Positions 1 through 64,000 of a stretch of DNA of 64,000 nt are shown piece by piece. The translations under genes were made by a program, and so were the position numbers. The notes under the pieces are model-generated. The model did not search any database. It saw only the letters and a list, made by a program, of their open reading frames with translations, and was not told where the DNA came from. Source of the stretch: Georgenia wutianyii (lineage in GTDB: Bacteria; Actinomycetota; Actinomycetes; Actinomycetales; Actinomycetaceae). Location of the stretch: contig NZ_CP040899.1 in assembly GCF_006349365.1 (NCBI RefSeq), positions 1,488,001 to 1,552,000 of the forward strand, read 5' to 3'. The stretch's first letter is position 1; each line of letters opens with the position of its first letter.

Positions 1-282
1 CCCGCCGCAGGGCTGGACCTCGGGGGCCGCGAGGAGCTCGTCGCGGCGCTCTCCGAGCTCGCGGGCGACCGGCGCTCACCCGTCATCGTCCTCGTCACCC
101 ACCACGTCGAGGAGATCCCGCCGGGCTTCGGCCACGCGCTGCTCCTGCGCTCGGGCACCGTCGAGGCGGCCGGACCGCTCGAGGAGGTCCTCACCCCGCA
201 GCACCTCTCGCGCACCTTCGGCCTCGACCTCGAGGTCGAGCGGCACCGTGGGCGCTGGAGCGCCCGCGCGGCCGGTCGCTGA
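1..282 (+). CDS. ABC transporter ATP-binding protein, C-terminal part (5' end outside window)
   Basis: Frame 1 is open from the first base to a TGA at 280-282 and gives the last 93 residues of an ABC ATPase. The stretch V-T-H-H-V-E-E-I-P-P-G-F contains the switch (H-loop) histidine. The context after it, ending in a helical tail, resembles the YlmA/molybdate-like group of stand-alone ATP-binding proteins. The D-loop-like segment G-L-D-L-G-G-R is at the very start, so Walker A, the signature and Walker B lie upstream of the window. Substrate and partner permease cannot be judged. Confidence 0.85.
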   Translation, partial: PAAGLDLGGREELVAALSELAGDRRSPVIVLVTHHVEEIPPGFGHALLLRSGTVEAAGPLEEVLTPQHLSRTFGLDLEVERHRGRWSARAAGR

Positions 283-343
283 GCCGGAAGTCCGGCCCGG
301 GGACCCGCCCCGGTCGGTAGGATCGAGCGCGAGGAGGACGACG

Positions 344-790
344 ATGGCGTGGTTGTGGTGGTTGGGCGGAGCCCTGGTGCTCGGCGTCGTGGAGATGCTC
401 ACGGTCGACCTCATCTTCCTCATGTTCGCCGGCGGTGCGCTGGCGGGCGGGGGAGTGGCGCTGCTCGGCGGCCCGCTGTGGGCGCAGATCGCCGCCTTCG
501 CCGTCGTGTCGACCGTCCTGCTCGTCGCCGTGCGCCCCTGGGCGATCGGCTACCTCAAGCGCTCCACCCCCGACACCGTGACCAACGTCGCCGCGCACGT
601 CGGGCGCACCGCCGAGGTGCTCATGGACGTCACCGACCGCGCCGGGCGGGTCAAGCTCGTCGGTGAGGTCTGGACGGCCCGCACCGCGGAGCCCGGCACC
701 GTGCTGCCGACCGGCACCACCGTCCAGGTGGTGCGCATCGACGGGGCGACGGCGATCGTCGCGCCCGTGCCTGTCACCTACCCCGAATAG
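344..790 (+). CDS. NfeD-family membrane protein
   Basis: A 148-residue protein with two or three N-terminal hydrophobic segments (residues 1-75), followed by a small soluble beta domain of the OB-fold type seen in NfeD C-termini (about 85-145). NfeD proteins usually partner with SPFH/stomatin proteins in membrane microdomains, and the next gene encodes exactly such a protein 7 bases downstream. I chose the ATG at 344 because GAGGAGG lies 6 bases before it; an upstream in-frame start at 248 would overlap the previous gene and add a non-membrane extension. A -10-like TAGGAT is at 318-323. Confidence 0.88.
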   Translation: MAWLWWLGGALVLGVVEMLTVDLIFLMFAGGALAGGGVALLGGPLWAQIAAFAVVSTVLLVAVRPWAIGYLKRSTPDTVTNVAAHVGRTAEVLMDVTDRAGRVKLVGEVWTARTAEPGTVLPTGTTVQVVRIDGATAIVAPVPVTYPE

Positions 791-797
791 GAGCCTC

Positions 798-2123
798 GTG
801 ACCGACAACCCCGGTGGCCTCGTGCTCACCGTCGTCCTCGTCCTGCTCGCCCTGTTCGTCGTCGTCGCGATCTGGCGGGCGGTCCGGATCGTGCCGCAGG
901 CCGTGGCGCTCATCGTCGAGCGGCTGGGCAAGTTCAACACCGTGATGTACGCGGGCCTGCACTTCCTCATCCCGTTCGTCGACCGGGTCCGCGCCGGTGT
1001 CGACCTCCGCGAGCAGGTCGTCTCCTTCCCCCCGCAGCCGGTGATCACCTCCGACAACCTCGTCGTGTCGATCGACACGGTCATCTACTTCCAGGTGACC
1101 GACCCCAAGGCCGCGACCTACGAGATCGCCAACTACATCACCGGTATCGAGCAGCTGACGGTGACGACGCTGCGCAACGTCATCGGCTCGATGGACCTCG
1201 AGCAGACCCTCACCAGCCGCGACCAGATCAACGGCCAGCTGCGCGGGGTGCTCGACGAGGCGACCGGCCGCTGGGGCATCCGCGTCAACCGGGTCGAGCT
1301 CAAGTCGATCGACCCGCCGCAGAGCATCCAGGGCGCGATGGAGCAGCAGATGCGCGCCGAGCGGGACCGCCGCGCCGCCATCCTCACCGCCGAGGGCGTC
1401 AAGCAGTCCCAGATCCTCACCGCCGAGGGCGAGAAGCAGTCCTCGATCCTGCGGGCCGAGGGCCAGGCGCAGTCCGCGATCCTCCGGGCGCAGGGTGAGT
1501 CCCGCGCGATCCTCCAGGTCTTCGACGCCATCCACCGGGGCAAGCCCGACTCCAAGCTCCTCGCCTACCAGTACCTGCAGATGCTGCCGGAGCTGGCGAA
1601 CAAGGAGTCGAGCAAGTTCTTCGTCATCCCGACCGAGTTCACCGCGGCGCTGGGCGCCATCTCCAAGGGCTTCGGTGGCGGTGGGCCGGTCGGCGGCCCC
1701 GACGACGACTCCGGCCCGAGGCCCGAGGTCGACTTCGGGCCCCACGGCAGCTCCATGGCGGCCGGCCTGGCCGCTGCGAGCCTCCAGGACCCGGACGAGG
1801 CGCTGGCCCAGGCCCGCAGCGAGGCGCAGCAGGCCACCTCGGAGGCGAACGCCGCGGGGGAGCGCTCGGGCCGGCCCTTCTCCGGCCCCGCCGAGCGCGG
1901 CCAGCGGCCGGCGGAGGACGAGCCGCAGGCCCGTGGCCGCCGTGCCGCCGACCAGTCGCGCTTCGCCCCGCCCCCGCCGCCCACCGGCACGCCCGCGCCG
2001 CTGCCGCCGGTGGGGCAGCCGCCGGCCACGTCGCCGGAGCCGCCGAGCTCCCACCAGCCCGGCCCGACGGCGGGCCCGCCGAGCACGGTCGACCCGACGC
2101 AGGACCAGCCCCCGCAGCAGTAG
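798..2123 (+). CDS. SPFH/Band 7 (stomatin/flotillin-like) membrane protein
   Basis: A 441-residue protein with one N-terminal membrane segment (about residues 9-28) and a Band 7 domain (about 30-260). The central helical part carries back-to-back repeats of the form I-L-x-A-E-G-x-K-Q-S (four copies around 195-235), as expected for the coiled-coil of stomatins. The last ~130 residues are disordered, rich in Pro, Ala, Glu and Gln. It starts at GTG 798, seven bases after the nfeD-like gene, so the two should be co-transcribed. Family members scaffold membrane microdomains and regulate membrane proteases. The long proline-rich tail is common in actinobacterial homologues. Confidence 0.9.
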   Translation: MTDNPGGLVLTVVLVLLALFVVVAIWRAVRIVPQAVALIVERLGKFNTVMYAGLHFLIPFVDRVRAGVDLREQVVSFPPQPVITSDNLVVSIDTVIYFQVTDPKAATYEIANYITGIEQLTVTTLRNVIGSMDLEQTLTSRDQINGQLRGVLDEATGRWGIRVNRVELKSIDPPQSIQGAMEQQMRAERDRRAAILTAEGVKQSQILTAEGEKQSSILRAEGQAQSAILRAQGESRAILQVFDAIHRGKPDSKLLAYQYLQMLPELANKESSKFFVIPTEFTAALGAISKGFGGGGPVGGPDDDSGPRPEVDFGPHGSSMAAGLAAASLQDPDEALAQARSEAQQATSEANAAGERSGRPFSGPAERGQRPAEDEPQARGRRAADQSRFAPPPPPTGTPAPLPPVGQPPATSPEPPSSHQPGPTAGPPSTVDPTQDQPPQQ

Positions 2124-2133
2124 GCCCGACGCC

Positions 2134-2168
2134 CGACGGCGCGCCGCCCACCCGGTGGCGCGCCGTCG
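2134..2168 (+). terminator. Strong stem-loop after the SPFH gene
   Basis: A 12-bp perfect inverted repeat (CGACGGCGCGCC and its complement) with an 11-nt loop, 10 bases after the stop codon. No T-tract follows, so this is a GC-type terminator of the sort often seen in actinobacteria. Confidence 0.65.
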
Positions 2169-2265
2169 TCGTGCGTGCATGCCGAGAGCGAAATCGGTCC
2201 GCGGGTGTCGGAGGGCCGACCTACCCTGGCCACAGCCCCACCGGGCGGTGTACGGAAAGGCACTC

Positions 2266-3993
2266 ATGCTGCTGTCCCTGTTGCGGCGCTACCTGCGCCC
2301 CTACCGCCGCGACGTCGTCATCGTCGTGCTCCTGCAGTTCGTCCAGACGATCGCGGCACTCTCGCTGCCCACGCTCAACGCCGACATCATCAACGACGGC
2401 GTCGTCGGCGGGGACCTCGGCTACATCGTGCGCACCGGCGGGGTCATGCTCGCCATCAGCGGCGTCCAGGTCGTCACCGCCGTGGCCGCGGTCTACCTCG
2501 GCGCGCGCACGGCGATGGGTGTGGGCCGCGACCTGCGCCACGACGTGTTCTCGCGGGTCCAGCGCTTCTCGGTGGCCGAGGCCGGGCGCTTCGGGGCGCC
2601 CTCGCTCATCACCCGCTCGACGAACGACGTCCAGCAGGTCCAGATGGTCACCCTCATGACCTTCACCGTCATCGTCATGGCGCCGATCATGATGATCGGC
2701 GGCGTCGCGATGGCGATCCGGCAGGACGTCGGGCTCTCCGGGCTCCTCCTCGTCGTCGTCCCGGCCCTCCTGGGCGTGATGGTCTTCATCGCGCTGCGGA
2801 TGGGGCCGCTGTTCCGGCTCATCCAGACCCGCATCGACCGGATCAACCGCGTCATGCGCGAGCAGATCACCGGGGTCCGGGTCATCCGCGCCTTCAACCG
2901 CCAGGCGGGGGAGCGGGAGCGCTTCGCCCAGGCCAACACCGAGCTCATGGACACGAGCCTGCGCGTCGGCTACCTCATGGCGCTCATGTTCCCCGTCGTC
3001 CAGGTCATCCTCAACGCCTCGTCGGTGGCCGTCGTGTGGTTCGGCGCCGGGCGCATCGAGGCCGGTGCCATGGAGGTCGGCTCGCTCGTCGCCTTCCTCA
3101 ACTACCTCATGCAGATCCTCATCTCGGTCCTCATGGCCTCGATGATGTTCATGATGGTGCCCCGCGCCGCGGTGTCCGCCGAGCGCATCGAGGCCGTCCT
3201 CGGCACCGAGCCGAGCATCGTCGCCCCCGAGCGTCCGCGCCGGCTCCCGGAGGGGCAGGTCGTCCTCGAGCTCGACCACGCGACGTTCGGCTACGCCGGC
3301 GCGGACGAGCCGGTGCTCCACGACGTCTCCCTGCGCCTCGAGCCCGGCCGCACCACCGCCGTCATCGGCGCCACCGGCTCGGGCAAGTCGACGCTCGTCA
3401 ACCTCCTGCCGCGCCTCGTCGACCCGACCGGCGGCACGGTCCGGGCCGCCGGGATCGACGTGCGCGAGCTCGACCCTGCCGAGCTGCGCGCCCGGGTCTC
3501 CCTCGTGCCCCAGCGCGCCTACCTCTTCTCCGGGACCATCGCCTCGACGCTGCGCTTCGCGGCCCCCGAGGCCACCGACGAGGAGCTGTGGGCCGCGCTC
3601 GACGCCGCGCAGGCCAGTGAGTTCGTCGCCGGGCTCGGCCTGGACGCACGCGTGGAGCAGGGCGGGTCGAACTTCTCCGGCGGCCAGCGCCAGCGCCTCG
3701 CCATCGCCCGCGCGCTGCTCAAGAAGGCCGACCTCTACGTCTTCGACGACTCCTTCTCCGCGCTCGACTACGCCACCGACGCCCGGCTGCGCGCCGGGCT
3801 GCCGGCGGCCACCGCCGGGGCTGCCGTCCTCATCGTCGCCCAGCGGGTGGCGACCATCCGCGACGCCGACGAGATCGTCGTCCTCGACGAGGGGCGGGTC
3901 GTCGGCCGCGGTACCCACGCCGAGCTCATGGAGAGCAACGAGACCTACCGGGAGATCGTCCTGTCCCAGCTGAGCGTGCAGGAGGCGGCATGA
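2266..3993 (+). CDS. ABC exporter half-transporter, subunit with degenerate ATP site
   Basis: A 575-residue type IV (multidrug-like) half-transporter with six membrane helices (about residues 15-310) and a nucleotide-binding domain (about 330-575). Walker A G-A-T-G-S-G-K-S-T is at about 368 and the signature F-S-G-G-Q-R-Q at about 469. Two catalytic positions are non-canonical. The Walker B motif reads V-F-D-D, with Asp replacing the catalytic Glu, and the switch histidine is Gln (I-V-A-Q-R). This is typical of the degenerate half of heterodimeric exporters such as TM287/288 or BmrCD. GGAAAGG lies six bases before the ATG at 2266. The stop overlaps the next gene (ATGA), so the two halves are made together. 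Substrate unknown. Confidence 0.92.
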   Translation: MLLSLLRRYLRPYRRDVVIVVLLQFVQTIAALSLPTLNADIINDGVVGGDLGYIVRTGGVMLAISGVQVVTAVAAVYLGARTAMGVGRDLRHDVFSRVQRFSVAEAGRFGAPSLITRSTNDVQQVQMVTLMTFTVIVMAPIMMIGGVAMAIRQDVGLSGLLLVVVPALLGVMVFIALRMGPLFRLIQTRIDRINRVMREQITGVRVIRAFNRQAGERERFAQANTELMDTSLRVGYLMALMFPVVQVILNASSVAVVWFGAGRIEAGAMEVGSLVAFLNYLMQILISVLMASMMFMMVPRAAVSAERIEAVLGTEPSIVAPERPRRLPEGQVVLELDHATFGYAGADEPVLHDVSLRLEPGRTTAVIGATGSGKSTLVNLLPRLVDPTGGTVRAAGIDVRELDPAELRARVSLVPQRAYLFSGTIASTLRFAAPEATDEELWAALDAAQASEFVAGLGLDARVEQGGSNFSGGQRQRLAIARALLKKADLYVFDDSFSALDYATDARLRAGLPAATAGAAVLIVAQRVATIRDADEIVVLDEGRVVGRGTHAELMESNETYREIVLSQLSVQEAA

Positions 3994-5921
3994 GTCACCA
4001 CGGGCGAGGGCCCGGCCTGCCGCCGGGGGAGAGGTCGGCGAACTTCGGGGCGTCGCTGCGTCGTCTGCTCGGCTCCATGGCGCACGAGCGGGTGCGACTC
4101 GTCGTCGTCGTCGTGCTCGCCGTCGTCGCGGTCGCGCTGCAGGTCCTGGGCCCGGCGCTGCTCGGCCGGGCGACGAACATCGTCTTCGACGGCGTCGTGG
4201 GCCGGATGCTCGGGGAGATGCTGCCGTCGGGGTTCAGCAAGGAGCAGGCGGTCGACGCACTCCGGGCTGCCGGGAACGACCAGCTCGCCGACCTCGTCCG
4301 GGGGATGGACGTCGTGCCCGGTCAGGGCATCGACTTCGGCGCCCTCGGCCAGACGATCCTCCTCGTCCTCGGCGTCTACCTCGCCGCGGCCGCCTTCCTG
4401 TGGGTGCAGGGCCGCATGCTCGCCGGGGTCGTCCAGCGCACCGCCTTCGCGCTGCGCCGCGACGTCCAGGCGAAGATCGACCGTCTGCCGCTGCGCGAGC
4501 TCGACTCCCACGCCCGCGGCGACGTCCTGTCCCGGGTGACCAACGACATCGACAACGTCTCCCAGACGCTCCAGCAGACGCTGTCGCAGGTGGTGACGTC
4601 GCTCGTCACCGTCGTCGGCGTGCTCGTCATGATGTTCGTCCTGTCCTGGCAGCTCGCGCTCATCGCGCTCGTCACCGTGCCGCTGTCGGCGTGGGCGACC
4701 ATGCTCATCGCCAAGCGCGCCCAGCCGCACTTCGTCGCCCAGTGGAAGTCCACCGGCGACCTCGGCGGCAAGGTCGAGGAAGCCTTCACCGGCCACGAGC
4801 TCGTCACCGCGTTCAACGCCCAGGAGGGCGTGCGCGAGGGCTTCGACACCGACAACGGCCGGCTCTACCAGGCGAGCTTCCGGTCCCAGTTCATCTCCGG
4901 GACGATCATGCCGATGATGGGGTTCGTCGGGAACCTCAACTACGTGCTGGTCGCCGTCGTCGGCGGCCTGCGGGTGGCCTCGGGCGACCTCAGCCTCGGG
5001 TCCGTGCAGGCGTTCATCCAGTACTCGCGCCAGTTCAGCCAGCCGCTCGCCCAGCTCGCCTCGATGGCCAACCTCGTCCAGTCCGGGGTGGCGTCCGCCG
5101 AGCGGATCTTCGAGGTCATGGACTCCCCGGAGGAGTCGGCCGACCCGCAGCCCGGCCGGCGCCCCGACGTCGTGCGCGGGGAGGTCCGGTTCCAGGAGGT
5201 CGCCTTCAGCTACGACCCGGAGCGTCCCCTCATCACGCGCCTGGACCTCGACGTCGCCCCGGGCCAGACGGTCGCCGTCGTCGGCCCGACCGGGGCCGGC
5301 AAGACGACCCTCGTCAACCTCCTCATGCGCTTCTACGAGATCGACTCCGGCGCCATCCTGCTCGACGGCGTCGACACCCGGGAGATGACCCGGCACGACC
5401 TGCGCGAGCCGATCGGCATGGTCCTGCAGGACACGTGGCTCTTCGAGGGGACGATCGCGGAGAACATCGCCTTCGGGCGCCGGGACGCCACCGGCGAGGA
5501 CGTGCGCCGCGCGGCGCGGGCCGCGAGCGTCGACCGGTTCGTCCACGGCCTGCCCAAGGGCTACGACACGGTCATCGACGAGGAGGGCGGCGGCGTCTCG
5601 GCGGGGGAGAAGCAGCTCATCACCATCGCGCGTGCCTTCCTGGCCGACCCGCAGCTGCTCATCCTCGACGAGGCGACGAGCTCGGTGGACACGCGCACCG
5701 AGATGCTCGTCCAGCAGGCGATGACCGAGCTGCGCAAGGGCCGCACCTCCTTCGTCATCGCCCACCGGCTGAGCACCATCCGCGACGCGGACGTCATCCT
5801 CGTCATGGAGCACGGCGACATCGTCGAGCAGGGCACCCACGAGGAGCTCCTCGCCGCCGACGGCGCCTACGCCCGCCTCTACCGCAGCCAGTTCGCCGCC
5901 CCCGTGTCCGTCGACGACTGA
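3990..5921 (+). CDS. ABC exporter half-transporter, catalytic partner
   Basis: A 643-residue half-transporter translationally coupled to the preceding gene. Six membrane helices are followed by a nucleotide-binding domain with Walker A G-P-T-G-A-G-K-T-T at about 432. It has an intact Walker B and catalytic Glu (L-I-L-D-E-A-T) and an intact switch His (I-A-H-R-L-S-T). Its signature is altered to V-S-A-G-E-K-Q. The pattern is complementary to the upstream subunit: one composite ATP site pairs a degenerate Walker B with a degenerate signature, and the other is competent. An extra ~50-residue segment between the first two helices (about 65-115) is common in the larger partner of this family. Confidence 0.92.
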   Translation: MSHHGRGPGLPPGERSANFGASLRRLLGSMAHERVRLVVVVVLAVVAVALQVLGPALLGRATNIVFDGVVGRMLGEMLPSGFSKEQAVDALRAAGNDQLADLVRGMDVVPGQGIDFGALGQTILLVLGVYLAAAAFLWVQGRMLAGVVQRTAFALRRDVQAKIDRLPLRELDSHARGDVLSRVTNDIDNVSQTLQQTLSQVVTSLVTVVGVLVMMFVLSWQLALIALVTVPLSAWATMLIAKRAQPHFVAQWKSTGDLGGKVEEAFTGHELVTAFNAQEGVREGFDTDNGRLYQASFRSQFISGTIMPMMGFVGNLNYVLVAVVGGLRVASGDLSLGSVQAFIQYSRQFSQPLAQLASMANLVQSGVASAERIFEVMDSPEESADPQPGRRPDVVRGEVRFQEVAFSYDPERPLITRLDLDVAPGQTVAVVGPTGAGKTTLVNLLMRFYEIDSGAILLDGVDTREMTRHDLREPIGMVLQDTWLFEGTIAENIAFGRRDATGEDVRRAARAASVDRFVHGLPKGYDTVIDEEGGGVSAGEKQLITIARAFLADPQLLILDEATSSVDTRTEMLVQQAMTELRKGRTSFVIAHRLSTIRDADVILVMEHGDIVEQGTHEELLAADGAYARLYRSQFAAPVSVDD

Positions 5922-5976
5922 CCCGGCCGGACCCCCTCTGCGCCGAGCGCTGGATCCTGCACGGCACAATGTCGGT

Positions 5977-6801
5977 GTGCCGCTCATCCGCCTCACCGAC
6001 CCTGACGACGACCGCCTCGCCGACTACACCCGGCTCACCGACGTCGCGCTGCGCCGCACGCTCGAGCCCGAGCGTGGCCTCTACATGGCCGAGAGCAGCA
6101 ACGTCATCTCCCGGGCCGTGGCGGCGGGGCACCGCCCCCGGTCCTTCCTCATGGCCGAGCGGTGGCTGGAGAGCATGGCCCCGGTCATCGCCGCGGCGTG
6201 CGACGGCGCGCCGGACGGCGGCCCGGACGTGCCCGTCTTCGTCGCCGACGAGGCGCTGCTGCGGGAGATCACCGGCTTCCACCTCCACCGCGGGGCGCTG
6301 GCCGCGATGCACCGGCCCGCTCTGCGGCCGGTCGAGGAGGTCGTCGCCGGGGCGCGCCGGGTGGCGGTCTTCGACGGGATGGTCGACCACACGAACCTCG
6401 GGGCAGCGTTCCGCAGCGCGGCCGCGCTCGGCGTCGACGCCGTCCTCATGACGCCCACCTCGGCCGACCCGTTGTACCGCCGCTCGGTCCGGGTCTCCAT
6501 GGGCACCGTGTTCCAGGTGCCGTGGACGCGGCTGGAGTCCTGGCCCGGCGCCATCACCGAGGCACAGCGCCTCGGCTACACGGTCGCCGCCCTCGCGCTG
6601 AGCGACGACTCGATCACCCTGGACGAGTACGTCGCCGAGAACCACGAGCGCTCGGCCTACGTCTTCGGACCCGAGGGCCACGGCCTGTCACCGAAGGTGC
6701 TCGCGATGGCCGACCGCGTGGTGCGCATCCCGATGTCCGCCGGCGTCGACTCCCTCAACGTCGCAGCCTCGGCCGCCGTCGTCTTCTACGCGACCCGGTA
6801 A
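5977..6801 (+). CDS. TrmH/SpoU-family RNA 2'-O-methyltransferase
   Basis: A 274-residue SPOUT methyltransferase. The N-terminal ~100 residues form the substrate-binding domain. The C-terminal knot domain carries the three SpoU motifs: D-H-T-N-L-G-A-A-F-R-S, then F-G-P-E-G-H-G-L-S, then I-P-M-S-A-G-V-D-S-L-N-V-A-A. It would methylate a ribose 2'-OH in rRNA or tRNA using S-adenosylmethionine; the exact target cannot be read from sequence. The GTG at 5977 follows a CACAAT box by six bases, compatible with a leaderless mRNA. Confidence 0.88.
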   Translation: MPLIRLTDPDDDRLADYTRLTDVALRRTLEPERGLYMAESSNVISRAVAAGHRPRSFLMAERWLESMAPVIAAACDGAPDGGPDVPVFVADEALLREITGFHLHRGALAAMHRPALRPVEEVVAGARRVAVFDGMVDHTNLGAAFRSAAALGVDAVLMTPTSADPLYRRSVRVSMGTVFQVPWTRLESWPGAITEAQRLGYTVAALALSDDSITLDEYVAENHERSAYVFGPEGHGLSPKVLAMADRVVRIPMSAGVDSLNVAASAAVVFYATR

Positions 6802-6837
6802 AGCCCGGTCGCGCCGTGCCGTCGATACGGTGGCGGG

Positions 6838-7269
6838 GTGCGACCCCTCCGCCCCGCCGTGGCCGCGTTCGTGCTCGTCGTCGGGACAGCGGGCTGCGTC
6901 GACACCGGCCCGGAGACGGCCTACTGCGACCCGCAGGATCCGGTCGTCTCGCCGATGAGGGTCGCGCCCGGGGCGGAGGTCACGGTCGAGGTCGGCGGTG
7001 TGGACGAGGTCGGCGGCTGCGAGCCGCGCCTGCCCGAGGGTGCCCGCTACGAGATCGAGATGCGGTGGCACGGCTCCGGGACGTCGCTCGGCACGGTCCG
7101 GCCCGACGAGGACGGCGCCGGTAGTGGGACGTTCACGGTGCCCGCCGACGTGCCCGCCGGCACTGCCGAGGTGTCGGTGGACCTCGAGGGCGCGCGGACG
7201 ATCTGCGAGATCGACCCGACGATGAGCTGTCCGAAGAACCCCTTCGCAGCCGTCGAGGTGATCAGCTGA
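6838..7269 (+). CDS. Small secreted lipoprotein, unknown function
   Basis: A 143-residue protein with a lipoprotein signal: two arginines, a hydrophobic stretch, then G-T-A-G-C with the lipid-modifiable Cys at about residue 20. The mature part has four further cysteines, which could make two disulfides, and an acidic beta-rich profile. I do not recognise a family. The GTG start is preceded by TACGGT (6826-6831) with six bases between, a leaderless arrangement. Confidence 0.7.
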   Translation: MRPLRPAVAAFVLVVGTAGCVDTGPETAYCDPQDPVVSPMRVAPGAEVTVEVGGVDEVGGCEPRLPEGARYEIEMRWHGSGTSLGTVRPDEDGAGSGTFTVPADVPAGTAEVSVDLEGARTICEIDPTMSCPKNPFAAVEVIS

Positions 7270-7272
7270 GGC

Positions 7273-7803
7273 TCAGGCGCGGCGGACGGTCACTGGCGGT
7301 GGGTCGGTGAGCGTGCGGGCGACGACGCAGTAGCGCTCGGTGAGCTCGAGCAGCTTGGTGACCGTGGCGTCGTCCGCATCGGTGTCGACGTCGACGACCA
7401 CCTCGACGGACGTGAGGCCCACCGGTGTCTCGCGGTCCACGCCGAGGGTGCCGCGGGCGTCCCACGTGCCGTTGGCCGTCACGGAGGCCGAGCGCAGCTC
7501 GACGCCCATCGCGGTGGCGACGGAGGAGAGGGTGACCCCGGCGCAGGCGACGAGGGCCTGGAGGACGATGTCCGCCGAGCACGCCTGGCTGCCGTCGCCG
7601 CCGGTGGCCGGGTGCAGCCCGGCGACGACCTCCCCGGCCGACGTCGGCACGGTCGCGGTCAGGGCCTGCTGGTCCACCCGCGCCGTCGCGGTGCTGGTGA
7701 CGCGCGCGCTGCCCGGGTCCTCCTTGTAGGCCGCCTTGAGGGGGCGCTGGCGGGCGCGCAGCGCTGCGGACGCGGCCTGTGCAGGGCTGGTCGTCTCGGT
7801 CAT
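7273..7803 (-). CDS. OsmC-family protein
   Basis: A 176-residue OsmC-like protein. It has the core cysteine in Q-A-C-S-A-D-I-V-L-Q-A-L, the second cysteine in V-A-C-A-G-V-T-L, and a C-terminal L-T-E-R-Y-C-V-V motif. OsmC/Ohr proteins reduce organic hydroperoxides via paired cysteines, though many relatives have no assigned substrate. The ATG at 7803 has GGAGGA four bases upstream on this strand; a further in-frame start at 7866 lacks such a site. It is divergent from trmL and convergent with the lipoprotein gene. Confidence 0.85.
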   Translation of the reverse strand: MTETTSPAQAASAALRARQRPLKAAYKEDPGSARVTSTATARVDQQALTATVPTSAGEVVAGLHPATGGDGSQACSADIVLQALVACAGVTLSSVATAMGVELRSASVTANGTWDARGTLGVDRETPVGLTSVEVVVDVDTDADDATVTKLLELTERYCVVARTLTDPPPVTVRRA

Positions 7804-7907
7804 GGTTCCTCCGTCGGGTGTCCGGGCATCAGACCACCGGGCTCCGCAGGCGGTCAACGGGTGCACACGTGGCGAGACGCGCCCGGTGACCCTGAGACAA
7901 TTCCCCG

Positions 7908-8372
7908 GTGTTCCACGTCGTCTTCCACGAGCCGTGCATCCCCCCGAACACCGGGAACGCCATCCGGATGGTCGCCTGCACCGGTGCGACCCTCCACCTC
8001 GTCGAGCCGCTCGGCTTCGAGCTGAGCGACGCGCACCTGCGCCGCGCCGGCCTGGACTACCACGACCTCGCGCGCGTCGTCGTCCACCCGGACCTCGACG
8101 CCGCGCTCGCCTCCATCGGGCCCGCGCGGGTCTACGCCTTCACCGGCCACGGCGGGACCGGCTTCGCCGACGTCGCCTACGCGCCCGGCGACGTCCTGCT
8201 CTTCGGGACCGAGCCGACCGGGCTGCCGGCCGACGTGCTCGCCGACCCGCGCGTCACGGCCCGGGTGCGCATCCCCATGCTCCCCGGCGCCCGCTCGATG
8301 AACCTGTCGAACTGCGCTGCGATCGCCACCTACGAGGCCTGGCGTCAGCAGGGCTTCGCGGGCGGGGTGTAG
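7908..8372 (+). CDS. trmL: tRNA (cytidine(34)-2'-O)-methyltransferase
   Basis: A 154-residue single-domain SPOUT enzyme, the length expected for TrmL. Typical signatures are E-P-x-I-P-P-N-T-G-N at residues 8-17, F-G-T-E-P-T-G-L in the middle, and I-P-M-L-P-G-A-R-S-M-N-L-S-N near the end. TrmL modifies the wobble position of tRNA-Leu isoacceptors. GTG start at 7908. Confidence 0.9.
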   Translation: MFHVVFHEPCIPPNTGNAIRMVACTGATLHLVEPLGFELSDAHLRRAGLDYHDLARVVVHPDLDAALASIGPARVYAFTGHGGTGFADVAYAPGDVLLFGTEPTGLPADVLADPRVTARVRIPMLPGARSMNLSNCAAIATYEAWRQQGFAGGV

Positions 8373-8437
8373 CGGGTGGGCGGCTGGCCGCGCGGGAGCG
8401 GCACACGTAGGGTCGGGTCTGGAAGGGAGAGCGGGAC

Positions 8438-8881
8438 ATGGGCAAGGTGACGGCGATCGTCAAGGCCGCGGCGCGTTTCGGGCCGGTGGTCTACCCGGTC
8501 GTGAAGAAGGGCGCGGTCATGCTGCGCGAGAACCCCGAGCTCGCCTCCCAGGTCCAGCGGCTGCTCAACGGGCTGTCCAAGGCCCGCGCGGCGCGCTCGC
8601 GCCCGGAGGGCCTGCGCCGCTCCGTGGAGGTGCTGCGCGGACAGGCCCAGCGCGCCCTCGCGGGGGCGGACACCCCCGCCGAGGCCGCCCGCGCCGAGGG
8701 CTGGCTGCTCCAGGCGGACAAGCTCGACAGCGCCATCGACCTCATGTCGCTCCACGACCGCAAGGCCCAGACTGCCGACGCCGCCGCGATCGAGGCGCGC
8801 GTCGAGGAGCTCTTCGCGCAGATCTTCACCGCGCTCGTCCGGCGCGACGACCCGGACGCCGCCCAGCTCCCGCCCGCCTGA
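8438..8881 (+). CDS. Conserved actinobacterial helical protein (DUF6474-like)
   Basis: A 147-residue, mostly helical, basic protein beginning M-G-K-V-T-A-I-V-K-A-A. It resembles the short conserved actinobacterial family I recall as DUF6474; no function is known to me. GGAAGGGAGAG lies upstream of the ATG and a TAGGGT -10-like box is at 8409-8414. It stands alone between trmL and the convergent deacylase gene. Confidence 0.7.
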   Translation: MGKVTAIVKAAARFGPVVYPVVKKGAVMLRENPELASQVQRLLNGLSKARAARSRPEGLRRSVEVLRGQAQRALAGADTPAEAARAEGWLLQADKLDSAIDLMSLHDRKAQTADAAAIEARVEELFAQIFTALVRRDDPDAAQLPPA

Positions 8882-8897
8882 CCTCGGCTCGGCGGGC

Positions 8898-9473
8898 TCA
8901 GCCGACCGGCAGCCCGAGCCCCTCGACCACCTCCGCGCCGGGCAGCGCGGCGAGCAGGTCGCCGGGCAGGAGGAGCTTGGACCGGCGCACGCCGCTGCCG
9001 ACGATCGCCGGCCCGTCGGCGTCCACGGACGCGTCGACGAGCAGCCGCCACTCCTGCGGCAGCCCGACGGGCGTGATGCCGCCGTACTCCATGCCCGAGG
9101 CCTCCACCGCCCGGTCCGTCGGCCAGAACGAGGCCTTGCGCACGTCGAGCAGCCGCCGGACGGTGGAGTTGACGTCGGCGCGGGTGGTCGCGCGGACGGC
9201 GCAGGCGGCCACCCGCTCCTCCCCGGCCCGCTTCCCGGCGACCAGCACGCAGTTGACCGAGGCCTCCAGCGGCAGCTCGTAGGCCTCCGTCATCGCGGCC
9301 GTGTCGGCGAGGTCGGGGTCGATCTGCGCGACCCGGACCTCGGCGGCCCGTGGCAGGTCCTCCAGGGCCCGGCGGACCGGCTCGGCGAGCAGGTCCGGCC
9401 GCTGCAGGGCGGGCACCCACGTGAGGGTGCCGTACCGCAGCGGCCCGTCCGGCGTCGTCGTCGGCTCGCTCAC
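8898..9473 (-). CDS. YbaK/EbsC-type aminoacyl-tRNA deacylase
   Basis: A 191-residue protein of the YbaK/ProX/INS editing-domain fold. It has a conserved Lys in V-A-G-K-R-A-G, then R-K-A-S-F-W, then E-Y-G-G-I-T-P-V-G-L-P, the family's characteristic loop, and ends with a G-S-G-V-R-R-S-K-L strand. Such enzymes hydrolyse mischarged tRNA (for example Ala- or Cys-tRNA-Pro). The GTG start overlaps the stop of the PEBP gene (GTGA), so the two are translationally coupled. Confidence 0.85.
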   Translation of the reverse strand: MSEPTTTPDGPLRYGTLTWVPALQRPDLLAEPVRRALEDLPRAAEVRVAQIDPDLADTAAMTEAYELPLEASVNCVLVAGKRAGEERVAACAVRATTRADVNSTVRRLLDVRKASFWPTDRAVEASGMEYGGITPVGLPQEWRLLVDASVDADGPAIVGSGVRRSKLLLPGDLLAALPGAEVVEGLGLPVG

Positions 9474-9997
9474 TGCTGGAAGGTCGGGGCGATGACGGCG
9501 CGGGCGATCGTGTGGAAGAGGGCCACGAAGGCGACGCGGGTGGGGCTGTCGTCGGGGTCGAGGTCGAGGGAGTCGGTGTCCAGCGCGTGCACCGCGAAGT
9601 AGTAGCGGTGCGGACGGTCGCCGGCGGGCGGCGCGGCGCCCGTGTAGGCGTGGGTGCCGCCGTCGTTGCGCACGTGGTAGGCGGCGCCGGGCAGCATGAG
9701 GTCGCTCTCGCCCCAGCCCTGCTCGAGCTCGGTGAGGTCGACCGGGAGGTCGACGATCGTCCAGTGCCAGAACCCGGCCGGCGTCGGCGCGTCGGGGTCG
9801 AAGCAGTTGACGAGGAAGCTCTGCGTCCCGGCGGGGAAGCCGGACCACGCGAGGTGGGGGGAGACGTTGCCGCCCTCGGCGGTGAACGGGGCGTCCATCG
9901 GCTGCCCGTCGGCGACGTCGTCACTGCGCAGGGTGAAGGACGGCACGGCGGGGAGCAGGTCGTACGGGGCGGGGGCAACAGGGCGTTGCAGGTCCAT
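9470..9997 (-). CDS. YbhB/YbcL-family (PEBP, Raf-kinase-inhibitor-like) protein
   Basis: A 175-residue phosphatidylethanolamine-binding-protein fold. Family motifs are visible: G-G-N-V-S-P-H-L-A-W, the D-P-D-A-P-T-P-A-G-F-W-H-W anion-binding stretch, and the later H-R-Y-Y-F-A-V-H-A-L-D. The cellular role of bacterial members is unclear. GAGGAGG is upstream of the ATG at 9997. It is first in a two-gene unit and divergent from imuA. Confidence 0.88.
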   Translation of the reverse strand: MDLQRPVAPAPYDLLPAVPSFTLRSDDVADGQPMDAPFTAEGGNVSPHLAWSGFPAGTQSFLVNCFDPDAPTPAGFWHWTIVDLPVDLTELEQGWGESDLMLPGAAYHVRNDGGTHAYTGAAPPAGDRPHRYYFAVHALDTDSLDLDPDDSPTRVAFVALFHTIARAVIAPTFQQ

Positions 9998-10092
9998 CGA
10001 GGCCTCCTCTGGGGTGGGTGCAGGCCCAACCTACGGTGCCGGGCCGGGCGGCGCAGGCAGCGTCGGGCCCGTGTCGGTACCCCCTGTCATGA

Positions 10093-10108
10093 TCGAACAG
10101 GAGTTCGA
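10093..10108. promoter_or_regulatory. SOS (LexA) box of imuA-imuB
   Basis: TCGAAC-AGGA-GTTCGA is a perfect match to the mycobacterial/actinobacterial LexA operator. It is followed directly by a -10-like TAAACT at 10109-10114, so bound LexA would block the promoter. Confidence 0.93.
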
Positions 10109-10120
10109 TAAACTGTGGAG

Positions 10121-10990
10121 GTGGAGATGACGGCGACTCATGCGGACCGCATGGCGACCGCCCGCCGGGCCCTCGAGCGGGCCGAGGCGGCGGCCGGCCT
10201 GCGGACCCGTCTCGCCGCTCCGCTCCGGCTCGCCCCTGCCAGCGCGCCTGCCCCGGCGCCCACCCCGGACGCTGCCCCCTCCCAGCCGCCGGCCGAGGCG
10301 TCCGCCCGGCCGGCAGCCGCCGCGCACCCTGCCGCGCCCGGGTCGGTCATCGGCGGCGGCATGTCCGAGCACCTCCCGGTGCCAGCCGTGCTCGCCGGGT
10401 TCTTCCCGGCCGACGGACTGCGCCGGGGCAGTGTGGTCCAGGTCGGCGGGTCCTCCTCCCTCCTGCTCGCCCTCCTCGCCGCCGCCCAGGGGGAGGGGTG
10501 GGCCGGGCTCGCCGCCCTGCCGGACGTCGGGCTGCAGGCCGCCGCCGAGGCCGGGCTCGCCCTCGAGCGCGCCCTCCTCGTGCCGCGCCCCGGCCCGGAG
10601 GCCGCCTCCGTCGTCGGGGCCCTCGTCGACGGCGTCGACGTGCTGGCCGTGGGTGACTGCCGGGCGCTCAGTGCCCGGGACCGGCGGTTGCTGTCCGCGC
10701 GGCTGCGCAGCCGCGGTGCGGTGCTGCTGAGCACGGCGCACTGGCCGGGGGCCGACGTCGTGCTGCGGGCGGGGGAGGCCCGCAGCACCGGCGTGGGGAA
10801 GGGCTGGGGCCGGGTGACGGGCGGGGAGGTCACCGTCCACGGCCGCTCCCGCAGCGGGGCGGCCGGCCGGGTCAGGGTGTCCCTCGGACCCGCCGGGCTC
10901 GGTCCCGTGGCCGACCGGGAGCACGCGACTCCGGTGGCCGCGCCGCAGCCCGTCGCGGGTGCCCGTCCGCCCCTGCAGGCGGTGTCCTGA
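10121..10990 (+). CDS. imuA: ImuA-type mutasome accessory protein
   Basis: A 289-residue protein whose position and pairing with imuB mark it as ImuA (ImuA'). Residues 5-80 are helical then Ala/Pro-rich. The rest (about 90-290) resembles a degraded RecA/SulA core. A G-S-S-S-L-L-L-A-L strand replaces a true Walker A, so ATP hydrolysis is doubtful. In mycobacteria ImuA', ImuB and DnaE2 act together in damage-induced mutagenesis. I placed the start at GTG 10121, six bases after the TAAACT box (leaderless); ATG 10127 is the alternative. The stop overlaps the imuB start (TGATG). Confidence 0.85.
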   Translation: MEMTATHADRMATARRALERAEAAAGLRTRLAAPLRLAPASAPAPAPTPDAAPSQPPAEASARPAAAAHPAAPGSVIGGGMSEHLPVPAVLAGFFPADGLRRGSVVQVGGSSSLLLALLAAAQGEGWAGLAALPDVGLQAAAEAGLALERALLVPRPGPEAASVVGALVDGVDVLAVGDCRALSARDRRLLSARLRSRGAVLLSTAHWPGADVVLRAGEARSTGVGKGWGRVTGGEVTVHGRSRSGAAGRVRVSLGPAGLGPVADREHATPVAAPQPVAGARPPLQAVS

Positions 10991-12588
10991 TGAGCGCCCC
11001 CGCCACCGCCCCGGCAGCGGCCGCGCTCCCGGCCCTGCGGCGCGCGGTGCTGTGGGTGCCGGACTGGCCCGTGGCCGCGGCCGTCGCCGAGGGTGCGGTC
11101 GGCAGCCACGAGCCCGTCGCGGTGCACGACTCCCGCGGGGTCCTCGTGTGCTCCGCAGCCGCCCGCGCGGCGGGGGTGCGCCGGGGCATGCGCCGGCGCA
11201 CCGCCCAGGGGCTGTGCCCCGAGCTCGTCCTGCTCGCCGCGGACGAGAACCGCGACGCCCGGGCCTTCGAACCGCTGGTCCAGGCGGTGGAGGACGTCGT
11301 CGTCGGGGTCGAGGTCGCCCGGCCGGGTGTCCTGCTCATGCCCGCCCGCGGGCCCAGCCGGCACGCCGGCGGTGAGGAGGAGCTCGCCGCGCTGCTCGTC
11401 GGGACGGTCGCCGAGGAGACCGGCGCCGAGTGCCAGGTGGGGGTGGCCGACGGCCTGCTCGCCGCACTGCTCGCGGCACGGGCCGGGGTGCTCGTACCGC
11501 CGGGCGGCGGTGCGGACTTCCTCGCCACGCAGGACGTGCGGCTGCTCGACCTCGCCGCCACCACCCGGGAGCGGCGGGCCGAGCTCGGGGAGCTCACCGA
11601 CCTCCTGCGGCGGCTCGGGCTGCGGACCCTCGGCGCGCTCGCGGCCCTGGAGCCGGGGGACGTCGCGGCACGGTTCGGCACCCTCGGTCTGCTCGCCCAC
11701 CGGCTGGCCCGCGGCGGGGACGTCGCCGTCCCCGCGCCGCGGCGGCCCGAGCAGGACGTCACCGTCCGCACCGACCTCGACCCGCCCGCCGCCCGGTCCG
11801 ACGTCGCCGCCTTCGCCGCGCGCGCACTGGCCGAGGAGCTCGCCGAGCGGCTGCAGCGCCGCGGCGTCGTCTGCGGCCGGGTCGAGGTGCTCGCGCGCAC
11901 GGAGGACGGCACCGAGCTCGCCCGCACCTGGCGGCTGGACGTCGCCCCGAGCGCCGCCGAGCTCACCGACCGGGTGCGCTGGCAGCTCGACGGCTGGCTG
12001 GCCGGGCGCAGCGCCCGCCCGCCGAGCGCCCCGCTCGTGCACCTGGAGCTGCTCGCCCAGGAGGTCAGCCCCGCAGCGGCGGTGAGCGAGGGCCTGTGGG
12101 GGCGGCGCGGGCGCGGGGAGGTCCAGGCGGAGCGGGCGGCGCTGCGCGTCCAGGGGCTGCTCGGCGCCGAGGGGGTGCTCGTCCCCGTCCTGCAGGGCGG
12201 CCGCGACCCGCGCACCCGGGTGCGCCTGGTCGCGTGGGGGGACGACCCCGTCCCCGTCCTGCGGCCCGACGCGCCCTGGCCCGGGCAGCTGCCCTCCCCG
12301 GCCCCGGGCACCCTGCTCGAGGAGCGCCGCGCCGTCGACGTCCTCGACGTCGCCCGCCGCCCCGTCACGGTCGACGCCCGGGCCCGGCTGAGCGGGGAGC
12401 CCGCACGCGTCGTCGACGAGGGCGAGAGCCGGGAGGTGGTCGGCTGGGCGGGACCGTGGTCGATGTGGGAGCGCTGGTGGGCGCGCGGGCGGCGCCGGGC
12501 CTGGCTGCAGGTCGTCCTGTCCGACGGCGTGGCCCGGCTGCTCGCCCTCGAGTCCGGCACGTGGTGGCTCGAGGGGGTCTACGACTGA
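10990..12588 (+). CDS. imuB: ImuB, catalytically inactive Y-family polymerase-like mutasome hub
   Basis: A 532-residue Y-family polymerase homologue. Where an active enzyme has the first catalytic Asp and the S-x-D-E motif, this one reads V-L-W-V-P-D-W-P and V-A-R-P-G-V-L-L-M-P, so the metal-binding acids appear lost, as in known ImuB proteins. A possible beta-clamp-binding motif, S-E-G-L-W-G, lies near residue 370. ImuB is the adaptor that links DnaE2 and ImuA to the sliding clamp. It is translationally coupled to imuA under the SOS box at 10093. Confidence 0.92.
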   Translation: MSAPATAPAAAALPALRRAVLWVPDWPVAAAVAEGAVGSHEPVAVHDSRGVLVCSAAARAAGVRRGMRRRTAQGLCPELVLLAADENRDARAFEPLVQAVEDVVVGVEVARPGVLLMPARGPSRHAGGEEELAALLVGTVAEETGAECQVGVADGLLAALLAARAGVLVPPGGGADFLATQDVRLLDLAATTRERRAELGELTDLLRRLGLRTLGALAALEPGDVAARFGTLGLLAHRLARGGDVAVPAPRRPEQDVTVRTDLDPPAARSDVAAFAARALAEELAERLQRRGVVCGRVEVLARTEDGTELARTWRLDVAPSAAELTDRVRWQLDGWLAGRSARPPSAPLVHLELLAQEVSPAAAVSEGLWGRRGRGEVQAERAALRVQGLLGAEGVLVPVLQGGRDPRTRVRLVAWGDDPVPVLRPDAPWPGQLPSPAPGTLLEERRAVDVLDVARRPVTVDARARLSGEPARVVDEGESREVVGWAGPWSMWERWWARGRRRAWLQVVLSDGVARLLALESGTWWLEGVYD

Positions 12589-12602
12589 GCCGGGCGACCG
12601 GC

Positions 12603-12737
12603 GTGCAGCTTGAGCAGGACGAGGTGCTGAGGCTGGGCTCCGGCCTCCGCCGCGGTGGCCTCGCGAGCGACTCCGTCCTCGCCGGTGACTGGGACGGCGA
12701 CGGCGCCGACACCCTCGGGGTGCGCCGCACCCCCTGA
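12603..12737 (+). pseudogene. Orphan C-terminal fragment of an FG-GAP repeat protein
   Basis: The reading frame after imuB ends with L-A-G-D-W-D-G-D-G-A-D-T-L-G-V-R-R, then stops. This matches the last repeat of the secreted amidase at 25259-27424 (V-G-D-W-N-G-D-R-T-D-T-L-G-V). No signal peptide, catalytic domain or earlier repeat precedes it; upstream this frame runs only as a shadow of imuB. It is most likely the tail of a decayed paralogue. A tiny 44-residue gene from GTG 12603 is possible but unlikely. Confidence 0.6.
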
Positions 12738-12739
12738 CG

Positions 12740-12756
12740 CCGCCGTGTCACGGCGG
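12740..12756. terminator. Short GC hairpin between convergent genes
   Basis: CCGCCG-TGTCA-CGGCGG forms a 6-bp stem with a 5-nt loop between the FG-GAP fragment and the end of the methyltransferase gene, overlapping the latter's stop codon. It could terminate both strands. Weak call. Confidence 0.4.
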
Positions 12757-13344
12757 GCGGAGGGGGACGAAGCGGTAGCTGCCGTAGGAGTCGGTGCGCA
12801 GGCGCCCGCCGTCCAGGCGGGCGAGGACGAGCCGGCCGCGGACCGGCAGGACCATCCGGCCGCTGTCGCCCAGCTGGTCCAGGAGCGCCTCGGGCAGGTG
12901 CCCGGCCTCGGCCGAGACGAGGATCCGGTCGTAGGGGGCGTGGGCGGGCAGGCCGAGCGCGCCGGGGACGGCCGGCTCGATCCGGGCCGGGGCGCCGCCG
13001 CCGCGCGTCGTGGTGAAGGCCGCGAGGTTCGCCCGGCCGACGTCGACGAGCGCCGGCTCGAGCTCGACCCCGACGACCTCGCCGGCCGGGGCGACGAGCC
13101 GGGCGAGGATCGCGGTGGTCCAGCCGGAGCCGGAGCCGACGTCGAGCACCCGGTGCCCCGGTGCGGCGCCGAGCAGGACGAGCATCTGGGCGACGGTGCT
13201 CGGCTGGGAGCAGGTGGCATGGTGCCCGATGGGCAGCGCCTGGTCGGCGTCGGCGAACCGGTGCTGGTCGGGCGGCAGGAACGTGCGCCGGTCGACCTCG
13301 GCCATCGCCTCGCCGACCCGGTCCCCGGCACCGGGACGCTCCAT
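12748..13344 (-). CDS. Protein-L-isoaspartate O-methyltransferase-like
   Basis: A 198-residue class I SAM-dependent methyltransferase. It has the PIMT hallmarks: R-x-x-F-L-P near the N-terminus, the I-G-H-H-A-T-C-S-Q-P loop, motif I V-L-D-V-G-S-G-S-G-W-T-T, and V-G-V-E-L-E-P for the ribose-binding acid. The family repairs isoaspartyl residues in aged proteins. The loop usually reads I-x-x-G-x-x-x-S-x-P, which is matched. I start at ATG 13344, upstream of the conserved N-terminus, rather than at far-upstream in-frame codons that run into the terminator of the next gene. Confidence 0.85.
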   Translation of the reverse strand: MERPGAGDRVGEAMAEVDRRTFLPPDQHRFADADQALPIGHHATCSQPSTVAQMLVLLGAAPGHRVLDVGSGSGWTTAILARLVAPAGEVVGVELEPALVDVGRANLAAFTTTRGGGAPARIEPAVPGALGLPAHAPYDRILVSAEAGHLPEALLDQLGDSGRMVLPVRGRLVLARLDGGRLRTDSYGSYRFVPLRPP

Positions 13345-13390
13345 GCCCCCATCCTCACGCGGCCCGGGCACCGCCGCCAGGGAGCGTGGT

Positions 13391-13415
13391 CCGGCTCGGG
13401 TGAGTCCCGAGCCGG
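13391..13415 (-). terminator. Hairpin terminator of the HNH gene
   Basis: CCGGCTCGGG-TGAGT-CCCGAGCCGG is a perfect 10-bp stem lying directly after the HNH gene's stop codon on the minus strand. Confidence 0.75.
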
Positions 13416-15350
13416 TCAGAACGGCGGGTCGCCGGGGTGGACGTGGGCGGTGAGGTGGGTGATCCGGCCGGTGTGGTCGCGGCGGTAGCGGTGCCCGGTG
13501 GCCGTGGTCCACACGAAGGTGCCGTCACCGAGGTGCTCGAGGCCGAACGCGCCGGTGCTCTTCACGCGGTGGTCGCGGGCGCACACCGTGGCGAGGTTGT
13601 CGGAACTGGTGGCACCGCCCGCGTGCCAGGGCTCGACGTGGTCGAGCTCGCAGCCGCGCGCGGGGGAGGTACACGTCGGGCTGACGCACGTGCGGTCACG
13701 CAGCCGGACGAGCTCGGCCAGTGCGGCGGGCGGTCGGTAGCGGGTGCGCCCCACGTCGAGCAGCCGGCCGCTCAGCGGGTCGGTGACCAGGCGCCGCCAC
13801 GTGTCGCCGGCGAGCGCGAGCGCCCGCGCGACGTCCGGAGTGATCGGCCCGTACCCCTCGAGCACTGCGACCTCGGCCGGGGTCGGCCCGGGGTACCAGT
13901 CGGGTGGGAGGTCGTCGGGCGGGGGAGCGTCGGGTAGCTCCTGCGGTGAGCGGACGCCGGATGGTGGGCTGGGGTCAGCGACGCCGGATGGTGGGCTGGG
14001 GTCAGCGAGACCGCGTGGCGGGCGCGAATCGGTGACCACGGGTGGCGCGCTCGGCGGCTGCACGGAGCCGCAGTGGGCACAGTTGTCCCCTCGGGTCTGG
14101 CATGCGGGTGTCCGCGGGACCTGGAGGACCTCCGGCGGGAGGAGCACGGACAGCGGCACGGTGACGTTGACCTGGGCGCGGCGCCCTCCGATCGTCCCGA
14201 TCGGCAGGTGCGGCGTGCGCAGGAAGGTGTTGCCCACGTCGAAGGCAGGGACATCCGGGCCGTGCTCGCCGGGCGGACTGTCCGGAGCCGCGGACAACGA
14301 CGTCTCCGGCGCCGGGGATGGCCGGCCATCCGTGGATCGGTCACGGCGGCTCCGGTCCTGGTCCGGCTCACCGGCCGGGCCCGAACCCGGCACCCCGACG
14401 AACCCCTGCTCCAGGGCGGCGTGGCCGAGGAGGGCGAGGGCGTCGGCCCGGAGCTGGTCGATCGTGCGGGAGTCGCCGGCGGCCCGGGCGGTGCGCGCCG
14501 CGGCCTCCAGGGCGAGGTCGAGCCCGGCGGCGTCGGTGGCGGGCAGGACGGCGTAGAGCGAGGCCATGCCGTCGGGCAGCGCGCGCGGGTGGTCCACGCG
14601 CCGCCCGCGGCGGGCCGCGCGGGCCCGGGCGGTCGCGCGGTGCGGGTCGACGGCGATGACCGCCAGGCTCACCGCCCGCTCGAGCTGGGTGACGGTCTGG
14701 TGCGGGGCGTGCGGCAGCACGAGCTGCTGCACCTCCCAGGCGACGTCGTCGGGCTGGTCGGCGAGCAGCCGCAGGAGGACGCACGCCTTGGGGTAGTCGA
14801 TCCGCCCTTCGTGGAGCGCGGCCGCGGTGTCCTCGAGCCGCAGGCGGAACGCCCGGCCGGCGTCGACCAGCCGCCGGGCCGCGAACCGAGAGACGCCGAG
14901 GCGTGGCGCGAGCTCCTCGGCGGTGACGTCGAGCGTCGTGTCGTCCCCCGGGAGCGGCGAGCGCGGGTTGAGCGCGGGCCGCCGGGACAGCCGCGCCGCG
15001 AGGTGCGCCATGCTCGACTGCGCCCACGCCGCGACCCGCTGGTAGCCGGCGATCATCTCGACGAGGTCGTACTCGTCGAGCGAGGCGGGGTCGATGCCCT
15101 CGAGCACCCGTGCCAGGTGCGGCCCCGGCGCCATCCCGGGCAGGCGTTCCGGCGCGAACGCCGCACCGTCCAGCGGATCCGGCGGCAGCGGCCCGGGCTC
15201 GGGAGCCTCGTCGTCCCAGGGCCAGGCGGCGTCGTCGTCGGTCCAGGCGGCCACGGGCAGGGCGGTGGACCAGCCCTGCTCTGCCTGCGCGACCGCCACG
15301 GTGACCACCTCCCTCGGTGCTGGTGCCACGCTATCGCCGGGCACCGACAT
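13416..15350 (-). CDS. DUF222 / HNH endonuclease-like protein (13E12 repeat family)
   Basis: A 644-residue protein. DUF222 occupies roughly residues 75-330, ending in an A-D-A-L-A-L-L-G-H helix. A variable proline-rich linker follows (about 330-500), then a C-terminal HNH nuclease domain with C-V-S-P-T-C, the catalytic E-L-D-H-V-E-P-W-H, and A-R-D-H-R. This family is multicopy in mycobacteria and related genera; some members are in LexA regulons and the in vivo role is unsettled. The linker has a 27-bp tandem duplication (13954-14007). It interrupts the imuB-dnaE2 interval. I see no SOS box before its ATG. Confidence 0.9.
   Translation of the reverse strand: MSVPGDSVAPAPREVVTVAVAQAEQGWSTALPVAAWTDDDAAWPWDDEAPEPGPLPPDPLDGAAFAPERLPGMAPGPHLARVLEGIDPASLDEYDLVEMIAGYQRVAAWAQSSMAHLAARLSRRPALNPRSPLPGDDTTLDVTAEELAPRLGVSRFAARRLVDAGRAFRLRLEDTAAALHEGRIDYPKACVLLRLLADQPDDVAWEVQQLVLPHAPHQTVTQLERAVSLAVIAVDPHRATARARAARRGRRVDHPRALPDGMASLYAVLPATDAAGLDLALEAAARTARAAGDSRTIDQLRADALALLGHAALEQGFVGVPGSGPAGEPDQDRSRRDRSTDGRPSPAPETSLSAAPDSPPGEHGPDVPAFDVGNTFLRTPHLPIGTIGGRRAQVNVTVPLSVLLPPEVLQVPRTPACQTRGDNCAHCGSVQPPSAPPVVTDSRPPRGLADPSPPSGVADPSPPSGVRSPQELPDAPPPDDLPPDWYPGPTPAEVAVLEGYGPITPDVARALALAGDTWRRLVTDPLSGRLLDVGRTRYRPPAALAELVRLRDRTCVSPTCTSPARGCELDHVEPWHAGGATSSDNLATVCARDHRVKSTGAFGLEHLGDGTFVWTTATGHRYRRDHTGRITHLTAHVHPGDPPF
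13954..14007. repeat. 27-bp tandem duplication inside the HNH gene linker
   Basis: Two identical 27-bp units (13954-13980 and 13981-14007) encode two copies of a D-P-S-P-P-S-G-V-A-type segment; a diverged third unit adjoins. In-frame slippage in a disordered linker. Confidence 0.9.
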
Positions 15351-15363
15351 CGGGCCGGGGGCC

Positions 15364-17274
15364 TCAGTCGCCCGGGACCTCCAGCAGCCGGTCGAGCGCG
15401 TACCGCTCCCCGACCGACAGGTCGTACTGCACGAGCCGGTAGTCCTCCAGCAGCTCCTGGGCCCGGGGGGAGAGGTCCTCCGGGTCGACCTGCCGCCCCT
15501 GCCCGTCGAGGACGATGCCCGCCTCCTCCGCCGCGACCTCGCCCGCCAGCTCGGTGAGCAGGGCGTCGAAGGGCGTGAGCGGGGCGCCGGTGGCGGTGAG
15601 CAGCTGGGTGACGAGGTGGTTGGGCCCGAGGACCGGCGGCACGTCGAGGCCGGTGAGCCCGGTGTTCGCCCACAGCAGCCACGGCGTCTCGCGCAGCGTC
15701 TGGTCGTCGTTCGCCGAGCGCACCTCGTCGGGGTACATCGCCGGGAGGTGGTCGCCGTAGAGCAGGACGACGGTCTCCTCCTCGCGCGAGGCGAGCTCGG
15801 CGAGGAAGTCGGCGAGGGCGTCGTCGGAGTGCCGCAGGCCGCGCAGGTACTGCCCGACCTCCTCGGCGGCGTCGTCGCCGAACGCCCCGCTCACCTCGAT
15901 CGGGTCGAGGTGGTTGCCGAGGTAGGGGCTGTGGTTCTGCATCGTCACGACGTTGACGAGCAGCGGCGCCTGCGAGGCGTCGAGCTGGTCGAGCACCTCC
16001 GCGTACGTCGCGGCGTCGGAGATGTGCATGTCGGCGTCCACGCGGTCCTGGTGCGTCATCCCGTCCCGGAAGATCGACCGCTCGAACCCGAGCCGCGGGT
16101 AGACGGTCTCGCGGCGGTAGAACCCCGCGGCGTAGGGGTGGACGGTCAGCGTCCCGTGGTTGCCGCCCAGGCGGTGGACGACCGACGGGAAGGACTCCTG
16201 GTGCGGGATGAGCATGGGGTAGGGGGCGTGCATCTGCGGCTCGAAGCCGGCGACCGCCATCCCGGTGAGCACCTCGAACTCCACGTTCGCCGTGCCGCCC
16301 CCGAAGCCGGAGCTGAGCATCGTGCCCGAGGGGGTGCGCTCCATGAGGGAGCGGGTGAAGGGGATCGGGTCCTCCGCCACCTCCAGGCCCGCGAGGCGGG
16401 TCGGGTCGGTGAAGCTCTCGGCGAGGACGAGGACGACGTTGACGTCGTCGAGCGCGCCCGGGTCGCGGTCGGCGTTGGCGGCGGCGGCCACCTGCTCGTA
16501 GGTGGCGACGACCTCGGCCATCCGCTCGGCGTCGTACCCCTCCGGCCGGGCCATCGCCTCGCCCGGCAGGTTGTACAGCGCACCGGCCACGAAGCCGTTC
16601 TCCGCGTAGTTCTGCACCTGGTTCCACGACGCCCAGGTGATGGGGATGTCCTCGTAGGCCTCGCGCAGGGGGTTGTCGGACTCGTTGAAGCCGGAGACGA
16701 CGACGATGCCGACGACGGCGGCCGGTCCGAGCGCGGCGCGGGTGGCCCAGCGCCACCGTCGCTCGGTGGGGGACCGGCGGTCCCGGCGGCGCCAGGAGAG
16801 CAGGGCGACGGCGGCCAGCGCGCCGAGGAGGAGGACGACGGCGCCCACGGCGAGCGGGGTGCTGATCCCCGCGGAGTCGAGGAGCAGCCCCGGGTTGGCG
16901 AGGTAGGCGATGTCGCTCGGGAAGAGCGGCTCGCCGCGCATCGTCATCTTCTCGTGGTCGGCGACCGCGATGACGGCCCCGGCGGCGAGGGAGAGGAGCG
17001 CGGTGGCCCACAACGAGCCGGTGAGGGCGAGGAGGAGCGCGACGAACGGCCACACGGTGAGCGCGCCGAGCAGGTGCAGCCGGCCCGGCAGCGAGGCCCA
17101 CCGCTCCGCGGGCTCCTGCCACGGCTCGGTCTGGACGTGGACGAGCTCGATGCCGCGCGCGAGGGCGACGGCGAGCAGCACGGTGAGCGCGAGCGGGAGC
17201 AGGACGGTGCGCGCGACGAGTAGCAGCCTGCGCGAGCCAGGGCTGGGCGCGTGGTCCTCGTCCGTCGTCGTCAC
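15364..17274 (-). CDS. LTA synthase family membrane sulfatase/phosphoglycerol transferase
   Basis: About 636 residues. Four or five membrane helices (residues 15-210) precede an extracytoplasmic alkaline-phosphatase-fold domain. Landmarks match LtaS: V-L-A-E-S-F (metal-binding Glu, about 285), G-G-G-T-A-N-V-E (nucleophile Thr, about 327), M-Q-N-H-S-P-Y, and L-Y-G-D-H-L-P (metal-binding Asp-His, about 510). The family moves phosphoglycerol or similar groups onto polyanionic wall polymers or glycans; the acceptor here is unknown. The start is uncertain: GTG 17274 abuts GAGGAG, and another in-frame GTG is at 17328. Confidence 0.85.
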   Translation of the reverse strand: MTTTDEDHAPSPGSRRLLLVARTVLLPLALTVLLAVALARGIELVHVQTEPWQEPAERWASLPGRLHLLGALTVWPFVALLLALTGSLWATALLSLAAGAVIAVADHEKMTMRGEPLFPSDIAYLANPGLLLDSAGISTPLAVGAVVLLLGALAAVALLSWRRRDRRSPTERRWRWATRAALGPAAVVGIVVVSGFNESDNPLREAYEDIPITWASWNQVQNYAENGFVAGALYNLPGEAMARPEGYDAERMAEVVATYEQVAAAANADRDPGALDDVNVVLVLAESFTDPTRLAGLEVAEDPIPFTRSLMERTPSGTMLSSGFGGGTANVEFEVLTGMAVAGFEPQMHAPYPMLIPHQESFPSVVHRLGGNHGTLTVHPYAAGFYRRETVYPRLGFERSIFRDGMTHQDRVDADMHISDAATYAEVLDQLDASQAPLLVNVVTMQNHSPYLGNHLDPIEVSGAFGDDAAEEVGQYLRGLRHSDDALADFLAELASREEETVVLLYGDHLPAMYPDEVRSANDDQTLRETPWLLWANTGLTGLDVPPVLGPNHLVTQLLTATGAPLTPFDALLTELAGEVAAEEAGIVLDGQGRQVDPEDLSPRAQELLEDYRLVQYDLSVGERYALDRLLEVPGD

Positions 17275-17402
17275 CTCCTCGGCGGTGGGTGGGCAGGGGC
17301 TACGGTAACCCGGCCCGCCGACCGTCACTGTTCCCGGCGGATCGCTGAGATCCGGTCCATCCGGGACTCCCCTCTCCCCGAGGGGGAGTAGACCACCTGG
17401 GG

Positions 17403-17755
17403 CGGCACGACGTCGCCATGCTCGGTCTACTTCGCCGCGATGGCCTCCTTCCTCCACGCCGCCGCGATGACGACCGCCCAGGGTGTGTCCGCCCGGCGGT
17501 TCCTGCCCTACGCGGAGCAGATCGCCTCGCTCCTGCCGCAGACGTTCGCCGGTCTCGCCGCCGAGGTCGACGCCGGCAGCTACCCGGGTACGGAGGACCG
17601 GCTGGCGATGGAGCTCGCGGCGCTCGAGCACATCGTCGCGACGAGCGCGGAGCTCGGCCTCGACGGCGGCCTGCCGCAGGTGCTGCGCGACCTCGCAGCG
17701 CGGGGGTCCGTGCCGGGCACGGGGCGGACAGCTTCGCGAGCGTGGCGGAGGTGCT
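17403..17755 (+). pseudogene. Decayed imine-reductase / 6PGDH-like oxidoreductase, C-terminal half
   Basis: The region encodes the helical dimerisation domain of an imine-reductase-like NAD(P) oxidoreductase, broken by frameshifts. In frame 3, H-D-V-A-M-L-G (17406-17426) is followed in frame 1 by V-Y-F-A-A-M-A-S-F-L-H-A-A-A-M and about 90 residues. Near 17703 the reading passes back to frame 3, giving G-H-G-A-D-S-F-A-S-V-A-E-V-L-R. The whole N-terminal Rossmann domain is missing; the upstream bases belong to the divergent LTA-synthase-like gene's leader. It looks like a 5'-deleted and at least doubly frameshifted relic. Confidence 0.75.
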
Positions 17756-17758
17756 CCG

Positions 17759-17944
17759 TCAGCCGTCGGTGTCCGGCGCGTCGAACCACACCGGAGGGGG
17801 AGGGGGGTCGGTGACCTCCTCGTAGGTGTGCGTCGCCGGCTCGACCGGCCACCCGTCGCTACCTCCTCCGCCCGCGAGGCGGAGGTCGGGGCGGGGCGCC
17901 GGGGCCGGGTCAGCGGGTACTGGCTGGGTGACGTCGTCGTCCAT
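17759..17944 (-). CDS. Small Pro/Asp-rich protein divergent from dnaE2
   Basis: A 61-residue acidic, proline-rich protein starting M-D-D-D-V-T-Q-P-V-P and ending P-P-P-P-V-W-F-D-A-P-D. The compositional bias and the ordered T-H-T-Y-E-E-V segment look like a genuine short conserved protein. I cannot name a family. Its start lies 36 bases from the LexA box that covers the dnaE2 start, so it might share SOS control. Its end abuts the pseudogene on the other strand. Confidence 0.5.
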   Translation of the reverse strand: MDDDVTQPVPADPAPAPRPDLRLAGGGGSDGWPVEPATHTYEEVTDPPPPPVWFDAPDTDG

Positions 17945-17979
17945 GACGCGAGAGTAGACCTGCCGCACCGGGCGTACAC

Positions 17980-17995
17980 TCGAACACATGTACGA
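17980..17995. promoter_or_regulatory. SOS (LexA) box over the dnaE2 -10 box and start codon
   Basis: TCGAAC-ACAT-GTACGA differs from the perfect palindrome at one base. Its first base is the last base of the -10 box TACACT (17975-17980) and its centre contains the ATG at 17988. LexA binding would therefore sit over the promoter and start. Confidence 0.85.
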
Positions 17996-20900
17996 CGAGC
18001 GAGGTGGGGTGCGGACCCCGCGCTACGCCGAGCTGCACGCCCACTCCGCGTTCAGCTTCCTCGACGGCGCGAGCCAGCCGGAGGAGCTGGCCGTCGAGGC
18101 GCACCGTCTCGGCCTGGAGGCCCTGGCGCTCACCGACCACGACGGCCTGTACGGGGTGGTCCGCTTCGCCGAGGCAGCCCGCCGGCTCGGGCTGCCGGCC
18201 GTCGTCGGCGCCGAGCTCACCCTCGGGGCGACCGAGCGGGCCACCGGGCAGATGGACCCGCCCGGCACGCACCTGCTCGCCCTCGCGCGCGGGCCGCAGG
18301 GGTACCGCTCGCTGTCCCGGGCCATCGCCGAGGGGCACCTGGCCACGGGGGAGAAGGGACGCAGCGACCACCGTCTGCCGGCGCTCGCGGAGGCCGCGGA
18401 CGGGCAGTGGCTCGTCCTCACCGGCTGTCGCAAGGGCGCGGTGCGGCGGGCGCTCGCGGACGGTGGCCCCTCCGCCGCCCGTGCCGCCCTCGACGAGCTC
18501 ACCGCCCTCTTCGGTCGCGGCAACGTCGCGGTCGAGATCACCGACACCGGCGACCCGCTCGACTCCGCGCGCAACGACGCGCTCGCCGAGCTCGCCGCCG
18601 CCGCGGGCCTCCCGCTCGTGGCGACCGGCGGCGTCCACTGCGCCCGGCCCGCCGACCAGCCGCTCGCCGACGTCCTCGCCGCGGTCCGCGCCCGCGCCAC
18701 CCTCGAGGAGATCGACGGCTGGCGCCCGCCCACCGCCGCCCACCTGCGCTCCGCCGTCGAGATGGCCGCGATCCACGCCCGCCACCCGCAGGCGGTGACG
18801 ACGGCGGCCGAGCTCGGCGCCGAGTGCGCGTTCGACCTCGCGCTCGTCGCCCCCAACCTGCCGCCGCACCCCGTCCCACCCGGGCACACCGAGGCCACCT
18901 GGCTGCGCGAGCTCACCTACCGCGGCGCCGCCGAGCGCTACGGGCCGCGCGGGGCCGAACGGATCACCGGCGCCTACGCGATGATCGAGCACGAGCTCGA
19001 GGTCATCATCGACCTCGACTTCCCCGGCTACTTCCTCATCGTCCACGAGATCGTCGACTTCTGCCGCGAGCAGGGGATCCTGTGCCAGGGACGCGGCTCG
19101 GCGGCGAACTCCGCGGTGTGCTTCGCGCTCGGCATCACCGCCGTCGACGCCGTCCAGCACCGGCTCCTGTTCGAGCGCTTCCTCTCCCCGGGACGCTCCG
19201 GCCCGCCGGACATCGACCTCGACATCGAGTCCGGCCGCCGCGAGGAGGTCATCCAGTTCGTCTACGAGCGCTACGGGCGCACCCACGCCGCGCAGGTGGC
19301 CAACGTCATCTCCTACCGGCCGCGCTCGGCGGTGCGGGACGCCGCCCGCGCGCTCGGCTACGACGTCGGGCAGCAGGACGCGTGGAGCAAGTCCATCGAG
19401 CGGTGGCGCAGCCTGCGCAGCCCCGACGACGGCGGCGACGCCCGCGGCGCCCGGGACGGTCGCGGCCCCGCGCCCGCCGACGACGTCGGCGCCATCCCCG
19501 AGGAGGTCGTCGACGTCGCCGAGCGGATGCTGCGCCTGCCCCGCCACCTCGGCATCCACTCCGGGGGGATGGTGCTGTGCGACCGGCCGGTCATCGAGGT
19601 GTGCCCCGTGGAGTGGGCGACCATGCCGGGACGCACCGTCCTGCAGTGGGACAAGGACGACTGCGCCGACGCCGGGCTGGTGAAGTTCGACCTCCTCGGC
19701 CTGGGGATGCTCACCGCGCTGCGCCTCGCCTTCGCGGAGGTCAACGCGCACGCGGCGCCGGGCGCCCCGCCGGTGGGCCTGCACTCCCTGCCGCAGGAGG
19801 ACCCGCGCGTCTACGACCTGCTGTGCGCGGCGGACACGGTCGGCATCTTCCAGGTCGAGTCCCGCGCCCAGATGGCCACCCTGCCGCGGCTGCGGCCGCG
19901 CACCTTCTACGACATCGTCGTCGAGGTCGCGCTCATCCGGCCCGGCCCCATCCAGGGCGACTCCGTCAACCCCTACATCAACCGCCGCCGGGGTCGGGAG
20001 CCGGTCACCTACCTCCACCCGCTGCTCGAGCCGGCCCTCGCCAAGACCCTGGGGGTGCCGCTGTTCCAGGAACAGCTCATGCAGATCGCCATCGACGTCG
20101 CCGGCTTCAGTCCTGCCGAGGCGGACCAGCTGCGCAAGGCGATGGGCTCCAAGCGCTCCACCGAGCGGATGGAGGCGCTGCGCGCGCGGCTCATGGAGGG
20201 GATGGCACGCAACGGCGTCACCGAGGAGGTCGCGGGGAAGATCTACGACAAGCTCAAGGCCTTCGCGGACTTCGGCTTCCCCGAGTCCCACGCCTTCTCC
20301 TTCGCCTACCTCGTCTACGCCAGCGCGTGGCTCAAGGTGCACCACCCCGAGGCCTTCTACGCGGCGCTGCTCGCCGCCCAGCCGATGGGCTTCTACTCCC
20401 CGCAGACGCTCGCCGCCGACGCCCGCCGCCACGGGGTGCGCGTCCTGCGTGCCGACGTCCAGACCTCCGGGGCGCAGGCAGTGGTCGAGCGGCACGTGCC
20501 GCACGAGGCCGGGGGAGTGCCCGACGACGCGGACGTGCCGCGCGACCCGGCCGGCCGGCGGCTCGTGGACCCGGACCCGGCGCTCGCGGTGCGCCTGGGG
20601 CTGGCGCCCGTCCGCGGCATCGGGGAGCGGACCGCCGAGCGGCTCGTCGCCGAGCGGGAGACCGGCGGCCCGTTCGCCGACCTCGCCGACCTCGCCCGGC
20701 GGGTGCGGCTCACCGCCGCCCAGCTCGAGGCCCTCGCCACCGCCGGCGCGCTCGACTGCTTCGGCCTGGAGCGGCGCGAGGCGCTGTGGGCCGCCGGCGT
20801 GCTCGCCCAGGAGCACGCCACCCTGCCGCACACCGCCGTCGGGTACGAGGCCCCGATGCTCCCGGGGATGGACGAGGTCGAGACGGCGGTGGCCGACGTC

Positions 20901-21281
20901 TGGGCGACCGGCGTCTCCCCGGACAGCTTCCCCACCCAGTTCCTGCGCCCCGACCTCACCGCCCGCGGGATCCGCACGATCGCCTCCCTCGCGGGCTGCG
21001 CGTCCGGCACCCGCGTCGAGGCCGCCGGCGTCGTCACCCACCGGCAGCGGCCCGGGACGGCGGGCGGGGTGACGTTCCTGTCGCTGGAGGACGAGACCGG
21101 CCTGCTCAACGTCGTGTGCAGCCCCGGGCTGTGGGCCCGCTACCGGCAGGTCGCCCGGACGAGTGCGGCGCTCGTCGTGCGCGGGACGGTCGAGCGCGGG
21201 GACGGGGTGCTCAACCTCGTCGCCGACCACGTGCGCGCCCTGCCGCTGCGGGTCGCCTCCCGCTCGCGCGACTTCCGCTGA
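17988..21281 (+). CDS. dnaE2: DnaE2, error-prone C-family DNA polymerase
   Basis: A 1097-residue C-family polymerase of DnaE2 length. It has an N-terminal PHP domain (E-L-H-A-H-S-A-F-S-F-L-D, then L-T-D-H-D-G-L-Y-G). The polymerase core has P-D-I-D-L-D-I-E (catalytic Asp residues near 408-410), Q-G-R-G-S-A-A-N-S and F-P-E-S-H-A-F-S-F. A helix-hairpin-helix (about 870-910) and a C-terminal OB domain follow (G-V-T-F-L-S-L-E-D-E-T-G). It does translesion synthesis with ImuB and ImuA. The ATG at 17988 is seven bases after TACACT, so the mRNA is probably leaderless. It lies 5.4 kb from imuB rather than next to it. Confidence 0.95.
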   Translation: MYDERGGVRTPRYAELHAHSAFSFLDGASQPEELAVEAHRLGLEALALTDHDGLYGVVRFAEAARRLGLPAVVGAELTLGATERATGQMDPPGTHLLALARGPQGYRSLSRAIAEGHLATGEKGRSDHRLPALAEAADGQWLVLTGCRKGAVRRALADGGPSAARAALDELTALFGRGNVAVEITDTGDPLDSARNDALAELAAAAGLPLVATGGVHCARPADQPLADVLAAVRARATLEEIDGWRPPTAAHLRSAVEMAAIHARHPQAVTTAAELGAECAFDLALVAPNLPPHPVPPGHTEATWLRELTYRGAAERYGPRGAERITGAYAMIEHELEVIIDLDFPGYFLIVHEIVDFCREQGILCQGRGSAANSAVCFALGITAVDAVQHRLLFERFLSPGRSGPPDIDLDIESGRREEVIQFVYERYGRTHAAQVANVISYRPRSAVRDAARALGYDVGQQDAWSKSIERWRSLRSPDDGGDARGARDGRGPAPADDVGAIPEEVVDVAERMLRLPRHLGIHSGGMVLCDRPVIEVCPVEWATMPGRTVLQWDKDDCADAGLVKFDLLGLGMLTALRLAFAEVNAHAAPGAPPVGLHSLPQEDPRVYDLLCAADTVGIFQVESRAQMATLPRLRPRTFYDIVVEVALIRPGPIQGDSVNPYINRRRGREPVTYLHPLLEPALAKTLGVPLFQEQLMQIAIDVAGFSPAEADQLRKAMGSKRSTERMEALRARLMEGMARNGVTEEVAGKIYDKLKAFADFGFPESHAFSFAYLVYASAWLKVHHPEAFYAALLAAQPMGFYSPQTLAADARRHGVRVLRADVQTSGAQAVVERHVPHEAGGVPDDADVPRDPAGRRLVDPDPALAVRLGLAPVRGIGERTAERLVAERETGGPFADLADLARRVRLTAAQLEALATAGALDCFGLERREALWAAGVLAQEHATLPHTAVGYEAPMLPGMDEVETAVADVWATGVSPDSFPTQFLRPDLTARGIRTIASLAGCASGTRVEAAGVVTHRQRPGTAGGVTFLSLEDETGLLNVVCSPGLWARYRQVARTSAALVVRGTVERGDGVLNLVADHVRALPLRVASRSRDFR

Positions 21282-21334
21282 CCCGCCCGTGCAAAGGCGT
21301 TGACGACACCCGACGGCGGGGAGAGGCTGGCCAC

Positions 21335-21868
21335 GTGCTCATCCGCCGCGAGCTGCCCGCCGACGTCGCTGTCGTCAGCGCCCTGACGAGCGCGGCGTTC
21401 CGCAGCGCCCCACACAGTGCGCCGCCCGTCGAGCCGGGTGGGGACCCCGGCGAGGTCGCGCTCCTCGCGCGGCTGCGCGCGGACCCCGCGTGGATCCCCG
21501 AGCTGTCCATGGTGGCGGTGGAGGACGGTGACGTCGTCGGCCACGTCCTCGCCACCCGCGCCCGGGTCGGCGCGGAGCCGGTGCTCGCGCTCGGCCCGGT
21601 GAGCGTCCTGCCGGACCGGCAGCGCGCGGGCGTGGGGACGGCGCTCATGCACGCGGTCCTCGGTGCCGCCGACGCCCTCGGGGAGCCGCTCGTCGGCCTG
21701 CTCGGTGACCCCGCCTTCTACGGCCGGTTCGGCTTCGTCCCCGCGGACACGGTCGGCGTGGGCGCGCCGGACCCGTCGTGGGGCGCGGCGTTCCAGGTCC
21801 GCACGCTCACCGCGTACGCCGGGCTCACCGGCACGTTCGCCTTCGCGAAGCCGTTCACCGGGGCCTGA
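21335..21868 (+). CDS. GNAT-family N-acetyltransferase
   Basis: A 177-residue single-domain GNAT protein of the YhbS-like type. Visible features are the beta4 strand L-A-L-G-P-V-S-V-L-P, the acetyl-CoA loop Q-R-A-G-V-G-T-A-L, and the closing G-D-P-A-F-Y-G-R-F-G-F segment typical of this group. The substrate is unknown. GTG start at 21335. Its last 14 bases overlap the end of the convergent transporter gene. Confidence 0.85.
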   Translation: MLIRRELPADVAVVSALTSAAFRSAPHSAPPVEPGGDPGEVALLARLRADPAWIPELSMVAVEDGDVVGHVLATRARVGAEPVLALGPVSVLPDRQRAGVGTALMHAVLGAADALGEPLVGLLGDPAFYGRFGFVPADTVGVGAPDPSWGAAFQVRTLTAYAGLTGTFAFAKPFTGA

Positions 21869-23240
21869 GCGTCAGGCCGGGGTCTGCGCCGGTGAACGAG
21901 GGCTCGTCCTCGGCGTTGCCGACCGCCCGCTCGTTGTACCGCCGGCGTCTGCGGTTGATGCCCTCGGCGACGAGCTTGGAGTCGGGCAGGTTGCCCTCGA
22001 TGGGCGGGTCGGGCACGTGGAGGGCGGCGTAGACGGCCCAGACGACGGCGAGCATGGGGATCGCGACGATCGCGCCGAGCAGCCCCGCGAGGAAGGTCCC
22101 CGCCGTCACACCGAGGGCGACGACGACGGGGTGGAGGGAGACCTGCCTGCCCATGACGAGCGGCTGGAGCAGGTGCCCCTCGATCTGCCCGATGAGGGCC
22201 ACGCCGATCGTCACGATGAGCGCGTCGACGATGCCCCCGGCCGCGAGCGCGACGACCGCCGCGATGATCATGGCGAGCGGGGCACCGATGAGCGGGATGA
22301 ACGCGCCGATGAAGACGAGCACCGCGAGCGGCGCGGCGAGGGGCACCCCGACGATGAGGAGGAGGACGAAGGCCATGAGGCCGTCGGCGGTGGCGATGAT
22401 GACGGTGCCGCGCGCGTAGCCGGCGAACGTGTACCAGCCGGCACTCGCCGCGCGGTGGACGTTCTCCCGCGAGCGGGCGGGCATCTGGTTGAGGAACCAG
22501 CGCCACATGTCCGCGCCGCGGGTGAGGAAGAAGACGGTGACGAAGATGCTCAGCGCGAGGACCGTGAAGATGAGCGCGACGGTGCCGGCGTTGCTCAGCA
22601 CCTGACCGGCGAGGGTGCCGGCGTTCGCTGAGATGTACTGCTGCGCCTCGCCGATGAAGGTGTTGATCGAGTCGTAGATCTCCTGCTGGGTGAAGTGGAC
22701 CGGCAGCGGGCCCGTCTCGAGGAAGGTGAAGATGTCGTCGATGCCCTGCCCGAACTGGTCGGCGAGGTCGGACCACTGCCCGGCGACCGAGGTGATGACG
22801 TAGGTGAAGATCCCGGCGACGACCGCGAGGGAGCCGAGCATCGCGATCACCGTCGCCAGCGGCCGGGGCATGACCCGCGCGAGGTAGCTCACCACCGGGT
22901 AGAGCACCGAGGTGACGACGAGGGCGAGGAAGACGGCGATGAACACCACCTGGATCCGGCTGGTGGCGAACACGACCGCGGCGACGACGATGACGATGCC
23001 GATGAACAGCCACGCCATGAGGCCGTATCGGCGCAGCCAGTGCGGCACGTCGAACGTCTCGCGGTCGGCGCGCGCCGCCCGCTCGGGCATCCGGCGGACG
23101 GTGAGCCGGCCGGACGCCGACGCCGCACGCGGCATCCGCGCGGCCCGTCCGAGCGACCGCCCGGCCGGGGAGGGCGCCGGGCCCGAGGGCGCGTCGGGGG
23201 AGGCCGGGCGCAGACTACGCACCTTGCCGAAGAGCCTCAT
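21855..23240 (-). CDS. AI-2E family transporter (first copy)
   Basis: A 461-residue membrane protein. A ~75-residue basic cytosolic N-terminus precedes eight predicted helices with the AI-2E/PerM layout: paired helices at the start, a long soluble helix-rich section (about 160-260), then the conserved I-G-A-F-I-P-L-I-G-A-P region and an L-A-G-L-L-G-A-I-V-A-I-P segment. Members export autoinducer-2, act as antiporters, or are uncharacterised. GGAGGAGG precedes the ATG at 23240. A second family member lies beyond the tRNA gene. Confidence 0.87.
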   Translation of the reverse strand: MRLFGKVRSLRPASPDAPSGPAPSPAGRSLGRAARMPRAASASGRLTVRRMPERAARADRETFDVPHWLRRYGLMAWLFIGIVIVVAAVVFATSRIQVVFIAVFLALVVTSVLYPVVSYLARVMPRPLATVIAMLGSLAVVAGIFTYVITSVAGQWSDLADQFGQGIDDIFTFLETGPLPVHFTQQEIYDSINTFIGEAQQYISANAGTLAGQVLSNAGTVALIFTVLALSIFVTVFFLTRGADMWRWFLNQMPARSRENVHRAASAGWYTFAGYARGTVIIATADGLMAFVLLLIVGVPLAAPLAVLVFIGAFIPLIGAPLAMIIAAVVALAAGGIVDALIVTIGVALIGQIEGHLLQPLVMGRQVSLHPVVVALGVTAGTFLAGLLGAIVAIPMLAVVWAVYAALHVPDPPIEGNLPDSKLVAEGINRRRRRYNERAVGNAEDEPSFTGADPGLTLRPR

Positions 23241-23445
23241 CCCGCATCCTCCTCCAGTCCGTGAACCGTGCCCAGTGTGACCTACCGGAGGCGTCGCGGC
23301 CCGGTGACACGGCGGTGTCCGGCGCCCTCCCGGTGGCGCTCGACACATTCGCCGGGAACGGGCCGTACGGGTTCGAAACGCACGGTCGCGCCGTGCTATG
23401 TTTACCCGCGTCGCCAACGGCCCCCGGGCTGATGGCGAACCACTC

Positions 23446-23531
23446 GTCCGGGTGGCGGAATAGGTAGACGCGCTAGCTTGAGGTGCTAGTGCCCGTATTA
23501 GGGCGTGGGGGTTCAAGTCCCCCCTCGGACA
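23446..23531 (+). tRNA. tRNA-Leu (anticodon GAG)
   Basis: An 86-nt tRNA with a long variable arm. The acceptor stem GTCCGGG pairs with CTCGGAC with one G-U pair. The anticodon stem is CTAGC/GCTAG around loop TTGAGGT, giving anticodon GAG. The T arm is GGGGG-TTCAAGT-CCCCC. The discriminator is A and no CCA is encoded. Confidence 0.96.
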
Positions 23532-23537
23532 CAGAGC

Positions 23538-23581
23538 AGGACCCGCAGGATCTCGGCGAGAGCCGGGGCCCGGCGGGTCCT
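23538..23581 (+). terminator. Terminator after tRNA-Leu
   Basis: AGGACCCGC and its exact complement GCGGGTCCT form a 9-bp stem starting seven bases after the tRNA, followed by TCGCC. The loop of about 26 nt can itself fold. Confidence 0.7.
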
Positions 23582-23670
23582 TCGCCGTTCCGGGCGCATG
23601 TGCGCTGAGGTCGGGCGCGATGAGGCGACGAGAGATCGGCGGGACGTGCCGGCGGTGCCTCTGTCCCCCG

Positions 23671-24966
23671 TCAGGCGGAGGACGCCGGGCCCTCGGGCGC
23701 GGCGTCGTCGGGCCGGGTCGCGGGTGGGCCGTGAGCGGGGTCGCGGCCCGGGTGGGCAGCGGCCGAGCCCGGTGGCGCGTCGAGCTCGGGGACGAGCTCG
23801 TAGCGCGTGCGGTAGAGGTCGAGCAGGGTGAGCAGCATGGCGATGACCGGGATGGCGAGCAGCGCGCCGGCGATCCCGAACAGGGAGGTCCCGAGGATGA
23901 CGGAGCCGAAGCTCACCGCCGGGTGGACGTTGACGGCGCGGGCGCTGATCCGCGGCTCGATCGTGAGGTTCTCCACCTGCTGGTAGAGCACGGCCCAGCC
24001 CACGACGATGACGCCGAGCCACGGGTTGGGGCTGAGCAGCCCGACCAGCGTCGGCAGCACGATCGAGATGTACGTGCCGATCGCCGGGACGAACTGCGCG
24101 ACGAGGCCGGTCCACAGGCCGAGCGCGAGCCACGACGGCAGGCCGATGACGAGGAAGACGATGGTGCTGGCGGTGGCGTTGACCGCCGCGAGGGTGAGGC
24201 GGGCCGTGACGTACCGTCCGGTCTTCTCCGCCGTCGTGTCCCACACGACGAGCGTCGTCTTCTGGATCGGGGGCGGGAAGAGCGAGGCGATCCAGCGGCG
24301 CAGGCGCGGACCGTCCGCCGACAGGTAGAACAGCAGGAGGGCGAACATGAAGAAGCTCGCCACCGCCCCCGCGATGGAGCCGAGGGCCGCGACCAGGCCG
24401 CCCGCGAGCTGGGTGGCCAGACCGGCGGCTCGGTCGGAGGTGAGGTCGAGGTTGCGGGTGAGGTCGTCGAAGGAGTAGCTCGTGCCCAGCCGCTGGTTCA
24501 CCCAGTCCAGGGCGTCACGGGCGCGGTCGGGTGCGCTCTGCACGAGCGCGCTCACCTGCTCGACGATGAGCTGGCCGAACAGCCCGAAGAAGACGACGAG
24601 GAAGAGGACGATGGCGGCGAAGGTGAGGCCGGTCGCCGCGCCGCGGCGCATGTGTCGGGACAGCCAGGCGACCGCCGGCTCCATCGCGAGCGAGGCGAAC
24701 CACGCCATCACGACGATGAAGATGAGCGAGCGTCCCTGGGCGAGGACGAAGCGGCCCACGACGACGAGGACGATGAGGCCGACGACGACGAGACCGGTGC
24801 GCCAGACGTTGCCGGGGTCGAGCAGCACCCGGGTCGTCCTGCCCGGGTCGCGCGCGGCGCGAGAGGAGGGCTCGTCCGGCGCTGCGACCGCGCCGACGTC
24901 GTGGTCGGGTGCCGGGCTCGTGGCGGCGTCCGAGCCGGCCCGTGCTGCCCTGCGCTGCTTCCTCAT
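23671..24966 (-). CDS. AI-2E family transporter (second copy)
   Basis: A 431-residue AI-2E/PerM-type membrane protein with a ~50-residue polar N-terminus and eight predicted helices. Conserved segments include F-V-P-A-I-G-T-Y-I-S-I-V-L-P, Y-Q-Q-V-E-N-L-T-I-E-P, and L-F-G-I-A-G-A-L-L-A-I-P near the end. The 40-residue tail is disordered. It is only distantly similar to the copy at 21855, so this is not a recent duplication. GGAGGAGG precedes the ATG. Confidence 0.88.
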   Translation of the reverse strand: MRKQRRAARAGSDAATSPAPDHDVGAVAAPDEPSSRAARDPGRTTRVLLDPGNVWRTGLVVVGLIVLVVVGRFVLAQGRSLIFIVVMAWFASLAMEPAVAWLSRHMRRGAATGLTFAAIVLFLVVFFGLFGQLIVEQVSALVQSAPDRARDALDWVNQRLGTSYSFDDLTRNLDLTSDRAAGLATQLAGGLVAALGSIAGAVASFFMFALLLFYLSADGPRLRRWIASLFPPPIQKTTLVVWDTTAEKTGRYVTARLTLAAVNATASTIVFLVIGLPSWLALGLWTGLVAQFVPAIGTYISIVLPTLVGLLSPNPWLGVIVVGWAVLYQQVENLTIEPRISARAVNVHPAVSFGSVILGTSLFGIAGALLAIPVIAMLLTLLDLYRTRYELVPELDAPPGSAAAHPGRDPAHGPPATRPDDAAPEGPASSA

Positions 24967-25246
24967 CGGCGCCTCCTCCGTGTGAGGTGATGCTCCCGCA
25001 CGTCCGAGGTGCCCGCGACGCGGGGCGGACGGTGCGGGCGGCGCGGGCTCAGCGCGGGGGACAGGCGGCCCCGGTCAGCCGCGGCGTGAGGCCGAGGCCG
25101 CCGAGCGCGGCGACGGGCTGTCGGGCGCGTGCACGGGCGACGAGACCCCCAGGGGTGTCGAGACCGCGCGGATGAGTGCGGTCGTTTTCCTCAGTTCGCG
25201 GGGGTTCGCCCGATATGGGTGAGCGACAGCACGGGGAGTCCTCAAC
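24967..25246. other. Intergenic divergent region, no gene seen
   Basis: About 280 bases between the divergent AI-2E transporter and the amidase. It is GC-rich, with several short hairpins and a T-run (GTCGTTTTCC) near 25180. The amidase -10 box is at its right end. I see no coding sequence and no convincing riboswitch. Confidence 0.6.
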
Positions 25247-25252
25247 TATGGT
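25247..25252 (+). promoter_or_regulatory. -10 box of the amidase gene (leaderless)
   Basis: TATGGT with six bases to the GTG at 25259, so transcription would start at the first base of the start codon. This decides the start in favour of 25259. Confidence 0.55.
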
Positions 25253-25258
25253 GCCATT

Positions 25259-27424
25259 GTGACGATTGGTGCCGGTGAGGCCCTTGTGGCGTCAGCGGTA
25301 CCGCCACCCACTCCCATTGGACGTCGTGCTCCCATGTCTCTGCTCAGGTCCTTCGGCCCGGTCCTCCTCGTCTCGACACTGTCGGTCGGTGGGCTCCTCC
25401 CGGCGGCGGCGCAGACGGCGAGCGGCCCCGAGGAGCCGGTGAGCGTCATCGCGCTCACCGCCGAGGACGGCGCGCTCACGCCCCTGGCCGACGACGGTCT
25501 CGAGGCCCTCGCCGCCACGCCCGCCGCCGCAGCGGGCCGCTCGTCCGTCGGCACGGACGCCGCTGCAGCGCAGTCCGGTGTCCCCGCGGGCGTCGCCGTG
25601 CTCACCGCCCCGATCGCCACGAGCGAGTTCTACGTCGCCGGCGTCACCTGGGACGGCGCGGACGCGATGCCGGCGGACGCCGCCGTGTTCATCCGGGTGA
25701 TGGAGGACGGGCAGTGGCAGGAGTGGGCCGAGCTCGAGGTCGAGGGCGCGACGGACGAGCCGGGCGCCGTCGGAGGGACCGAGCCGTACATCGCGGCCGC
25801 CGCGGAGGCGGTCCAGGTGCAGATCACCGGGCAGGCCGAGTCGCTGCCCCCGAACATCCGCCTCAGCCTCACCCCGGAGTGGCCGGGGGACGAGGAGGTC
25901 GTCCTCGCCGAGGACGCCCCGGCGGCCGCGGTGGCGCCCACGACGGAGCCCGTCGCGCCCGCTGCCGCCGCGGCACTGTCCTACGAGCAGCCCGCTGCCC
26001 GGACGGCGGCCACGACCGCGAGCACGACGAGCGCTGACGTCGCCGAGGAGTCCGCGCTCATGACCTCCGCGGTGGCCACGGCGAGCCTGACGCCGAGCGT
26101 CGTCAGCCGCTCCGGGTGGGGCGCCGACGAGTCGAAGATGACGTGGACGCCCAAGCCCGTCGCGCTCAAGGCCGCGATCGTCCACCACACCGCCGGCACC
26201 AACAGCTACACCCAGAGCCAGAGCGCGAGCATCGTGCGCGGCATCTACAACTACCACGCGGTCAGCCGCGGCTGGGGCGACATCGGCTACAACTTCCTCG
26301 TCGACCGGTGGGGCCGGGTGTACGAGGGACGCAAGGGCAGCCTCACCGCCGCGACCGGGACGATGCCAGTCGGCGCCCACGCCGCCCCGTTCAACACCGG
26401 CAGCGTCGGCCTCAGCGTCATGGGTGACTACACGACGACCGGCGTGCCCGCGGCCGCGATGAACGCCCTCGCCGACGTCGTCGCCTGGCAGTTCGGCCCC
26501 GCCGGGCTCAGCGCGACGGAGGCGTCCGGGATGATCTCGCCCGGCACCTCTGCCCGCCCCCAGGGCCAGAACCTCGGCAGGGTCTTCGCCCACCGCGACG
26601 TCTCGGCCACCGCCTGCCCGGGCGACGACATCTACTCGCGCATGGGCTGGCTCGCCCGCGCCGCCGACGCCCGCATCGCGGCCGCCGGGCCGCAGCTGCC
26701 GAGCACCCCGACCACGCCGGCCCCCGAGCCCGTCCCGGCCGCGGGCCACGTCTACCTCAACAACGGGTGGGGCCCCGTCGCGGACGTCGAGTACCCGTTC
26801 GGCGTCGAGGGTGCCCGGGTGGTCGTCGGGGACTGGGACGGGGACGGCACCGACACCCTCGGGACGCGCAGCGGCAACGTCTTCAGCGTCTACAACGAGA
26901 ACGCCCCCGACGCGCCCGCGTGGACGATCGCCTACGGGCGGGCGGACGACGAGGTCTTCATCGGGGACTGGGACGGTGACGGCAAGGACTCCATCGCGGT
27001 GCGCCGCGGGGCGACCTTCTACATCAAGAACAAGGTGCTCGGCGGGGCGGCCGACCACGAGTTCGTCTACGGCCGCCCGGGCGACGAGGTCTTCGTCGGG
27101 GACTGGAACGCCGACGGCAAGGACACCTTCGCGGTCCGTCGCGGCGCGATCCTCCACGTGAAGAACAACGTCGCCGGCGGGCCGGCCGACCATGTCATCG
27201 CGTACGGGAAGCCGGGCGACACCATGCTCGTCGGCGACTGGGACGGTGACGGCGTGGACTCCTTCGCGGTGCGCCGGGGCGCGGTCTACCACGTGAAGAA
27301 CCGCATCGCGACGGGCCCGGCCGACCTCGTCATCCCCTACGGCCGGGAGAACGACGCCGTCCTCGTCGGCGACTGGAACGGCGACCGGACCGACACCCTC
27401 GGGGTCTACCGCCCGAGCCAGTAG
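25259..27424 (+). CDS. Secreted PGRP/amidase-domain peptidoglycan hydrolase with FG-GAP repeats
   Basis: A 721-residue exported protein. The signal region (to about residue 55) contains R-R and a hydrophobic stretch ending A-A-A-Q-T-A. A beta-rich domain (about 60-200) and an Ala/Thr linker follow, then an N-acetylmuramoyl-L-alanine amidase domain (about 280-475). Zinc ligands are visible in V-H-H-T-A-G and in A-H-R-D-V-S-A-T-A-C-P-G-D. Five C-terminal FG-GAP-like repeats (about 515-721) each carry G-D-W-D-G-D-G-x-D calcium-type loops. It should cleave the bond between muramic acid and the peptide stem, with the repeats binding the wall or a ligand. Start: GTG 25259 by promoter spacing; ATG 25334 is possible. 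Confidence 0.9.
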   Translation: MTIGAGEALVASAVPPPTPIGRRAPMSLLRSFGPVLLVSTLSVGGLLPAAAQTASGPEEPVSVIALTAEDGALTPLADDGLEALAATPAAAAGRSSVGTDAAAAQSGVPAGVAVLTAPIATSEFYVAGVTWDGADAMPADAAVFIRVMEDGQWQEWAELEVEGATDEPGAVGGTEPYIAAAAEAVQVQITGQAESLPPNIRLSLTPEWPGDEEVVLAEDAPAAAVAPTTEPVAPAAAAALSYEQPAARTAATTASTTSADVAEESALMTSAVATASLTPSVVSRSGWGADESKMTWTPKPVALKAAIVHHTAGTNSYTQSQSASIVRGIYNYHAVSRGWGDIGYNFLVDRWGRVYEGRKGSLTAATGTMPVGAHAAPFNTGSVGLSVMGDYTTTGVPAAAMNALADVVAWQFGPAGLSATEASGMISPGTSARPQGQNLGRVFAHRDVSATACPGDDIYSRMGWLARAADARIAAAGPQLPSTPTTPAPEPVPAAGHVYLNNGWGPVADVEYPFGVEGARVVVGDWDGDGTDTLGTRSGNVFSVYNENAPDAPAWTIAYGRADDEVFIGDWDGDGKDSIAVRRGATFYIKNKVLGGAADHEFVYGRPGDEVFVGDWNADGKDTFAVRRGAILHVKNNVAGGPADHVIAYGKPGDTMLVGDWDGDGVDSFAVRRGAVYHVKNRIATGPADLVIPYGRENDAVLVGDWNGDRTDTLGVYRPSQ

Positions 27425-27434
27425 GGTTCGCGAC

Positions 27435-28034
27435 ATGCCCCGGGTCGAGGTCGTCGAGTACTCCGCGCAGCGCCCGGCGCTGCCGGGCGACCCGGTCGGC
27501 GACGCGCTCGTCCTGCCCGGCCGCGGCTACGGCATCGACCACCCGCTCCTGTCGTGGACGCTGCGGATGCTCCACGAGCAGGGCTGGTGGTGCACGACCG
27601 TGCGCTGGTCGGTCGACGACGTCGAGCCGGCAGCGGCGACGCCGTTCGTCGAGGGTGTCGCCGCGGACCTCTACGCGCGGCGGCGGGCCGCCGGCACCAC
27701 GCTCGTCGTCGCCAAGTCCCTCGGCACTCTCGCCGCGGGCTGGGCAGCGCGCCACGCGCTCCCCGGCGTCTGGCTCACCCCTCTGCTCGGGCGCCCCGAG
27801 GTGGCGCAGTCGCTCGCCGGCTACCCCGCCCCCGCGCTGCTCGTCGGCGGCACCCGCGACCGGTTCTGGGACCCGGACGTGGCGGCCCGCTCGGCCGTCG
27901 ACGTCCTCGAGCTGCCGGAGGCCGACCACAGCCTCCTCCTGCCCGGCCCCTGGGAGGAGTCCCACGACCTCGAGCGGACGGTCCTCGCCGTCGTCGCGGC
28001 CTTCGCCGAGCGCGTCCTGCGGCCCGACGCCTGA
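27435..28034 (+). CDS. Small alpha/beta-hydrolase-like protein
   Basis: A 199-residue alpha/beta-hydrolase-fold protein. A nucleophile-elbow-like A-K-S-L-G-T lies near residue 95, a possible acid in G-T-R-D-R-F-W-D near 145, and a possible His in A-D-H-S-L-L-L near 165, the right order for a catalytic triad. It lacks a large cap domain. The substrate is unknown. The ATG is seven bases after TAGGGT (27422-27427), whose TAG is the stop codon of the amidase gene. Confidence 0.75.
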   Translation: MPRVEVVEYSAQRPALPGDPVGDALVLPGRGYGIDHPLLSWTLRMLHEQGWWCTTVRWSVDDVEPAAATPFVEGVAADLYARRRAAGTTLVVAKSLGTLAAGWAARHALPGVWLTPLLGRPEVAQSLAGYPAPALLVGGTRDRFWDPDVAARSAVDVLELPEADHSLLLPGPWEESHDLERTVLAVVAAFAERVLRPDA

Positions 28035-28036
28035 GC

Positions 28037-29488
28037 TCAGCGACGGGGCAGGGCGTCGTCGTCGTCCGCGAAGGCGTGCGGAGCGAAGGCGCGCACCTCC
28101 TCGGTCGTGGCCGTCAGCCTCGGGTCGTTGTCGAGGTACCGCTTGGTCTCGCGGGCGACGAGCCCGGAGAGGAGGAGCAGGCCGATGAGGTTGGGGATCG
28201 CCATGAGACCGTTCATGACGTCGGAGAAGTTCCACACCGCATCGAGGGAGACGGTGCACCCGAGGTAGACGACCACCGAGAAGATGATCCGGTAGGGCAT
28301 GACGCCGCCGCGACCCACGAGCCGCTCGACGCACCGCTCGCCGTAGTAGGCCCAGCCGAGGATGGTCGAGGACGCGAACATCACCAGCGCGATCGTCACG
28401 ACGTAGTGGCCCCACCCGCCGGGCAGGCCGCTGGCGAAGGCGGTGCCGGTCATCGTCGCGGCGTTGTCCTCGCCGAGGTCCCAGGCGCCCGTCGTGATGA
28501 TGACCAGGCCGGTGCAGGACACGACGATGATCGTGTCGATGAAGGTCTGCGTCATCGACACGAGGCCCTGGCGCACCGGGTGGGAGGTCTTGGCGGCGGC
28601 GGCGGCGATGGCGGCCGAGCCCATGCCGGACTCGTTGGAGAACATGCCGCGGGCGGCGCCGAGCTGCACCGCGATGATGATCGTCGAGCCGATGAACCCG
28701 CCGGTCGCGGCCGTGCCCGTGAAGGCGTCGGTGAACACGAGCGCGAGAGCGGCAGGCAGCTCGGTGACGTTCGTCGCGAGGATGAACAGCGCGCCGGCGA
28801 CGTAGAAGACGATCATGACCGGCACGAAGCCGGCCGTCACCCGCCCGATCGACTTGATGCCGCCGACGAGCACGAGGAGCGCGAAGAGGCTGAGCACGAG
28901 GCCGGTGACCCAGGGCTCGATCCCGAAGGAGCGGTCGAGGTTCGTGGCGATCGAGTTGCCCTGCGCTATGTTGCCGATGCCGAAGGAGGCGATGATCGCG
29001 GCGATCGTGAAGAACAGGGCGAGGATCGCGCCGAGCGGCCCGCGGATGCCGCGCCGGAGGTAGTACTGCGGGCCGCCGGACTTCTCCCCGGCGGCGTCGG
29101 TGCGCCGGTAGTACACGCCGAGGAACGCCTCGGTGTACTTCGAGGCCATGCCGACCAGGCCGGTCACCCACATCCAGAACAGCGCGCCGGGACCGCCGAT
29201 CGCGATGGCCGTCGCGACACCGACGATGTTGCCGGTGCCGACGGTCGCCGCCAGCGCCGTCGTCAGCGCCTGGAACTGGGAGACGTCGCCGTCCTCGGCG
29301 CCCTCGTCGCGCCGGGTGATCAGGCCCAGCCGCAGCGCCACCCCGAGCTTGCGGAACTGCAGCCCGCGCAGCCGCACGGTGAGGACGAGGCCGACGCCGA
29401 AGAGGAGCGGGATGAGGACGAACGGTCCCCACACCACTGCCGACACGTCCTCGAAGAAGTCGGCCACCGCCGTCATGATGTCGTCCAT
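28037..29488 (-). CDS. Sodium:alanine (AGCS) symporter
   Basis: A 483-residue AGCS-family transporter with about 11 membrane helices. It contains the family stretch A-A-T-V-G-T-G-N-I-V-G-V-A-T-A, then S-K-Y-T-E-A-F-L-G-V, G-A-A-R-G-M-F-S-N-E-S-G-M-G-S-A, and the C-terminal T-I-L-G-W-A-Y-Y-G-E-R-C. It should import alanine, glycine or similar amino acids with Na+. GGGGG lies seven bases before the ATG at 29488. It is convergent with the hydrolase gene, with two bases between the stops. Confidence 0.93.
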   Translation of the reverse strand: MDDIMTAVADFFEDVSAVVWGPFVLIPLLFGVGLVLTVRLRGLQFRKLGVALRLGLITRRDEGAEDGDVSQFQALTTALAATVGTGNIVGVATAIAIGGPGALFWMWVTGLVGMASKYTEAFLGVYYRRTDAAGEKSGGPQYYLRRGIRGPLGAILALFFTIAAIIASFGIGNIAQGNSIATNLDRSFGIEPWVTGLVLSLFALLVLVGGIKSIGRVTAGFVPVMIVFYVAGALFILATNVTELPAALALVFTDAFTGTAATGGFIGSTIIIAVQLGAARGMFSNESGMGSAAIAAAAAKTSHPVRQGLVSMTQTFIDTIIVVSCTGLVIITTGAWDLGEDNAATMTGTAFASGLPGGWGHYVVTIALVMFASSTILGWAYYGERCVERLVGRGGVMPYRIIFSVVVYLGCTVSLDAVWNFSDVMNGLMAIPNLIGLLLLSGLVARETKRYLDNDPRLTATTEEVRAFAPHAFADDDDALPRR

Positions 29489-29595
29489 CGCTACCCCCAG
29501 GTCTGCATCCGCCGGTCGAGGGGACACTGTGCCACGGACGGTCCCGGACCCCGCGGGGTACGCGCCGGATGTCGCGGATCGGTGGCGGGGCTCTC

Positions 29596-30354
29596 TCAGA
29601 GGACGGCGAGCAGGCCGCGCACGAGCGTCGTCGTCGCCCCGACCGTCACGAGGGCGACGGCGGTGCGCCGGGCCGTCCGGGCGCTCACCCGGCGGGCCAC
29701 CCACCCGCCGAGCACGACGCCGAGCGGCACGCTCGCGACGGCGGCGAGCACGAGCGGCCACCCCGGCAGCGCGTCCGGCCCGCTCGTCGCCCCGACCGCC
29801 CACTTCGTCAGCAGCGAGACGGCGCCCATCGTGAGGAAGATCGGCTGGAGGGTGGCGGCGAAGGCGCGCTGGGACCAGCTCGTCGCGTGGGCGTACAGGA
29901 GCACGGCCGGACCGCCCACCCCGACCGCAGTGTTGAGGAACCCCCCGGTCACCCCGGCGACCGGCGCCGCGAGGCGGCCCAGGTCCGGCAGTCGCCAGGA
30001 GAAGGCGATCGGGGCGAGGGCGAGGAGGAGGGCGCCGCCGATGACGACCTCGAGCCACCCGGCGTCCGTCGCCCGGACGACGAGCGCCGCGGGCACCGAG
30101 CCGACGACGATCGCCGGGGCGATCCGCACGAACCGGCGCCAGTCGATGTCGCGGCGCATGACGAGGGTGAGGGCGAGGGCCGAGGCCACGGTCGTGACGT
30201 TCGTGAGCATGACGCCCGCCACCGGCCCGACGAGCAGGACGAAGGTGGGGGAGACGACGAGCCCGGTGCCCATCCCGCTCGTGCGCTGGAGGACCCCGCC
30301 GAGCACGACGGCGCCGAGCACCGCCGCGAGCACACCGGGATCCACGCCGGCCAT
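29596..30354 (-). CDS. TauE/SafE (sulfite exporter)-family membrane protein
   Basis: A 252-residue protein with eight predicted membrane helices in two repeats. The N-terminal G-G-V-L-Q-R-T-S-G-M-G-T-G-L and the second-half G-V-T-G-G-F-L-N-T-A-V-G-V-G-G-P match the paired TauE signatures. The family exports sulfite and organosulfonates in some bacteria; the substrate here is not known. Its start lies 33 bases from the left direct repeat of the small island. Confidence 0.87.
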   Translation of the reverse strand: MAGVDPGVLAAVLGAVVLGGVLQRTSGMGTGLVVSPTFVLLVGPVAGVMLTNVTTVASALALTLVMRRDIDWRRFVRIAPAIVVGSVPAALVVRATDAGWLEVVIGGALLLALAPIAFSWRLPDLGRLAAPVAGVTGGFLNTAVGVGGPAVLLYAHATSWSQRAFAATLQPIFLTMGAVSLLTKWAVGATSGPDALPGWPLVLAAVASVPLGVVLGGWVARRVSARTARRTAVALVTVGATTTLVRGLLAVL

Positions 30355-30386
30355 CCTGCGGCATCGGGGCCGCGCGGCGGGGAGGC

Positions 30387-30492
30387 GCGCCTAACCGGCG
30401 GCGCGCTCCTGGGCGCTGCGCACGCGCGCGGCGTCGATGCGCTCCTGGTCCCCGGCCGAGCGGCGCAGCGGCGGGATGATCTCGTCGTCGGG
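30387..30492. repeat. Left direct repeat: second copy of a GntR-regulator gene's 3' end
   Basis: These 106 bases match 32093-32195. The inner 68 bases (30425-30492) are identical to 32128-32195. The outer part differs by a 3-bp in-frame indel and a few substitutions. On the minus strand the copy still reads through to the regulator's last residues and TAG, as I-D-A-A-R-V-R-S-A-Q-E-R-A-A-G. The left copy is an orphan 3' end, without the rest of the gene. Confidence 0.92.
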
Positions 30493-30601
30493 ACCTGTGT
30501 CTTCGGAGTCTTTCGTTCTCGCCGACTACGGCGACCTACCGCTGCCTGCGCGGCTTCGCCCGCCCGAAGGCCCAGGACTACCCGGGGCCTGTTCTCTCAC
30601 G
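30493..30601. other. Island left edge, no clear gene
   Basis: Between the left repeat and the first island gene. One short frame reads T-Y-R-C-L-R-G-F-A-R-P-K-A-Q-D-Y before stopping at the island gene's end. I cannot assign it; it may be a remnant of a lost gene. Confidence 0.35.
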
Positions 30602-31075
30602 TTAGCTAGCGAAGCCCATGTCGCGAGCGATTAGTCGAATAATTGCATTGCGGTGTTCGTCGACCAGGGCCCGGACATCTACCGAGGCGGGGCCGACGCC
30701 ATCCGCAAGGAGAATCAAAGGAGAGCCTGCGAGTTTGTCTATGTGCTGCCCTAGCTCCTTGTTGCCCATTGCCTCTGCGAGAATGGCGTAGCGACGCAAC
30801 TCTGGCGTTAGTTCGTCGCTGGCATCCATGACCGCCTTGACTTCAGTCGCCATTGACGGCTCGCTCAGGGCTCCCCTGTAAAGGATGTACAAGTACATGT
30901 TGTAAACGAAGTCATGCACCACTCCAAGAGCGTCAATATAGATCTTCTCGCGGATGCGACGTGCCTCGCGCCTAGACTCTCCGTGCTGGCGTAGTCGCTC
31001 CGCCACGACTTGCCCACCCGCACCGATGATTCCGCCGATGACGACACCGGCAAGGCCGTAGAGCGCTGGGTCCAT
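30602..31075 (-). CDS. Island protein: N-terminal membrane anchor plus helical domain, unknown function
   Basis: A 157-residue protein. A membrane segment at residues 5-24 (G-V-V-I-G-G-I-I-G-A-G-G) is followed by a basic amphipathic helix (E-R-L-R-Q-H-G-E-S-R-R-E-A-R-R) and an all-helical soluble domain. No family recognised. Base composition is clearly lower in GC than the flanks and rare codons such as TTA-type leucine and AGA-type arginine appear, pointing to recent acquisition. It lies downstream of the HEPN gene on the same strand and inside the direct repeats. Confidence 0.75.
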   Translation of the reverse strand: MDPALYGLAGVVIGGIIGAGGQVVAERLRQHGESRREARRIREKIYIDALGVVHDFVYNMYLYILYRGALSEPSMATEVKAVMDASDELTPELRRYAILAEAMGNKELGQHIDKLAGSPLILLADGVGPASVDVRALVDEHRNAIIRLIARDMGFAS

Positions 31076-31210
31076 GGTTGGAGACTGCCGACGGGAGCAC
31101 TAGCCGCTAGCGCCGCACCGCGTGGCCGATCGTCCGGCAGGATCTGTGCAACGGACTGAGCCTTTGCTGGTCGTGTCCTGTCGCCTGGGCGGCCAGCCCA
31201 GGGCGCCCAC

Positions 31211-31228
31211 GGATCGGGGCTCCGATCG
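31211..31228 (-). terminator. Possible hairpin after the HEPN gene
   Basis: GATCGG-GGCT-CCGATC gives a 6-bp stem and 4-nt loop (31212-31227), about 13 bases beyond the HEPN gene's stop on the minus strand. The surrounding 165-base gap to the next gene (31076-31240) holds no other feature I can name. Confidence 0.45.
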
Positions 31229-31240
31229 TCGGGAGCAGCA

Positions 31241-32065
31241 TTAGGGTAGAGGTTCCTCCAGAGGAGGATTCACCGAGTATTGGAAGTGCCTGACGTCGTC
31301 AAACGCCCTGTCCGTAAAGTAACTGGGCGGGTGCCGGTGATACCTGGACTCGGAAACCAGCAGTACTGCGTAGATGCGGGCCTCTCCGACCTCGCGCTCG
31401 GTGACTGTCCACTCGTAGTCGAGCGATAGCCCGTCGTGCATTTCCCATTCTACGCTGCCGACCCCCAGTTCGATCGGGCGCGACAAGTACCAAGTGACTT
31501 GTTTTCCTCGCGCGCTAACTGCGCGGCCACGAAACCTGAGTACTTGTCCGACTTCGAGTCGGGGCGCCCGGACGATCGTGCCGGACTCATCGATGCTGCC
31601 TGCCGAGCCCAGTGAGTCGACGACCCGTTCGATAGACGGATAATAGCGTGCCGCAGGGTTCCCTGCAGTGCCGTACAGAGAAAGCTGGTTACTTAGGTGT
31701 TGCGCCACCCCGGATAGGAGGTCTTCCTCATAAGGGACTAGATCTCGGCTGTGGGCGATCGAGTTGCGTACATCATCGACTAGCCCGAAGTATGTCTCCG
31801 TCCGCTTTTTGTCGTCAAATATGGGTTTGAATAACTCCCATGAGTTCAACACGATCCGCGTGAGATGATATGTCTCGACGTATTCGAGAAGGTCCTGCGA
31901 TGTCAGAACCCCGTCTCTGCGTTTCTCCTCTTCCGCTCGCTTGGCAGTCAAACTCTCGCGAGTGGGAGCCCCCTTGGTGTCGAGCCAATCTTCGCCGTCG
32001 AAGACGCGATGGATAGCCGCACGGAGGACTGATTCGATGGAGCGGAGTGCGGCGGTGGGATCCAT
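31241..32065 (-). CDS. Island protein with HEPN-type R-x4-H motif, putative RNase/defence
   Basis: A 274-residue protein in two parts. The N-terminal half is helical and contains R-N-S-I-A-H at residues 100-105, the R-x4-6-H signature of HEPN-superfamily ribonucleases. The preceding W-E-L-F-K-P-I-F is reminiscent of the Swt1-type HEPN group. The C-terminal half (about 165-274) is predicted beta-rich, with V-E-W-E-M-H-D-G and Y-E-W-T-V-T-E, and resembles no domain I can name. Many HEPN proteins act in toxin-antitoxin or anti-phage systems. Lower GC than the genome, flanked by direct repeats. The start at 32065 follows TAGCGT by eight bases on this strand. Confidence 0.75.
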   Translation of the reverse strand: MDPTAALRSIESVLRAAIHRVFDGEDWLDTKGAPTRESLTAKRAEEEKRRDGVLTSQDLLEYVETYHLTRIVLNSWELFKPIFDDKKRTETYFGLVDDVRNSIAHSRDLVPYEEDLLSGVAQHLSNQLSLYGTAGNPAARYYPSIERVVDSLGSAGSIDESGTIVRAPRLEVGQVLRFRGRAVSARGKQVTWYLSRPIELGVGSVEWEMHDGLSLDYEWTVTEREVGEARIYAVLLVSESRYHRHPPSYFTDRAFDDVRHFQYSVNPPLEEPLP

Positions 32066-32092
32066 GCATCGGCACGCTAGCAGCGGAGTCGG

Positions 32093-32195
32093 GCGCCTAG
32101 CCGGCGGCGCGCTCCCGGCTGCGCACCCGCGCGGCGTCGATGCGCTCCTGGTCCCCGGCCGAGCGGCGCAGCGGCGGGATGATCTCGTCGTCGGG
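32093..32195. repeat. Right direct repeat: 3' end of the intact GntR-family gene
   Basis: The partner of 30387-30492. This copy is the genuine C-terminus of the regulator gene that ends at 32097. The 1.6 kb between the repeats (30493-32092) holds the two lower-GC genes. Confidence 0.92.
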
Positions 32196-32879
32196 CGTGA
32201 TGATGACGAGGTCGTTGTCCATGTGGTCGGCCATGGCGTGGACCGCGTCGATGAAGTCGCCGCGCCGCACGGCGTCGACGATGCGCTCGTGCTCGGCCTG
32301 CATGGTGCGGGCGTCGCTCGCGTGGGTGAGCCGCTCGACGTGGCCCGGGGTGGCGAGGCGCTCGTTGATCCCGGCGTACAGCGAGGCGAGCAGCCGGTTC
32401 CTCGCCGCGTCGAACAGCAGGTAGTGGAAGCGCGCGGCGAGCCGCGCCGTGCCCTCCGCGCTGCCGAAGGCGGGGCAGTGGGAGCGCGCGACGTGCTCGG
32501 CGACGGCGGCCTCGAGCGCCGCGACGTCCTCCGGGGTGCGGTGGAGCGCCGCCTGCTGGGCGGCCTCGACCTCCAGCGCCCGCCGGTAGCTGAGCAGCTC
32601 CTCCAGGGTGTAGGCGGTGAGGAACTCGGTGAGGACGGCGCTCGTCGGGGTGCTCGAGCGGACGAACGTGCCGCGTCCGGGCAGCGTCTCGAGCATGCCG
32701 ATGCTCGCCAGGGAGCGCACCGCCTCGCGGATCGTCGAGCGGCCGACGCCGAGCGTCTCGGCGAGCTCGGGCTCGATGGGGATGCGGGCGCCCACCTCCC
32801 ACTCCCCGGTGGTGATCTGCCGGCGCAGGTAGGCCAGCGTCGTGCGCGCCCGCTCGGTGCCGTTCGTCGTCGTCGCCAT
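32097..32879 (-). CDS. FadR-type GntR-family transcriptional regulator
   Basis: A 260-residue regulator with an N-terminal winged helix-turn-helix (about residues 15-80: E-L-A-E-T-L-G-V-G-R-S-T-I-R-E-A-V-R-S-L). An all-helical FCD ligand domain follows (about 95-240), with the metal/ligand-type histidines in A-R-F-H-Y-L-L-F, M-Q-A-E-H-E-R-I-V-D-A and M-A-D-H-M. It should sense an organic acid and control a neighbouring or remote catabolic operon; no obvious target is adjacent. GGGAGAA precedes the ATG. Its last ~35 codons are duplicated at 30387, marking it as the insertion target of the island. Confidence 0.9.
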   Translation of the reverse strand: MATTTNGTERARTTLAYLRRQITTGEWEVGARIPIEPELAETLGVGRSTIREAVRSLASIGMLETLPGRGTFVRSSTPTSAVLTEFLTAYTLEELLSYRRALEVEAAQQAALHRTPEDVAALEAAVAEHVARSHCPAFGSAEGTARLAARFHYLLFDAARNRLLASLYAGINERLATPGHVERLTHASDARTMQAEHERIVDAVRRGDFIDAVHAMADHMDNDLVIITPDDEIIPPLRRSAGDQERIDAARVRSRERAAG

Positions 32880-32926
32880 GGTTCTCCCGCGCTCGCCGGT
32901 CCGCGTCAGTGTAGGCCGCGCCCCGC

Positions 32927-33895
32927 TCAGCGGGTCAGCCACTCGGCGATCGCGGCGCGACCCTCGACCGTGCTCGTCAGCCCGAGCGCCTGGACCTGCT
33001 TGCCCTCGAGGAGCAGCGGCTCGTGCTCGGTGAGCGCCGCCAGCCGGGCGACGGCCGGGGTGTCGAGCAGCGGACGGAAGATCGCGTCGCCCGAGCCGTT
33101 CATGTCGATGAGGAGGATGCGGTCCGGCTCCGCGGCGATGACCTGCTCGGCGGTGATCGGCCCGGAGCGCACCATGCCGAGGTCCGCGCTGGCGTCCACC
33201 GCGCCGGCCAGGCGCAGCAGCTCGAGCGGGAACGCGCCACCGGCGGTGACGAAGGGCCGCCCGGCCTGGTTGCTGAGGACGAGGACGCGCGGACCGTCCG
33301 CGGAGGACTCGTCGACGAGCCCCGCCGCGAGCTCCTCGGTGAGCGCCGCGGCCGCGTCCTCGGTGCCCAGGGCCTGGCCGACGAGGTCGATGTTCGTCGT
33401 CATGTCCTCGACGCTCGCCCACGTGTTGGGCAGGACGAGGACGGGGATCCCGGCGCCCTCGAGCACCTGGCCGACCCCGGCCTCCAGGCCGTGCCGGTCG
33501 TTGAGCACGACGAGGTCGGGCTGGGCGGCGATGACCGCCTCGACGTCCACGCTGCTCTCGCTCGTGATGTGGTGCTCGACGGCGGCCATCTCGCCGGGGT
33601 GGTCGGACAGCACGGGGTTCGCCGCCGCCTCGGGCACCATGACGAGCCGGTCGGCGGCGCCGAGCTCGGCGACGACGGCGGCGGTCTCGTAGGTGAGCGC
33701 CGCGACCCGCTCGGGCCGGCGCTCGAGGACGACCTCGTCCGCCGCCAGCTCGCGGCCGGCGGGGACCTCGACGGTGCGCGGGAACGCGGCGTCGTCGGTC
33801 GTCGCCGCCGGGGCGGGGGCCCCGGAGGTCGTGGGGGAGGAGCAGGCCGCGAGGGTGAGGACGGCGGCGACGGTGGTGAGGAGACGGGGGCGCAT
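32927..33895 (-). CDS. Substrate-binding lipoprotein of a heme/siderophore-type ABC importer
   Basis: A 322-residue class III binding protein with a lipoprotein signal ending L-A-A-C (Cys about residue 18). Two lobes are linked by a long helix. The motifs V-A-A-L-T-Y-E-T-A-A-V-V-A-E-L-G and A-A-Q-P-D-L-V-V-L-N are as in BtuF/FhuD/HmuT proteins. With the ATPase and permease that precede it in the transcript it forms a complete importer. Heme is suggested by the adjacent heme-synthesis genes, but the ligand cannot be settled from sequence. Confidence 0.88.
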   Translation of the reverse strand: MRPRLLTTVAAVLTLAACSSPTTSGAPAPAATTDDAAFPRTVEVPAGRELAADEVVLERRPERVAALTYETAAVVAELGAADRLVMVPEAAANPVLSDHPGEMAAVEHHITSESSVDVEAVIAAQPDLVVLNDRHGLEAGVGQVLEGAGIPVLVLPNTWASVEDMTTNIDLVGQALGTEDAAAALTEELAAGLVDESSADGPRVLVLSNQAGRPFVTAGGAFPLELLRLAGAVDASADLGMVRSGPITAEQVIAAEPDRILLIDMNGSGDAIFRPLLDTPAVARLAALTEHEPLLLEGKQVQALGLTSTVEGRAAIAEWLTR

Positions 33896-33906
33896 GGAGC
33901 GGCCTC

Positions 33907-34713
33907 TCAGGGACGTGCCGCGGCGGGGCCGGGGCGGGTGAGGGTGGCGGGCGTCGGGTCGGACGGCCGCACGAGGCTGAGGGTGGGGGAGCCGCCGGGG
34001 GAGTCGAAGACCTCGGCGGTGACCCCGTAGACGCGGTGGATGAGCTCGGGGGTGATGACGTCGGCCGGCGTCCCGAAGGTCACGGTGCCTCCCGCGACCA
34101 CGGCCACCTGGTCCGCCCAGCGCAGCGCCTGGGTGAGGTCGTGCATGGTGACGACGACGATGTGGCCGTCCGTGGCGTGCCGGCGCAGCACGTGCATGAC
34201 CGTGAGCTGGTGGCCCAGGTCGAGGGCCGAGGTGGGCTCGTCGAGGAGCATGACGGGGGCGTGCTGGGCGACGACACGCGCCACCTGGACGAGCTGGCGC
34301 TCACCGCCGGACAGACGCGCGTAGCTGCGGTCGGCGAGGTGGGCGACGTCGAGGCGCTCCAGGGCGGCCGCCGTGCGCACGTCGACCGGCCCGGCGGCCG
34401 GGGTGGCCCGCGCGCCGACGGCGACGACGTCGCGTACCCGCAGCTCGTTCGGGGCGTAGCTGTCCTGCGTCATGTAGGCGAGCACCTCGGCCAGCCGGCG
34501 TGGGCGCAGGCGGTGGAGGTCGGCCTCCCCGTAGCGCGCGGTGCCGCTGGACGTGACGCCGCTGCCGACGATGGCGGACAGCAGGCTCGACTTGCCCGCG
34601 CCGTTGGGGCCGACGAGCCCGAGCAGCGTCCCCGGCGGCAGGGCGGCGCTCACCGGCTCGAACAGGGGCCGGCCGCGGTGGGCGACGAGACGGTCGAGGA
34701 CGAGGTCGGTCAT
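33907..34713 (-). CDS. ABC importer ATPase (FecE/HmuV-like)
   Basis: A 268-residue ATPase with Walker A G-P-N-G-A-G-K-S-S (about 36), signature L-S-G-G-E-R-Q (about 140), Walker B V-M-L-L-D-E-P-T-S-A-L-D and a switch His in V-T-M-H-D-L-T. The ~25-residue tail after V-T-A-E-V-F is extended. Its ATG overlaps the permease stop (TCATG on the plus strand) and 11 bases separate it from the binding protein. Confidence 0.93.
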   Translation of the reverse strand: MTDLVLDRLVAHRGRPLFEPVSAALPPGTLLGLVGPNGAGKSSLLSAIVGSGVTSSGTARYGEADLHRLRPRRLAEVLAYMTQDSYAPNELRVRDVVAVGARATPAAGPVDVRTAAALERLDVAHLADRSYARLSGGERQLVQVARVVAQHAPVMLLDEPTSALDLGHQLTVMHVLRRHATDGHIVVVTMHDLTQALRWADQVAVVAGGTVTFGTPADVITPELIHRVYGVTAEVFDSPGGSPTLSLVRPSDPTPATLTRPGPAAARP

Positions 34714-35771
34714 GCGGTCCGCCGGGACAGGAGCAGGGCGAGGAACACCGGGGCGCCGACGACGGCGCTCACCGCACCGGTCTGGACGACCGCCGTCGTG
34801 GAGACCGCCCGGGCGGCGGTGTCGGCGAGGACGAGGAACAGCGAGCCGCAGACGACCGAGATGGGCAGCAGCAGGGAGTGCTTGGCGCCGATGACGAGCC
34901 GCACGGCGTGGGGCACGACGAGCCCGACGAAGCTGATGACCCCGGAGACCGCGACGGCCGCACCGGTGACGAGCGAGGCGACCAGCAGGAGGACGAGGCG
35001 GGTGCGGTGGACGTCGTAGCCGGAGGTGGCCGCGACGTCGTCGCCGAGGAGCAGGGCGTCCAGCGCCCGGGTGCGGGTGAGGAGGAGCGCGAGGCCCAGC
35101 ACGATGGGCACGACCGCCATCGCCGCGTGGTTCCACGTCCGCAGCTCGAGGTCACCGGCGAGCCAGAAGACCGCGCCGCGGGCGAGTGCGTCGTCCTTGG
35201 CGTTGGCGACGAGCACGGAGATCACCGCGCCGGCGAAGGCGTTGATCGACACGCCGACGAGGATGAGGGTGTAGGTGCTCGCCCCGCGGTTCGCGTGGAG
35301 CACCGCCTGGAGGGCGAGCGCCACGGCCAGGCTCCCGGCGAACGCGGCGAGCGGCACACCCCACTGGAGCGACCCGCCCAGGCCGAGGGTGATCCCGGCG
35401 ACGGCGCCCACGGCGGCGCCGGAGGACACGCCCGTGACGCCCGGGTCGGCGAGCGGGTTGCGGAACACCGCCTGCATGACGACGCCGACCCCGGCCAGCG
35501 CCCCGCCGACGAGGACGGCGACGACGATCCGGGGCAGCCGGATCGACCACACGACCGTGCTCACCTGGGAGGAGTCGGGGGCCACGAGGGCGGCGCGCAC
35601 CGCCTCGAGGGGGTCCAGGCGCAGCGTGCCGAGGCCGACGCTGAGGAGGACGGCGAGGACGAGCGCGAGAGCGGCTGCGCCACCGAGCCACAGCGCCCTG
35701 CGCGAGCGTCGCCGGGGGAGGACCGGGTGCGCCGTCGTCGTCGTGTGTGACGGGCTGTCCAGCTGGGTCAT
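34710..35771 (-). CDS. FecCD-family ABC importer permease
   Basis: A 353-residue permease with ten predicted membrane helices. It contains R-L-P-R-I-V-V-A-V-L-V-G-G-A-L-A, N-P-L-A-D-P-G-V-T-G-V-S-S-G-A, and G-V-I-S-F-V-G-L-V-V-P-H-A-V-R, the standard landmarks of BtuC/FhuB/HmuU permeases. ATG 35771 has GAGGACC nearby and gives a usual-length protein; a codon at 35813 would add 14 residues. It is first in the importer operon and divergent from cpfC. Confidence 0.92.
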   Translation of the reverse strand: MTQLDSPSHTTTTAHPVLPRRRSRRALWLGGAAALALVLAVLLSVGLGTLRLDPLEAVRAALVAPDSSQVSTVVWSIRLPRIVVAVLVGGALAGVGVVMQAVFRNPLADPGVTGVSSGAAVGAVAGITLGLGGSLQWGVPLAAFAGSLAVALALQAVLHANRGASTYTLILVGVSINAFAGAVISVLVANAKDDALARGAVFWLAGDLELRTWNHAAMAVVPIVLGLALLLTRTRALDALLLGDDVAATSGYDVHRTRLVLLLVASLVTGAAVAVSGVISFVGLVVPHAVRLVIGAKHSLLLPISVVCGSLFLVLADTAARAVSTTAVVQTGAVSAVVGAPVFLALLLSRRTA

Positions 35772-35819
35772 CGAGGTCCTCGGGCGGGGGGAGGGAACGG
35801 TCCAACCTGGCACATCGAC

Positions 35820-35846
35820 TTCATCAGATCAAGTTCTTCGTCAGAT
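35820..35846. promoter_or_regulatory. Direct repeat in the importer/cpfC divergent promoter
   Basis: TTCATCAGAT (35820-35829) and TTCGTCAGAT (35837-35846) lie 17 bases apart, ending two bases before a -10-like TACGGT (35849-35854) for cpfC. Two sites nearly two helical turns apart suit a regulator shared by heme synthesis and import. No IdeR/DtxR-type palindrome is visible. Confidence 0.45.
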
Positions 35847-35891
35847 GTTACGGTGAGCGCATCCCCGTCCCCCGGTTCCTGGAGCCCACCG

Positions 35892-36998
35892 ATGCCCGCG
35901 CCCTCCGTCACTCCCTACGACGCCCTCCTCGTGTGCTCCTTCGGAGGGCCGAACGCCACCGAGGACGTCGTGCCCTTCCTGCGCAACGTCGTGCGCGGCA
36001 AGGGGGTCCCGGAGGAGCGGCTGGAGCAGGTGGGCGAGCACTACTTCGCCTTCGGCGGGCGCAGCCCGATCAACGAGCAGAACCTCGCGCTGCGCGCCGC
36101 GCTCTCCGGGGAGCTGCAGCGGCGGGGGCTCGACCTCCCCGTGCTCTGGGGCAACCGCAACTGGCACCCCTACACGGTCGACACGCTGCGCGACGCGCAC
36201 GCCTTCGGCGCGCGGCGCATCATCGTCCTCGTCACCAGCGCCTACGCCTCGTACTCCGGCAGCCGCCAGTACCGCGAGCACCTCGCCGCCGCCGTCGCCG
36301 AGCTCGACGCCGAGACGGGCGGCGCCGGCCTGGAGATCGACATCATCCGGCCCTTCTTCAACGACCCCGGCTTCGTCGACGCCAACACCGCCGCCGTCCT
36401 GCGCGCCGTCGAGGAGCTCCCCGCCGGTGAGGGCCTGCACATCGCCTACGTCACCCACTCCATCCCCGACACCATGCAGGACGCCTCGGCCGTCACCGGC
36501 CCGGGCTACCGCGAGCAGCACGAGGACGTCCGCAGCGTCATCGACGCCGCCCTGCGCGAGCGCGGGCTGGAGGTCACCTCCTCGCTGTCCTACTGCTCGC
36601 GCTCGGGCGACCCCCGCACGCCGTGGCTGGAGCCCGACGTCAACGACCACCTCGCCGAGCTCGCCGAGTCCGGCGTCCGCCGCGTCGTCATCGCGCCGAT
36701 CGGGTTCATCTCCGACCACATGGAGGTGGCCTGGGACCTCGACACCGAGGCGATGGAGACCGCGCGCGAGCTCGGCCTGCACGCCGCCCGCGCGGCCACG
36801 GCCGGCGTCGCGCCGGAGTTCGTCGGCGGGATCGTCGACCTCGTGCTCGAGCGTGCGGCGCGTGAGCGTGGGGAGGACCCGGAGGTCGTCGTGCGCGGCG
36901 ACCTGCCCGCCTTCCCCGACGTCGCCCCTCCCGGGAGCTGCCGCATGCGCCACGGCGAGGTCACCGGCATCCCCGTCCTCGCCGGCCCCGCCGACTGA
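35892..36998 (+). CDS. cpfC: Coproporphyrin III ferrochelatase
   Basis: A 368-residue ferrochelatase-family enzyme. Landmarks are C-S-F-G-G-P-N, H-Y-F-A-F-G-G-R-S-P-I-N, V-T-S-A-Y-A-S-Y-S-G, Y-V-T-H-S-I-P-D-T-M (the catalytic His), C-S-R-S-G-D-P and I-A-P-I-G-F-I-S-D-H-M-E-V. In actinobacteria this enzyme inserts iron into coproporphyrin III. I chose ATG 35892, preceded by GGAG; the GTG at 35853 lies inside the apparent -10 box and cannot be the start. chdC follows 159 bases later. Confidence 0.93.
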   Translation: MPAPSVTPYDALLVCSFGGPNATEDVVPFLRNVVRGKGVPEERLEQVGEHYFAFGGRSPINEQNLALRAALSGELQRRGLDLPVLWGNRNWHPYTVDTLRDAHAFGARRIIVLVTSAYASYSGSRQYREHLAAAVAELDAETGGAGLEIDIIRPFFNDPGFVDANTAAVLRAVEELPAGEGLHIAYVTHSIPDTMQDASAVTGPGYREQHEDVRSVIDAALRERGLEVTSSLSYCSRSGDPRTPWLEPDVNDHLAELAESGVRRVVIAPIGFISDHMEVAWDLDTEAMETARELGLHAARAATAGVAPEFVGGIVDLVLERAARERGEDPEVVVRGDLPAFPDVAPPGSCRMRHGEVTGIPVLAGPAD

Positions 36999-37009
36999 CC
37001 CCGCCCCCG

Positions 37010-37075
37010 CTCGACCCACCCAACCCCCAGCCCCAGCCCCCCCAGCCCCACCCCCCACCCCCCACCCCCTCTCCC
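37010..37075. repeat. C-rich low-complexity tract between cpfC and chdC
   Basis: About 65 bases almost wholly of C with some A and G on the plus strand, followed by two copies of GCCGACTTC (37082 and 37100). The tract is untranslated. It may fold poorly and affect transcription or ribosome access between two linked heme genes. Confidence 0.8.
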
Positions 37076-37157
37076 GCGAGAGCCGACTTCCGCTCGACAG
37101 CCGACTTCTGTGCGGGACCGGACCTCACCACCACCCACCTGCCGAGGAGCGCCCTCC

Positions 37158-37838
37158 ATGTCCGACCAGCCCACCAGCGCCTACGTGATGTACAGCGTCT
37201 TCCGTGCGGTCCTGCCGCTCCCGGAGGACGACGCCGCCCGCGGCGCGATGGTCAGCGAGGCGCTCGAGTCGGTGGAGTCGGTGCCCGGCCTCACCGTGCG
37301 CGGCTGGTACGACGTCGCGGGCTTCCGCGCCGACGCCGACGTCATGGTGTGGTGGTGGGCCGAGGACGTCGAGGCGGTGCAGGAGGCCTACCACCGGCTG
37401 CTCGCCAGCCGCCTCGGTGCGGTCCTCGAGCCGGTGTGGTCCCAGGTGGGCACCCACCGCGAGGCGGAGTTCAACCGCTCCCACCTGCCCTCGTTCATCA
37501 TGGGCGAGGAGCCGCGCGGCTACCTGTGCGTCTACCCGTTCGTCCGCAGCTACGAGTGGTACCTCCTGCCGCCCGAGGAGCGCAGCACGATGCTGCGCGA
37601 GCACGGGCTGGCCGCCCGCGACTACGGGGACGTCCGCGCGAACACGATCTCCTCGTTCGCGCTCGGGGACTACGAGTGGCTGCTCGGCTTCGAGGCCGAC
37701 GACCTCGGCCGGATCGTCGACCTCATGCGCGAGCTGCGCAACACCGAGGCGCGCCGCCACGTCCGTGAGGAGGTCCCGTTCTTCACCGGGCCGCGCCGCG
37801 AGCTCGGCGACCTCATCGACCGCCTCCCGCGGGGCTAG
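37158..37838 (+). CDS. chdC: Coproheme decarboxylase
   Basis: A 226-residue member of the ChdC/HemQ family, the usual actinobacterial length. The signature [18 protein letters not shown] is at about 125-142, with the family's reactive tyrosine at Tyr126 by my count. A second core segment, [17 protein letters not shown], follows. It turns coproheme III into heme b by two oxidative decarboxylations, completing the route begun by CpfC. I start at ATG 37158, near GAGGAGCG. Confidence 0.93.
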
Positions 37839-37882
37839 CACCGCACTCGTCGGTGGGTGGGGCGTGGGTGCTTGACCGACCG

Positions 37883-37898
37883 TCGAACGCGTGTTCGA
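37883..37898. promoter_or_regulatory. SOS (LexA) box of the Rv2578c-like gene
   Basis: TCGAAC-GCGT-GTTCGA, a perfect palindromic match, 8 bases before the GTG at 37907. Confidence 0.93.
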
Positions 37899-37906
37899 CT
37901 TGACGG

Positions 37907-38944
37907 GTGCGGTGGGACGGGCAGGACATCACGGAGGACGACGGCGCGGCGCTGCCCGGGCTGCGGCGGATGGCCGGGCTGCTGCGCACCGTGCGCACGC
38001 CGGAGTTCGCCGGCATCACCTTCCACGAGGTGGCCGCGCGCTCGGTCCTCAACCGCGTGCCCGAGGGCTCGCGGATGCCGTTCCGCTGGACGGTCAACCC
38101 GTTCCGCGGGTGCAGCCACGCCTGCGTCTACTGCTTCGCCCGCGCCACCCACCGGTACCTCGACCTCGACACCGGCGCGGACTTCGACTCCCAGATCATC
38201 GTCAAGGTCAACGCCGCGGAGGTGCTGCGCCGGGAGCTGGCCAAGCCGTCGTGGGCCCGCGAGCAGGTGGCGCTGGGCACGAACACCGACCCCTACCAGC
38301 GGGCCGAGGGCCGCTACCGCCTCATGCCCGGGATCATCCAGGCCCTCGCGGAGTCCGGGACACCGCTCTCGATCCTCACCAAGGGCACCCTCCTGCGCCG
38401 TGACCTCCCGCTCCTGCGCGAGGCCGCCGGCCAGGTGCCGGTGTCCCTCGGGGTCTCCCTCGCCTTCGCCGACGAGGAGCTCCAGCAGCTCGTCGAGCCC
38501 GGCACCCCGACCCCGCGCGCCCGCCTCGACCTCGTCCGCGCGATCCGCGACGCCGGCCTGGAGTGCCACGTCATGGTCGCGCCCGTCCTGCCCTGGCTCA
38601 CCGACTCGCGCGAGCACCTCGACGCGCTCCTCGGCGCCGTCGCGGACGCCGGGGCGACGTCGGCCACCGTCTTCGCCGCGCACCTGCGCCCCGGGGTGCG
38701 GGACTGGTACCTCCAGTGGCTCCGGCAGCACCGGCCCGCGCTCGTCGCCGACTATCGGCGGCTGTACGGCCGCGGCTCCTACGTCCCCACCGAGTACCGC
38801 ACCTGGCTCGCCGAACGGGCCCGGCCGCTCCTGCGCGCGCACGGGCTGGACCGACCCTCGGCCCTACGCCTGCCGGACGACAGCGCCCCCGCCGAGCCCG
38901 CAGCGCCGGCGCCCGCGCCGCCCGCCCAGGCGGCGCTCTTCTGA
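37907..38944 (+). CDS. Rv2578c-family radical SAM protein, SOS-controlled
   Basis: A 345-residue radical SAM enzyme. The cluster-binding cysteines are in G-C-S-H-A-C-V-Y-C-F-A-R (Cys69, Cys73, Cys76), a C-x3-C-x2-C motif. Further core strands are G-T-N-T-D-P-Y-Q and S-I-L-T-K-G-T, with an Ala/Pro tail. The arrangement matches the spore-photoproduct-lyase-like Rv2578c family, whose reaction is unknown. The perfect LexA box immediately upstream puts it in the damage response, and as I recall Rv2578c is also SOS-linked in Mycobacterium tuberculosis. GTG start at 37907. Confidence 0.88.
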   Translation: MRWDGQDITEDDGAALPGLRRMAGLLRTVRTPEFAGITFHEVAARSVLNRVPEGSRMPFRWTVNPFRGCSHACVYCFARATHRYLDLDTGADFDSQIIVKVNAAEVLRRELAKPSWAREQVALGTNTDPYQRAEGRYRLMPGIIQALAESGTPLSILTKGTLLRRDLPLLREAAGQVPVSLGVSLAFADEELQQLVEPGTPTPRARLDLVRAIRDAGLECHVMVAPVLPWLTDSREHLDALLGAVADAGATSATVFAAHLRPGVRDWYLQWLRQHRPALVADYRRLYGRGSYVPTEYRTWLAERARPLLRAHGLDRPSALRLPDDSAPAEPAAPAPAPPAQAALF

Positions 38945-38945
38945 C

Positions 38946-39674
38946 TCAGGCGTCGGCGGTGAGCGGGGGCAGGGTCTCCCCGCGCGCCTCGGCGAGCGAC
39001 ATCCGGTAGCGGCGCCCGCGGTCCCACGGCCGCGTCCAGCCGAGCTCGTCGAAGACTCCGTCGAGCAGGTTGCCGGTGAACCCCCAGACCCACCCGCCGC
39101 TCACGGCGAACCCCGCGCTGCCGTGACCGCGGATCGTCACGGTCGCGCGGCACGCGGGGTCGAGCAGCCCGCCGACGGGCAGGCGCAGGGTGTGGAGCAC
39201 CTCCCCGGGCTCGACGTCGTCCTGCCCGGTCGCGTCGCCGCACCACCCGACGACGGGCGTGACGACGAACCGGCTGATCGGCACGGCGACCGGCGCCAGC
39301 AGCCCGAGGACCTCGACCCGGTCGGCGGCGAGGCCGATCTCCTCGTGCGCCTCGCGCAGCGCGGTCTGCGCGGGGCCGGCGTCCTGCGCGTCGGCGCGGC
39401 CGCCCGGGAGGGCGATCTGGCCGGGGTGGTGGCGCAGCAGCGGCGAGCGCTGGACGAGGAACAGGTCCAGACCCGGGAAGCCGGAGCCGGGCGCCGTCGT
39501 CGGGGTGAAGAGGAGGAGGACCGCGGCGGGCCGGTAGTCGCCCTGCGTCCGCGGGTCGAACCGGTGCACCTCGGCGGGGGGCCCGAGCCCACCCGCGGCG
39601 GCCCGTGCGACGAGCCGGTCGAGGTCCGCGCGCGCCGTCGCCTGATCCCGGTCCACGGCGTCACCATAGGTCAC
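38946..39674 (-). CDS. NUDIX hydrolase, CoA-pyrophosphatase-like
   Basis: A 242-residue NUDIX protein. The stretch V-Q-R-S-P-L-L-R-H-H-P-G-Q-I-A-L-P-G-G-R is the NudL/NUDT7 signature, followed by T-A-L-R-E-A-H-E-E-I-G-L, the Nudix-box core with its metal-binding glutamates. Relatives cleave CoA to 3',5'-ADP and phosphopantetheine. GTG 39674 overlaps the stop of the upstream sugar-dehydrogenase gene (GTGA); a second GTG lies at 39656. Confidence 0.87.
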   Translation of the reverse strand: MTYGDAVDRDQATARADLDRLVARAAAGGLGPPAEVHRFDPRTQGDYRPAAVLLLFTPTTAPGSGFPGLDLFLVQRSPLLRHHPGQIALPGGRADAQDAGPAQTALREAHEEIGLAADRVEVLGLLAPVAVPISRFVVTPVVGWCGDATGQDDVEPGEVLHTLRLPVGGLLDPACRATVTIRGHGSAGFAVSGGWVWGFTGNLLDGVFDELGWTRPWDRGRRYRMSLAEARGETLPPLTADA

Positions 39675-40840
39675 CGCGGCCGCCCGGTGAGCCACGCCTC
39701 GTCGACGGCGAGGACCTGGTCGTCCGCCGGGCCGGGGTTCCCGCGGAAGGTGTTGGAGGTGAGGATCCACAGCCGCCCGTCCGGGGCCACCGCGACGGTG
39801 CGCAGGCGGCCGTACTCGCCCTCGAGGAGCCGCGTCGGCTCCCCGCCGTCGAGCGGCACCCGCCACAGCGACTCCCCGCGCAGGGCGGCGACCCAGACGG
39901 CGTCGTCGGTCACCGCGAGCCCGCTCGGGGAGGCGTCGGCCGGGCGCCAGGTGACGAGCGGGTCGGTGAACCGCGCGTCGCCGCCGTCACCCTCGACCTG
40001 CGGCCACCCGTAGTTGGCGCCCGGCTCGACGGCGTTGAGCTCGTCCCACGTGTCCTGCCCGAACTCCGAGGCGAACATCCGACCGTCGGCGTCCCACCCC
40101 AGCCCCTGGACGTTGCGGTGCCCGAGCGACCACACGGGCGAGCCCTCCTGCGGGTTCCCGGGCGCGGGCGCGCCGTCCTCGTCGACCCGCAGGATCTTGC
40201 CCCCGAGCGAGTCCGGGTCCTGGGACGTCGAGGGCTGGGCGGCGTCGCCGGTCGCGACGTAGAGGTGACCGTCCGGCCCGAACTCGATCCGCCCACCGGA
40301 GTGGTAGGTCTCGCGCGGGATGCCCTCGAGGACGACGACGTCGGGCCGCAGCTCCTCACCCTCGAGCACCATGCGCAGCACCCGGTTGTCGGTGGCGGTC
40401 GTGAGGTAGACGAAGACGCGGCCGTTGCCGGCGAAGCCGGGGGAGACGGCGATGCCGAGGAGGCCCGACTCGTCGTCCGCGTCGACGCCGGCCACTGTGG
40501 CGAGCTCGCGCGGCTCCTCGCCGGGCACGAGGTGGAGCACCCGGGCGGTGCGCCGCTCGGTGACGAGCGCCGAGCCGTCGGGCAGGAAGGCCAGGCCCCA
40601 GGGGACGTCGAGGCCGGTGGCGACGACCTCCGGCTCCCGCGGCGCTGCGGTGCTCGGGCTCGCCGTGGGCGCGGCCGTCGGCTCGCGCGTCGCGGCCGTC
40701 CCCGTGGCGGGCGGTGTCGGCGCGGGTGTCTCGTCCGGCCCGGCGCCGCACGCGGCGAGGACGACGACGGCGAGGAGCCCTGCCGTCGTCGTCCTCGCCC
40801 TGCGGAACGCGTCAGAAGACGGGCTTGCCACCGGTGACAC
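39671..40840 (-). CDS. PQQ-dependent glucose/sorbosone dehydrogenase-type lipoprotein
   Basis: A 389-residue lipoprotein (signal ending L-A-A-C, about residue 31) with a Thr/Pro-rich linker and a six-bladed beta-propeller of the GSDH family. Motifs include V-P-W-G-L-A-F-L-P-D-G-S, S-G-G-R-I-E-F-G-P-D-G-H-L-Y-V-A-T-G-D and G-H-R-N-V-Q-G-L-G-W. It probably oxidises aldose sugars outside the membrane; PQQ use is inferred from the family. Its GTG start overlaps the end of the short-chain dehydrogenase gene by 29 bases. Confidence 0.85.
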   Translation of the reverse strand: MSPVASPSSDAFRRARTTTAGLLAVVVLAACGAGPDETPAPTPPATGTAATREPTAAPTASPSTAAPREPEVVATGLDVPWGLAFLPDGSALVTERRTARVLHLVPGEEPRELATVAGVDADDESGLLGIAVSPGFAGNGRVFVYLTTATDNRVLRMVLEGEELRPDVVVLEGIPRETYHSGGRIEFGPDGHLYVATGDAAQPSTSQDPDSLGGKILRVDEDGAPAPGNPQEGSPVWSLGHRNVQGLGWDADGRMFASEFGQDTWDELNAVEPGANYGWPQVEGDGGDARFTDPLVTWRPADASPSGLAVTDDAVWVAALRGESLWRVPLDGGEPTRLLEGEYGRLRTVAVAPDGRLWILTSNTFRGNPGPADDQVLAVDEAWLTGRPR

Positions 40841-41678
40841 CGAGGACCGTGCCCGAGACGTAGCTCGCGTCGTCGCTGGCGAGGAAGACGAAGGCCGGGG
40901 CGACCTCGACCGGGTGCCCGGCCCGCCCGAGCGGGGTGTCCGCCCCGAAGGACTCCAGCGACTCGGCCGGCTTGGTGGACGGCTGCAGCGGGGTCCAGAT
41001 CGGGCCCGGCGCCACCGCGTTGACGCGGATCCCCTTCGGGCCGAGGTCGGAGGCGAGGTTGACGGTGGCGTTGTTGATCGCCGCCTTGGTCGACGCGTAG
41101 TCCAGCAGGGTGTCGGAGGGCTGGAAGGCCTGGATCGAGGTGCAGTTGATGACGCTCGAGCCGGGCGCCAGGTCCTCGAGCAGCGCCCTGGTCAGCCAGA
41201 AGACGGGGAAGACGTTCGTCTCGAAGGTCTGGCGCAGCTGGGCGTCGCTGACGTCGGCGAGGGAGTCCTGCGCCATCTGGAAGCCCGAGTTGTTCACCAG
41301 GACGTCGATCCCGCCGAGGCCCTCGACGGCGGCCCGGGCGAGGGCGATGTTCGCCTCCTCGGTGCGCTGGTCGGTGGGGACGAGCACGCAGCGGCGCCCG
41401 GCGGCCTCGACGTGCCGGCGCGTCTCCTCGGCGTCGTCCTGCTCAACCTCGAGGTAGGAGATCGCGACGTCGGCGCCCTCCTTGGCGAAGGCGATCGCCG
41501 TCGCCCGGCCGATGCCGGAGTCGCCGCCGGTGATGAGGGCACGCTTGCCCTCGAGGCGGCCGCGGCCGACGTAGCTCGTCTCGCCGTGGTCGGGCACCGG
41601 GTCGAGCTGGTCCGTCCGGCCGGGCCACTGCTGGCTCTGCCTGGGGAAGTCCTTCATGGCGTCGGTGTCGATGTCCAT
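40812..41678 (-). CDS. Short-chain dehydrogenase/reductase (YghA/GsiB-neighbour type)
   Basis: A 288-residue SDR. A ~45-residue N-terminal extension (Q-S-Q-Q-W-P-G-R-T-D-Q-L-D-P-V-P-D-H-G-E) is typical of the YghA-like group. Then come I-T-G-G-D-S-G-I-G-R-A-T for cofactor, N-N-S-G-F, catalytic Ser in I-N-C-T-S-I-Q-A, and Y-A-S-T-K. The substrate is unknown. I choose ATG 41678, placed eight bases after GAAGG; ATG 41687 has no spacing to that site. Confidence 0.9.
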   Translation of the reverse strand: MDIDTDAMKDFPRQSQQWPGRTDQLDPVPDHGETSYVGRGRLEGKRALITGGDSGIGRATAIAFAKEGADVAISYLEVEQDDAEETRRHVEAAGRRCVLVPTDQRTEEANIALARAAVEGLGGIDVLVNNSGFQMAQDSLADVSDAQLRQTFETNVFPVFWLTRALLEDLAPGSSVINCTSIQAFQPSDTLLDYASTKAAINNATVNLASDLGPKGIRVNAVAPGPIWTPLQPSTKPAESLESFGADTPLGRAGHPVEVAPAFVFLASDDASYVSGTVLGVTGGKPVF

Positions 41679-41742
41679 GCGATCCATCCTTCGGGCGGGC
41701 GACGGATCGCGCATCCGGAGCGGTGCCGTACGCTGCCCGGCC

Positions 41743-42780
41743 ATGGAGCCGTTCACCCTGCACGACGGGGACCTCACCCTCAGCGTCCCCACCCCCGAGG
41801 ACGTCGACCGCGTGACCGAGGTCTGCCAGGACCCCGAGGTCCAGCGGTGGACCATCGTGCCCTCGCCCTACGGGCGCCAGGACGCGGTGGACTTCGTCGA
41901 CGGGTTCGTCGCCGGCGGCTGGGCGCGGGGCGACAACTTCACGTGGGCGATGCGCCGCGGCGGGCGACTGGTCGGCATGGTGGGCGTCTCCCGCTCCGCG
42001 GGGAGCGGGGAGATCGGGTACTGGACCGCACCGGAGGCCCGCGGCGCCGGGCTGACCACCCGCGCCGTCGGGCTCGTGCTCGACGCCGCCTTCGGCCCGC
42101 TCGGGATGGAGCGCGTGGAGTGGCGCGCCCACGTGGGCAACTGGCCCTCCTGGCGGGTGGTGTGGCGCCACGGGTTCCGCCGCGAGGGGCAGGTCCGCGG
42201 GGACGGGGTGCACGGCGCAAAGCGCGTCGACCAGTGGATCGGCACGCTCCTGCGCGACGACCCGCGCGAGCCGGCGACCCCGTGGGACGGACCGGACCCG
42301 GTCACCGGCGTCGTGCCCGCAGACGTCACGGGCCGCGACCCCGACGCGCTCGTCCGGCAGTTCCACGAGCACTTCGGCGTGCCGGTCGCCCGCGACGCGC
42401 CCTCGGTGGACCGGGAGCGCGTCCACCTGCGCATGGCACTCGTGGCGGAGGAGCTCGCCGAGCTCGTCACGGCCGTGTACGGCGAGACGGCGGGGGAGGC
42501 GGTCGCCGCCGGCTTCACCCGCGCGGTGGCCGCCGACGACGGCGCGCGGGACACCGTCGCCGCCGCCGACGCGCTCGCCGACCTCGTTTACGTCCTGTAC
42601 GGCATGGCCCAGGAGTGCGGAATCCCGCTGCCCGCCGTGCTCGCCGAGGTCCACGCGGCGAACCTCTCCAAGCTCGGCCCGGACGGCGCCGCGCTGCTCC
42701 GCGAGGACGGCAAGGTGCTCAAGGGCGAGGCGTACCGCGCCCCCGACGTCGCCGCCGTGCTCGCCCGCGCCCAGCGCTGA
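41743..42780 (+). CDS. GNAT acetyltransferase fused to MazG-like nucleotide pyrophosphohydrolase
   Basis: A 345-residue two-domain protein. Residues 1-175 form a RimJ/RimL-type GNAT domain: W-T-I-V-P-S-P-Y, E-I-G-Y-W-T-A-P-E-A-R-G-A-G, and a closing W-R-H-G-F-R-R-E-G. Residues ~205-345 form an all-alpha NTP-pyrophosphatase domain with the metal-binding E-E-L-A-E-L and D-A-L-A-D-L helices, then A-N-L-S-K-L-G-P-D-G. The MazG-like half could cleanse damaged nucleotides. I know of no common fusion of this kind. Divergent from the SDR gene. A TACGCT box (41729-41734) is eight bases before the ATG. Confidence 0.83.
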   Translation: MEPFTLHDGDLTLSVPTPEDVDRVTEVCQDPEVQRWTIVPSPYGRQDAVDFVDGFVAGGWARGDNFTWAMRRGGRLVGMVGVSRSAGSGEIGYWTAPEARGAGLTTRAVGLVLDAAFGPLGMERVEWRAHVGNWPSWRVVWRHGFRREGQVRGDGVHGAKRVDQWIGTLLRDDPREPATPWDGPDPVTGVVPADVTGRDPDALVRQFHEHFGVPVARDAPSVDRERVHLRMALVAEELAELVTAVYGETAGEAVAAGFTRAVAADDGARDTVAAADALADLVYVLYGMAQECGIPLPAVLAEVHAANLSKLGPDGAALLREDGKVLKGEAYRAPDVAAVLARAQR

Positions 42781-42824
42781 GCGCGCGCGGGCCGGCGCGC
42801 TGTCCGCGGGCGACCGTCGCGCGA

Positions 42825-42910
42825 AACCTGCCACCAACCGGGCGACACGCCGACGACACGCCGGGCGGAAGCGCTCTCCGGGCCCGCCCGGACGCACGTC
42901 GTGGCAGGTT
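42825..42910. repeat. Long-spaced inverted repeat upstream of the M3 peptidase
   Basis: AACCTGCCAC (42825-42834) and its exact complement GTGGCAGGTT (42901-42910) are separated by 66 bases in the 218-base gap between the fusion gene and the peptidase. Similarity extends a few bases outward (CGCG). It could be a pair of operator sites or a large stem. No gene is visible in this gap. Confidence 0.6.
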
Positions 42911-42998
42911 CCGGCGCGCGGCCACCCTGACAAGGCGGAGGACGCACCGCGACGGGATCTGGGCCAGGGGAGGTCGGCGGCGGGTGAAGAATGGGCCC

Positions 42999-45065
42999 AT
43001 GACTCCGGACGTCCCCACCCTGACCGCGGACAACCCCTTCGCGGCGCCCTCGACCCTGCCCTACGAGCTGCCCGACTTCGCCGCGATCCGGCACGAGCAC
43101 CTGCGCCCGGCGATGCTCGCCGGCCTCGCCGAGCAGCGCGCCGAGTGGGAGGCCATCGCCACCGACCCGGCGGCACCGGACGTCGCCAACACCCTCGAGG
43201 CCCTCGAGCGCTCGGGTGGCCTGCTGCGCCGGGCGACCGCCGTCCTGGACACCTACACCTCCTCCCGCGCCGACGACGCGCTGCGTGCACTCGAGGCCGA
43301 GCTCGCCCCGCTCCGCTCGGCCCACCGCGACGCGCTCTACCTCGACCGGCGCATCTTCGCCCGGCTCGAGGCCCTCGCCGAGCAGGACCTCGACGGGGAG
43401 ACCGCCTGGCTGCTGCACACCTACCGCAAGGACTTCGTCCGCGCGGGCGTCCGGCTGGGCGACGAGAAGCAGGAGCAGCTGCGCTCGCTCAACTCCCGCC
43501 TCACCGTGCTGGAGACCGAGTTCGCCCAGCGCGTGGTCAAGGCGCTCGACGCCGGCGCCCTCCACCTGCGCGACGCGGAGCGCCTCACCGGGCTGAGCGA
43601 GGACACCGTCGCCGGGCTCGCCCAGGCGGCGACCGACCGCGGCACCGACGGCTACCTCATCACCCTCCAGCTGCCCTCCCAGCAGGCGCTGCTCGCCCAG
43701 CTCACCGACCGGGAGCTGCGCCGCGAGCTGTACACCGCCTCGGTCATGCGGGGCACCGGCGTCGACGCCGAGAGCGACACCCGCGCCACCCTGCTCGAGA
43801 TCGCCCGGCTGCGCGCCGAGCGCGCCCGGCTGCTCGGCTACGAGCACCACGCCGCCTACGTCGCCGAGGACGGCACGGCCGGCACGACGGCGGCCGTCAA
43901 CGAGATGCTCGGCCGCCTCGCGGCGCCCGCCGTCGCCAACGCGCAGGCCGAGGCCACCGACCTCGCCGAGGTCCACGGCGGCCCGATCGAGGCCTGGGAC
44001 TGGTCCTACCTCGCGGAGAAGGTGCGCCAGGAGCGCTTCAGCATCGACGACTCCGTGCTGCGCCCCTACCTCGAGCTCGAGCGGGTGCTGCGCGACGGGG
44101 TCTTCCACGCCGCTCGCCGCCTCTACGGCATCACGCTCACCGAGCGGCCCGAGCTCGCCGGGTACGCCGACGGCGTGCGCGTGTGGGAGGTCGCGGAGGA
44201 GGACGGCACCCCGCTCGGGCTGTTCGTCGGCGACTACTACGCGCGCGAGGGCAAGCACGGCGGCGCTTGGATGCACAACCTCGTCGACCAGTCCCACCTC
44301 CTGGGGCAGCGGCCGGTCGTCGTCAACAACCTCAACCTCACCCGGCCCGCGCCGGGCGAGCCGACCCTGCTCACCTGGGACGAGGTCATCACGGCCTTCC
44401 ACGAGTTCGGCCACGCCCTGCACGGCCTGTTCTCGAACGTGCGATACCCGTCCCTGTCTGGGGCGAACGTGCCGCGCGACTTCGTCGAGTACCCCTCGCA
44501 GGTCAACGAGATGTGGGCGCGTGACCCGGAGGTCCTGGCCCGCTACGCCCGTCACCACGAGACGGGCGAGCCGCTGCCCGAGGAGCTGCTCACCGCCCTG
44601 CTCGGCTCGGCCCAGTACGGCGAGGGCTTCGCGACCACCGAGTACCTCGGCGCCGCGCTGCTGGACCAGGCGTGGCACCAGGTCGGGCCGCACGACCTGC
44701 CCACCTCGGCCGAGGACGTCGAGGACTTCTCCGCCCGCGCGCTGGAGCAGGCCGGGATCGCCCACCCGCTCGTGCCGCCGCGCTACCGCTCGACGTACTT
44801 CAACCACACCTTCGGCGGCGGCTACGACGCTGGCTACTACTCCTACATCTGGAGCGAGGTGCTCGACGCCGACACGGTCGAGTGGTTCTCCACCGATGCT
44901 CCGAAGGAGGAGGACGGGCGCCCCGGCCGCGCCGCCGGGCAGCGCTTCCGTGAGGTGCTCCTCTCGCGCGGGCACAGCGCCGACCCGCTGGACTTCTACC
45001 GGGAGCTGCGCGGCCGCGACGCCGACATCCGTCCGCTCCTCGTGCGGCGCGGTCTCACCGGCTGA
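42999..45065 (+). CDS. M3-family metallopeptidase (peptidyl-dipeptidase/oligopeptidase type)
   Basis: A 688-residue M3 peptidase. The zinc motif H-E-F-G-H is at 468-472 inside A-F-H-E-F-G-H-A-L-H-G-L-F-S. The third ligand region follows in the next helix (F-V-E-Y-P-S-Q-V-N-E), and F-N-H-T-F-G-G-G-Y-D-A-G-Y-Y-S-Y is at the substrate cleft. It is cytosolic, with no signal peptide. It degrades short peptides; Dcp and oligopeptidase A are the closest named types. The ATG at 42999 overlaps an out-of-frame ATG at 42991. Confidence 0.92.
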   Translation: MTPDVPTLTADNPFAAPSTLPYELPDFAAIRHEHLRPAMLAGLAEQRAEWEAIATDPAAPDVANTLEALERSGGLLRRATAVLDTYTSSRADDALRALEAELAPLRSAHRDALYLDRRIFARLEALAEQDLDGETAWLLHTYRKDFVRAGVRLGDEKQEQLRSLNSRLTVLETEFAQRVVKALDAGALHLRDAERLTGLSEDTVAGLAQAATDRGTDGYLITLQLPSQQALLAQLTDRELRRELYTASVMRGTGVDAESDTRATLLEIARLRAERARLLGYEHHAAYVAEDGTAGTTAAVNEMLGRLAAPAVANAQAEATDLAEVHGGPIEAWDWSYLAEKVRQERFSIDDSVLRPYLELERVLRDGVFHAARRLYGITLTERPELAGYADGVRVWEVAEEDGTPLGLFVGDYYAREGKHGGAWMHNLVDQSHLLGQRPVVVNNLNLTRPAPGEPTLLTWDEVITAFHEFGHALHGLFSNVRYPSLSGANVPRDFVEYPSQVNEMWARDPEVLARYARHHETGEPLPEELLTALLGSAQYGEGFATTEYLGAALLDQAWHQVGPHDLPTSAEDVEDFSARALEQAGIAHPLVPPRYRSTYFNHTFGGGYDAGYYSYIWSEVLDADTVEWFSTDAPKEEDGRPGRAAGQRFREVLLSRGHSADPLDFYRELRGRDADIRPLLVRRGLTG

Positions 45066-45112
45066 GGCGCGAGGCCGTGGTGGGGGTGCTGCCCGCGGGG
45101 TAGCGTGACGGC

Positions 45113-46765
45113 ATGGCCGGGCAGCTCCAGCGGTATCGCCAGATCGCCCAGGTCCTCGCCCGCCACGGCTTGCACGCGGTCGGCGTGCGTGCCGGCCTGG
45201 GTCGCTGGCTCCCGCACGGCTCCGGCGCCCTCTCCGGTGACGACCTCCGTCCCGAGCTCCTCGTCGAGACCTTCGAGGAGCTCGGGACGACGTTCATCAA
45301 GCTCGGCCAGCTCATCTCCACCCGCCCCGACCTCTTCCCGCAGGCGTACTGCGACGCCTTCGCCCGGCTCACCGACGGCACGGCGCCCGTGCCCTTCGAG
45401 GAGATGGACGCTGCGGTGCGGGAGGACTTCGGCGCCTCGGTGGACGACCTCTACGCGTGGTTCGACCGCACCGCGCTCGCCAGCGCCTCGATCGGCCAGG
45501 CCCACCGGGCCCGGCTGTACGACGGGCGGCGGGTCGTGGTGAAGATCCGCAAGCCCGGGGTGGTCGAGGAGGTCCACAACGACCTCGAGATCATGCGCAA
45601 CCTCGCCGGGCACCTGGCGCGCAGCAGCCAGGCCCTCGCCGACGTCGACGTCGTCGGCGTCGTGGACGAGTTCTCCCGGTCGCTGCGTGCCGAGCTCGAC
45701 TACCTCGGTGAGGCGCGTGCCTGCGAGCAGTTCGCCCACAACCTCGCCGACACGCCCGGGGTCCACGTGCCGTGGGTCGAGTGGCCGCTCACCACCTCCC
45801 GGGTCCTCACCATGGAGGAGCTCTCGGGCCTGCGCATCGACGACGCCCCCGCCCTCGACGCGGCCGGTATCGACCGGCCCGAGCTCGCCCACCGGGCGGT
45901 CGCGGTGCTCATGCGGATGGTGTTCGAGGACGGCTTCTTCCACGCCGACCCGCACGCCGGCAACCTCTTCGTCGAGCCCGACGGGACCATCGGGATCATC
46001 GACTTCGGGATGGTCGGGCGGGTCGGCAAGCCCATGCGCCGCCAGCTCTCCCGGCTCATCCTCGCGCTCTACGCCCAGGACACCGAGGCGCTGACGACGG
46101 CGCTCATCGAGATCGCCCCGCCACGCGGCGGGCTGGACCGCGGCGTGCTGCGGACCGACGTCGGGCGTCTCACCGGGTGGTTCGACGGGCGGGCGCTGGC
46201 CGACATCCAGGTCGACGCCGTCGCCGACGAGCTGCTGGGGATCGTCCGCCGCCACCGGCTGGCGCTGCCGCCCGAGGTGGTCCGGCTGCTGCGGATGCTC
46301 GTGATCGTCGACGGCCTCGGGCGCCGCATCGACCCCGGCCTGGACCTCACCGAGGTGCTCCACCGCTACGCGGGGCGCCTCGTCGCCGAGCAGCTGCGCC
46401 CCCGGGAGGTGGCCGGACGCGTGCGGGACGCCACGCTCATGGCCGCCGAGCTCGGGCTCGACCTGCCGGGGTACGCCCGGCGCCTGCTCCAGCGCCTGGA
46501 CATGGGCGGGGTCGACGTCAACATCCGCGCGAGCGAGCTGGAGCCGCTCGTCGACCGCCTCGAGCGCACCGGGGACCGGGTCGTCGCCGCCCTCGTCGTG
46601 GCGGCGATGATCACCGGGGGCACGAACGTCCTCGTCGCCTACCGTGACCGCCTCGGACGGTTCGCCGGGCCGCTGGTCGCCGGGGGCGGCGCCGGCCTCA
46701 CCCTCGGCAGCGCCTATCTCGCGTGGACGAGCCGCCCGCGCCGGCCGCGCACCCCGGGGGCCTAG
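45113..46765 (+). CDS. AarF/UbiB/ABC1-family atypical kinase
   Basis: A 550-residue protein of the UbiB family. It has the K-x-G-Q signature in F-I-K-L-G-Q-L-I-S-T-R, the Ala-rich loop A-S-A-S-I-G-Q-A-H, the catalytic Lys in V-V-V-K-I-R-K-P-G, H-A-D-P-H-A-G-N-L and I-D-F-G-M-V-G. Two membrane segments end the protein (about 480-535). Members support isoprenoid-quinone or lipid homeostasis. TAGCGT at 45101-45106 is six bases before the ATG, so the mRNA is likely leaderless. Confidence 0.92.
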   Translation: MAGQLQRYRQIAQVLARHGLHAVGVRAGLGRWLPHGSGALSGDDLRPELLVETFEELGTTFIKLGQLISTRPDLFPQAYCDAFARLTDGTAPVPFEEMDAAVREDFGASVDDLYAWFDRTALASASIGQAHRARLYDGRRVVVKIRKPGVVEEVHNDLEIMRNLAGHLARSSQALADVDVVGVVDEFSRSLRAELDYLGEARACEQFAHNLADTPGVHVPWVEWPLTTSRVLTMEELSGLRIDDAPALDAAGIDRPELAHRAVAVLMRMVFEDGFFHADPHAGNLFVEPDGTIGIIDFGMVGRVGKPMRRQLSRLILALYAQDTEALTTALIEIAPPRGGLDRGVLRTDVGRLTGWFDGRALADIQVDAVADELLGIVRRHRLALPPEVVRLLRMLVIVDGLGRRIDPGLDLTEVLHRYAGRLVAEQLRPREVAGRVRDATLMAAELGLDLPGYARRLLQRLDMGGVDVNIRASELEPLVDRLERTGDRVVAALVVAAMITGGTNVLVAYRDRLGRFAGPLVAGGGAGLTLGSAYLAWTSRPRRPRTPGA

Positions 46766-46785
46766 CCCCGCGTTAGGGTCGGCAC

Positions 46786-48117
46786 ATGTCCGACTCCCCG
46801 TCCCAGCCCGTGCCCGCGCCCACCGACGAGGTCGTCGAGATCTGCCGCCGCCTCATCCGGATCGACACGTCGAACTACGGCGACGGCTCCGGGCCGGGGG
46901 AGCGGGCGGCCGCCGAGTACGTCGCCGAGCTCCTCACCGAGGTCGGCTGGGAGCCCGAGCTCGTCGAGTCCGAGCCCGGCCGCGCGTCGGTCGTCCTGCG
47001 CATCGAGGGCACCGACCGCTCGCGACCCGCGCTCGTGCTCCACGGCCACACCGACGTCGTCCCGGCGCAGGCCGAGGACTGGCAGGTCGACCCGTTCGGC
47101 GGCGAGGTCCGCGACGGCATGATCTGGGGCCGCGGGGCCGTGGACATGAAGGACATGGACGCGATGATCCTCGCGGTCGTGCGCGACATGGCCCGCACGG
47201 GCTGGCGGCCGGCGCGCGACGTCGTCGTCGCGTTCTTCGCCGACGAGGAGGCGGGCGGCGCGAAGGGCGCCGGGTGGCTCGTGGACCACCGGCCCGACCT
47301 CTTCGAGGGCGCGACCGAGGCGATCAGCGAGGTCGGCGGCTACTCGGTGGAGATCGACGGGCGGCGCGTCTACCTCCTGCAGACCGCGGAGAAGGGGCTC
47401 GCCTGGCTCCGGCTGCTCGCCGACGGCACGGCGGGGCACGGCTCGCAGGTGAACACCGACAACGCGGTGACCCGCCTCGCCGGCGCGGTCGCCCGGATCG
47501 GCGCGCACTCCTGGCCGCTCCACCTCACCGGCACCGTGCGCCAGCTGCTCTCCGGCGTCGCGGACCTCACCGGCACGAGGTTCGACCCGCAGGACCCGGA
47601 GGGCATCGACCGCCTCGTGCGCGCCCTCGGCCCGGCGTCGAAGTTCGTCGGCGCGACCCTGCGCACGGGTGCCAACCCCACCCAGCTGAGCTCCGGGTAC
47701 AAGGCGAACGTCATCCCCGGCAGCGCCGAGGCGGCCGTGGACGTGCGCTACCTGCCGGGGGAGGAGGAGAGCGTGCGCGCCACGCTCACCGAGCTCGCCG
47801 GCCCGGGTGTGCGCATCGAGGCCATCCACGCCGACGTCGCGCTCGAGGTTCCCTTCGAGGGGGACCTCGTCGACCGCATGGTCGAGGCGATCGACGGCGA
47901 GGACCCGGGTGCCGTCGTCCTGCCCTACATGCTCTCCGGCGGCACCGACAACAAGTCGCTCTCGCGGCTCGGCATCACCGGATACGGCTTCGCGCCGCTC
48001 CAGCTGCCGCCCACGCTCGACTTCGCCGGCATGTTCCACGGCGTCGACGAGCGGGTGCCGGTCGAGGCGCTGCGCTTCGGGGTGCGTGTGCTGGAGCGCC
48101 TGTTGCGCACCGCCTGA
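46786..48117 (+). CDS. M20-family metallopeptidase
   Basis: A 443-residue M20 peptidase with L-H-G-H-T-D-V-V-P (first metal His and the linked Asp), G-R-G-A-V-D-M-K-D-M-D (bridging Asp), and D-E-E-A-G-G (catalytic Glu). A lid domain inserted at about 195-330 starts at T-A-E-K-G-L-A-W-L-R. The substrate is probably a dipeptide or acylated amino acid. TAGGGT (46774-46779) is six bases before the ATG. Confidence 0.92.
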   Translation: MSDSPSQPVPAPTDEVVEICRRLIRIDTSNYGDGSGPGERAAAEYVAELLTEVGWEPELVESEPGRASVVLRIEGTDRSRPALVLHGHTDVVPAQAEDWQVDPFGGEVRDGMIWGRGAVDMKDMDAMILAVVRDMARTGWRPARDVVVAFFADEEAGGAKGAGWLVDHRPDLFEGATEAISEVGGYSVEIDGRRVYLLQTAEKGLAWLRLLADGTAGHGSQVNTDNAVTRLAGAVARIGAHSWPLHLTGTVRQLLSGVADLTGTRFDPQDPEGIDRLVRALGPASKFVGATLRTGANPTQLSSGYKANVIPGSAEAAVDVRYLPGEEESVRATLTELAGPGVRIEAIHADVALEVPFEGDLVDRMVEAIDGEDPGAVVLPYMLSGGTDNKSLSRLGITGYGFAPLQLPPTLDFAGMFHGVDERVPVEALRFGVRVLERLLRTA

Positions 48118-48121
48118 GCGG

Positions 48122-48406
48122 TCACAGGGTGCTGCGCACCCGGATGATCTTGCGGCGCAGCCACACCTTGCGGGAGCCGCCGATGTACAGGCGGGTACGG
48201 GCGAGCTCCCAGCGGCCGTACTCGGCCTGCTCGGTGAGGAGCTGGCGGACGTCGGCGCGGCTCGTCGAGGACGGGATGCTCAGCACCCGGAACTCGTACT
48301 GGGAGGCTCCGCGGACGCCGGGACGGGGAGGGTTCTCGGTGTACCAGACCATGTCGTGACCCATTGTCTCCCACAAGCCGGGGCGGTACCGCGCGGACTG
48401 TGTCAT
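48122..48406 (-). CDS. Small conserved actinobacterial protein (DUF5703-like)
   Basis: A 94-residue basic protein. The segment Y-E-F-R-V-L-S-I-P, then L-L-T-E-Q-A-E-Y-G-R-W-E-L-A-R-T-R-L-Y and R-K-V-W-L-R-R-K-I-I-R, matches my memory of the DUF5703 family found near M20 peptidases in actinobacteria. Function unknown. The ATG at 48406 follows TAGGA. It is convergent with the peptidase gene with four bases between stops. Confidence 0.8.
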   Translation of the reverse strand: MTQSARYRPGLWETMGHDMVWYTENPPRPGVRGASQYEFRVLSIPSSTSRADVRQLLTEQAEYGRWELARTRLYIGGSRKVWLRRKIIRVRSTL

Positions 48407-48433
48407 TCCTACCAGTCGCGATACCTTCTTCCC

Positions 48434-48751
48434 ATGTCCAACGACCCGCGCGCCGCACTCGATCGCTTCATCTCCGCCCTTGAGACCCACTTCGAGATCG
48501 CGAGCAGCGTGCAGGACGCGGAGGCCGTCGCTGTCGAGGACGCCGCCGCCGCCGTCGAGGACGCGTTCTTCAGCTACGACGACGCCCTGTACACGACCTA
48601 CCAGGTCGAGGTGCCGCTCGAGGCGTACGGGGACGACGACGAGGACGACCTCGACGACGAGGAGCTCGAGGACTTCGACCTCGACGACGAGGACGACGAC
48701 GAGGACGACGAGGACGACGACGAGGACGAGGACGACGACGACGAGGAGTGA
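48434..48751 (+). CDS. Small protein with polyacidic C-terminus
   Basis: A 105-residue protein. Residues 1-65 are helical (R-A-A-L-D-R-F-I-S-A-L-E-T-H-F-E) and the last 40 are nearly all Asp and Glu. It resembles a short conserved actinobacterial family sometimes labelled a primosomal protein; I have no evidence for that role. TACCTT (48422-48427) is six bases before the ATG. It is divergent from the DUF5703-like gene. Confidence 0.75.
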   Translation: MSNDPRAALDRFISALETHFEIASSVQDAEAVAVEDAAAAVEDAFFSYDDALYTTYQVEVPLEAYGDDDEDDLDDEELEDFDLDDEDDDEDDEDDDEDEDDDDEE

Positions 48752-48754
48752 TCC

Positions 48755-49693
48755 TCAGCCGGCGCTGACGTCGTCGAGCGCCCGGCGGATGGCCGGAGGC
48801 AGCTCGAGGTCGGTGGCCGACAGCGCCCCGCGCAGCTGTGCGGCGGTGCGTGCGCCGACGATCGCCGACGTGACGCCGGGGGCGTCGCGCACCCACGCGA
48901 GGGCCACCTCGAGGGGCGCGCGGTCCAGCCCGGCGGCCGCCGTGGCGACCGACTCGACGATCCCGCGCGAGCGCTCGGTGAGGTAGGGCTCGACGAAGCC
49001 CCGCAGGTGCGGGGAGGCGGCGCGGGAGTCGGCCGGCACCGTGCTGCGGTACTTGCCGGTGAGCACGCCACGTCCCAGCGGGGACCAGGCGAGCAGCCCG
49101 GTGCCGAGCGCGTCCGAGGCCGGCACGACCTCGTGCTCGACGGACCGCTCGAGGAGCGAGTACTCCACCTCGACGGCCGCGAGGCCGGTCGCGTCCTGTG
49201 CGAGCTGCGCGGCGGCGTAGCCCTGGTACCAGGCGGGGTGGTTCGACAGGCCGACGTACCGGGTGCGCCCGGTCGCGACGGCGTGGCGCAGCGCGGACAG
49301 CGTCTCCTCGACCGGGACGTGGGGGTCGGGCGCCTGGACCAGCCACAGGTCGAGGTGGTCGGTGCCGAGCGCGGCGAGGGACTCGTCGAGCGTGTCGAGC
49401 AGCGTCGAGCGGGAGGCGTCGAGGCGGCTGCCCGAGCGCCCGTGGCGCACGCCGGCCTTGGAGCGCAGGACGACGTCACGGCGGTCGACCTCGGCGAGCA
49501 GGCTGCCCAGGAGGCCCTCGGCCGCACCCTCGCCGTAGGAGGCGGCGGTGTCGATGAGGGTGCCGCCGGCGTCGAGGAACACCGAGAGCTGCTCGGCCGC
49601 CTCGTGCTCGTCGGTGTCCCGGCCCCACGTCATGGTGCCCAGGCCGACCGACGAGACGAGCAGCCCGCTGCGGCCCGCCCTGCGAAGTTCCAT
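48755..49693 (-). CDS. Aldo/keto reductase
   Basis: A 312-residue TIM-barrel AKR of the YghZ/voltage-channel-beta-like group: [17 protein letters not shown] (catalytic Asp and Tyr), and R-S-K-A-G (Lys). The catalytic His lies in [11 protein letters not shown]. It reduces a carbonyl with NADPH; the substrate is unknown. It is convergent with the acidic protein gene. Confidence 0.9.
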
Positions 49694-49757
49694 GGCCTCA
49701 CGCTACCGGCGTGGGCGCGCCCCCGGGACAACGGGCCCGAACATAGAATGCTCGATC

Positions 49758-50624
49758 GTGACGTGGTGGGAAGCAATCGTGCTCGGCGTGGTCCAGGGAC
49801 TCACGGAGTTCCTCCCGATCTCCTCCAGTGCGCACCTGCGCATCGTGGGGGAGCTGCTGCCTGGGGGAGGTGACCCCGGCGCGGCCTTCACCGCGATCAC
49901 CCAGCTCGGCACGGAGACGGCCGTCCTGCTGTACTTCCGCAAGGACATCTGGCGGATCATCAAGGCATGGGTCGGCGCCCTGCCGGTGGGGCCCTGGCGC
50001 GGGACGGTGCCGCGCACCGACCCCGACGCGCGGATGGGCTGGTACATCATCATCGGCTCGGTGCCGATCGTCGTCCTCGGGCTCCTGTTCCAGGACGCGA
50101 TCGAGACCTCGCTGCGCCACCTGTACATCACGGCGACGATGCTCGCGGTGTTCGCCGTGCTCCTCGGCCTGGCGGACCGCTTCGGGCGCAAGCGCAAGGA
50201 GCTGGGCGACCTCACGCTGCGCGACGGCCTGCTCTTCGGCCTCGCCCAGTCCCTTGCCCTGGTCCCGGGCGTCTCACGCTCTGGCGGGACGATCACCATG
50301 GGCCTGCTGCTCGGCTACACCCGGGAGGCGGCTGCCCGTTACTCCTTCCTCCTCGCGATCCCGGCGGTGTTCGGCTCCGGCTTCTACCAGCTCTTCACGG
50401 CCGACCCGACCCCGGACGCGCCAGGGGCGGGGGTGACGGCGATCGCCACGCTCGCCGCGTTCGGCGTCGGGTTCCTCGTCATCATCGCCTTCCTCAAGAT
50501 CGTCTCGACGTACTCCTACATGCCGTTCGTCGTCTACCGGATCGTCCTGGCCGTCGTCGTCGTCGCGCTCGTCGTGTCGGGCGTGCTCGACCCGGTGAGT
50601 GGTGCCGCCGCGGCGTCGTCGTAG
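49758..50624 (+). CDS. uppP: Undecaprenyl-diphosphatase
   Basis: A 288-residue polytopic enzyme of the BacA/UppP family. The first catalytic motif is [14 protein letters not shown] at residues 13-26 and the second is P-G-V-S-R-S-G-G-T near 168. A long cytosolic loop with positive charges (K-R-K) separates them. It recycles undecaprenyl pyrophosphate for peptidoglycan and wall-polymer synthesis. GTG 49758 is eight bases after TAGAAT (49744-49749). Confidence 0.95.
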
Positions 50625-50654
50625 CCCGGGCGGGCGAGGGCCCCTCGCCAAAGG

Positions 50655-50673
50655 TTGAGGCTTCAAGTATGGT
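50655..50673. promoter_or_regulatory. Palindrome and -10 box of the glyoxalase-like gene
   Basis: TTGA-GGCT-TCAA (50655-50666) sits just before TATGGT (50668-50673), which is six bases from the ATG at 50680. A repressor bound there would block a leaderless promoter; the regulator is unknown. Confidence 0.5.
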
Positions 50674-50679
50674 GGGGGC

Positions 50680-51582
50680 ATGGAGCACCTCATCACCCAG
50701 CCCGGGACCGACGCCCGCGCCCTCGCCGACCGCGACCTCCTCACGGCGGGCACGCGGATGGGACCCGTGACGCTGCTCGTCGGCGACCTCGACCTGCTCA
50801 CCACCTACTACGTCGAGGGCCTGGCGCTCACCGTGCTGTCCGCGCAGGGCGTCGAGACCGTCCTCGGGCGCGGGGACCAGCCGCTCGTCGTGCTCCGCCA
50901 CGACCCGAGCCTGCCGCGCGGCTCGCGCCGCGACGCCGGCCTGTTCCACACCGCACTCCTCTTCGAGGACGCCGGCGCCCTGGCCGCGACCGTGGCCTCC
51001 CTCGCGCGTCTGGCCCCGCGCAGCTTCGTCGGCAGCGCCGACCACCTCGTCTCCGAGGCGTTCTACTTCACCGACCCCGAGGGCAACGGCATCGAGCTCT
51101 ACCTCGACCGCCCCCGTGACCAGTGGCGCTGGGACGGCGGCCAGGTGGCGATGGACACGCTCGTCCTCGACCCCAACGAGTACCTCGGGACCCACCTCAG
51201 CGAGGAACGTCTCACCGGGGCGACGGGTGACGCGGCCGTCGTCGGGCACGTCCACCTGCAGGTCGGGGACACGGCGACGGCGCGCGACTTCTACGTCGCG
51301 ACCCTCGGCTTCGAGGCCACCCTCGAGATCCCCGGCGCCCTGTTCGTCGCGGCGGGTGGCTACCACCACCACATGGCGATGAACACGTGGAACAGCGCGG
51401 GCGCCGGCCCGCGCGTGCCGGCCCTCGGCCTGGGCGTCGTCGACGTCGTCGCGCCCGAGGCCGACGATCTGGGCGCCCTCGCGGACCGCCTGCGCACGCG
51501 CGGCGTGGCCTTCGCCGACGACGGGCGCACGCTCGAGGTCGAGGACCCCTGGCGCAACAGGGTCCGCGTGCGCGTCGCTTGA
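50680..51582 (+). CDS. VOC-family (glyoxalase/ring-cleavage dioxygenase-like) protein
   Basis: A 300-residue two-domain vicinal-oxygen-chelate protein of the CatE type. Each half begins with a metal His strand (G-L-F-H-T-A-L-L-F and V-G-H-V-H-L-Q-V). A metal Glu lies in D-P-E-G-N-G-I-E-L-Y. G-G-Y-H-H-H-M-A-M-N-T-W is the conserved loop of the second domain. It could be a catechol 2,3-dioxygenase or a thiol-dependent detoxification enzyme; MshC next door makes mycothiol, a possible co-substrate. Confidence 0.85.
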   Translation: MEHLITQPGTDARALADRDLLTAGTRMGPVTLLVGDLDLLTTYYVEGLALTVLSAQGVETVLGRGDQPLVVLRHDPSLPRGSRRDAGLFHTALLFEDAGALAATVASLARLAPRSFVGSADHLVSEAFYFTDPEGNGIELYLDRPRDQWRWDGGQVAMDTLVLDPNEYLGTHLSEERLTGATGDAAVVGHVHLQVGDTATARDFYVATLGFEATLEIPGALFVAAGGYHHHMAMNTWNSAGAGPRVPALGLGVVDVVAPEADDLGALADRLRTRGVAFADDGRTLEVEDPWRNRVRVRVA

Positions 51583-51599
51583 CGGTTAGGCTTCCGGAC

Positions 51600-52868
51600 G
51601 TGCACTCCTGGTCTGCTCCCGACGTCCCAGTCCTCCCCGGCCGCGGCCAGGAGATCCGCCTCACCGAGTCGGGGACCGGTGAGCTCGTCGGGACGGCCGC
51701 CCAGGGCCTGGCGACGCTCTACGTCTGCGGCATCACGCCCTACGACTCCACCCACCTCGGGCACGCGAACACCTACCTCGGCTTCGACCTGCTCGTGCGG
51801 GCGTGGCGCGACGCCGGCCGCGAGGTGCGCTACGTGCAGAACGTCACCGACGTCGACGACCCGCTCCTCGAGCGCGCGGCGGACACCGGGGTCGACTGGC
51901 GCGACCTCGCCGCCGAGCAGACCCAGCTGTTCCGCGGTGACATGACCGCCCTGCGGGTGGTGCCCCCGGACCACTACGTCGGCGCCGTGGAGTCCATCCC
52001 GGTCGTCGTCGACGCCGTCGCGGCCCTCCTCGCCTCCGGCGCCGCGTACCGCATCACCGAGGCGGACGCCGGCGGGCACGGCGTCGGGGACGTCTACGCC
52101 GACGTCGCCGCCGACCACCTCTTCGCCACCGAGACCGGGCTGACCGCCGCACAGATGGCCGAGTTCTTCGCCGAGCGTGGCGGTGACCCGGACCGGCCGG
52201 GCAAGCGCCAGGCGCTCGACCCGCTGCTGTGGCGCACCGCCCGGCCGGGGGAGCCCTCGTGGGACGGCGGGACCCTGGGGCAGGGGCGGCCCGGCTGGCA
52301 CATCGAGTGCGCGACGATCGCCTCGGAGTACCTCGGCCTGCCCGTCGAGGTCCAGGGCGGGGGCAGCGACCTCGTCTTCCCGCACCACGCGTGCAGCGAG
52401 TCCCACCTGCGCATGCTCACCGGACGCGAGCGTCCGGTCACCGTCCACGCGCACGGCGGCATGGTCGCCTACGCCGGGTCGAAGATGAGCAAGTCCCTGG
52501 GCAACCTCGTCCTCGTCTCCCAGCTCACCGCGTCCGGCGTCGACCCGATGGCGGTGCGCCTGGTCATGCTCGCCCACCACTACCGGGAGAACTGGGAGTA
52601 CACCGGTGCCCAGCTGCGTACCGCGAGCGAGCGGCTGGCCCGCTGGCGGCGGGCGATGACGGCCGAGCACGGCCCGGACGCCACCGGGCTGCTCGAGGAG
52701 GTGCGCACCGCGCTCGCCCGCGACCTCGACGCCCCCGCCGCGCTCCACGCCGTCGACGCGTGGGTGGCCGCCGCCGAGCACGACGCCGGCACGGCGCGTG
52801 CCGACGCCGACCGCGGCCCTGCCCTCGCGGCCCGGACGGTCGACGCCCTCCTCGGGATCGCCGTCTGA
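51600..52868 (+). CDS. mshC: MshC, cysteine--1-D-myo-inosityl 2-amino-2-deoxy-D-glucopyranoside ligase
   Basis: A 422-residue ligase of mycothiol synthesis, related to cysteinyl-tRNA synthetase but shorter (no anticodon domain). The HIGH-type motif is T-H-L-G-H-A near residue 52, K-M-S-K-S near 296, and zinc ligands are present (Y-V-C-G-I-T, the I-E-C-A-T-I segment, and H-H). It joins cysteine to glucosaminyl-inositol using ATP. GTG 51600 is seven bases after TAGGCT (51587-51592), so the transcript is probably leaderless. Confidence 0.93.
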   Translation: MHSWSAPDVPVLPGRGQEIRLTESGTGELVGTAAQGLATLYVCGITPYDSTHLGHANTYLGFDLLVRAWRDAGREVRYVQNVTDVDDPLLERAADTGVDWRDLAAEQTQLFRGDMTALRVVPPDHYVGAVESIPVVVDAVAALLASGAAYRITEADAGGHGVGDVYADVAADHLFATETGLTAAQMAEFFAERGGDPDRPGKRQALDPLLWRTARPGEPSWDGGTLGQGRPGWHIECATIASEYLGLPVEVQGGGSDLVFPHHACSESHLRMLTGRERPVTVHAHGGMVAYAGSKMSKSLGNLVLVSQLTASGVDPMAVRLVMLAHHYRENWEYTGAQLRTASERLARWRRAMTAEHGPDATGLLEEVRTALARDLDAPAALHAVDAWVAAAEHDAGTARADADRGPALAARTVDALLGIAV

Positions 52869-52871
52869 GAC

Positions 52872-54089
52872 GTGCTGCCGGTCGGCGTCGTCCTCGTCGG
52901 GCTGGGCTGCGCCCTGGCCGCTCGGCGGTGGCCACCCGTCCGTGACCGGCTGAGCCCGGCGGCCACCACCATCCTCGCCCTGCTCGGCGCGTGCCTTGCC
53001 GGGCTCGCGCTGCTCGACGCGGGGGCGGGGCCGTGGCTCACCCTCGCCGCCGCCGGTCTCGGGGCCGTGCTGCTCGTCGCCGGGGGCGCGGTGGTCAACG
53101 ACCGGGTGCTGGGTCCGGTGCGTGCCCGCGCCGCGGAGCGGCCGGGCCTCGCCGACCGGGTGCAGGACTGGGCCGAGGGACGCGGGGACGTGGTCTCCGT
53201 CGCCGTCCGCGCAGCCCGCCGGGCGGCGGACGTGCGCGTCACCGGACTGGCCGCCGAGATGACCTACTACGCGCTCATCTCCCTCGTCCCGCTGCTCACA
53301 GCGCTCGGCGCCGGCCTCGGCTTCCTCGAGCGGTTCGCCGGGCCGGCGGTGGTCGCTCGCCTCGAGGACTCGCTCGTCGGGGCGGTGTCCACCGTCTTCG
53401 CCGAGCAGGTTGCCACCGACGTCCTCGCCCCGCTCATCGAGGGGCTGCTGCGCGAGGAGCGCACGGGGGTCGCCGTCGGCGGCCTGCTGCTCGCGCTGTG
53501 GTTGGCGAGCAGGATGTTCCGCGCCGCGATCCGGGCACTGGACGACGCCTATCGGGTGCCCGAGCGGCGCACCCTCCTCGCGCAGTACGCGCTCGGCATC
53601 GCCCTCGCGCTCGGCGCGGTCCTCACCCTCCTCCTCCTGCTCGCGCTCGTCGTCGTCGGCCCGCTCCTCGGGGACGGCCGTGAGCTCGCCGATCGCCTCG
53701 GGCTCGGCGTCATGTTCGAGGTCGCGTGGTCCGTGGCCCGGTGGCCGGTGCTCGCGGCCGTGACGACGGCCTACCTCGTCGTGCTCTACCGCTACGGCCC
53801 CAACGTCAGCACGACGTGGACCCGCTGCCTGCCCGGCGCCGTCGCCGGGACGGTGGGCGTCGTCGTCGTCGCCGTCGGGTTCGCCGGCTACCTCGCGCTG
53901 GCGGGGCCGTCACCGCCCGGCGCGCAGGGAGGCCAGGACGATGCCGTCACCGCCGCGGCCCAGACGATCGGACTCGTCCTCGCCGGGGTCGTGTGGCTGT
54001 GGTCGAGCAGCATCGTCGTGCTCGCCGGCGGGGTTCTCAACGCCGAGCTCGCGCGGGCGCGGGAGGGCCGCGCCACGGTCCTCTCCTAG
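52872..54089 (+). CDS. YihY/BrkB-family membrane protein
   Basis: A 405-residue membrane protein. Two helices and a ~45-residue cytosolic link precede the YihY core of six helices (about 125-400), with M-T-Y-Y-A-L-I-S-L-V-P-L, R-A-L-D-D-A-Y-R-V-P-E-R-R, L-Y-R-Y-G-P-N and V-V-L-A-G-G-V-L-N-A-E-L. Function is poorly known despite the old virulence-factor name. It starts three bases after mshC and overlaps the convergent PAC2 gene by four bases. Confidence 0.88.
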   Translation: MLPVGVVLVGLGCALAARRWPPVRDRLSPAATTILALLGACLAGLALLDAGAGPWLTLAAAGLGAVLLVAGGAVVNDRVLGPVRARAAERPGLADRVQDWAEGRGDVVSVAVRAARRAADVRVTGLAAEMTYYALISLVPLLTALGAGLGFLERFAGPAVVARLEDSLVGAVSTVFAEQVATDVLAPLIEGLLREERTGVAVGGLLLALWLASRMFRAAIRALDDAYRVPERRTLLAQYALGIALALGAVLTLLLLLALVVVGPLLGDGRELADRLGLGVMFEVAWSVARWPVLAAVTTAYLVVLYRYGPNVSTTWTRCLPGAVAGTVGVVVVAVGFAGYLALAGPSPPGAQGGQDDAVTAAAQTIGLVLAGVVWLWSSSIVVLAGGVLNAELARAREGRATVLS

Positions 54090-54979
54090 CGTGCGCCGGG
54101 AGGCTGGGCGCCCCCGCCGTTGTCCCGGCGGCGCAGGTAGCGCTCGAACTCGCGGGCGATCGCCTCACCCGTGGCCTCGGGAAGCTCGGCGGTGTCCTTG
54201 GCCTCCTCGAGCTGCTGGACGTACTCGGCGACCTCCGGGTCCTGCTCGGCGAGCTCGTCCACCCCGGCCTGCCAGGCCCGGGCCTCCTCGACGAGCTCCC
54301 CGAGGGGCAGCGGCTCACCGACGAGCTCCTCCAGGCCGCCCAGCAGCGCGAGGCTGGCCTTGGGGGAGGGCGGCTGCGCGACGTAGTGCGGGACCGCTGC
54401 CCAGAGCGACATCGCGTGCATGCCGCGCTCCTGGGCGAGCTGGGCGAGGACGCCGACGATCCCCGACGGGCCCTCGTACTCCGAGCCCTCCACCCCGAGG
54501 AGCGCCTGGACCCCGGGGTCGTCGCTCGTCACCTGGCAGGGCACCGGGCGGGTGTGGGGCACGTCGGCGAGGAGCGCGCCGATGCCCACGACGCTGCCGA
54601 CGTCCCACTGCTGGGCGACGTCGAGGATCTCGTCGCAGAAGTCGAGCCACCGGAACGAGGGCTCGATGCCCTGGACGAGCAGCACGGTGCGCCCGGCGAC
54701 GGGGGAGCGGGTGACCGAGATCGTCGTCGTCGGCCACTTGAGGACGCGGGCGCCGTCCTCGTCGCGCATCGTCACCGGCCGGTTGACCTGGAAGTCGTGG
54801 AAGTCCTGGGGGTCCAGCTCGTGCACGCTCTGCGCGCCCCACGCCTCGGCGACGAGCTCGAGTGCCTGGCTCGCGGCGGACCCGGCGTCGTTCCAGCCCT
54901 CGAAGGCGGCGAGGAGGATGGCGGGGGTGCGCTCTGCGCCCTCGTCTGGCGCCGTGCTGGGGTCCTGCGCGTCGGTCAT
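54086..54979 (-). CDS. PAC2-family protein (proteasome-assembly-chaperone-like)
   Basis: A 297-residue PAC2 protein: A-A-F-E-G-W-N-D-A-G-S-A-A at the start, then T-V-L-L-V-Q-G-I-E-P-S-F-R-W, V-G-I-G-A-L-L-A-D-V-P-H-T-R-P, and a helical acidic tail that ends in a basic R-R-R-D. The family is common in actinobacteria, which have 20S proteasomes; a chaperone role is inferred from eukaryotic homologues. Confidence 0.88.
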   Translation of the reverse strand: MTDAQDPSTAPDEGAERTPAILLAAFEGWNDAGSAASQALELVAEAWGAQSVHELDPQDFHDFQVNRPVTMRDEDGARVLKWPTTTISVTRSPVAGRTVLLVQGIEPSFRWLDFCDEILDVAQQWDVGSVVGIGALLADVPHTRPVPCQVTSDDPGVQALLGVEGSEYEGPSGIVGVLAQLAQERGMHAMSLWAAVPHYVAQPPSPKASLALLGGLEELVGEPLPLGELVEEARAWQAGVDELAEQDPEVAEYVQQLEEAKDTAELPEATGEAIAREFERYLRRRDNGGGAQPPGAR

Positions 54980-55032
54980 CCCCTCAGCCTATGCGTGTCT
55001 CGGCGCGCGAGGCGCGCGGCCCGGGGCGGTGG

Positions 55033-57528
55033 TCACTCGCGCAGCGCGCCCGCGAGCTCGCGGCGGCTGCGCACGCCGAGCTTGGTGAACACCCGCGAGA
55101 GGTGGCTGTCGACCGTCCGCACCGAGAGGGTGAACCGCTCGGCGATCGCCTTGCTGCTGAGCCCGCCGGCGGCGAGGCTCGCGATCTCCCGCTCGCGGCG
55201 GGTGAGGACGACGCGCAGCGAGCCCGTCGGCAGCCAGAGCCCTGCCTCGCCGAGGCGCCGCAGGGCCACCTCGGCGAGGTCGCGGTCGCCGTCGGCGACG
55301 GCGCGGGCGTGCGCGACGAGGGCCGCGGGCCGCGGTCCGGTGACCGTGGCACCGAGCTCGACGACCCGGTCGAGGACCCCCGGGGGAGGAGGCGAGTCCG
55401 GCTCGGCGACGACGGCGCGGTGGAGCGCCTCGAGCTCGGTGCGTGCCAGGGCCCGCTCGGCGCACCACGTGGCCAGCTCGAGGGCGTCCGGGCGGACGGG
55501 ACGGTCCCCGACCCACGCCTGCGCGTCGAGGAGCAGCAGGCGGATCTCGGGCTCCACCGATGCCGAGATGCGCAGCGGCACGGCCAGCGCCCGCGTCATC
55601 GCCGCCCGGGCCGCGCGGAGGTCACCGGCGGCAGCGGCAGCGACCGCGGCGGCCGCGACGATGTAGCCGCTCGTGCCCACCGTGTCGCGGATCGAGTACC
55701 GGGCCGCGGCCATCCCCAGGTCCCGGTGCGCGTCGCTCCACTGGCCCCGGCTGCTGGCGAGCACGCCGCGCCCGGTCTGGGCGAGCGCCTCGCGCATCCA
55801 GTAGTCGGCTGCCTGCTCCGGGCCCCCCACCACGCGGGCGAGGGCGTCGACGTCGCCGGTCCACGCGAGTGCCATTCCCAGCGCGACGACGATGTCCTCC
55901 GACAGCCACGGCCGCTCCGGGTCGGGGTAGGTGACCGCCCGCTGGGCGTAGACCGTGCCGAGCCGGACGGCCTCCTCCAGGCGCCCCGTCTGGGCAAGAC
56001 CGAGGACCACCGGGTTGGCCAGACGCAGGACGGTGACGTCGGTCGCGTCGGTCGTGTCGAGCAGCTCGAGCGACGCGTCGAGGCACTCGGCGAAGCGCCC
56101 GGCGTGGCCGAGGTGGGCGAGGCGGTCGATCTCCAGGACGCGCACGTGCTCGGGTGCGACGTCGGTGAGGTGGCGGCGCGCGTCCTCGAGGTCGGCCAGG
56201 GCCTGGTCGACGTCGTCCTCGTGGAACTGGTGGAGGTAGGCGAGCTGCTGGGACAGCCGCAGCCGCACGATCGGGGGCAGCGGGGTGCGGGTCGGGCCGG
56301 CCAGGAGCGCGGCAACCGCCGCGAGGTCCTCGTTCGCCTCCCCCGGCCGGTCGAGGTGGCGCCACGCCTCCCCGCGCAGGAGGAGGACGTCCGCCCGCTG
56401 CGGGTCGTCGGCGGCGACGAACTCGAGGGCGGCGGTGCCCACCCACACCGCGCTCTGCCAGCGCTGGGTGTCCAACGCGACCCGCATCGCGGCGAGCACC
56501 CGCGCCGGGGTCTCGCGCACCCCGCTCTCCAGCGCCCAGGTGACCATGCGCAGCGTGCCGAGCGGGCTGCCGGTGGTCGCGGCGGACAGCGGCAGCGCCG
56601 CCCGCACCCGCGCGTAGAGGCGGCGGCGGCGTCCGGGCGGGACGAGCTCACGGATCGCCTCGGCGTACATCGGGTGGCTCACCCGCGCGAGCAGTCCGGT
56701 CGCGCTGTCGAGCCCGTCGGTGACGACGAGTCCCTCGCGGACGAGGTCGTCGAGCACGCGCTCGGGCAGGAGGACGGCGAGGTACCGCACCGGCAGCTCG
56801 TCGGCGAGCGCGACGAGCTCCAGGCCCTCGCGGACAACGGGGTCCAGCCGGTCGAGCTCGGCGCGCATGACGTCGAGCACCCGCGGCCCGGGCGGAACGC
56901 CGGCGACGCCCACCCACGTGCCCTGGCTCTCCACCAGGGTGCCGGCGGCGAGCTCGGAGCGGACGAGCTCACGCAGGTGGAAGGCGTTGCCCTGGGTGCG
57001 GGCGACGATGCGCAGACAGGTGTCGGTGGTGAGCGGTCCGCCCAGCGCCGTCTCGAGGAGACGCTCGACCTGGCGGGCCGAGAAGGCAGGCACGTCGATG
57101 CGTTCGGCTGCGCCGTCCTTCCACAGCTCGAGCCAGGGGGAGCGGCTGGCGGCCGCGGTGCGCAGGGTCGCGACCATGGTGGCCCGGCCGTGGTGGACGA
57201 GGGCGCACAGGGCGTGCGCGGTGCCGCGGTCGAGCAGGTGGGCGTCCTCGACCCGCAGGAGCAGGGGGGCGACGTCACCCCGCGGGGTGTGCACGTCGAG
57301 CAGGCTCGCCGCGAGCGCCGGGTGCACCTGGTCGAGCGTGAGCTCGGGGGCCCTGCCGGAGACGGTGACGACGGGACGGTCGAGGCCGGCGAGCACGCCC
57401 GAGACGAGCTCGCTCTTGCCGACACCGGCGTCCCCGACGACGACGACGCTGCGCCCCGCGTCCAGGGCGTCGCGCAGCTCGGCGGTCTCGGCGCGGGGCA
57501 GGACCGGCCACGGAGGAAGCGTGGGCAC
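55033..57528 (-). CDS. Large LuxR-type transcriptional regulator with N-terminal ATPase, divergent from eCIS operon
   Basis: An 831-residue LAL-like regulator. Residues ~10-270 form a P-loop ATPase with G-D-A-G-V-G-K-S at 32-39 and Walker B-like L-L-L-R-V-E-D-A-H. Residues ~280-760 are helical-repeat (TPR-like). The C-terminus (about 770-831) is a LuxR helix-turn-helix: L-T-R-R-E-R-E-I-A-S-L-A, then S-V-R-T-V-D-S-H-L-S-R-V-F. Start GTG 57528 has GGTGGAG six bases upstream. It faces the contractile-injection operon across a 244-base promoter with a palindrome; such regulators are seen beside eCIS clusters in streptomycetes. Confidence 0.88.
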   Translation of the reverse strand: MPTLPPWPVLPRAETAELRDALDAGRSVVVVGDAGVGKSELVSGVLAGLDRPVVTVSGRAPELTLDQVHPALAASLLDVHTPRGDVAPLLLRVEDAHLLDRGTAHALCALVHHGRATMVATLRTAAASRSPWLELWKDGAAERIDVPAFSARQVERLLETALGGPLTTDTCLRIVARTQGNAFHLRELVRSELAAGTLVESQGTWVGVAGVPPGPRVLDVMRAELDRLDPVVREGLELVALADELPVRYLAVLLPERVLDDLVREGLVVTDGLDSATGLLARVSHPMYAEAIRELVPPGRRRRLYARVRAALPLSAATTGSPLGTLRMVTWALESGVRETPARVLAAMRVALDTQRWQSAVWVGTAALEFVAADDPQRADVLLLRGEAWRHLDRPGEANEDLAAVAALLAGPTRTPLPPIVRLRLSQQLAYLHQFHEDDVDQALADLEDARRHLTDVAPEHVRVLEIDRLAHLGHAGRFAECLDASLELLDTTDATDVTVLRLANPVVLGLAQTGRLEEAVRLGTVYAQRAVTYPDPERPWLSEDIVVALGMALAWTGDVDALARVVGGPEQAADYWMREALAQTGRGVLASSRGQWSDAHRDLGMAAARYSIRDTVGTSGYIVAAAAVAAAAAGDLRAARAAMTRALAVPLRISASVEPEIRLLLLDAQAWVGDRPVRPDALELATWCAERALARTELEALHRAVVAEPDSPPPPGVLDRVVELGATVTGPRPAALVAHARAVADGDRDLAEVALRRLGEAGLWLPTGSLRVVLTRREREIASLAAGGLSSKAIAERFTLSVRTVDSHLSRVFTKLGVRSRRELAGALRE

Positions 57529-57662
57529 GAGGACTCCACCTTTCGTCGGCGGGCCGGCGCGCCCCCGTTGGCTGGCGTGTGCGCGCCCGTGCACCGGCTC
57601 GTGACGGATCGTAACGCCTGCCGAGAGGCACACGATCAGCCCGACGGCACTTCGGGACAGGT

Positions 57663-57679
57663 TCGGTAGCGATTACCGA
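57663..57679. promoter_or_regulatory. Palindrome in the regulator/eCIS promoter region
   Basis: TCGGTA-GCGAT-TACCGA, a perfect 6-bp inverted repeat 94 bases before the sheath gene. A -10-like TAGGCT is at 57703-57708, so the palindrome would overlap the -35 region, as for class II activators. The divergent LuxR protein is the natural candidate to bind it. Confidence 0.6.
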
Positions 57680-57772
57680 TGCTGCTGCGGACCGGCGATT
57701 CCTAGGCTCGGCTGCGACCCCACCCGTCCCTCGCCGCGGAACGCCCCGCGGAGCAGACCCGCAGGAGAGCCA

Positions 57773-59341
57773 GTGCCCACCTACACCGCACCCGGCGTCT
57801 ACGTCGAGGAGGTTCCTTCCTCGCAGAAGGTGCTGGCCTCGGCCCCGACAGCCGTCGCCGCCTTCGTCGGCTTCACCGAGCGCGCGCCGCTCGACGACGC
57901 GAACGACCCGGAGGGCCTGACGCCCCGGCTCGTCACGAGCTGGAGCCAGTACGAGGAGCTGTACGGCGGCTTCGTCGACGGCGCCATGCTGCCGCTGTCG
58001 GTGTTCGGCTTCTTCGCCAACGGCGGCACGATGGCCTACGTCGTGCGGGTCCCCAACAGCGCACCCTCGGGCGAGCCCGCCCGCTCCGCGCTGCCCGCCG
58101 CGGACCGCGCGCTCGGCCTGCCGGTCGCCGTCGAGAGCCTCGAGCCGGACGCCGACATCGAGATCGTCGTGCGCAACGAGGAGCCCGCCCCCGACGACGA
58201 GGGTCCGGCCCCGTTCACCATCACGATCGTCGAGGGCGGCGAGGCGGTCGAGTCCTTCCCGAACCTCACCCTCGGGGGTCCCCGCGACGCCGCGACGGTC
58301 ATCAACAAGACCTCGACGAAGGTCAAGGTCGAGGTCACGCTCGACTCCGCCGTCGACACCTCCACCCAGCTCGAGCTCCTCAAGGCGGGCACGTTCTCCC
58401 TGGAGAAGGCCCCCACCAAGCCGGTCGCCGTCACCGGGCGCCGCTTCGCCGGCTCGGAGTCCAGCCGCTCGGGCATCAACGGTCTGGCGATCGCCGAGGA
58501 CGTGACGATGGTCGTCGTCCCCGACCTCGTCACCGCGGCCACCCGCGAGGACGGCACGCTCGACCTGGGCCTGTGGCAGGCCGTGCAGACCACGCTCATC
58601 TCCCACTGCGAGCAGCACCCCAACCGCATGGCGATCCTCGACGCCCCTCCCGGGATGACGCCCCAGCAGGTGCGCGAGTGGCGCTCGGAGACGGCGATGT
58701 ACGACTCGCAGTTCGCCACCCTGTACTACCCGTGGATCAAGGTCGAGAACCCCGCCGGCACCCAGGGCAACGCCGAGGTGCTCGTCCCGCCGTCGGGCCA
58801 CGTGGCCGGCGTGTGGGCCCGCACCGACGACACCCGCGGCGTGTGGAAGGCCCCGGCCAACGACACGATCCGCGGCGTGCTCGACGTCGAGCGGCCGATC
58901 ACGCAGAACGAGCAGGGCCTGCTCAACCCGGTCGGCATCAACTGCATCCGGCCCTTCGGCACCCGTGGCATCCGGGTCTGGGGCGGGCGCACGCTCTCCT
59001 CGGACACCGACTGGCAGTACATCAACGTCCGGCGCCTGTTCAACATGGTCGAGTCCACGATCATGGAGGGCACCCAGTGGGCGGTGTTCGAGCCCAACGA
59101 CGTCACCCTGTGGGAGGGCGTCACCCGCACGCTCAGCGGCTACCTCCACGGCCTGTGGCAGGCCGGAGCGCTCTTCGGCTCCTCGGCGAGCCAGGCGTAC
59201 TACGTCAAGTGCGACGAGACGACCAACCCGCCGGAGTCCATCGCCGCGGGCAGGCTCGTCGTCGAGGTCGGGCTGGCCCCGGTGAAGCCCGCCGAGTTCG
59301 TCGTGTTCCGCATCGCGCAGAACAAGCAGTCCGCATCCTGA
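57773..59341 (+). CDS. cis2: eCIS contractile sheath protein
   Basis: A 522-residue phage-tail-sheath-type protein. The N-terminus P-T-Y-T-A-P-G-V-Y-V-E-E-V-P is the classic sheath start. The C-terminal domain carries R-R-L-F-N-M-V-E-S-T-I, F-E-P-N-D-V-T-L-W and L-V-V-E-V-G-L-A-P-V-K-P-A-E, conserved in PVC/Afp and Streptomyces CIS sheaths. A ~140-residue insertion (about 85-225) between them should form the outer domain. Contraction of this sheath drives the inner tube. GTG 57773 has GCAGGAGAG upstream. It is the first gene of the operon. Confidence 0.94.
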   Translation: MPTYTAPGVYVEEVPSSQKVLASAPTAVAAFVGFTERAPLDDANDPEGLTPRLVTSWSQYEELYGGFVDGAMLPLSVFGFFANGGTMAYVVRVPNSAPSGEPARSALPAADRALGLPVAVESLEPDADIEIVVRNEEPAPDDEGPAPFTITIVEGGEAVESFPNLTLGGPRDAATVINKTSTKVKVEVTLDSAVDTSTQLELLKAGTFSLEKAPTKPVAVTGRRFAGSESSRSGINGLAIAEDVTMVVVPDLVTAATREDGTLDLGLWQAVQTTLISHCEQHPNRMAILDAPPGMTPQQVREWRSETAMYDSQFATLYYPWIKVENPAGTQGNAEVLVPPSGHVAGVWARTDDTRGVWKAPANDTIRGVLDVERPITQNEQGLLNPVGINCIRPFGTRGIRVWGGRTLSSDTDWQYINVRRLFNMVESTIMEGTQWAVFEPNDVTLWEGVTRTLSGYLHGLWQAGALFGSSASQAYYVKCDETTNPPESIAAGRLVVEVGLAPVKPAEFVVFRIAQNKQSAS

Positions 59342-59347
59342 CCGACC

Positions 59348-59392
59348 GGCGGTCCCGGGATCCCCGGGACCGCCGCGGGCCCTTCGGGGCCC
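59348..59392 (+). other. Tandem RNA stem-loops between sheath and tube genes
   Basis: Two strong hairpins in the 79-base gap. The first has a perfect 12-bp stem (GGCGGTCCCGGG, 3-nt loop, 59348-59374). The second has a GGGCCC stem around a TTCG tetraloop (59377-59392). No T-tract follows. They could act as partial terminator, RNase barrier or mRNA stabiliser, setting the sheath-to-tube ratio. Confidence 0.7.
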
Positions 59393-59420
59393 ACACCCCC
59401 ACACAACCTGAGGAGCACCA

Positions 59421-59900
59421 GTGGTCGACGGCCTGTTCACCAATGACCCGATCATCGCGCAGAACTTCTTCCTGGAGATCGACGGTGAGGTCATCTCCAC
59501 GCTGACCTCCGTCTCCGGCCTCGACATCGAGGTCTCCGTCTCGACGTCCAAGGCGTCCGGCGCGGGCGGCCAGATCGAGGAGGTCAAGGGCCTGGGCAAC
59601 ACCGTCTCGTCCCCGGACCTCCAGCTCAGCCGCATCGCCCCGCTCGACTCCGGCAGCGACAAGCTGTGGACCTGGTTCAACGAGATCCGCGGGACCGGCC
59701 TCAGGGCCACCGACCGCACCGGCCAGCGCAAGAACGGCTCGATCGTCCTGTACGACGCCGCGCGCACCGAGGTCGCCCGCTTCAACTTCTTCAAGGCGTG
59801 GCCGAGCAAGATCTCCACCGACCAGCTGAGCGTCGACAGCACCGAGGCCGTCAAGGAGAACATCACGCTGGTCATCGAGCGCCTCGAGCGGGTCAAGTGA
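59421..59900 (+). CDS. cis1: eCIS inner tube protein, first copy
   Basis: A 159-residue tube protein of the gp19/Hcp-like family. It contains F-F-L-E-I-D-G-E-V, V-S-G-L-D-I-E-V-S-V near the start and F-K-A-W-P-S-K-I and K-E-N-I-T-L-V-I-E-R-L at the end. Stacked rings of this protein make the rigid tube inside the sheath. GTG 59421 is near AGGAG. The stop overlaps the next start (GTGA). Confidence 0.93.
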   Translation: MVDGLFTNDPIIAQNFFLEIDGEVISTLTSVSGLDIEVSVSTSKASGAGGQIEEVKGLGNTVSSPDLQLSRIAPLDSGSDKLWTWFNEIRGTGLRATDRTGQRKNGSIVLYDAARTEVARFNFFKAWPSKISTDQLSVDSTEAVKENITLVIERLERVK

Positions 59901-60385
59901 GCCTGCAGACCCGTTACGACTTCACCCTGCCGCGCGGGTACCTCGACGCGGCGGGGGTGCTCCACCGTGAGGGGACGATGCGGCTGGCGACGGCGCGCGA
60001 CGAGCTCGAGCCGCTGCGCGACCCGACGGTCGATGGGCCGGACGACCCGCGTCTCACCGTCGTCGTCCTCGCCCGGGTGGTCGAGCGCCTCGGGACCCTC
60101 GAGCTCGTCACCACGCGGGAGATCGAGTCGCTGTTCGCCGCGGACCTCGCCTTCCTCCAGGACTTCTACGGGGTCATCAACTTCGGGTCCCAGGCGGAGT
60201 ACGAGGAGCTGCTCGCAGCGCAGCGGGACGCCGCAGCGCCGGTGACCGCATCGCCCGCGCCGGTGCCGCAGCCGGAGCCGGAGCCGGAGCCGCCGGCTCC
60301 CGCTCCGGTCACCGCGGGTGCTCCCGCGACGTCGCCCCGGTTCTCCCGGTCGGCGATCGAGGAGATCCCCAGCGACGGGCGGTGA
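59897..60385 (+). CDS. eCIS small assembly protein, phage tail-assembly type
   Basis: A 162-residue protein. Residues 1-110 resemble the short tail-assembly proteins that follow tube genes in contractile clusters: F-T-L-P-R-G-Y-L-D, G-V-L-H-R-E-G-T-M-R-L-A-T-A, V-V-L-A-R-V-V. The rest is a Pro/Glu linker ending S-R-S-A-I-E-E-I-P-S. It is coupled to the tube gene by GTGA overlap. Confidence 0.75.
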   Translation: MSLQTRYDFTLPRGYLDAAGVLHREGTMRLATARDELEPLRDPTVDGPDDPRLTVVVLARVVERLGTLELVTTREIESLFAADLAFLQDFYGVINFGSQAEYEELLAAQRDAAAPVTASPAPVPQPEPEPEPPAPAPVTAGAPATSPRFSRSAIEEIPSDGR

Positions 60386-60388
60386 CGC

Positions 60389-60571
60389 ATGCTGCGCTAC
60401 CCGCCGGAGGCCCTGTGGCAGGAGGTCGCCTACCTCGCCTACCACCTGCACTGGCCGCTGGACGACCTGCTCGACCTCGAGCACCTGGACCGTGTGCGCC
60501 TCATCCGCGCGGTCTCCGCACTGAACGAACGAGCCTGGGAGGCGGTGAACGAGAGTGGTCCCATCCGATAG
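60389..60571 (+). CDS. eCIS-associated small protein (DUF6760-like)
   Basis: A 60-residue protein: L-W-Q-E-V-A-Y-L-A-Y-H-L-H-W-P-L-D-D-L-L-D-L-E-H, split by helix breaks, then L-N-E-R-A-W-E. This Trp/His-containing helix pair is what I recall of DUF6760, a family restricted to eCIS operons. Its end overlaps the next gene's start by 17 bases. It likely helps assembly; the role is not established. Confidence 0.78.
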   Translation: MLRYPPEALWQEVAYLAYHLHWPLDDLLDLEHLDRVRLIRAVSALNERAWEAVNESGPIR

Positions 60572-61028
60572 GGAGGTGCTGGGCGGCGAGCCGACCACGA
60601 GCGGGTGGTTCCTGTTCGAGGTCGACGGCGTCGAGATCGGCACGTTCCGGGAGGTCCGTGGCCTGGAGCTCACCGTCGACGTCGAGACGTACGTCGAGGG
60701 CGGGCAGAACGGCTTCGTCCACCGCTTCCCGGGGACGATGCGCTGGCCCAACCTCGTGTTCACCCGCGGGATGGTCGCCTCGGACGCGCTGTTCGCCTGG
60801 GTCTCCAGCTCGGCGGGGGAGTCCTTCGCCGCGAACGGCAACCGGCTCGTGCGCAGCACCGGCGCGGTGACGGCGATCAACTACATCGGCGAGCGGCTGC
60901 GCGCCTGGGAGTTCGACAACGTGTTCGCCGTGCGCTGGACCGGCCCGGAGTTCAGCGTGGACACCGAGGCCCAGCTCGTCGAGGAGCTGGAGATCGCGCA
61001 CAACGGCTTCCGGGCGAAGACCTCATGA
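60555..61028 (+). CDS. cis1: eCIS inner tube protein, second copy
   Basis: A 157-residue tube protein of the same fold as that at 59421 but distant in sequence: W-F-L-F-E-V-D-G-V-E-I-G-T-F, V-R-G-L-E-L-T-V-D-V, and a tail R-W-T-G-P-E-F-S-V-D-T-E-A-Q-L-V-E-E-L-E-I-A-H. In eCIS clusters such second tubes form the tube start at the spike/baseplate adaptor. GTG 60555; its stop overlaps the next ATG. Confidence 0.9.
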   Translation: MVPSDREVLGGEPTTSGWFLFEVDGVEIGTFREVRGLELTVDVETYVEGGQNGFVHRFPGTMRWPNLVFTRGMVASDALFAWVSSSAGESFAANGNRLVRSTGAVTAINYIGERLRAWEFDNVFAVRWTGPEFSVDTEAQLVEELEIAHNGFRAKTS

Positions 61029-63952
61029 CGGACCCGTTTCCCGCGCCCCGCCACCCGCTGGGCACCGAGGCGGCCCGGCGCTGGCGCCGCCCGGGCCCAG
61101 CCGTGCGCTCCCCGCGCTCGGCGCTGCTCGGGCTCCTCGCCTCCGGGGCCACCCGGTTCGCGGCGGGCACCGGACGCCCCGTCGCGGTCCGCCGCATGCT
61201 CGCCGGGCCCGACGAGCTGCGCGTCCAGCGGCTCTCCGGCGCCACCGTGCGCCCCCCGCGCTGGTGGCACCCGTCGCCGGAGCCGGTGACACCCGCACTA
61301 CCCGAGCGCGGCCTGCGTCGTGCCGCCGCACCGGTGCCGGACGAGCGGACGTGGCGGCCGGGCAGCTTCTCGGCCGCGACGGCGCCCAAGGCGGTGCCCA
61401 TGCGGCTGCCGGCGGAGGTGCAGGCGGCCGGCCGGATGATCACCAGCCTGGACACCCGGCGCCGCTCGGCACCGCCCCGACGGGCGCCCGACCCGGGGAA
61501 CCCCACGGGGACCGGTCCCACGTCGCAGGCACCCGGTGCCGCGACCGGCGCCCCCGATCCGGCGACCGCGACGTCACCAGCCACCCGGCCCACCGGCGCG
61601 ACCCTGCCGGGGGCCGCCGGCACCGGCTCGCGCGTGGACAGCCGTCCCGCCCGCACCGCCCACTACGTGCGCCGCCGCGCGCTCGCCTCGGCGGCCGCCC
61701 GCGGGGCCGGCGTGCCCGTGACCACCCCGTCCTCCGTCGCCGTGCCCACCCCGTCCTCCACCACCGGACCCACCCCGTCCACCACCCCCGGGTCCGGCCG
61801 CAACCGCGCCGCCGTGTCCGCCCACAGGGCGGCGGCGCTCCCCGGCCGAGCGGCCACGGCGCACCGGGGAGGCCTCCTCCCGAGGACGCGCCAGCCCGGC
61901 GCACACCGGCAGCTCGCTGTGCAGCGCGGAGCGGGCCGGTGGCCCGCCGAGGTGGCACGCGAGGTGGCCGGCGTCGCCACCCCGGCCGGGGAGCTCCCGC
62001 CGGGTGTCGCGCCGCTGCGCCGTGCGGTGGCCACATCGGCGAGCCTGAGCCCGCGCGTTGCTGCCGGTGCCGTCGTGCGGCACGCCGGTGCGCCCCGTGC
62101 CGCGACGGTCGCGGCGCCCTCCAGCTCCGTCCCCGGCGTGTCCCCACCCGCCGGGGACGGGCCCACCCGACCGGCCGCACCCGGCCGGCCCTCCAGCTCC
62201 GTCCCCGGCGTGTCCCCACCCGCCGGGGACGGGCCCACCCGACCGGCCGCACCCGGCCGGCCCTCCAGCTCCGTCCCCGGCGTGTCCCCACCCGCCGGGG
62301 ACGGGCCCACCCGACCGGCCGCATCCGGCCGGCCCTCCAGCTCCGTCCCCGGCGTGTCCCCACCCGCCGGGGACGGGCCCACCCGACCCGTGGGGCGCAC
62401 AACCGGCCGTGCCCCGGCGACCGTGCGCCCCGCGGGGCGGACCTCGAGCACTCTCCCCGGTGCGCTCCGAGCCACCGGGCCCGCCCACCCGGCAGGGGGT
62501 GCGACCGGGCGTGCCCAGGCATCGGCGCGCCTCGCCCGGACCTCCGTGTCCGCAGTCCCGGCCGTCCCCGGCGCGGCCCGCGTCGACGACCGCGCCGACG
62601 TGGCGGTCCCGCGGGCGAGGACCCTCCGGCGCCTGCCGCTCGGCGTGCTGCCCGCAGCTGCCCCCGGCGGACGGACGCGGCCCGCGCACACGACGTCCCA
62701 GCGCGCCCTGCGCGTGGGGACCGATGTCACCAGCTCCTCCCAGGCCGCCCGCGCCACCGTGCTCGGCGGCGGACCTGTCGCCCTCACGGCTCCGGCCGCC
62801 GCGCTCCGCCCAGGCGCACCGGCGGTCGGTGCCGACGTGGCGGGGCACCGCGCGGCCGTCGCGGCCGGGCCCCTCGGCACGAGCCCCGGCCCGGCGCGGG
62901 CAGGACTGCGCCGGCTGCCCTCCAGCGGGCGTCGCACGACACCTGCCCTGACCATGGACACCGCACCGGTCTCCCGCCCCGCCGCCCGGACGACGGCTGC
63001 TGCTGCGGCCTCGGCGCACCCGGCCGCCGGTCTGCGGACCGTCCCGACGGCCCAGCCCGTGCCGGCGGGCGCGCTCGGGATCTCCGTGGCGGGCCGTCCC
63101 GTCACCGCCCGCGCGCTCGTGCCGGCGAGCGCCGCCGGGACCCCGACGATGTTCCCGCCCTCCACCCCGCTCTACGCCACGCCGCCGTCGCTGTCGGCCC
63201 CGGTGCGCCGGCTGCCCGTCTGGCCCGGCGGCGCGACCGCGGGGACGCCCGGCCACCCGGCGACAGGCCCGCAGCGCGCCGACGCAGCGCACCGGCCGTC
63301 CGCGCCCCCGGGCGCCACGGTGCGCGGGAGAGGGCCGACGACCGCACCGGCTGCCCACGGCTCCGCTGCCCCCGCGCCGGCCGCCCACCGCGCTGCTCCC
63401 ACCGCGCCGGCCGCCCACCGGGCCGCTCCCACCGCGCCGGCCGCTCCCACCGCGCCAGCCGCGCACGCCCCTGTTGTCCATGCCTCCGCGCCGGCCACCG
63501 TGGGCGCGCGACGCCGTCGGCCGGCCCCCGCGCCGCGCAGCACCCGGGCCTCCGCCGTCGCGGGGCGCGCCGTGCTGCCCCAGGCCACGGCAGGTCCTCG
63601 CATCGTGCGCCGCCTCCTCGCCCCGGCCACACCGGGTCCTCCGGCCCCGGCGCCGGCCACGCCACCCGCGCTGCCCGCCACGTTCGCCGCGCTCAGGGAC
63701 CACGAGTCCGTGAGCCCCGCCCCACCCACGGAAGGACCGGCCATGAGCCTCCTCGGTCACCACCCGACCCGCCCGGCCGCCCCGCCGGCGGTGCCACCGA
63801 CGGCCCTCGCCTTCCGCCGCGACCAGCCGACCGGCGCGCACACCGTCACGGACCTCGACCACCTCGTCGACCTCGTCGCCGAGCGGGTGGAGGAGCGCGT
63901 CGTCGCCGAGCTCGAGCGCCGTGGCCGCCACGGCAGCGTGGGGGTGTTCTGA
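61025..63952 (+). CDS. Long Pro/Ala/Arg-rich eCIS-operon protein with 24-residue tandem repeats
   Basis: A 975-residue protein predicted mostly disordered. The N-terminal ~130 residues are Arg/Pro-rich with some order (L-R-V-Q-R-L-S-G-A-T-V, W-W-H-P-S-P-E-P). Residues ~365-455 are four repeats of 24 residues (P-S-S-S-V-P-G-V-S-P-P-A-G-D-G-P-T-R-P). Further Ala/Pro/Arg stretches include A-A-H-R-A-A-P-T-A-P tandem units near 780-820. The last 70 residues change character, with L-D-H-L-V-D-L-V-A-E-R-V-E-E-R-V-V-A-E, an amphipathic helix. Position between tube 2 and the LysM gene matches the long proline-rich gene in some actinobacterial eCIS loci. Whether it is structural, a chaperone or cargo-related is unknown. 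Confidence 0.8.
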   Translation: MTDPFPAPRHPLGTEAARRWRRPGPAVRSPRSALLGLLASGATRFAAGTGRPVAVRRMLAGPDELRVQRLSGATVRPPRWWHPSPEPVTPALPERGLRRAAAPVPDERTWRPGSFSAATAPKAVPMRLPAEVQAAGRMITSLDTRRRSAPPRRAPDPGNPTGTGPTSQAPGAATGAPDPATATSPATRPTGATLPGAAGTGSRVDSRPARTAHYVRRRALASAAARGAGVPVTTPSSVAVPTPSSTTGPTPSTTPGSGRNRAAVSAHRAAALPGRAATAHRGGLLPRTRQPGAHRQLAVQRGAGRWPAEVAREVAGVATPAGELPPGVAPLRRAVATSASLSPRVAAGAVVRHAGAPRAATVAAPSSSVPGVSPPAGDGPTRPAAPGRPSSSVPGVSPPAGDGPTRPAAPGRPSSSVPGVSPPAGDGPTRPAASGRPSSSVPGVSPPAGDGPTRPVGRTTGRAPATVRPAGRTSSTLPGALRATGPAHPAGGATGRAQASARLARTSVSAVPAVPGAARVDDRADVAVPRARTLRRLPLGVLPAAAPGGRTRPAHTTSQRALRVGTDVTSSSQAARATVLGGGPVALTAPAAALRPGAPAVGADVAGHRAAVAAGPLGTSPGPARAGLRRLPSSGRRTTPALTMDTAPVSRPAARTTAAAAASAHPAAGLRTVPTAQPVPAGALGISVAGRPVTARALVPASAAGTPTMFPPSTPLYATPPSLSAPVRRLPVWPGGATAGTPGHPATGPQRADAAHRPSAPPGATVRGRGPTTAPAAHGSAAPAPAAHRAAPTAPAAHRAAPTAPAAPTAPAAHAPVVHASAPATVGARRRRPAPAPRSTRASAVAGRAVLPQATAGPRIVRRLLAPATPGPPAPAPATPPALPATFAALRDHESVSPAPPTEGPAMSLLGHHPTRPAAPPAVPPTALAFRRDQPTGAHTVTDLDHLVDLVAERVEERVVAELERRGRHGSVGVF
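62117..62388 (+). repeat. Four tandem copies of a 72-bp unit
   Basis: Units start at 62117, 62189, 62261 and 62333 with near-perfect identity; the fourth diverges after about 56 bases. Each encodes the 24-residue repeat of the proline-rich eCIS protein, so copy-number change stays in frame. Confidence 0.95.
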
Positions 63953-64000
63953 TGGCCACCGAGAAGGCGTTCCTCGAGCTCGAGGGCGGCGAGCGGCTGC
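63952..64000 (+). CDS. eCIS LysM/spike-adaptor gene, first codons only
   Basis: ATG 63952 overlaps the preceding stop (TGATG). The first 16 residues, M-A-T-E-K-A-F-L-E-L-E-G-G-E-R-L, match the usual start of Afp7-like LysM proteins that connect tube and spike. The rest lies beyond the window. Confidence 0.7.
   Translation, partial: MATEKAFLELEGGERL

Follow-up and report, generated by a model that had tools for sequence, protein, structure and literature searches.

In the single-contig 3.45-Mb genome of Georgenia wutianyii, a segment of foreign DNA is lodged within the 3' end of a regulator gene, gntR, that has itself remained intact. The segment is enclosed by two direct copies of that 3' end, one completing gntR and the other detached beside a tauE/safE-type permease gene, and it carries a HEPN-type gene and an orphan gene, ORF1. 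Plausibly, the island is a familiar kind of mobile-DNA trace, unusually minimal and without the enzyme that usually carries out such insertions. We tentatively favour an integrase-less remnant of an element integrated in the gntR 3' end, similar to the decayed elements known as CIMEs. The locus shows, in compact form, how defence-type cargo can occupy a gene's 3' end while the gene remains intact and no integrase is in view. If strains were found in which the island excises or moves, it would help to decide whether integrase-less islands spread through recombinases supplied in trans or through plain homologous recombination; should it be no more than a decayed remnant, the case is an ordinary one. 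Positions below refer to the window, the whole 64,000-nucleotide stretch of DNA that was analysed (G000:C1:1488001-1552000).

The duplicated 3' end of gntR

The gntR gene (32097..32879, minus strand) encodes a FadR/FCD regulator of 260 residues (PF00392, E 1e-17; PF07729, E 1.5e-21). Its last 32 codons and stop codon form the right copy of the repeat (32097..32195, minus strand, 99 nt), while the left copy, an att-like repeat consisting of a detached gntR 3' end of 33 codons and a stop codon, is found at 30391..30492 on the same strand (102 nt), both lengths being taken from an alignment anchored at the stop codon. A sequence-only reading of this DNA had reported direct repeats of about 105 bp copying the gntR 3' end, which these two copies in the same orientation bear out. 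It had also described 68 identical base pairs followed by a diverged edge with an in-frame indel. This is correct: the identical block occupies 30425..30492 in the left copy (minus strand), corresponding to 32128-32195 in the right, and the edge amounts to just four events in 34 columns, namely three substitutions and one 3-nt in-frame indel. Frame and stop codon are kept in both copies, two of the three substitutions are synonymous in our own reading of the alignment, and the C-termini before the stop codon read ...ARVRSAQERAAG (left) and ...ARVRSRERAAG (right).

A search of the 64-kb window with 24-nt seeds returned the pair as a 78-nt direct repeat (30415-30492 and 32118-32195, 99% identical), one of two direct-repeat families of at least 40 nt. 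The second family is a tandem array with a 72-bp period at 62.0-62.4 kb (62044-62388), with four copies listed and a very high GC content. Over the 29 nt beyond the stop codons the similarity of the two copies is not above chance, an equally good score being reached by 241 of 5000 shuffles and by 478 of 5000 pieces drawn at random from the window. The possibility that the repeat is an ordinary dispersed sequence, raised earlier, does not hold, since in the rest of the genome only four short pieces match the left copy (24-62 bp, 77-96% identity).

On the left side, 36 nt separate the stop codon of the left copy from the start of the tauE gene (29596..30354, minus strand; PF01925, E 6.9e-24). 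On the right side, a heme/iron-type transport region, named by eye, lies past gntR at 33-36 kb.

The inserted segment and its cargo

The segment between the copies (30493..32096, 1604 bp) has a GC content of 60.2%, compared with 74.3% for the window, and is the lowest among 1604-bp stretches sampled every 50 bp. Both of its ORFs have a GC3 of 0.66, against 0.98-1.00 for gntR and tauE, so that the earlier description of 1.6 kb with two genes of lower GC between the copies stands. At the DNA level the island resembles nothing in the four relatives in which both flanks are present, and a comparison with plasmid and phage records gave no match. Its non-coding left end (30493..30601) has no Rfam match, no Pfam match in any of its four short reading frames and no significant fold; Rfam, RNA-fold, promoter and terminator scans returned nothing useful. 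Inverted repeats of at least 14 nt (11-nt seeds) are absent from 30300-32300. A transposon with target-site duplication was rejected, as the repeats are 102 and 99 nt long and non-identical and neither ORF matches a transposase family.

The HEPN-type gene (31241..32065, minus strand) encodes a protein of 274 residues, of which residues 6-113 match the PADLOC model PDC-M34B (E 1.1e-12). A helical part bearing an RX4H motif is followed by a C-terminal beta-sandwich (about residues 137-270), in a structure model with a pLDDT of 91. Residues R100, N101 and H105 are invariant across 21 aligned sequences, and the R-X4-6-H region is helical in the model. The matches listed in a search against solved structures were filled by the beta-sandwich, and the Pfam scores for PF18725 (E 3.4e-4) and PF18731 (E 6.2e-3) both fall below the cut-off. 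Judged by its predicted helical domain and the RX4H motif, the product is assigned to the HEPN RNase superfamily. It is a putative RNase, likely of defence type, and it may cut RNA in phage defence. HEPN helices and the RX4H motif are common to the island protein, to SAV2148-like and Swt1-like HEPN proteins and to the PADLOC candidate PDC-M34B; the island protein differs from the SAV2148-like and Swt1-like proteins in scoring below the Pfam cut-offs and in having the C-terminal beta-sandwich. PDC-M34 would, by its name, be a two-part system (M34A and M34B), whereas PADLOC gives no partner match for ORF1 beside the island HEPN gene. Our literature search found no paper dedicated to the HEPN and beta-sandwich family and none on PDC-M34; the present locus adds a genomic setting for the family.

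The HEPN gene has no match in any of the 212 other genomes of the family (E 1e-5), and matches occur in two of the 393 other genomes of the class and two of the 395 other genomes of the order (E 1e-10; the two samples overlap). Distant homologues (29-43% identity) were found in four plasmid records, and one IMG/VR contig carries a distant homologue with an integrase-like ORF nearby; phage records gave no match to the protein. With gene names given by eye, one further homologue sits among tail-type genes (L100), and another belongs to an island that bears two modules of integrase-like type (L102). This distribution, with absence from the family and presence in plasmids, prophage-like DNA and an integrase-bearing island, points to cargo of mobile type. 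In the L102 island (L102:1-14000), three-gene modules of integrase-like, HTH and zinc-ribbon-like genes (by eye) flank the HEPN homologue and other cargo on two sides, and a 41-nt direct repeat occurs near the start of one module copy. The homologue in genome G883 was considered as a second repeat-flanked insert and rejected, because no direct repeats of at least 14 nt surround it; the repeats are thus not a property of the cargo. The HEPN part of the G883 homologue has no DNA match in 37 congeners.

ORF1 (30602..31075, minus strand, 157 residues) is an orphan, a homologue search requiring shared 5-residue words having found only ORF1 itself. A single-sequence model (pLDDT 70) shows a hydrophobic N-terminus followed by helices. 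Several HEPN homologues elsewhere also have a gene nearby for a small protein in which a hydrophobic N-terminus and helices were recognised by eye (L093:2542-3375, L100:7834-8226 and L101:2448-2804). These small proteins were rejected as relatives of ORF1, the comparison yielding one chance match (E 2.2).

Recombinase genes

No integrase had been visible to the sequence-only reading, and the same was found here: none of the four PF00589 and one PF07508 matches of the genome lies in the window, and neither the island ORFs nor the four short left-end frames match an integrase or recombinase. The recombinases encoded elsewhere in the genome are two of XerC/XerD type, two of phage type (178 and 389 residues, by eye) and one of serine type; the DNA around them shares only 10-14-bp matches with the 68-bp core.

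A search for a larger, integrase-bearing element at the same site had been suggested earlier, and none was found. Across 31 related loci, six tyrosine integrase queries (tblastn, tyrosine type only) detected no integrase next to the 3' end of gntR; the four hits obtained, in L057 and L062, all lie 5' of gntR and several kb away. The scan covered the window and 31 of 35 gntR loci (L074-L077, at 28-48% identity, were left out), with 3' flanks 0.3-8 kb long, at least 3 kb in 23 of the 31. As judged from titles, the starts of abstracts and passages of one paper, none of the matches listed in our literature search reports gntR as an integration site, and the matches listed for genomic islands of Georgenia include none on that subject.

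The locus in related genomes

At E 1e-70, gntR occurs in seven of 213 family genomes, the present one included, and the nearest named loci belong to Georgenia satyanarayanai, Oceanitalea stevensii and a Georgenia MAG. Each of five congeners (L043-L047) has one homologue, with 83-86% protein identity. Every one of them carries a single gntR 3' end and lacks the island. No second 3' end emerged when these genomes, one of them 57% complete, were searched at the DNA level and 40 candidates were scored in each, the other matches touching that part being just 25 and 38 bp long.

In the four congeners whose contigs reach tauE, the interval between gntR and tauE holds 3.8-5.1 kb of other DNA. ORFs were read in three of these intervals (L043, L044 and L046), which contain DUF222/HNH-, DUF429- and SelO-type genes, with a lipoprotein-type gene in addition in L044 (all by eye). 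The DNA directly after gntR in L045, L046 and L047 resembles the end of that lipoprotein gene. Compared with the G. wutianyii genome, the L046 segment gives only 12 matches, all of 76 bases or fewer; the G. wutianyii lineage has therefore either lost that DNA or lacked it throughout, and no exact empty site can be shown. Of the empty site proposed earlier, the single 3' end is thus found in all five congeners, but no exact empty site, given the other DNA in the four loci that reach tauE. The gntR-tauE interval is possibly a variable spot.

Comparison of the two 3' ends with relatives

Within the 68-bp core the two copies do not differ from each other (0/68), whereas they differ from each of the five relatives at 12-14 of 68 positions. 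The inner 27 bp of the block show at most one different base in each relative, and this stretch is also conserved in the protein. The most variable part of the GntR protein is its C-terminal tail, and homologues with 87-93% identity carry differing tails. L044 and L046 have gene bodies that are 4.7% apart, and the differences between them number 1 in the 68 core positions and 3 in the 25 tail positions. Since this close species pair shows the same pattern, and the tail is the most variable part, an identical core with a diverged edge is not diagnostic.

We asked which copy is the native one. The 15-mer GCGCCCAGGAGCGCG of the left copy recurs in L043-L045 and, with one base different, in L046, while the right copy shares at most nine bases there. 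The proposal that the left copy is native, which was made from this 15-mer, was withdrawn, as other comparisons do not uphold it: in a MAFFT alignment all five relatives have the length of the right copy or less; L047 favours the right copy in each of five DNA scorings, with L043-L046 switching sides or tying; and in a scoring of the protein tail 26 of 31 homologues favour the right copy and five the left. This check of polarity lowered our confidence in integration from nearly even to somewhat below that, made illegitimate recombination (see below) marginally less probable, and raised a local duplication from very unlikely to unlikely.

Possible origins of the island

It is the form of the locus that makes an integrative element plausible. 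Integration into the 3' end of a gene is usually recognised by such a signature, in which foreign DNA lies between two copies of that 3' end and the gene remains complete. A foreign element with the HEPN gene and the orphan gene would have integrated inside the gntR 3' end together with a version of the last ~100 bp that it carried itself, keeping gntR complete and placing the second 3' end 1.6 kb away, beside tauE. The likeliest agent would be a site-specific recombinase belonging to an element of prophage or ICE type. The repeats would then represent attL and attR, on which an integrase presumably once acted. The missing integrase suggests a CIME-like remnant or an element served in trans: either the integrase and all else between the att-like repeats was later lost, or the recombinase was supplied in trans, in both cases leaving an attL-cargo-attR arrangement. 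Counted in favour of integration were the differences between the copies, which preserve frame and stop codon, the mobile type of the cargo, and the conserved inner 27 bp, situated where the core of a recombinase site is expected, with the reservation that the stretch is also conserved at the protein level. Counted against it were the lack of a recombinase in the window and of a tyrosine integrase beside the gntR 3' ends of the 31 related loci, the lack of a larger element, the lack of an exact empty site, and the conflicting comparisons over the native copy; the variable tail would by itself produce the clustering of the four differences at the edge, and 1.7 kb is very small for an integrative element. 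Of the first proposal, an element integrating into 3' ends, two points are thus upheld, namely foreign cargo within the end of a gene that stayed complete and a second 3' end beyond it; site-specific integration is not demonstrated.

Known elements offer parallels for such an integrated remnant. Phage 21 inserts into the 3' end of E. coli icd, and the prophage e14 in the same gene is about 15 kb long. The two ends of e14 differ by 12 SNPs, 10 of them synonymous, and icdC is the second 3' end, according to passages of PMC4759930. Our island resembles that arrangement, as far as those passages describe it, in being inserted in the 3' end of a protein gene with two variant ends, mostly synonymous differences and the gene intact. 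It differs from e14, which excises by site-specific recombination, in measuring 1.6 kb and in having no integrase. CIMEs (cis-mobilizable elements) are described in part of PMC5704250 as decayed ICEs or IMEs that keep attL and attR and have lost their integration and transfer genes; the gntR island likewise has cargo between two att-like repeats and neither kind of gene. In contrast to a CIME, no parent ICE/IME or integrase is known for the gntR site, and the repeats are candidate att sites. The ICE Tn5253 has an 83-bp attB in rbgA, a protein gene as well, and its excision was shown (abstract of PMC6079316); the attachment site is of similar length, but Tn5253, as presented there, is an ICE and the gntR island has no transfer genes.

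A less probable and, in our view, rather unlikely origin is homology-facilitated illegitimate recombination, which needs no integrase. Linear DNA of a sibling strain, with a gntR 3' end followed by the HEPN gene and ORF1, would have paired by homology with the resident gntR, its other end being joined illegitimately inside the resident gene at codon 229 and the old 3' end left orphaned. This would account for the missing integrase, the small size and an arbitrary junction. It would also fit the far closer similarity of the copies to each other (0/68 in the core) than to the relatives (12-14/68), as expected for alleles of close strains. Such events were proposed for displaced immunity genes and noted for orphaned Rhs 3' regions (passages of PMC5361080), and proposed for many small variable segments (part of PMC2884548). 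The T6SS/Rhs orphans are alike in that an old 3' region lies downstream of imported DNA, and the passages of PMC5361080 that treat them do not invoke an integrase; they concern effector-immunity and toxin-domain arrays, whereas the present case involves an ordinary regulator gene and unrelated cargo. However, a donor with the HEPN gene and ORF1 already after gntR is needed, and there is none among the five congeners or the 213 family genomes. Moreover, the same passages put illegitimate recombination at orders of magnitude rarer than normal recombination.

More doubtful is a local duplication of the gntR 3' end by a repair or replication error during capture of the foreign DNA, after which the left copy, being unused, would have drifted. 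The two copies are mutually nearest among all sequences compared, and the right copy has the usual form (26 of 31 protein homologues), so the left may be the altered one. Yet drift should ignore the reading frame; here the indel measures 3 nt and, among the three substitutions, two are synonymous, though these are four events only, and the left copy shares GCGCCCAGGAGCGCG with three relatives. To our knowledge, no mechanism commonly makes ~100-bp duplications around inserts.

We regard as slightly less probable still a single RecA crossover of the Campbell type with a non-replicating circle, i.e. a plasmid or excised circle bearing at least ~100 bp of the gntR 3' end and the two genes. What such a crossover yields is precisely the shared stretch duplicated in direct orientation, and 68 bp of identity exceed the threshold of ~30 bp for RecA recombination in E. 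coli given in part of PMC2884548; but why a circle would carry just the gntR 3' end is left unexplained, and the island DNA has no counterpart in plasmid or phage records. Similarly improbable, we think, is an integrase-free cassette that moves by recombination of the RecA type in its host, using its own ~100-bp target 3' end as a homology arm and restoring gntR, by which cargo could spread among close strains without a dedicated enzyme.

Repeats and low-GC DNA elsewhere in the genome

A survey of 464 kb around the window (exact 25-mers, spacing 150-25000 bp) listed eight repeat runs, among which only the gntR pair encloses low-GC DNA (0.606; 0.706-0.849 for the other seven). One run, 79 bp long, consists of two tRNA-Asn genes. 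A 39-bp direct repeat at G000:C1:1464631 and 1474202 (L143/L144), with 9.6 kb of normal GC between its copies, reads as a possible gene end (VADLL followed by a stop codon) and may represent a further duplicated 3' end or else a paralogue. Finally, a second low-GC trough (60% GC) was observed at G000:C1:1312201-1314201 (L136:4201-6201); it contains short, poorly coding ORFs and ends at a tRNA-Met gene (L136:6078-6153), which makes it a candidate island at a tRNA.
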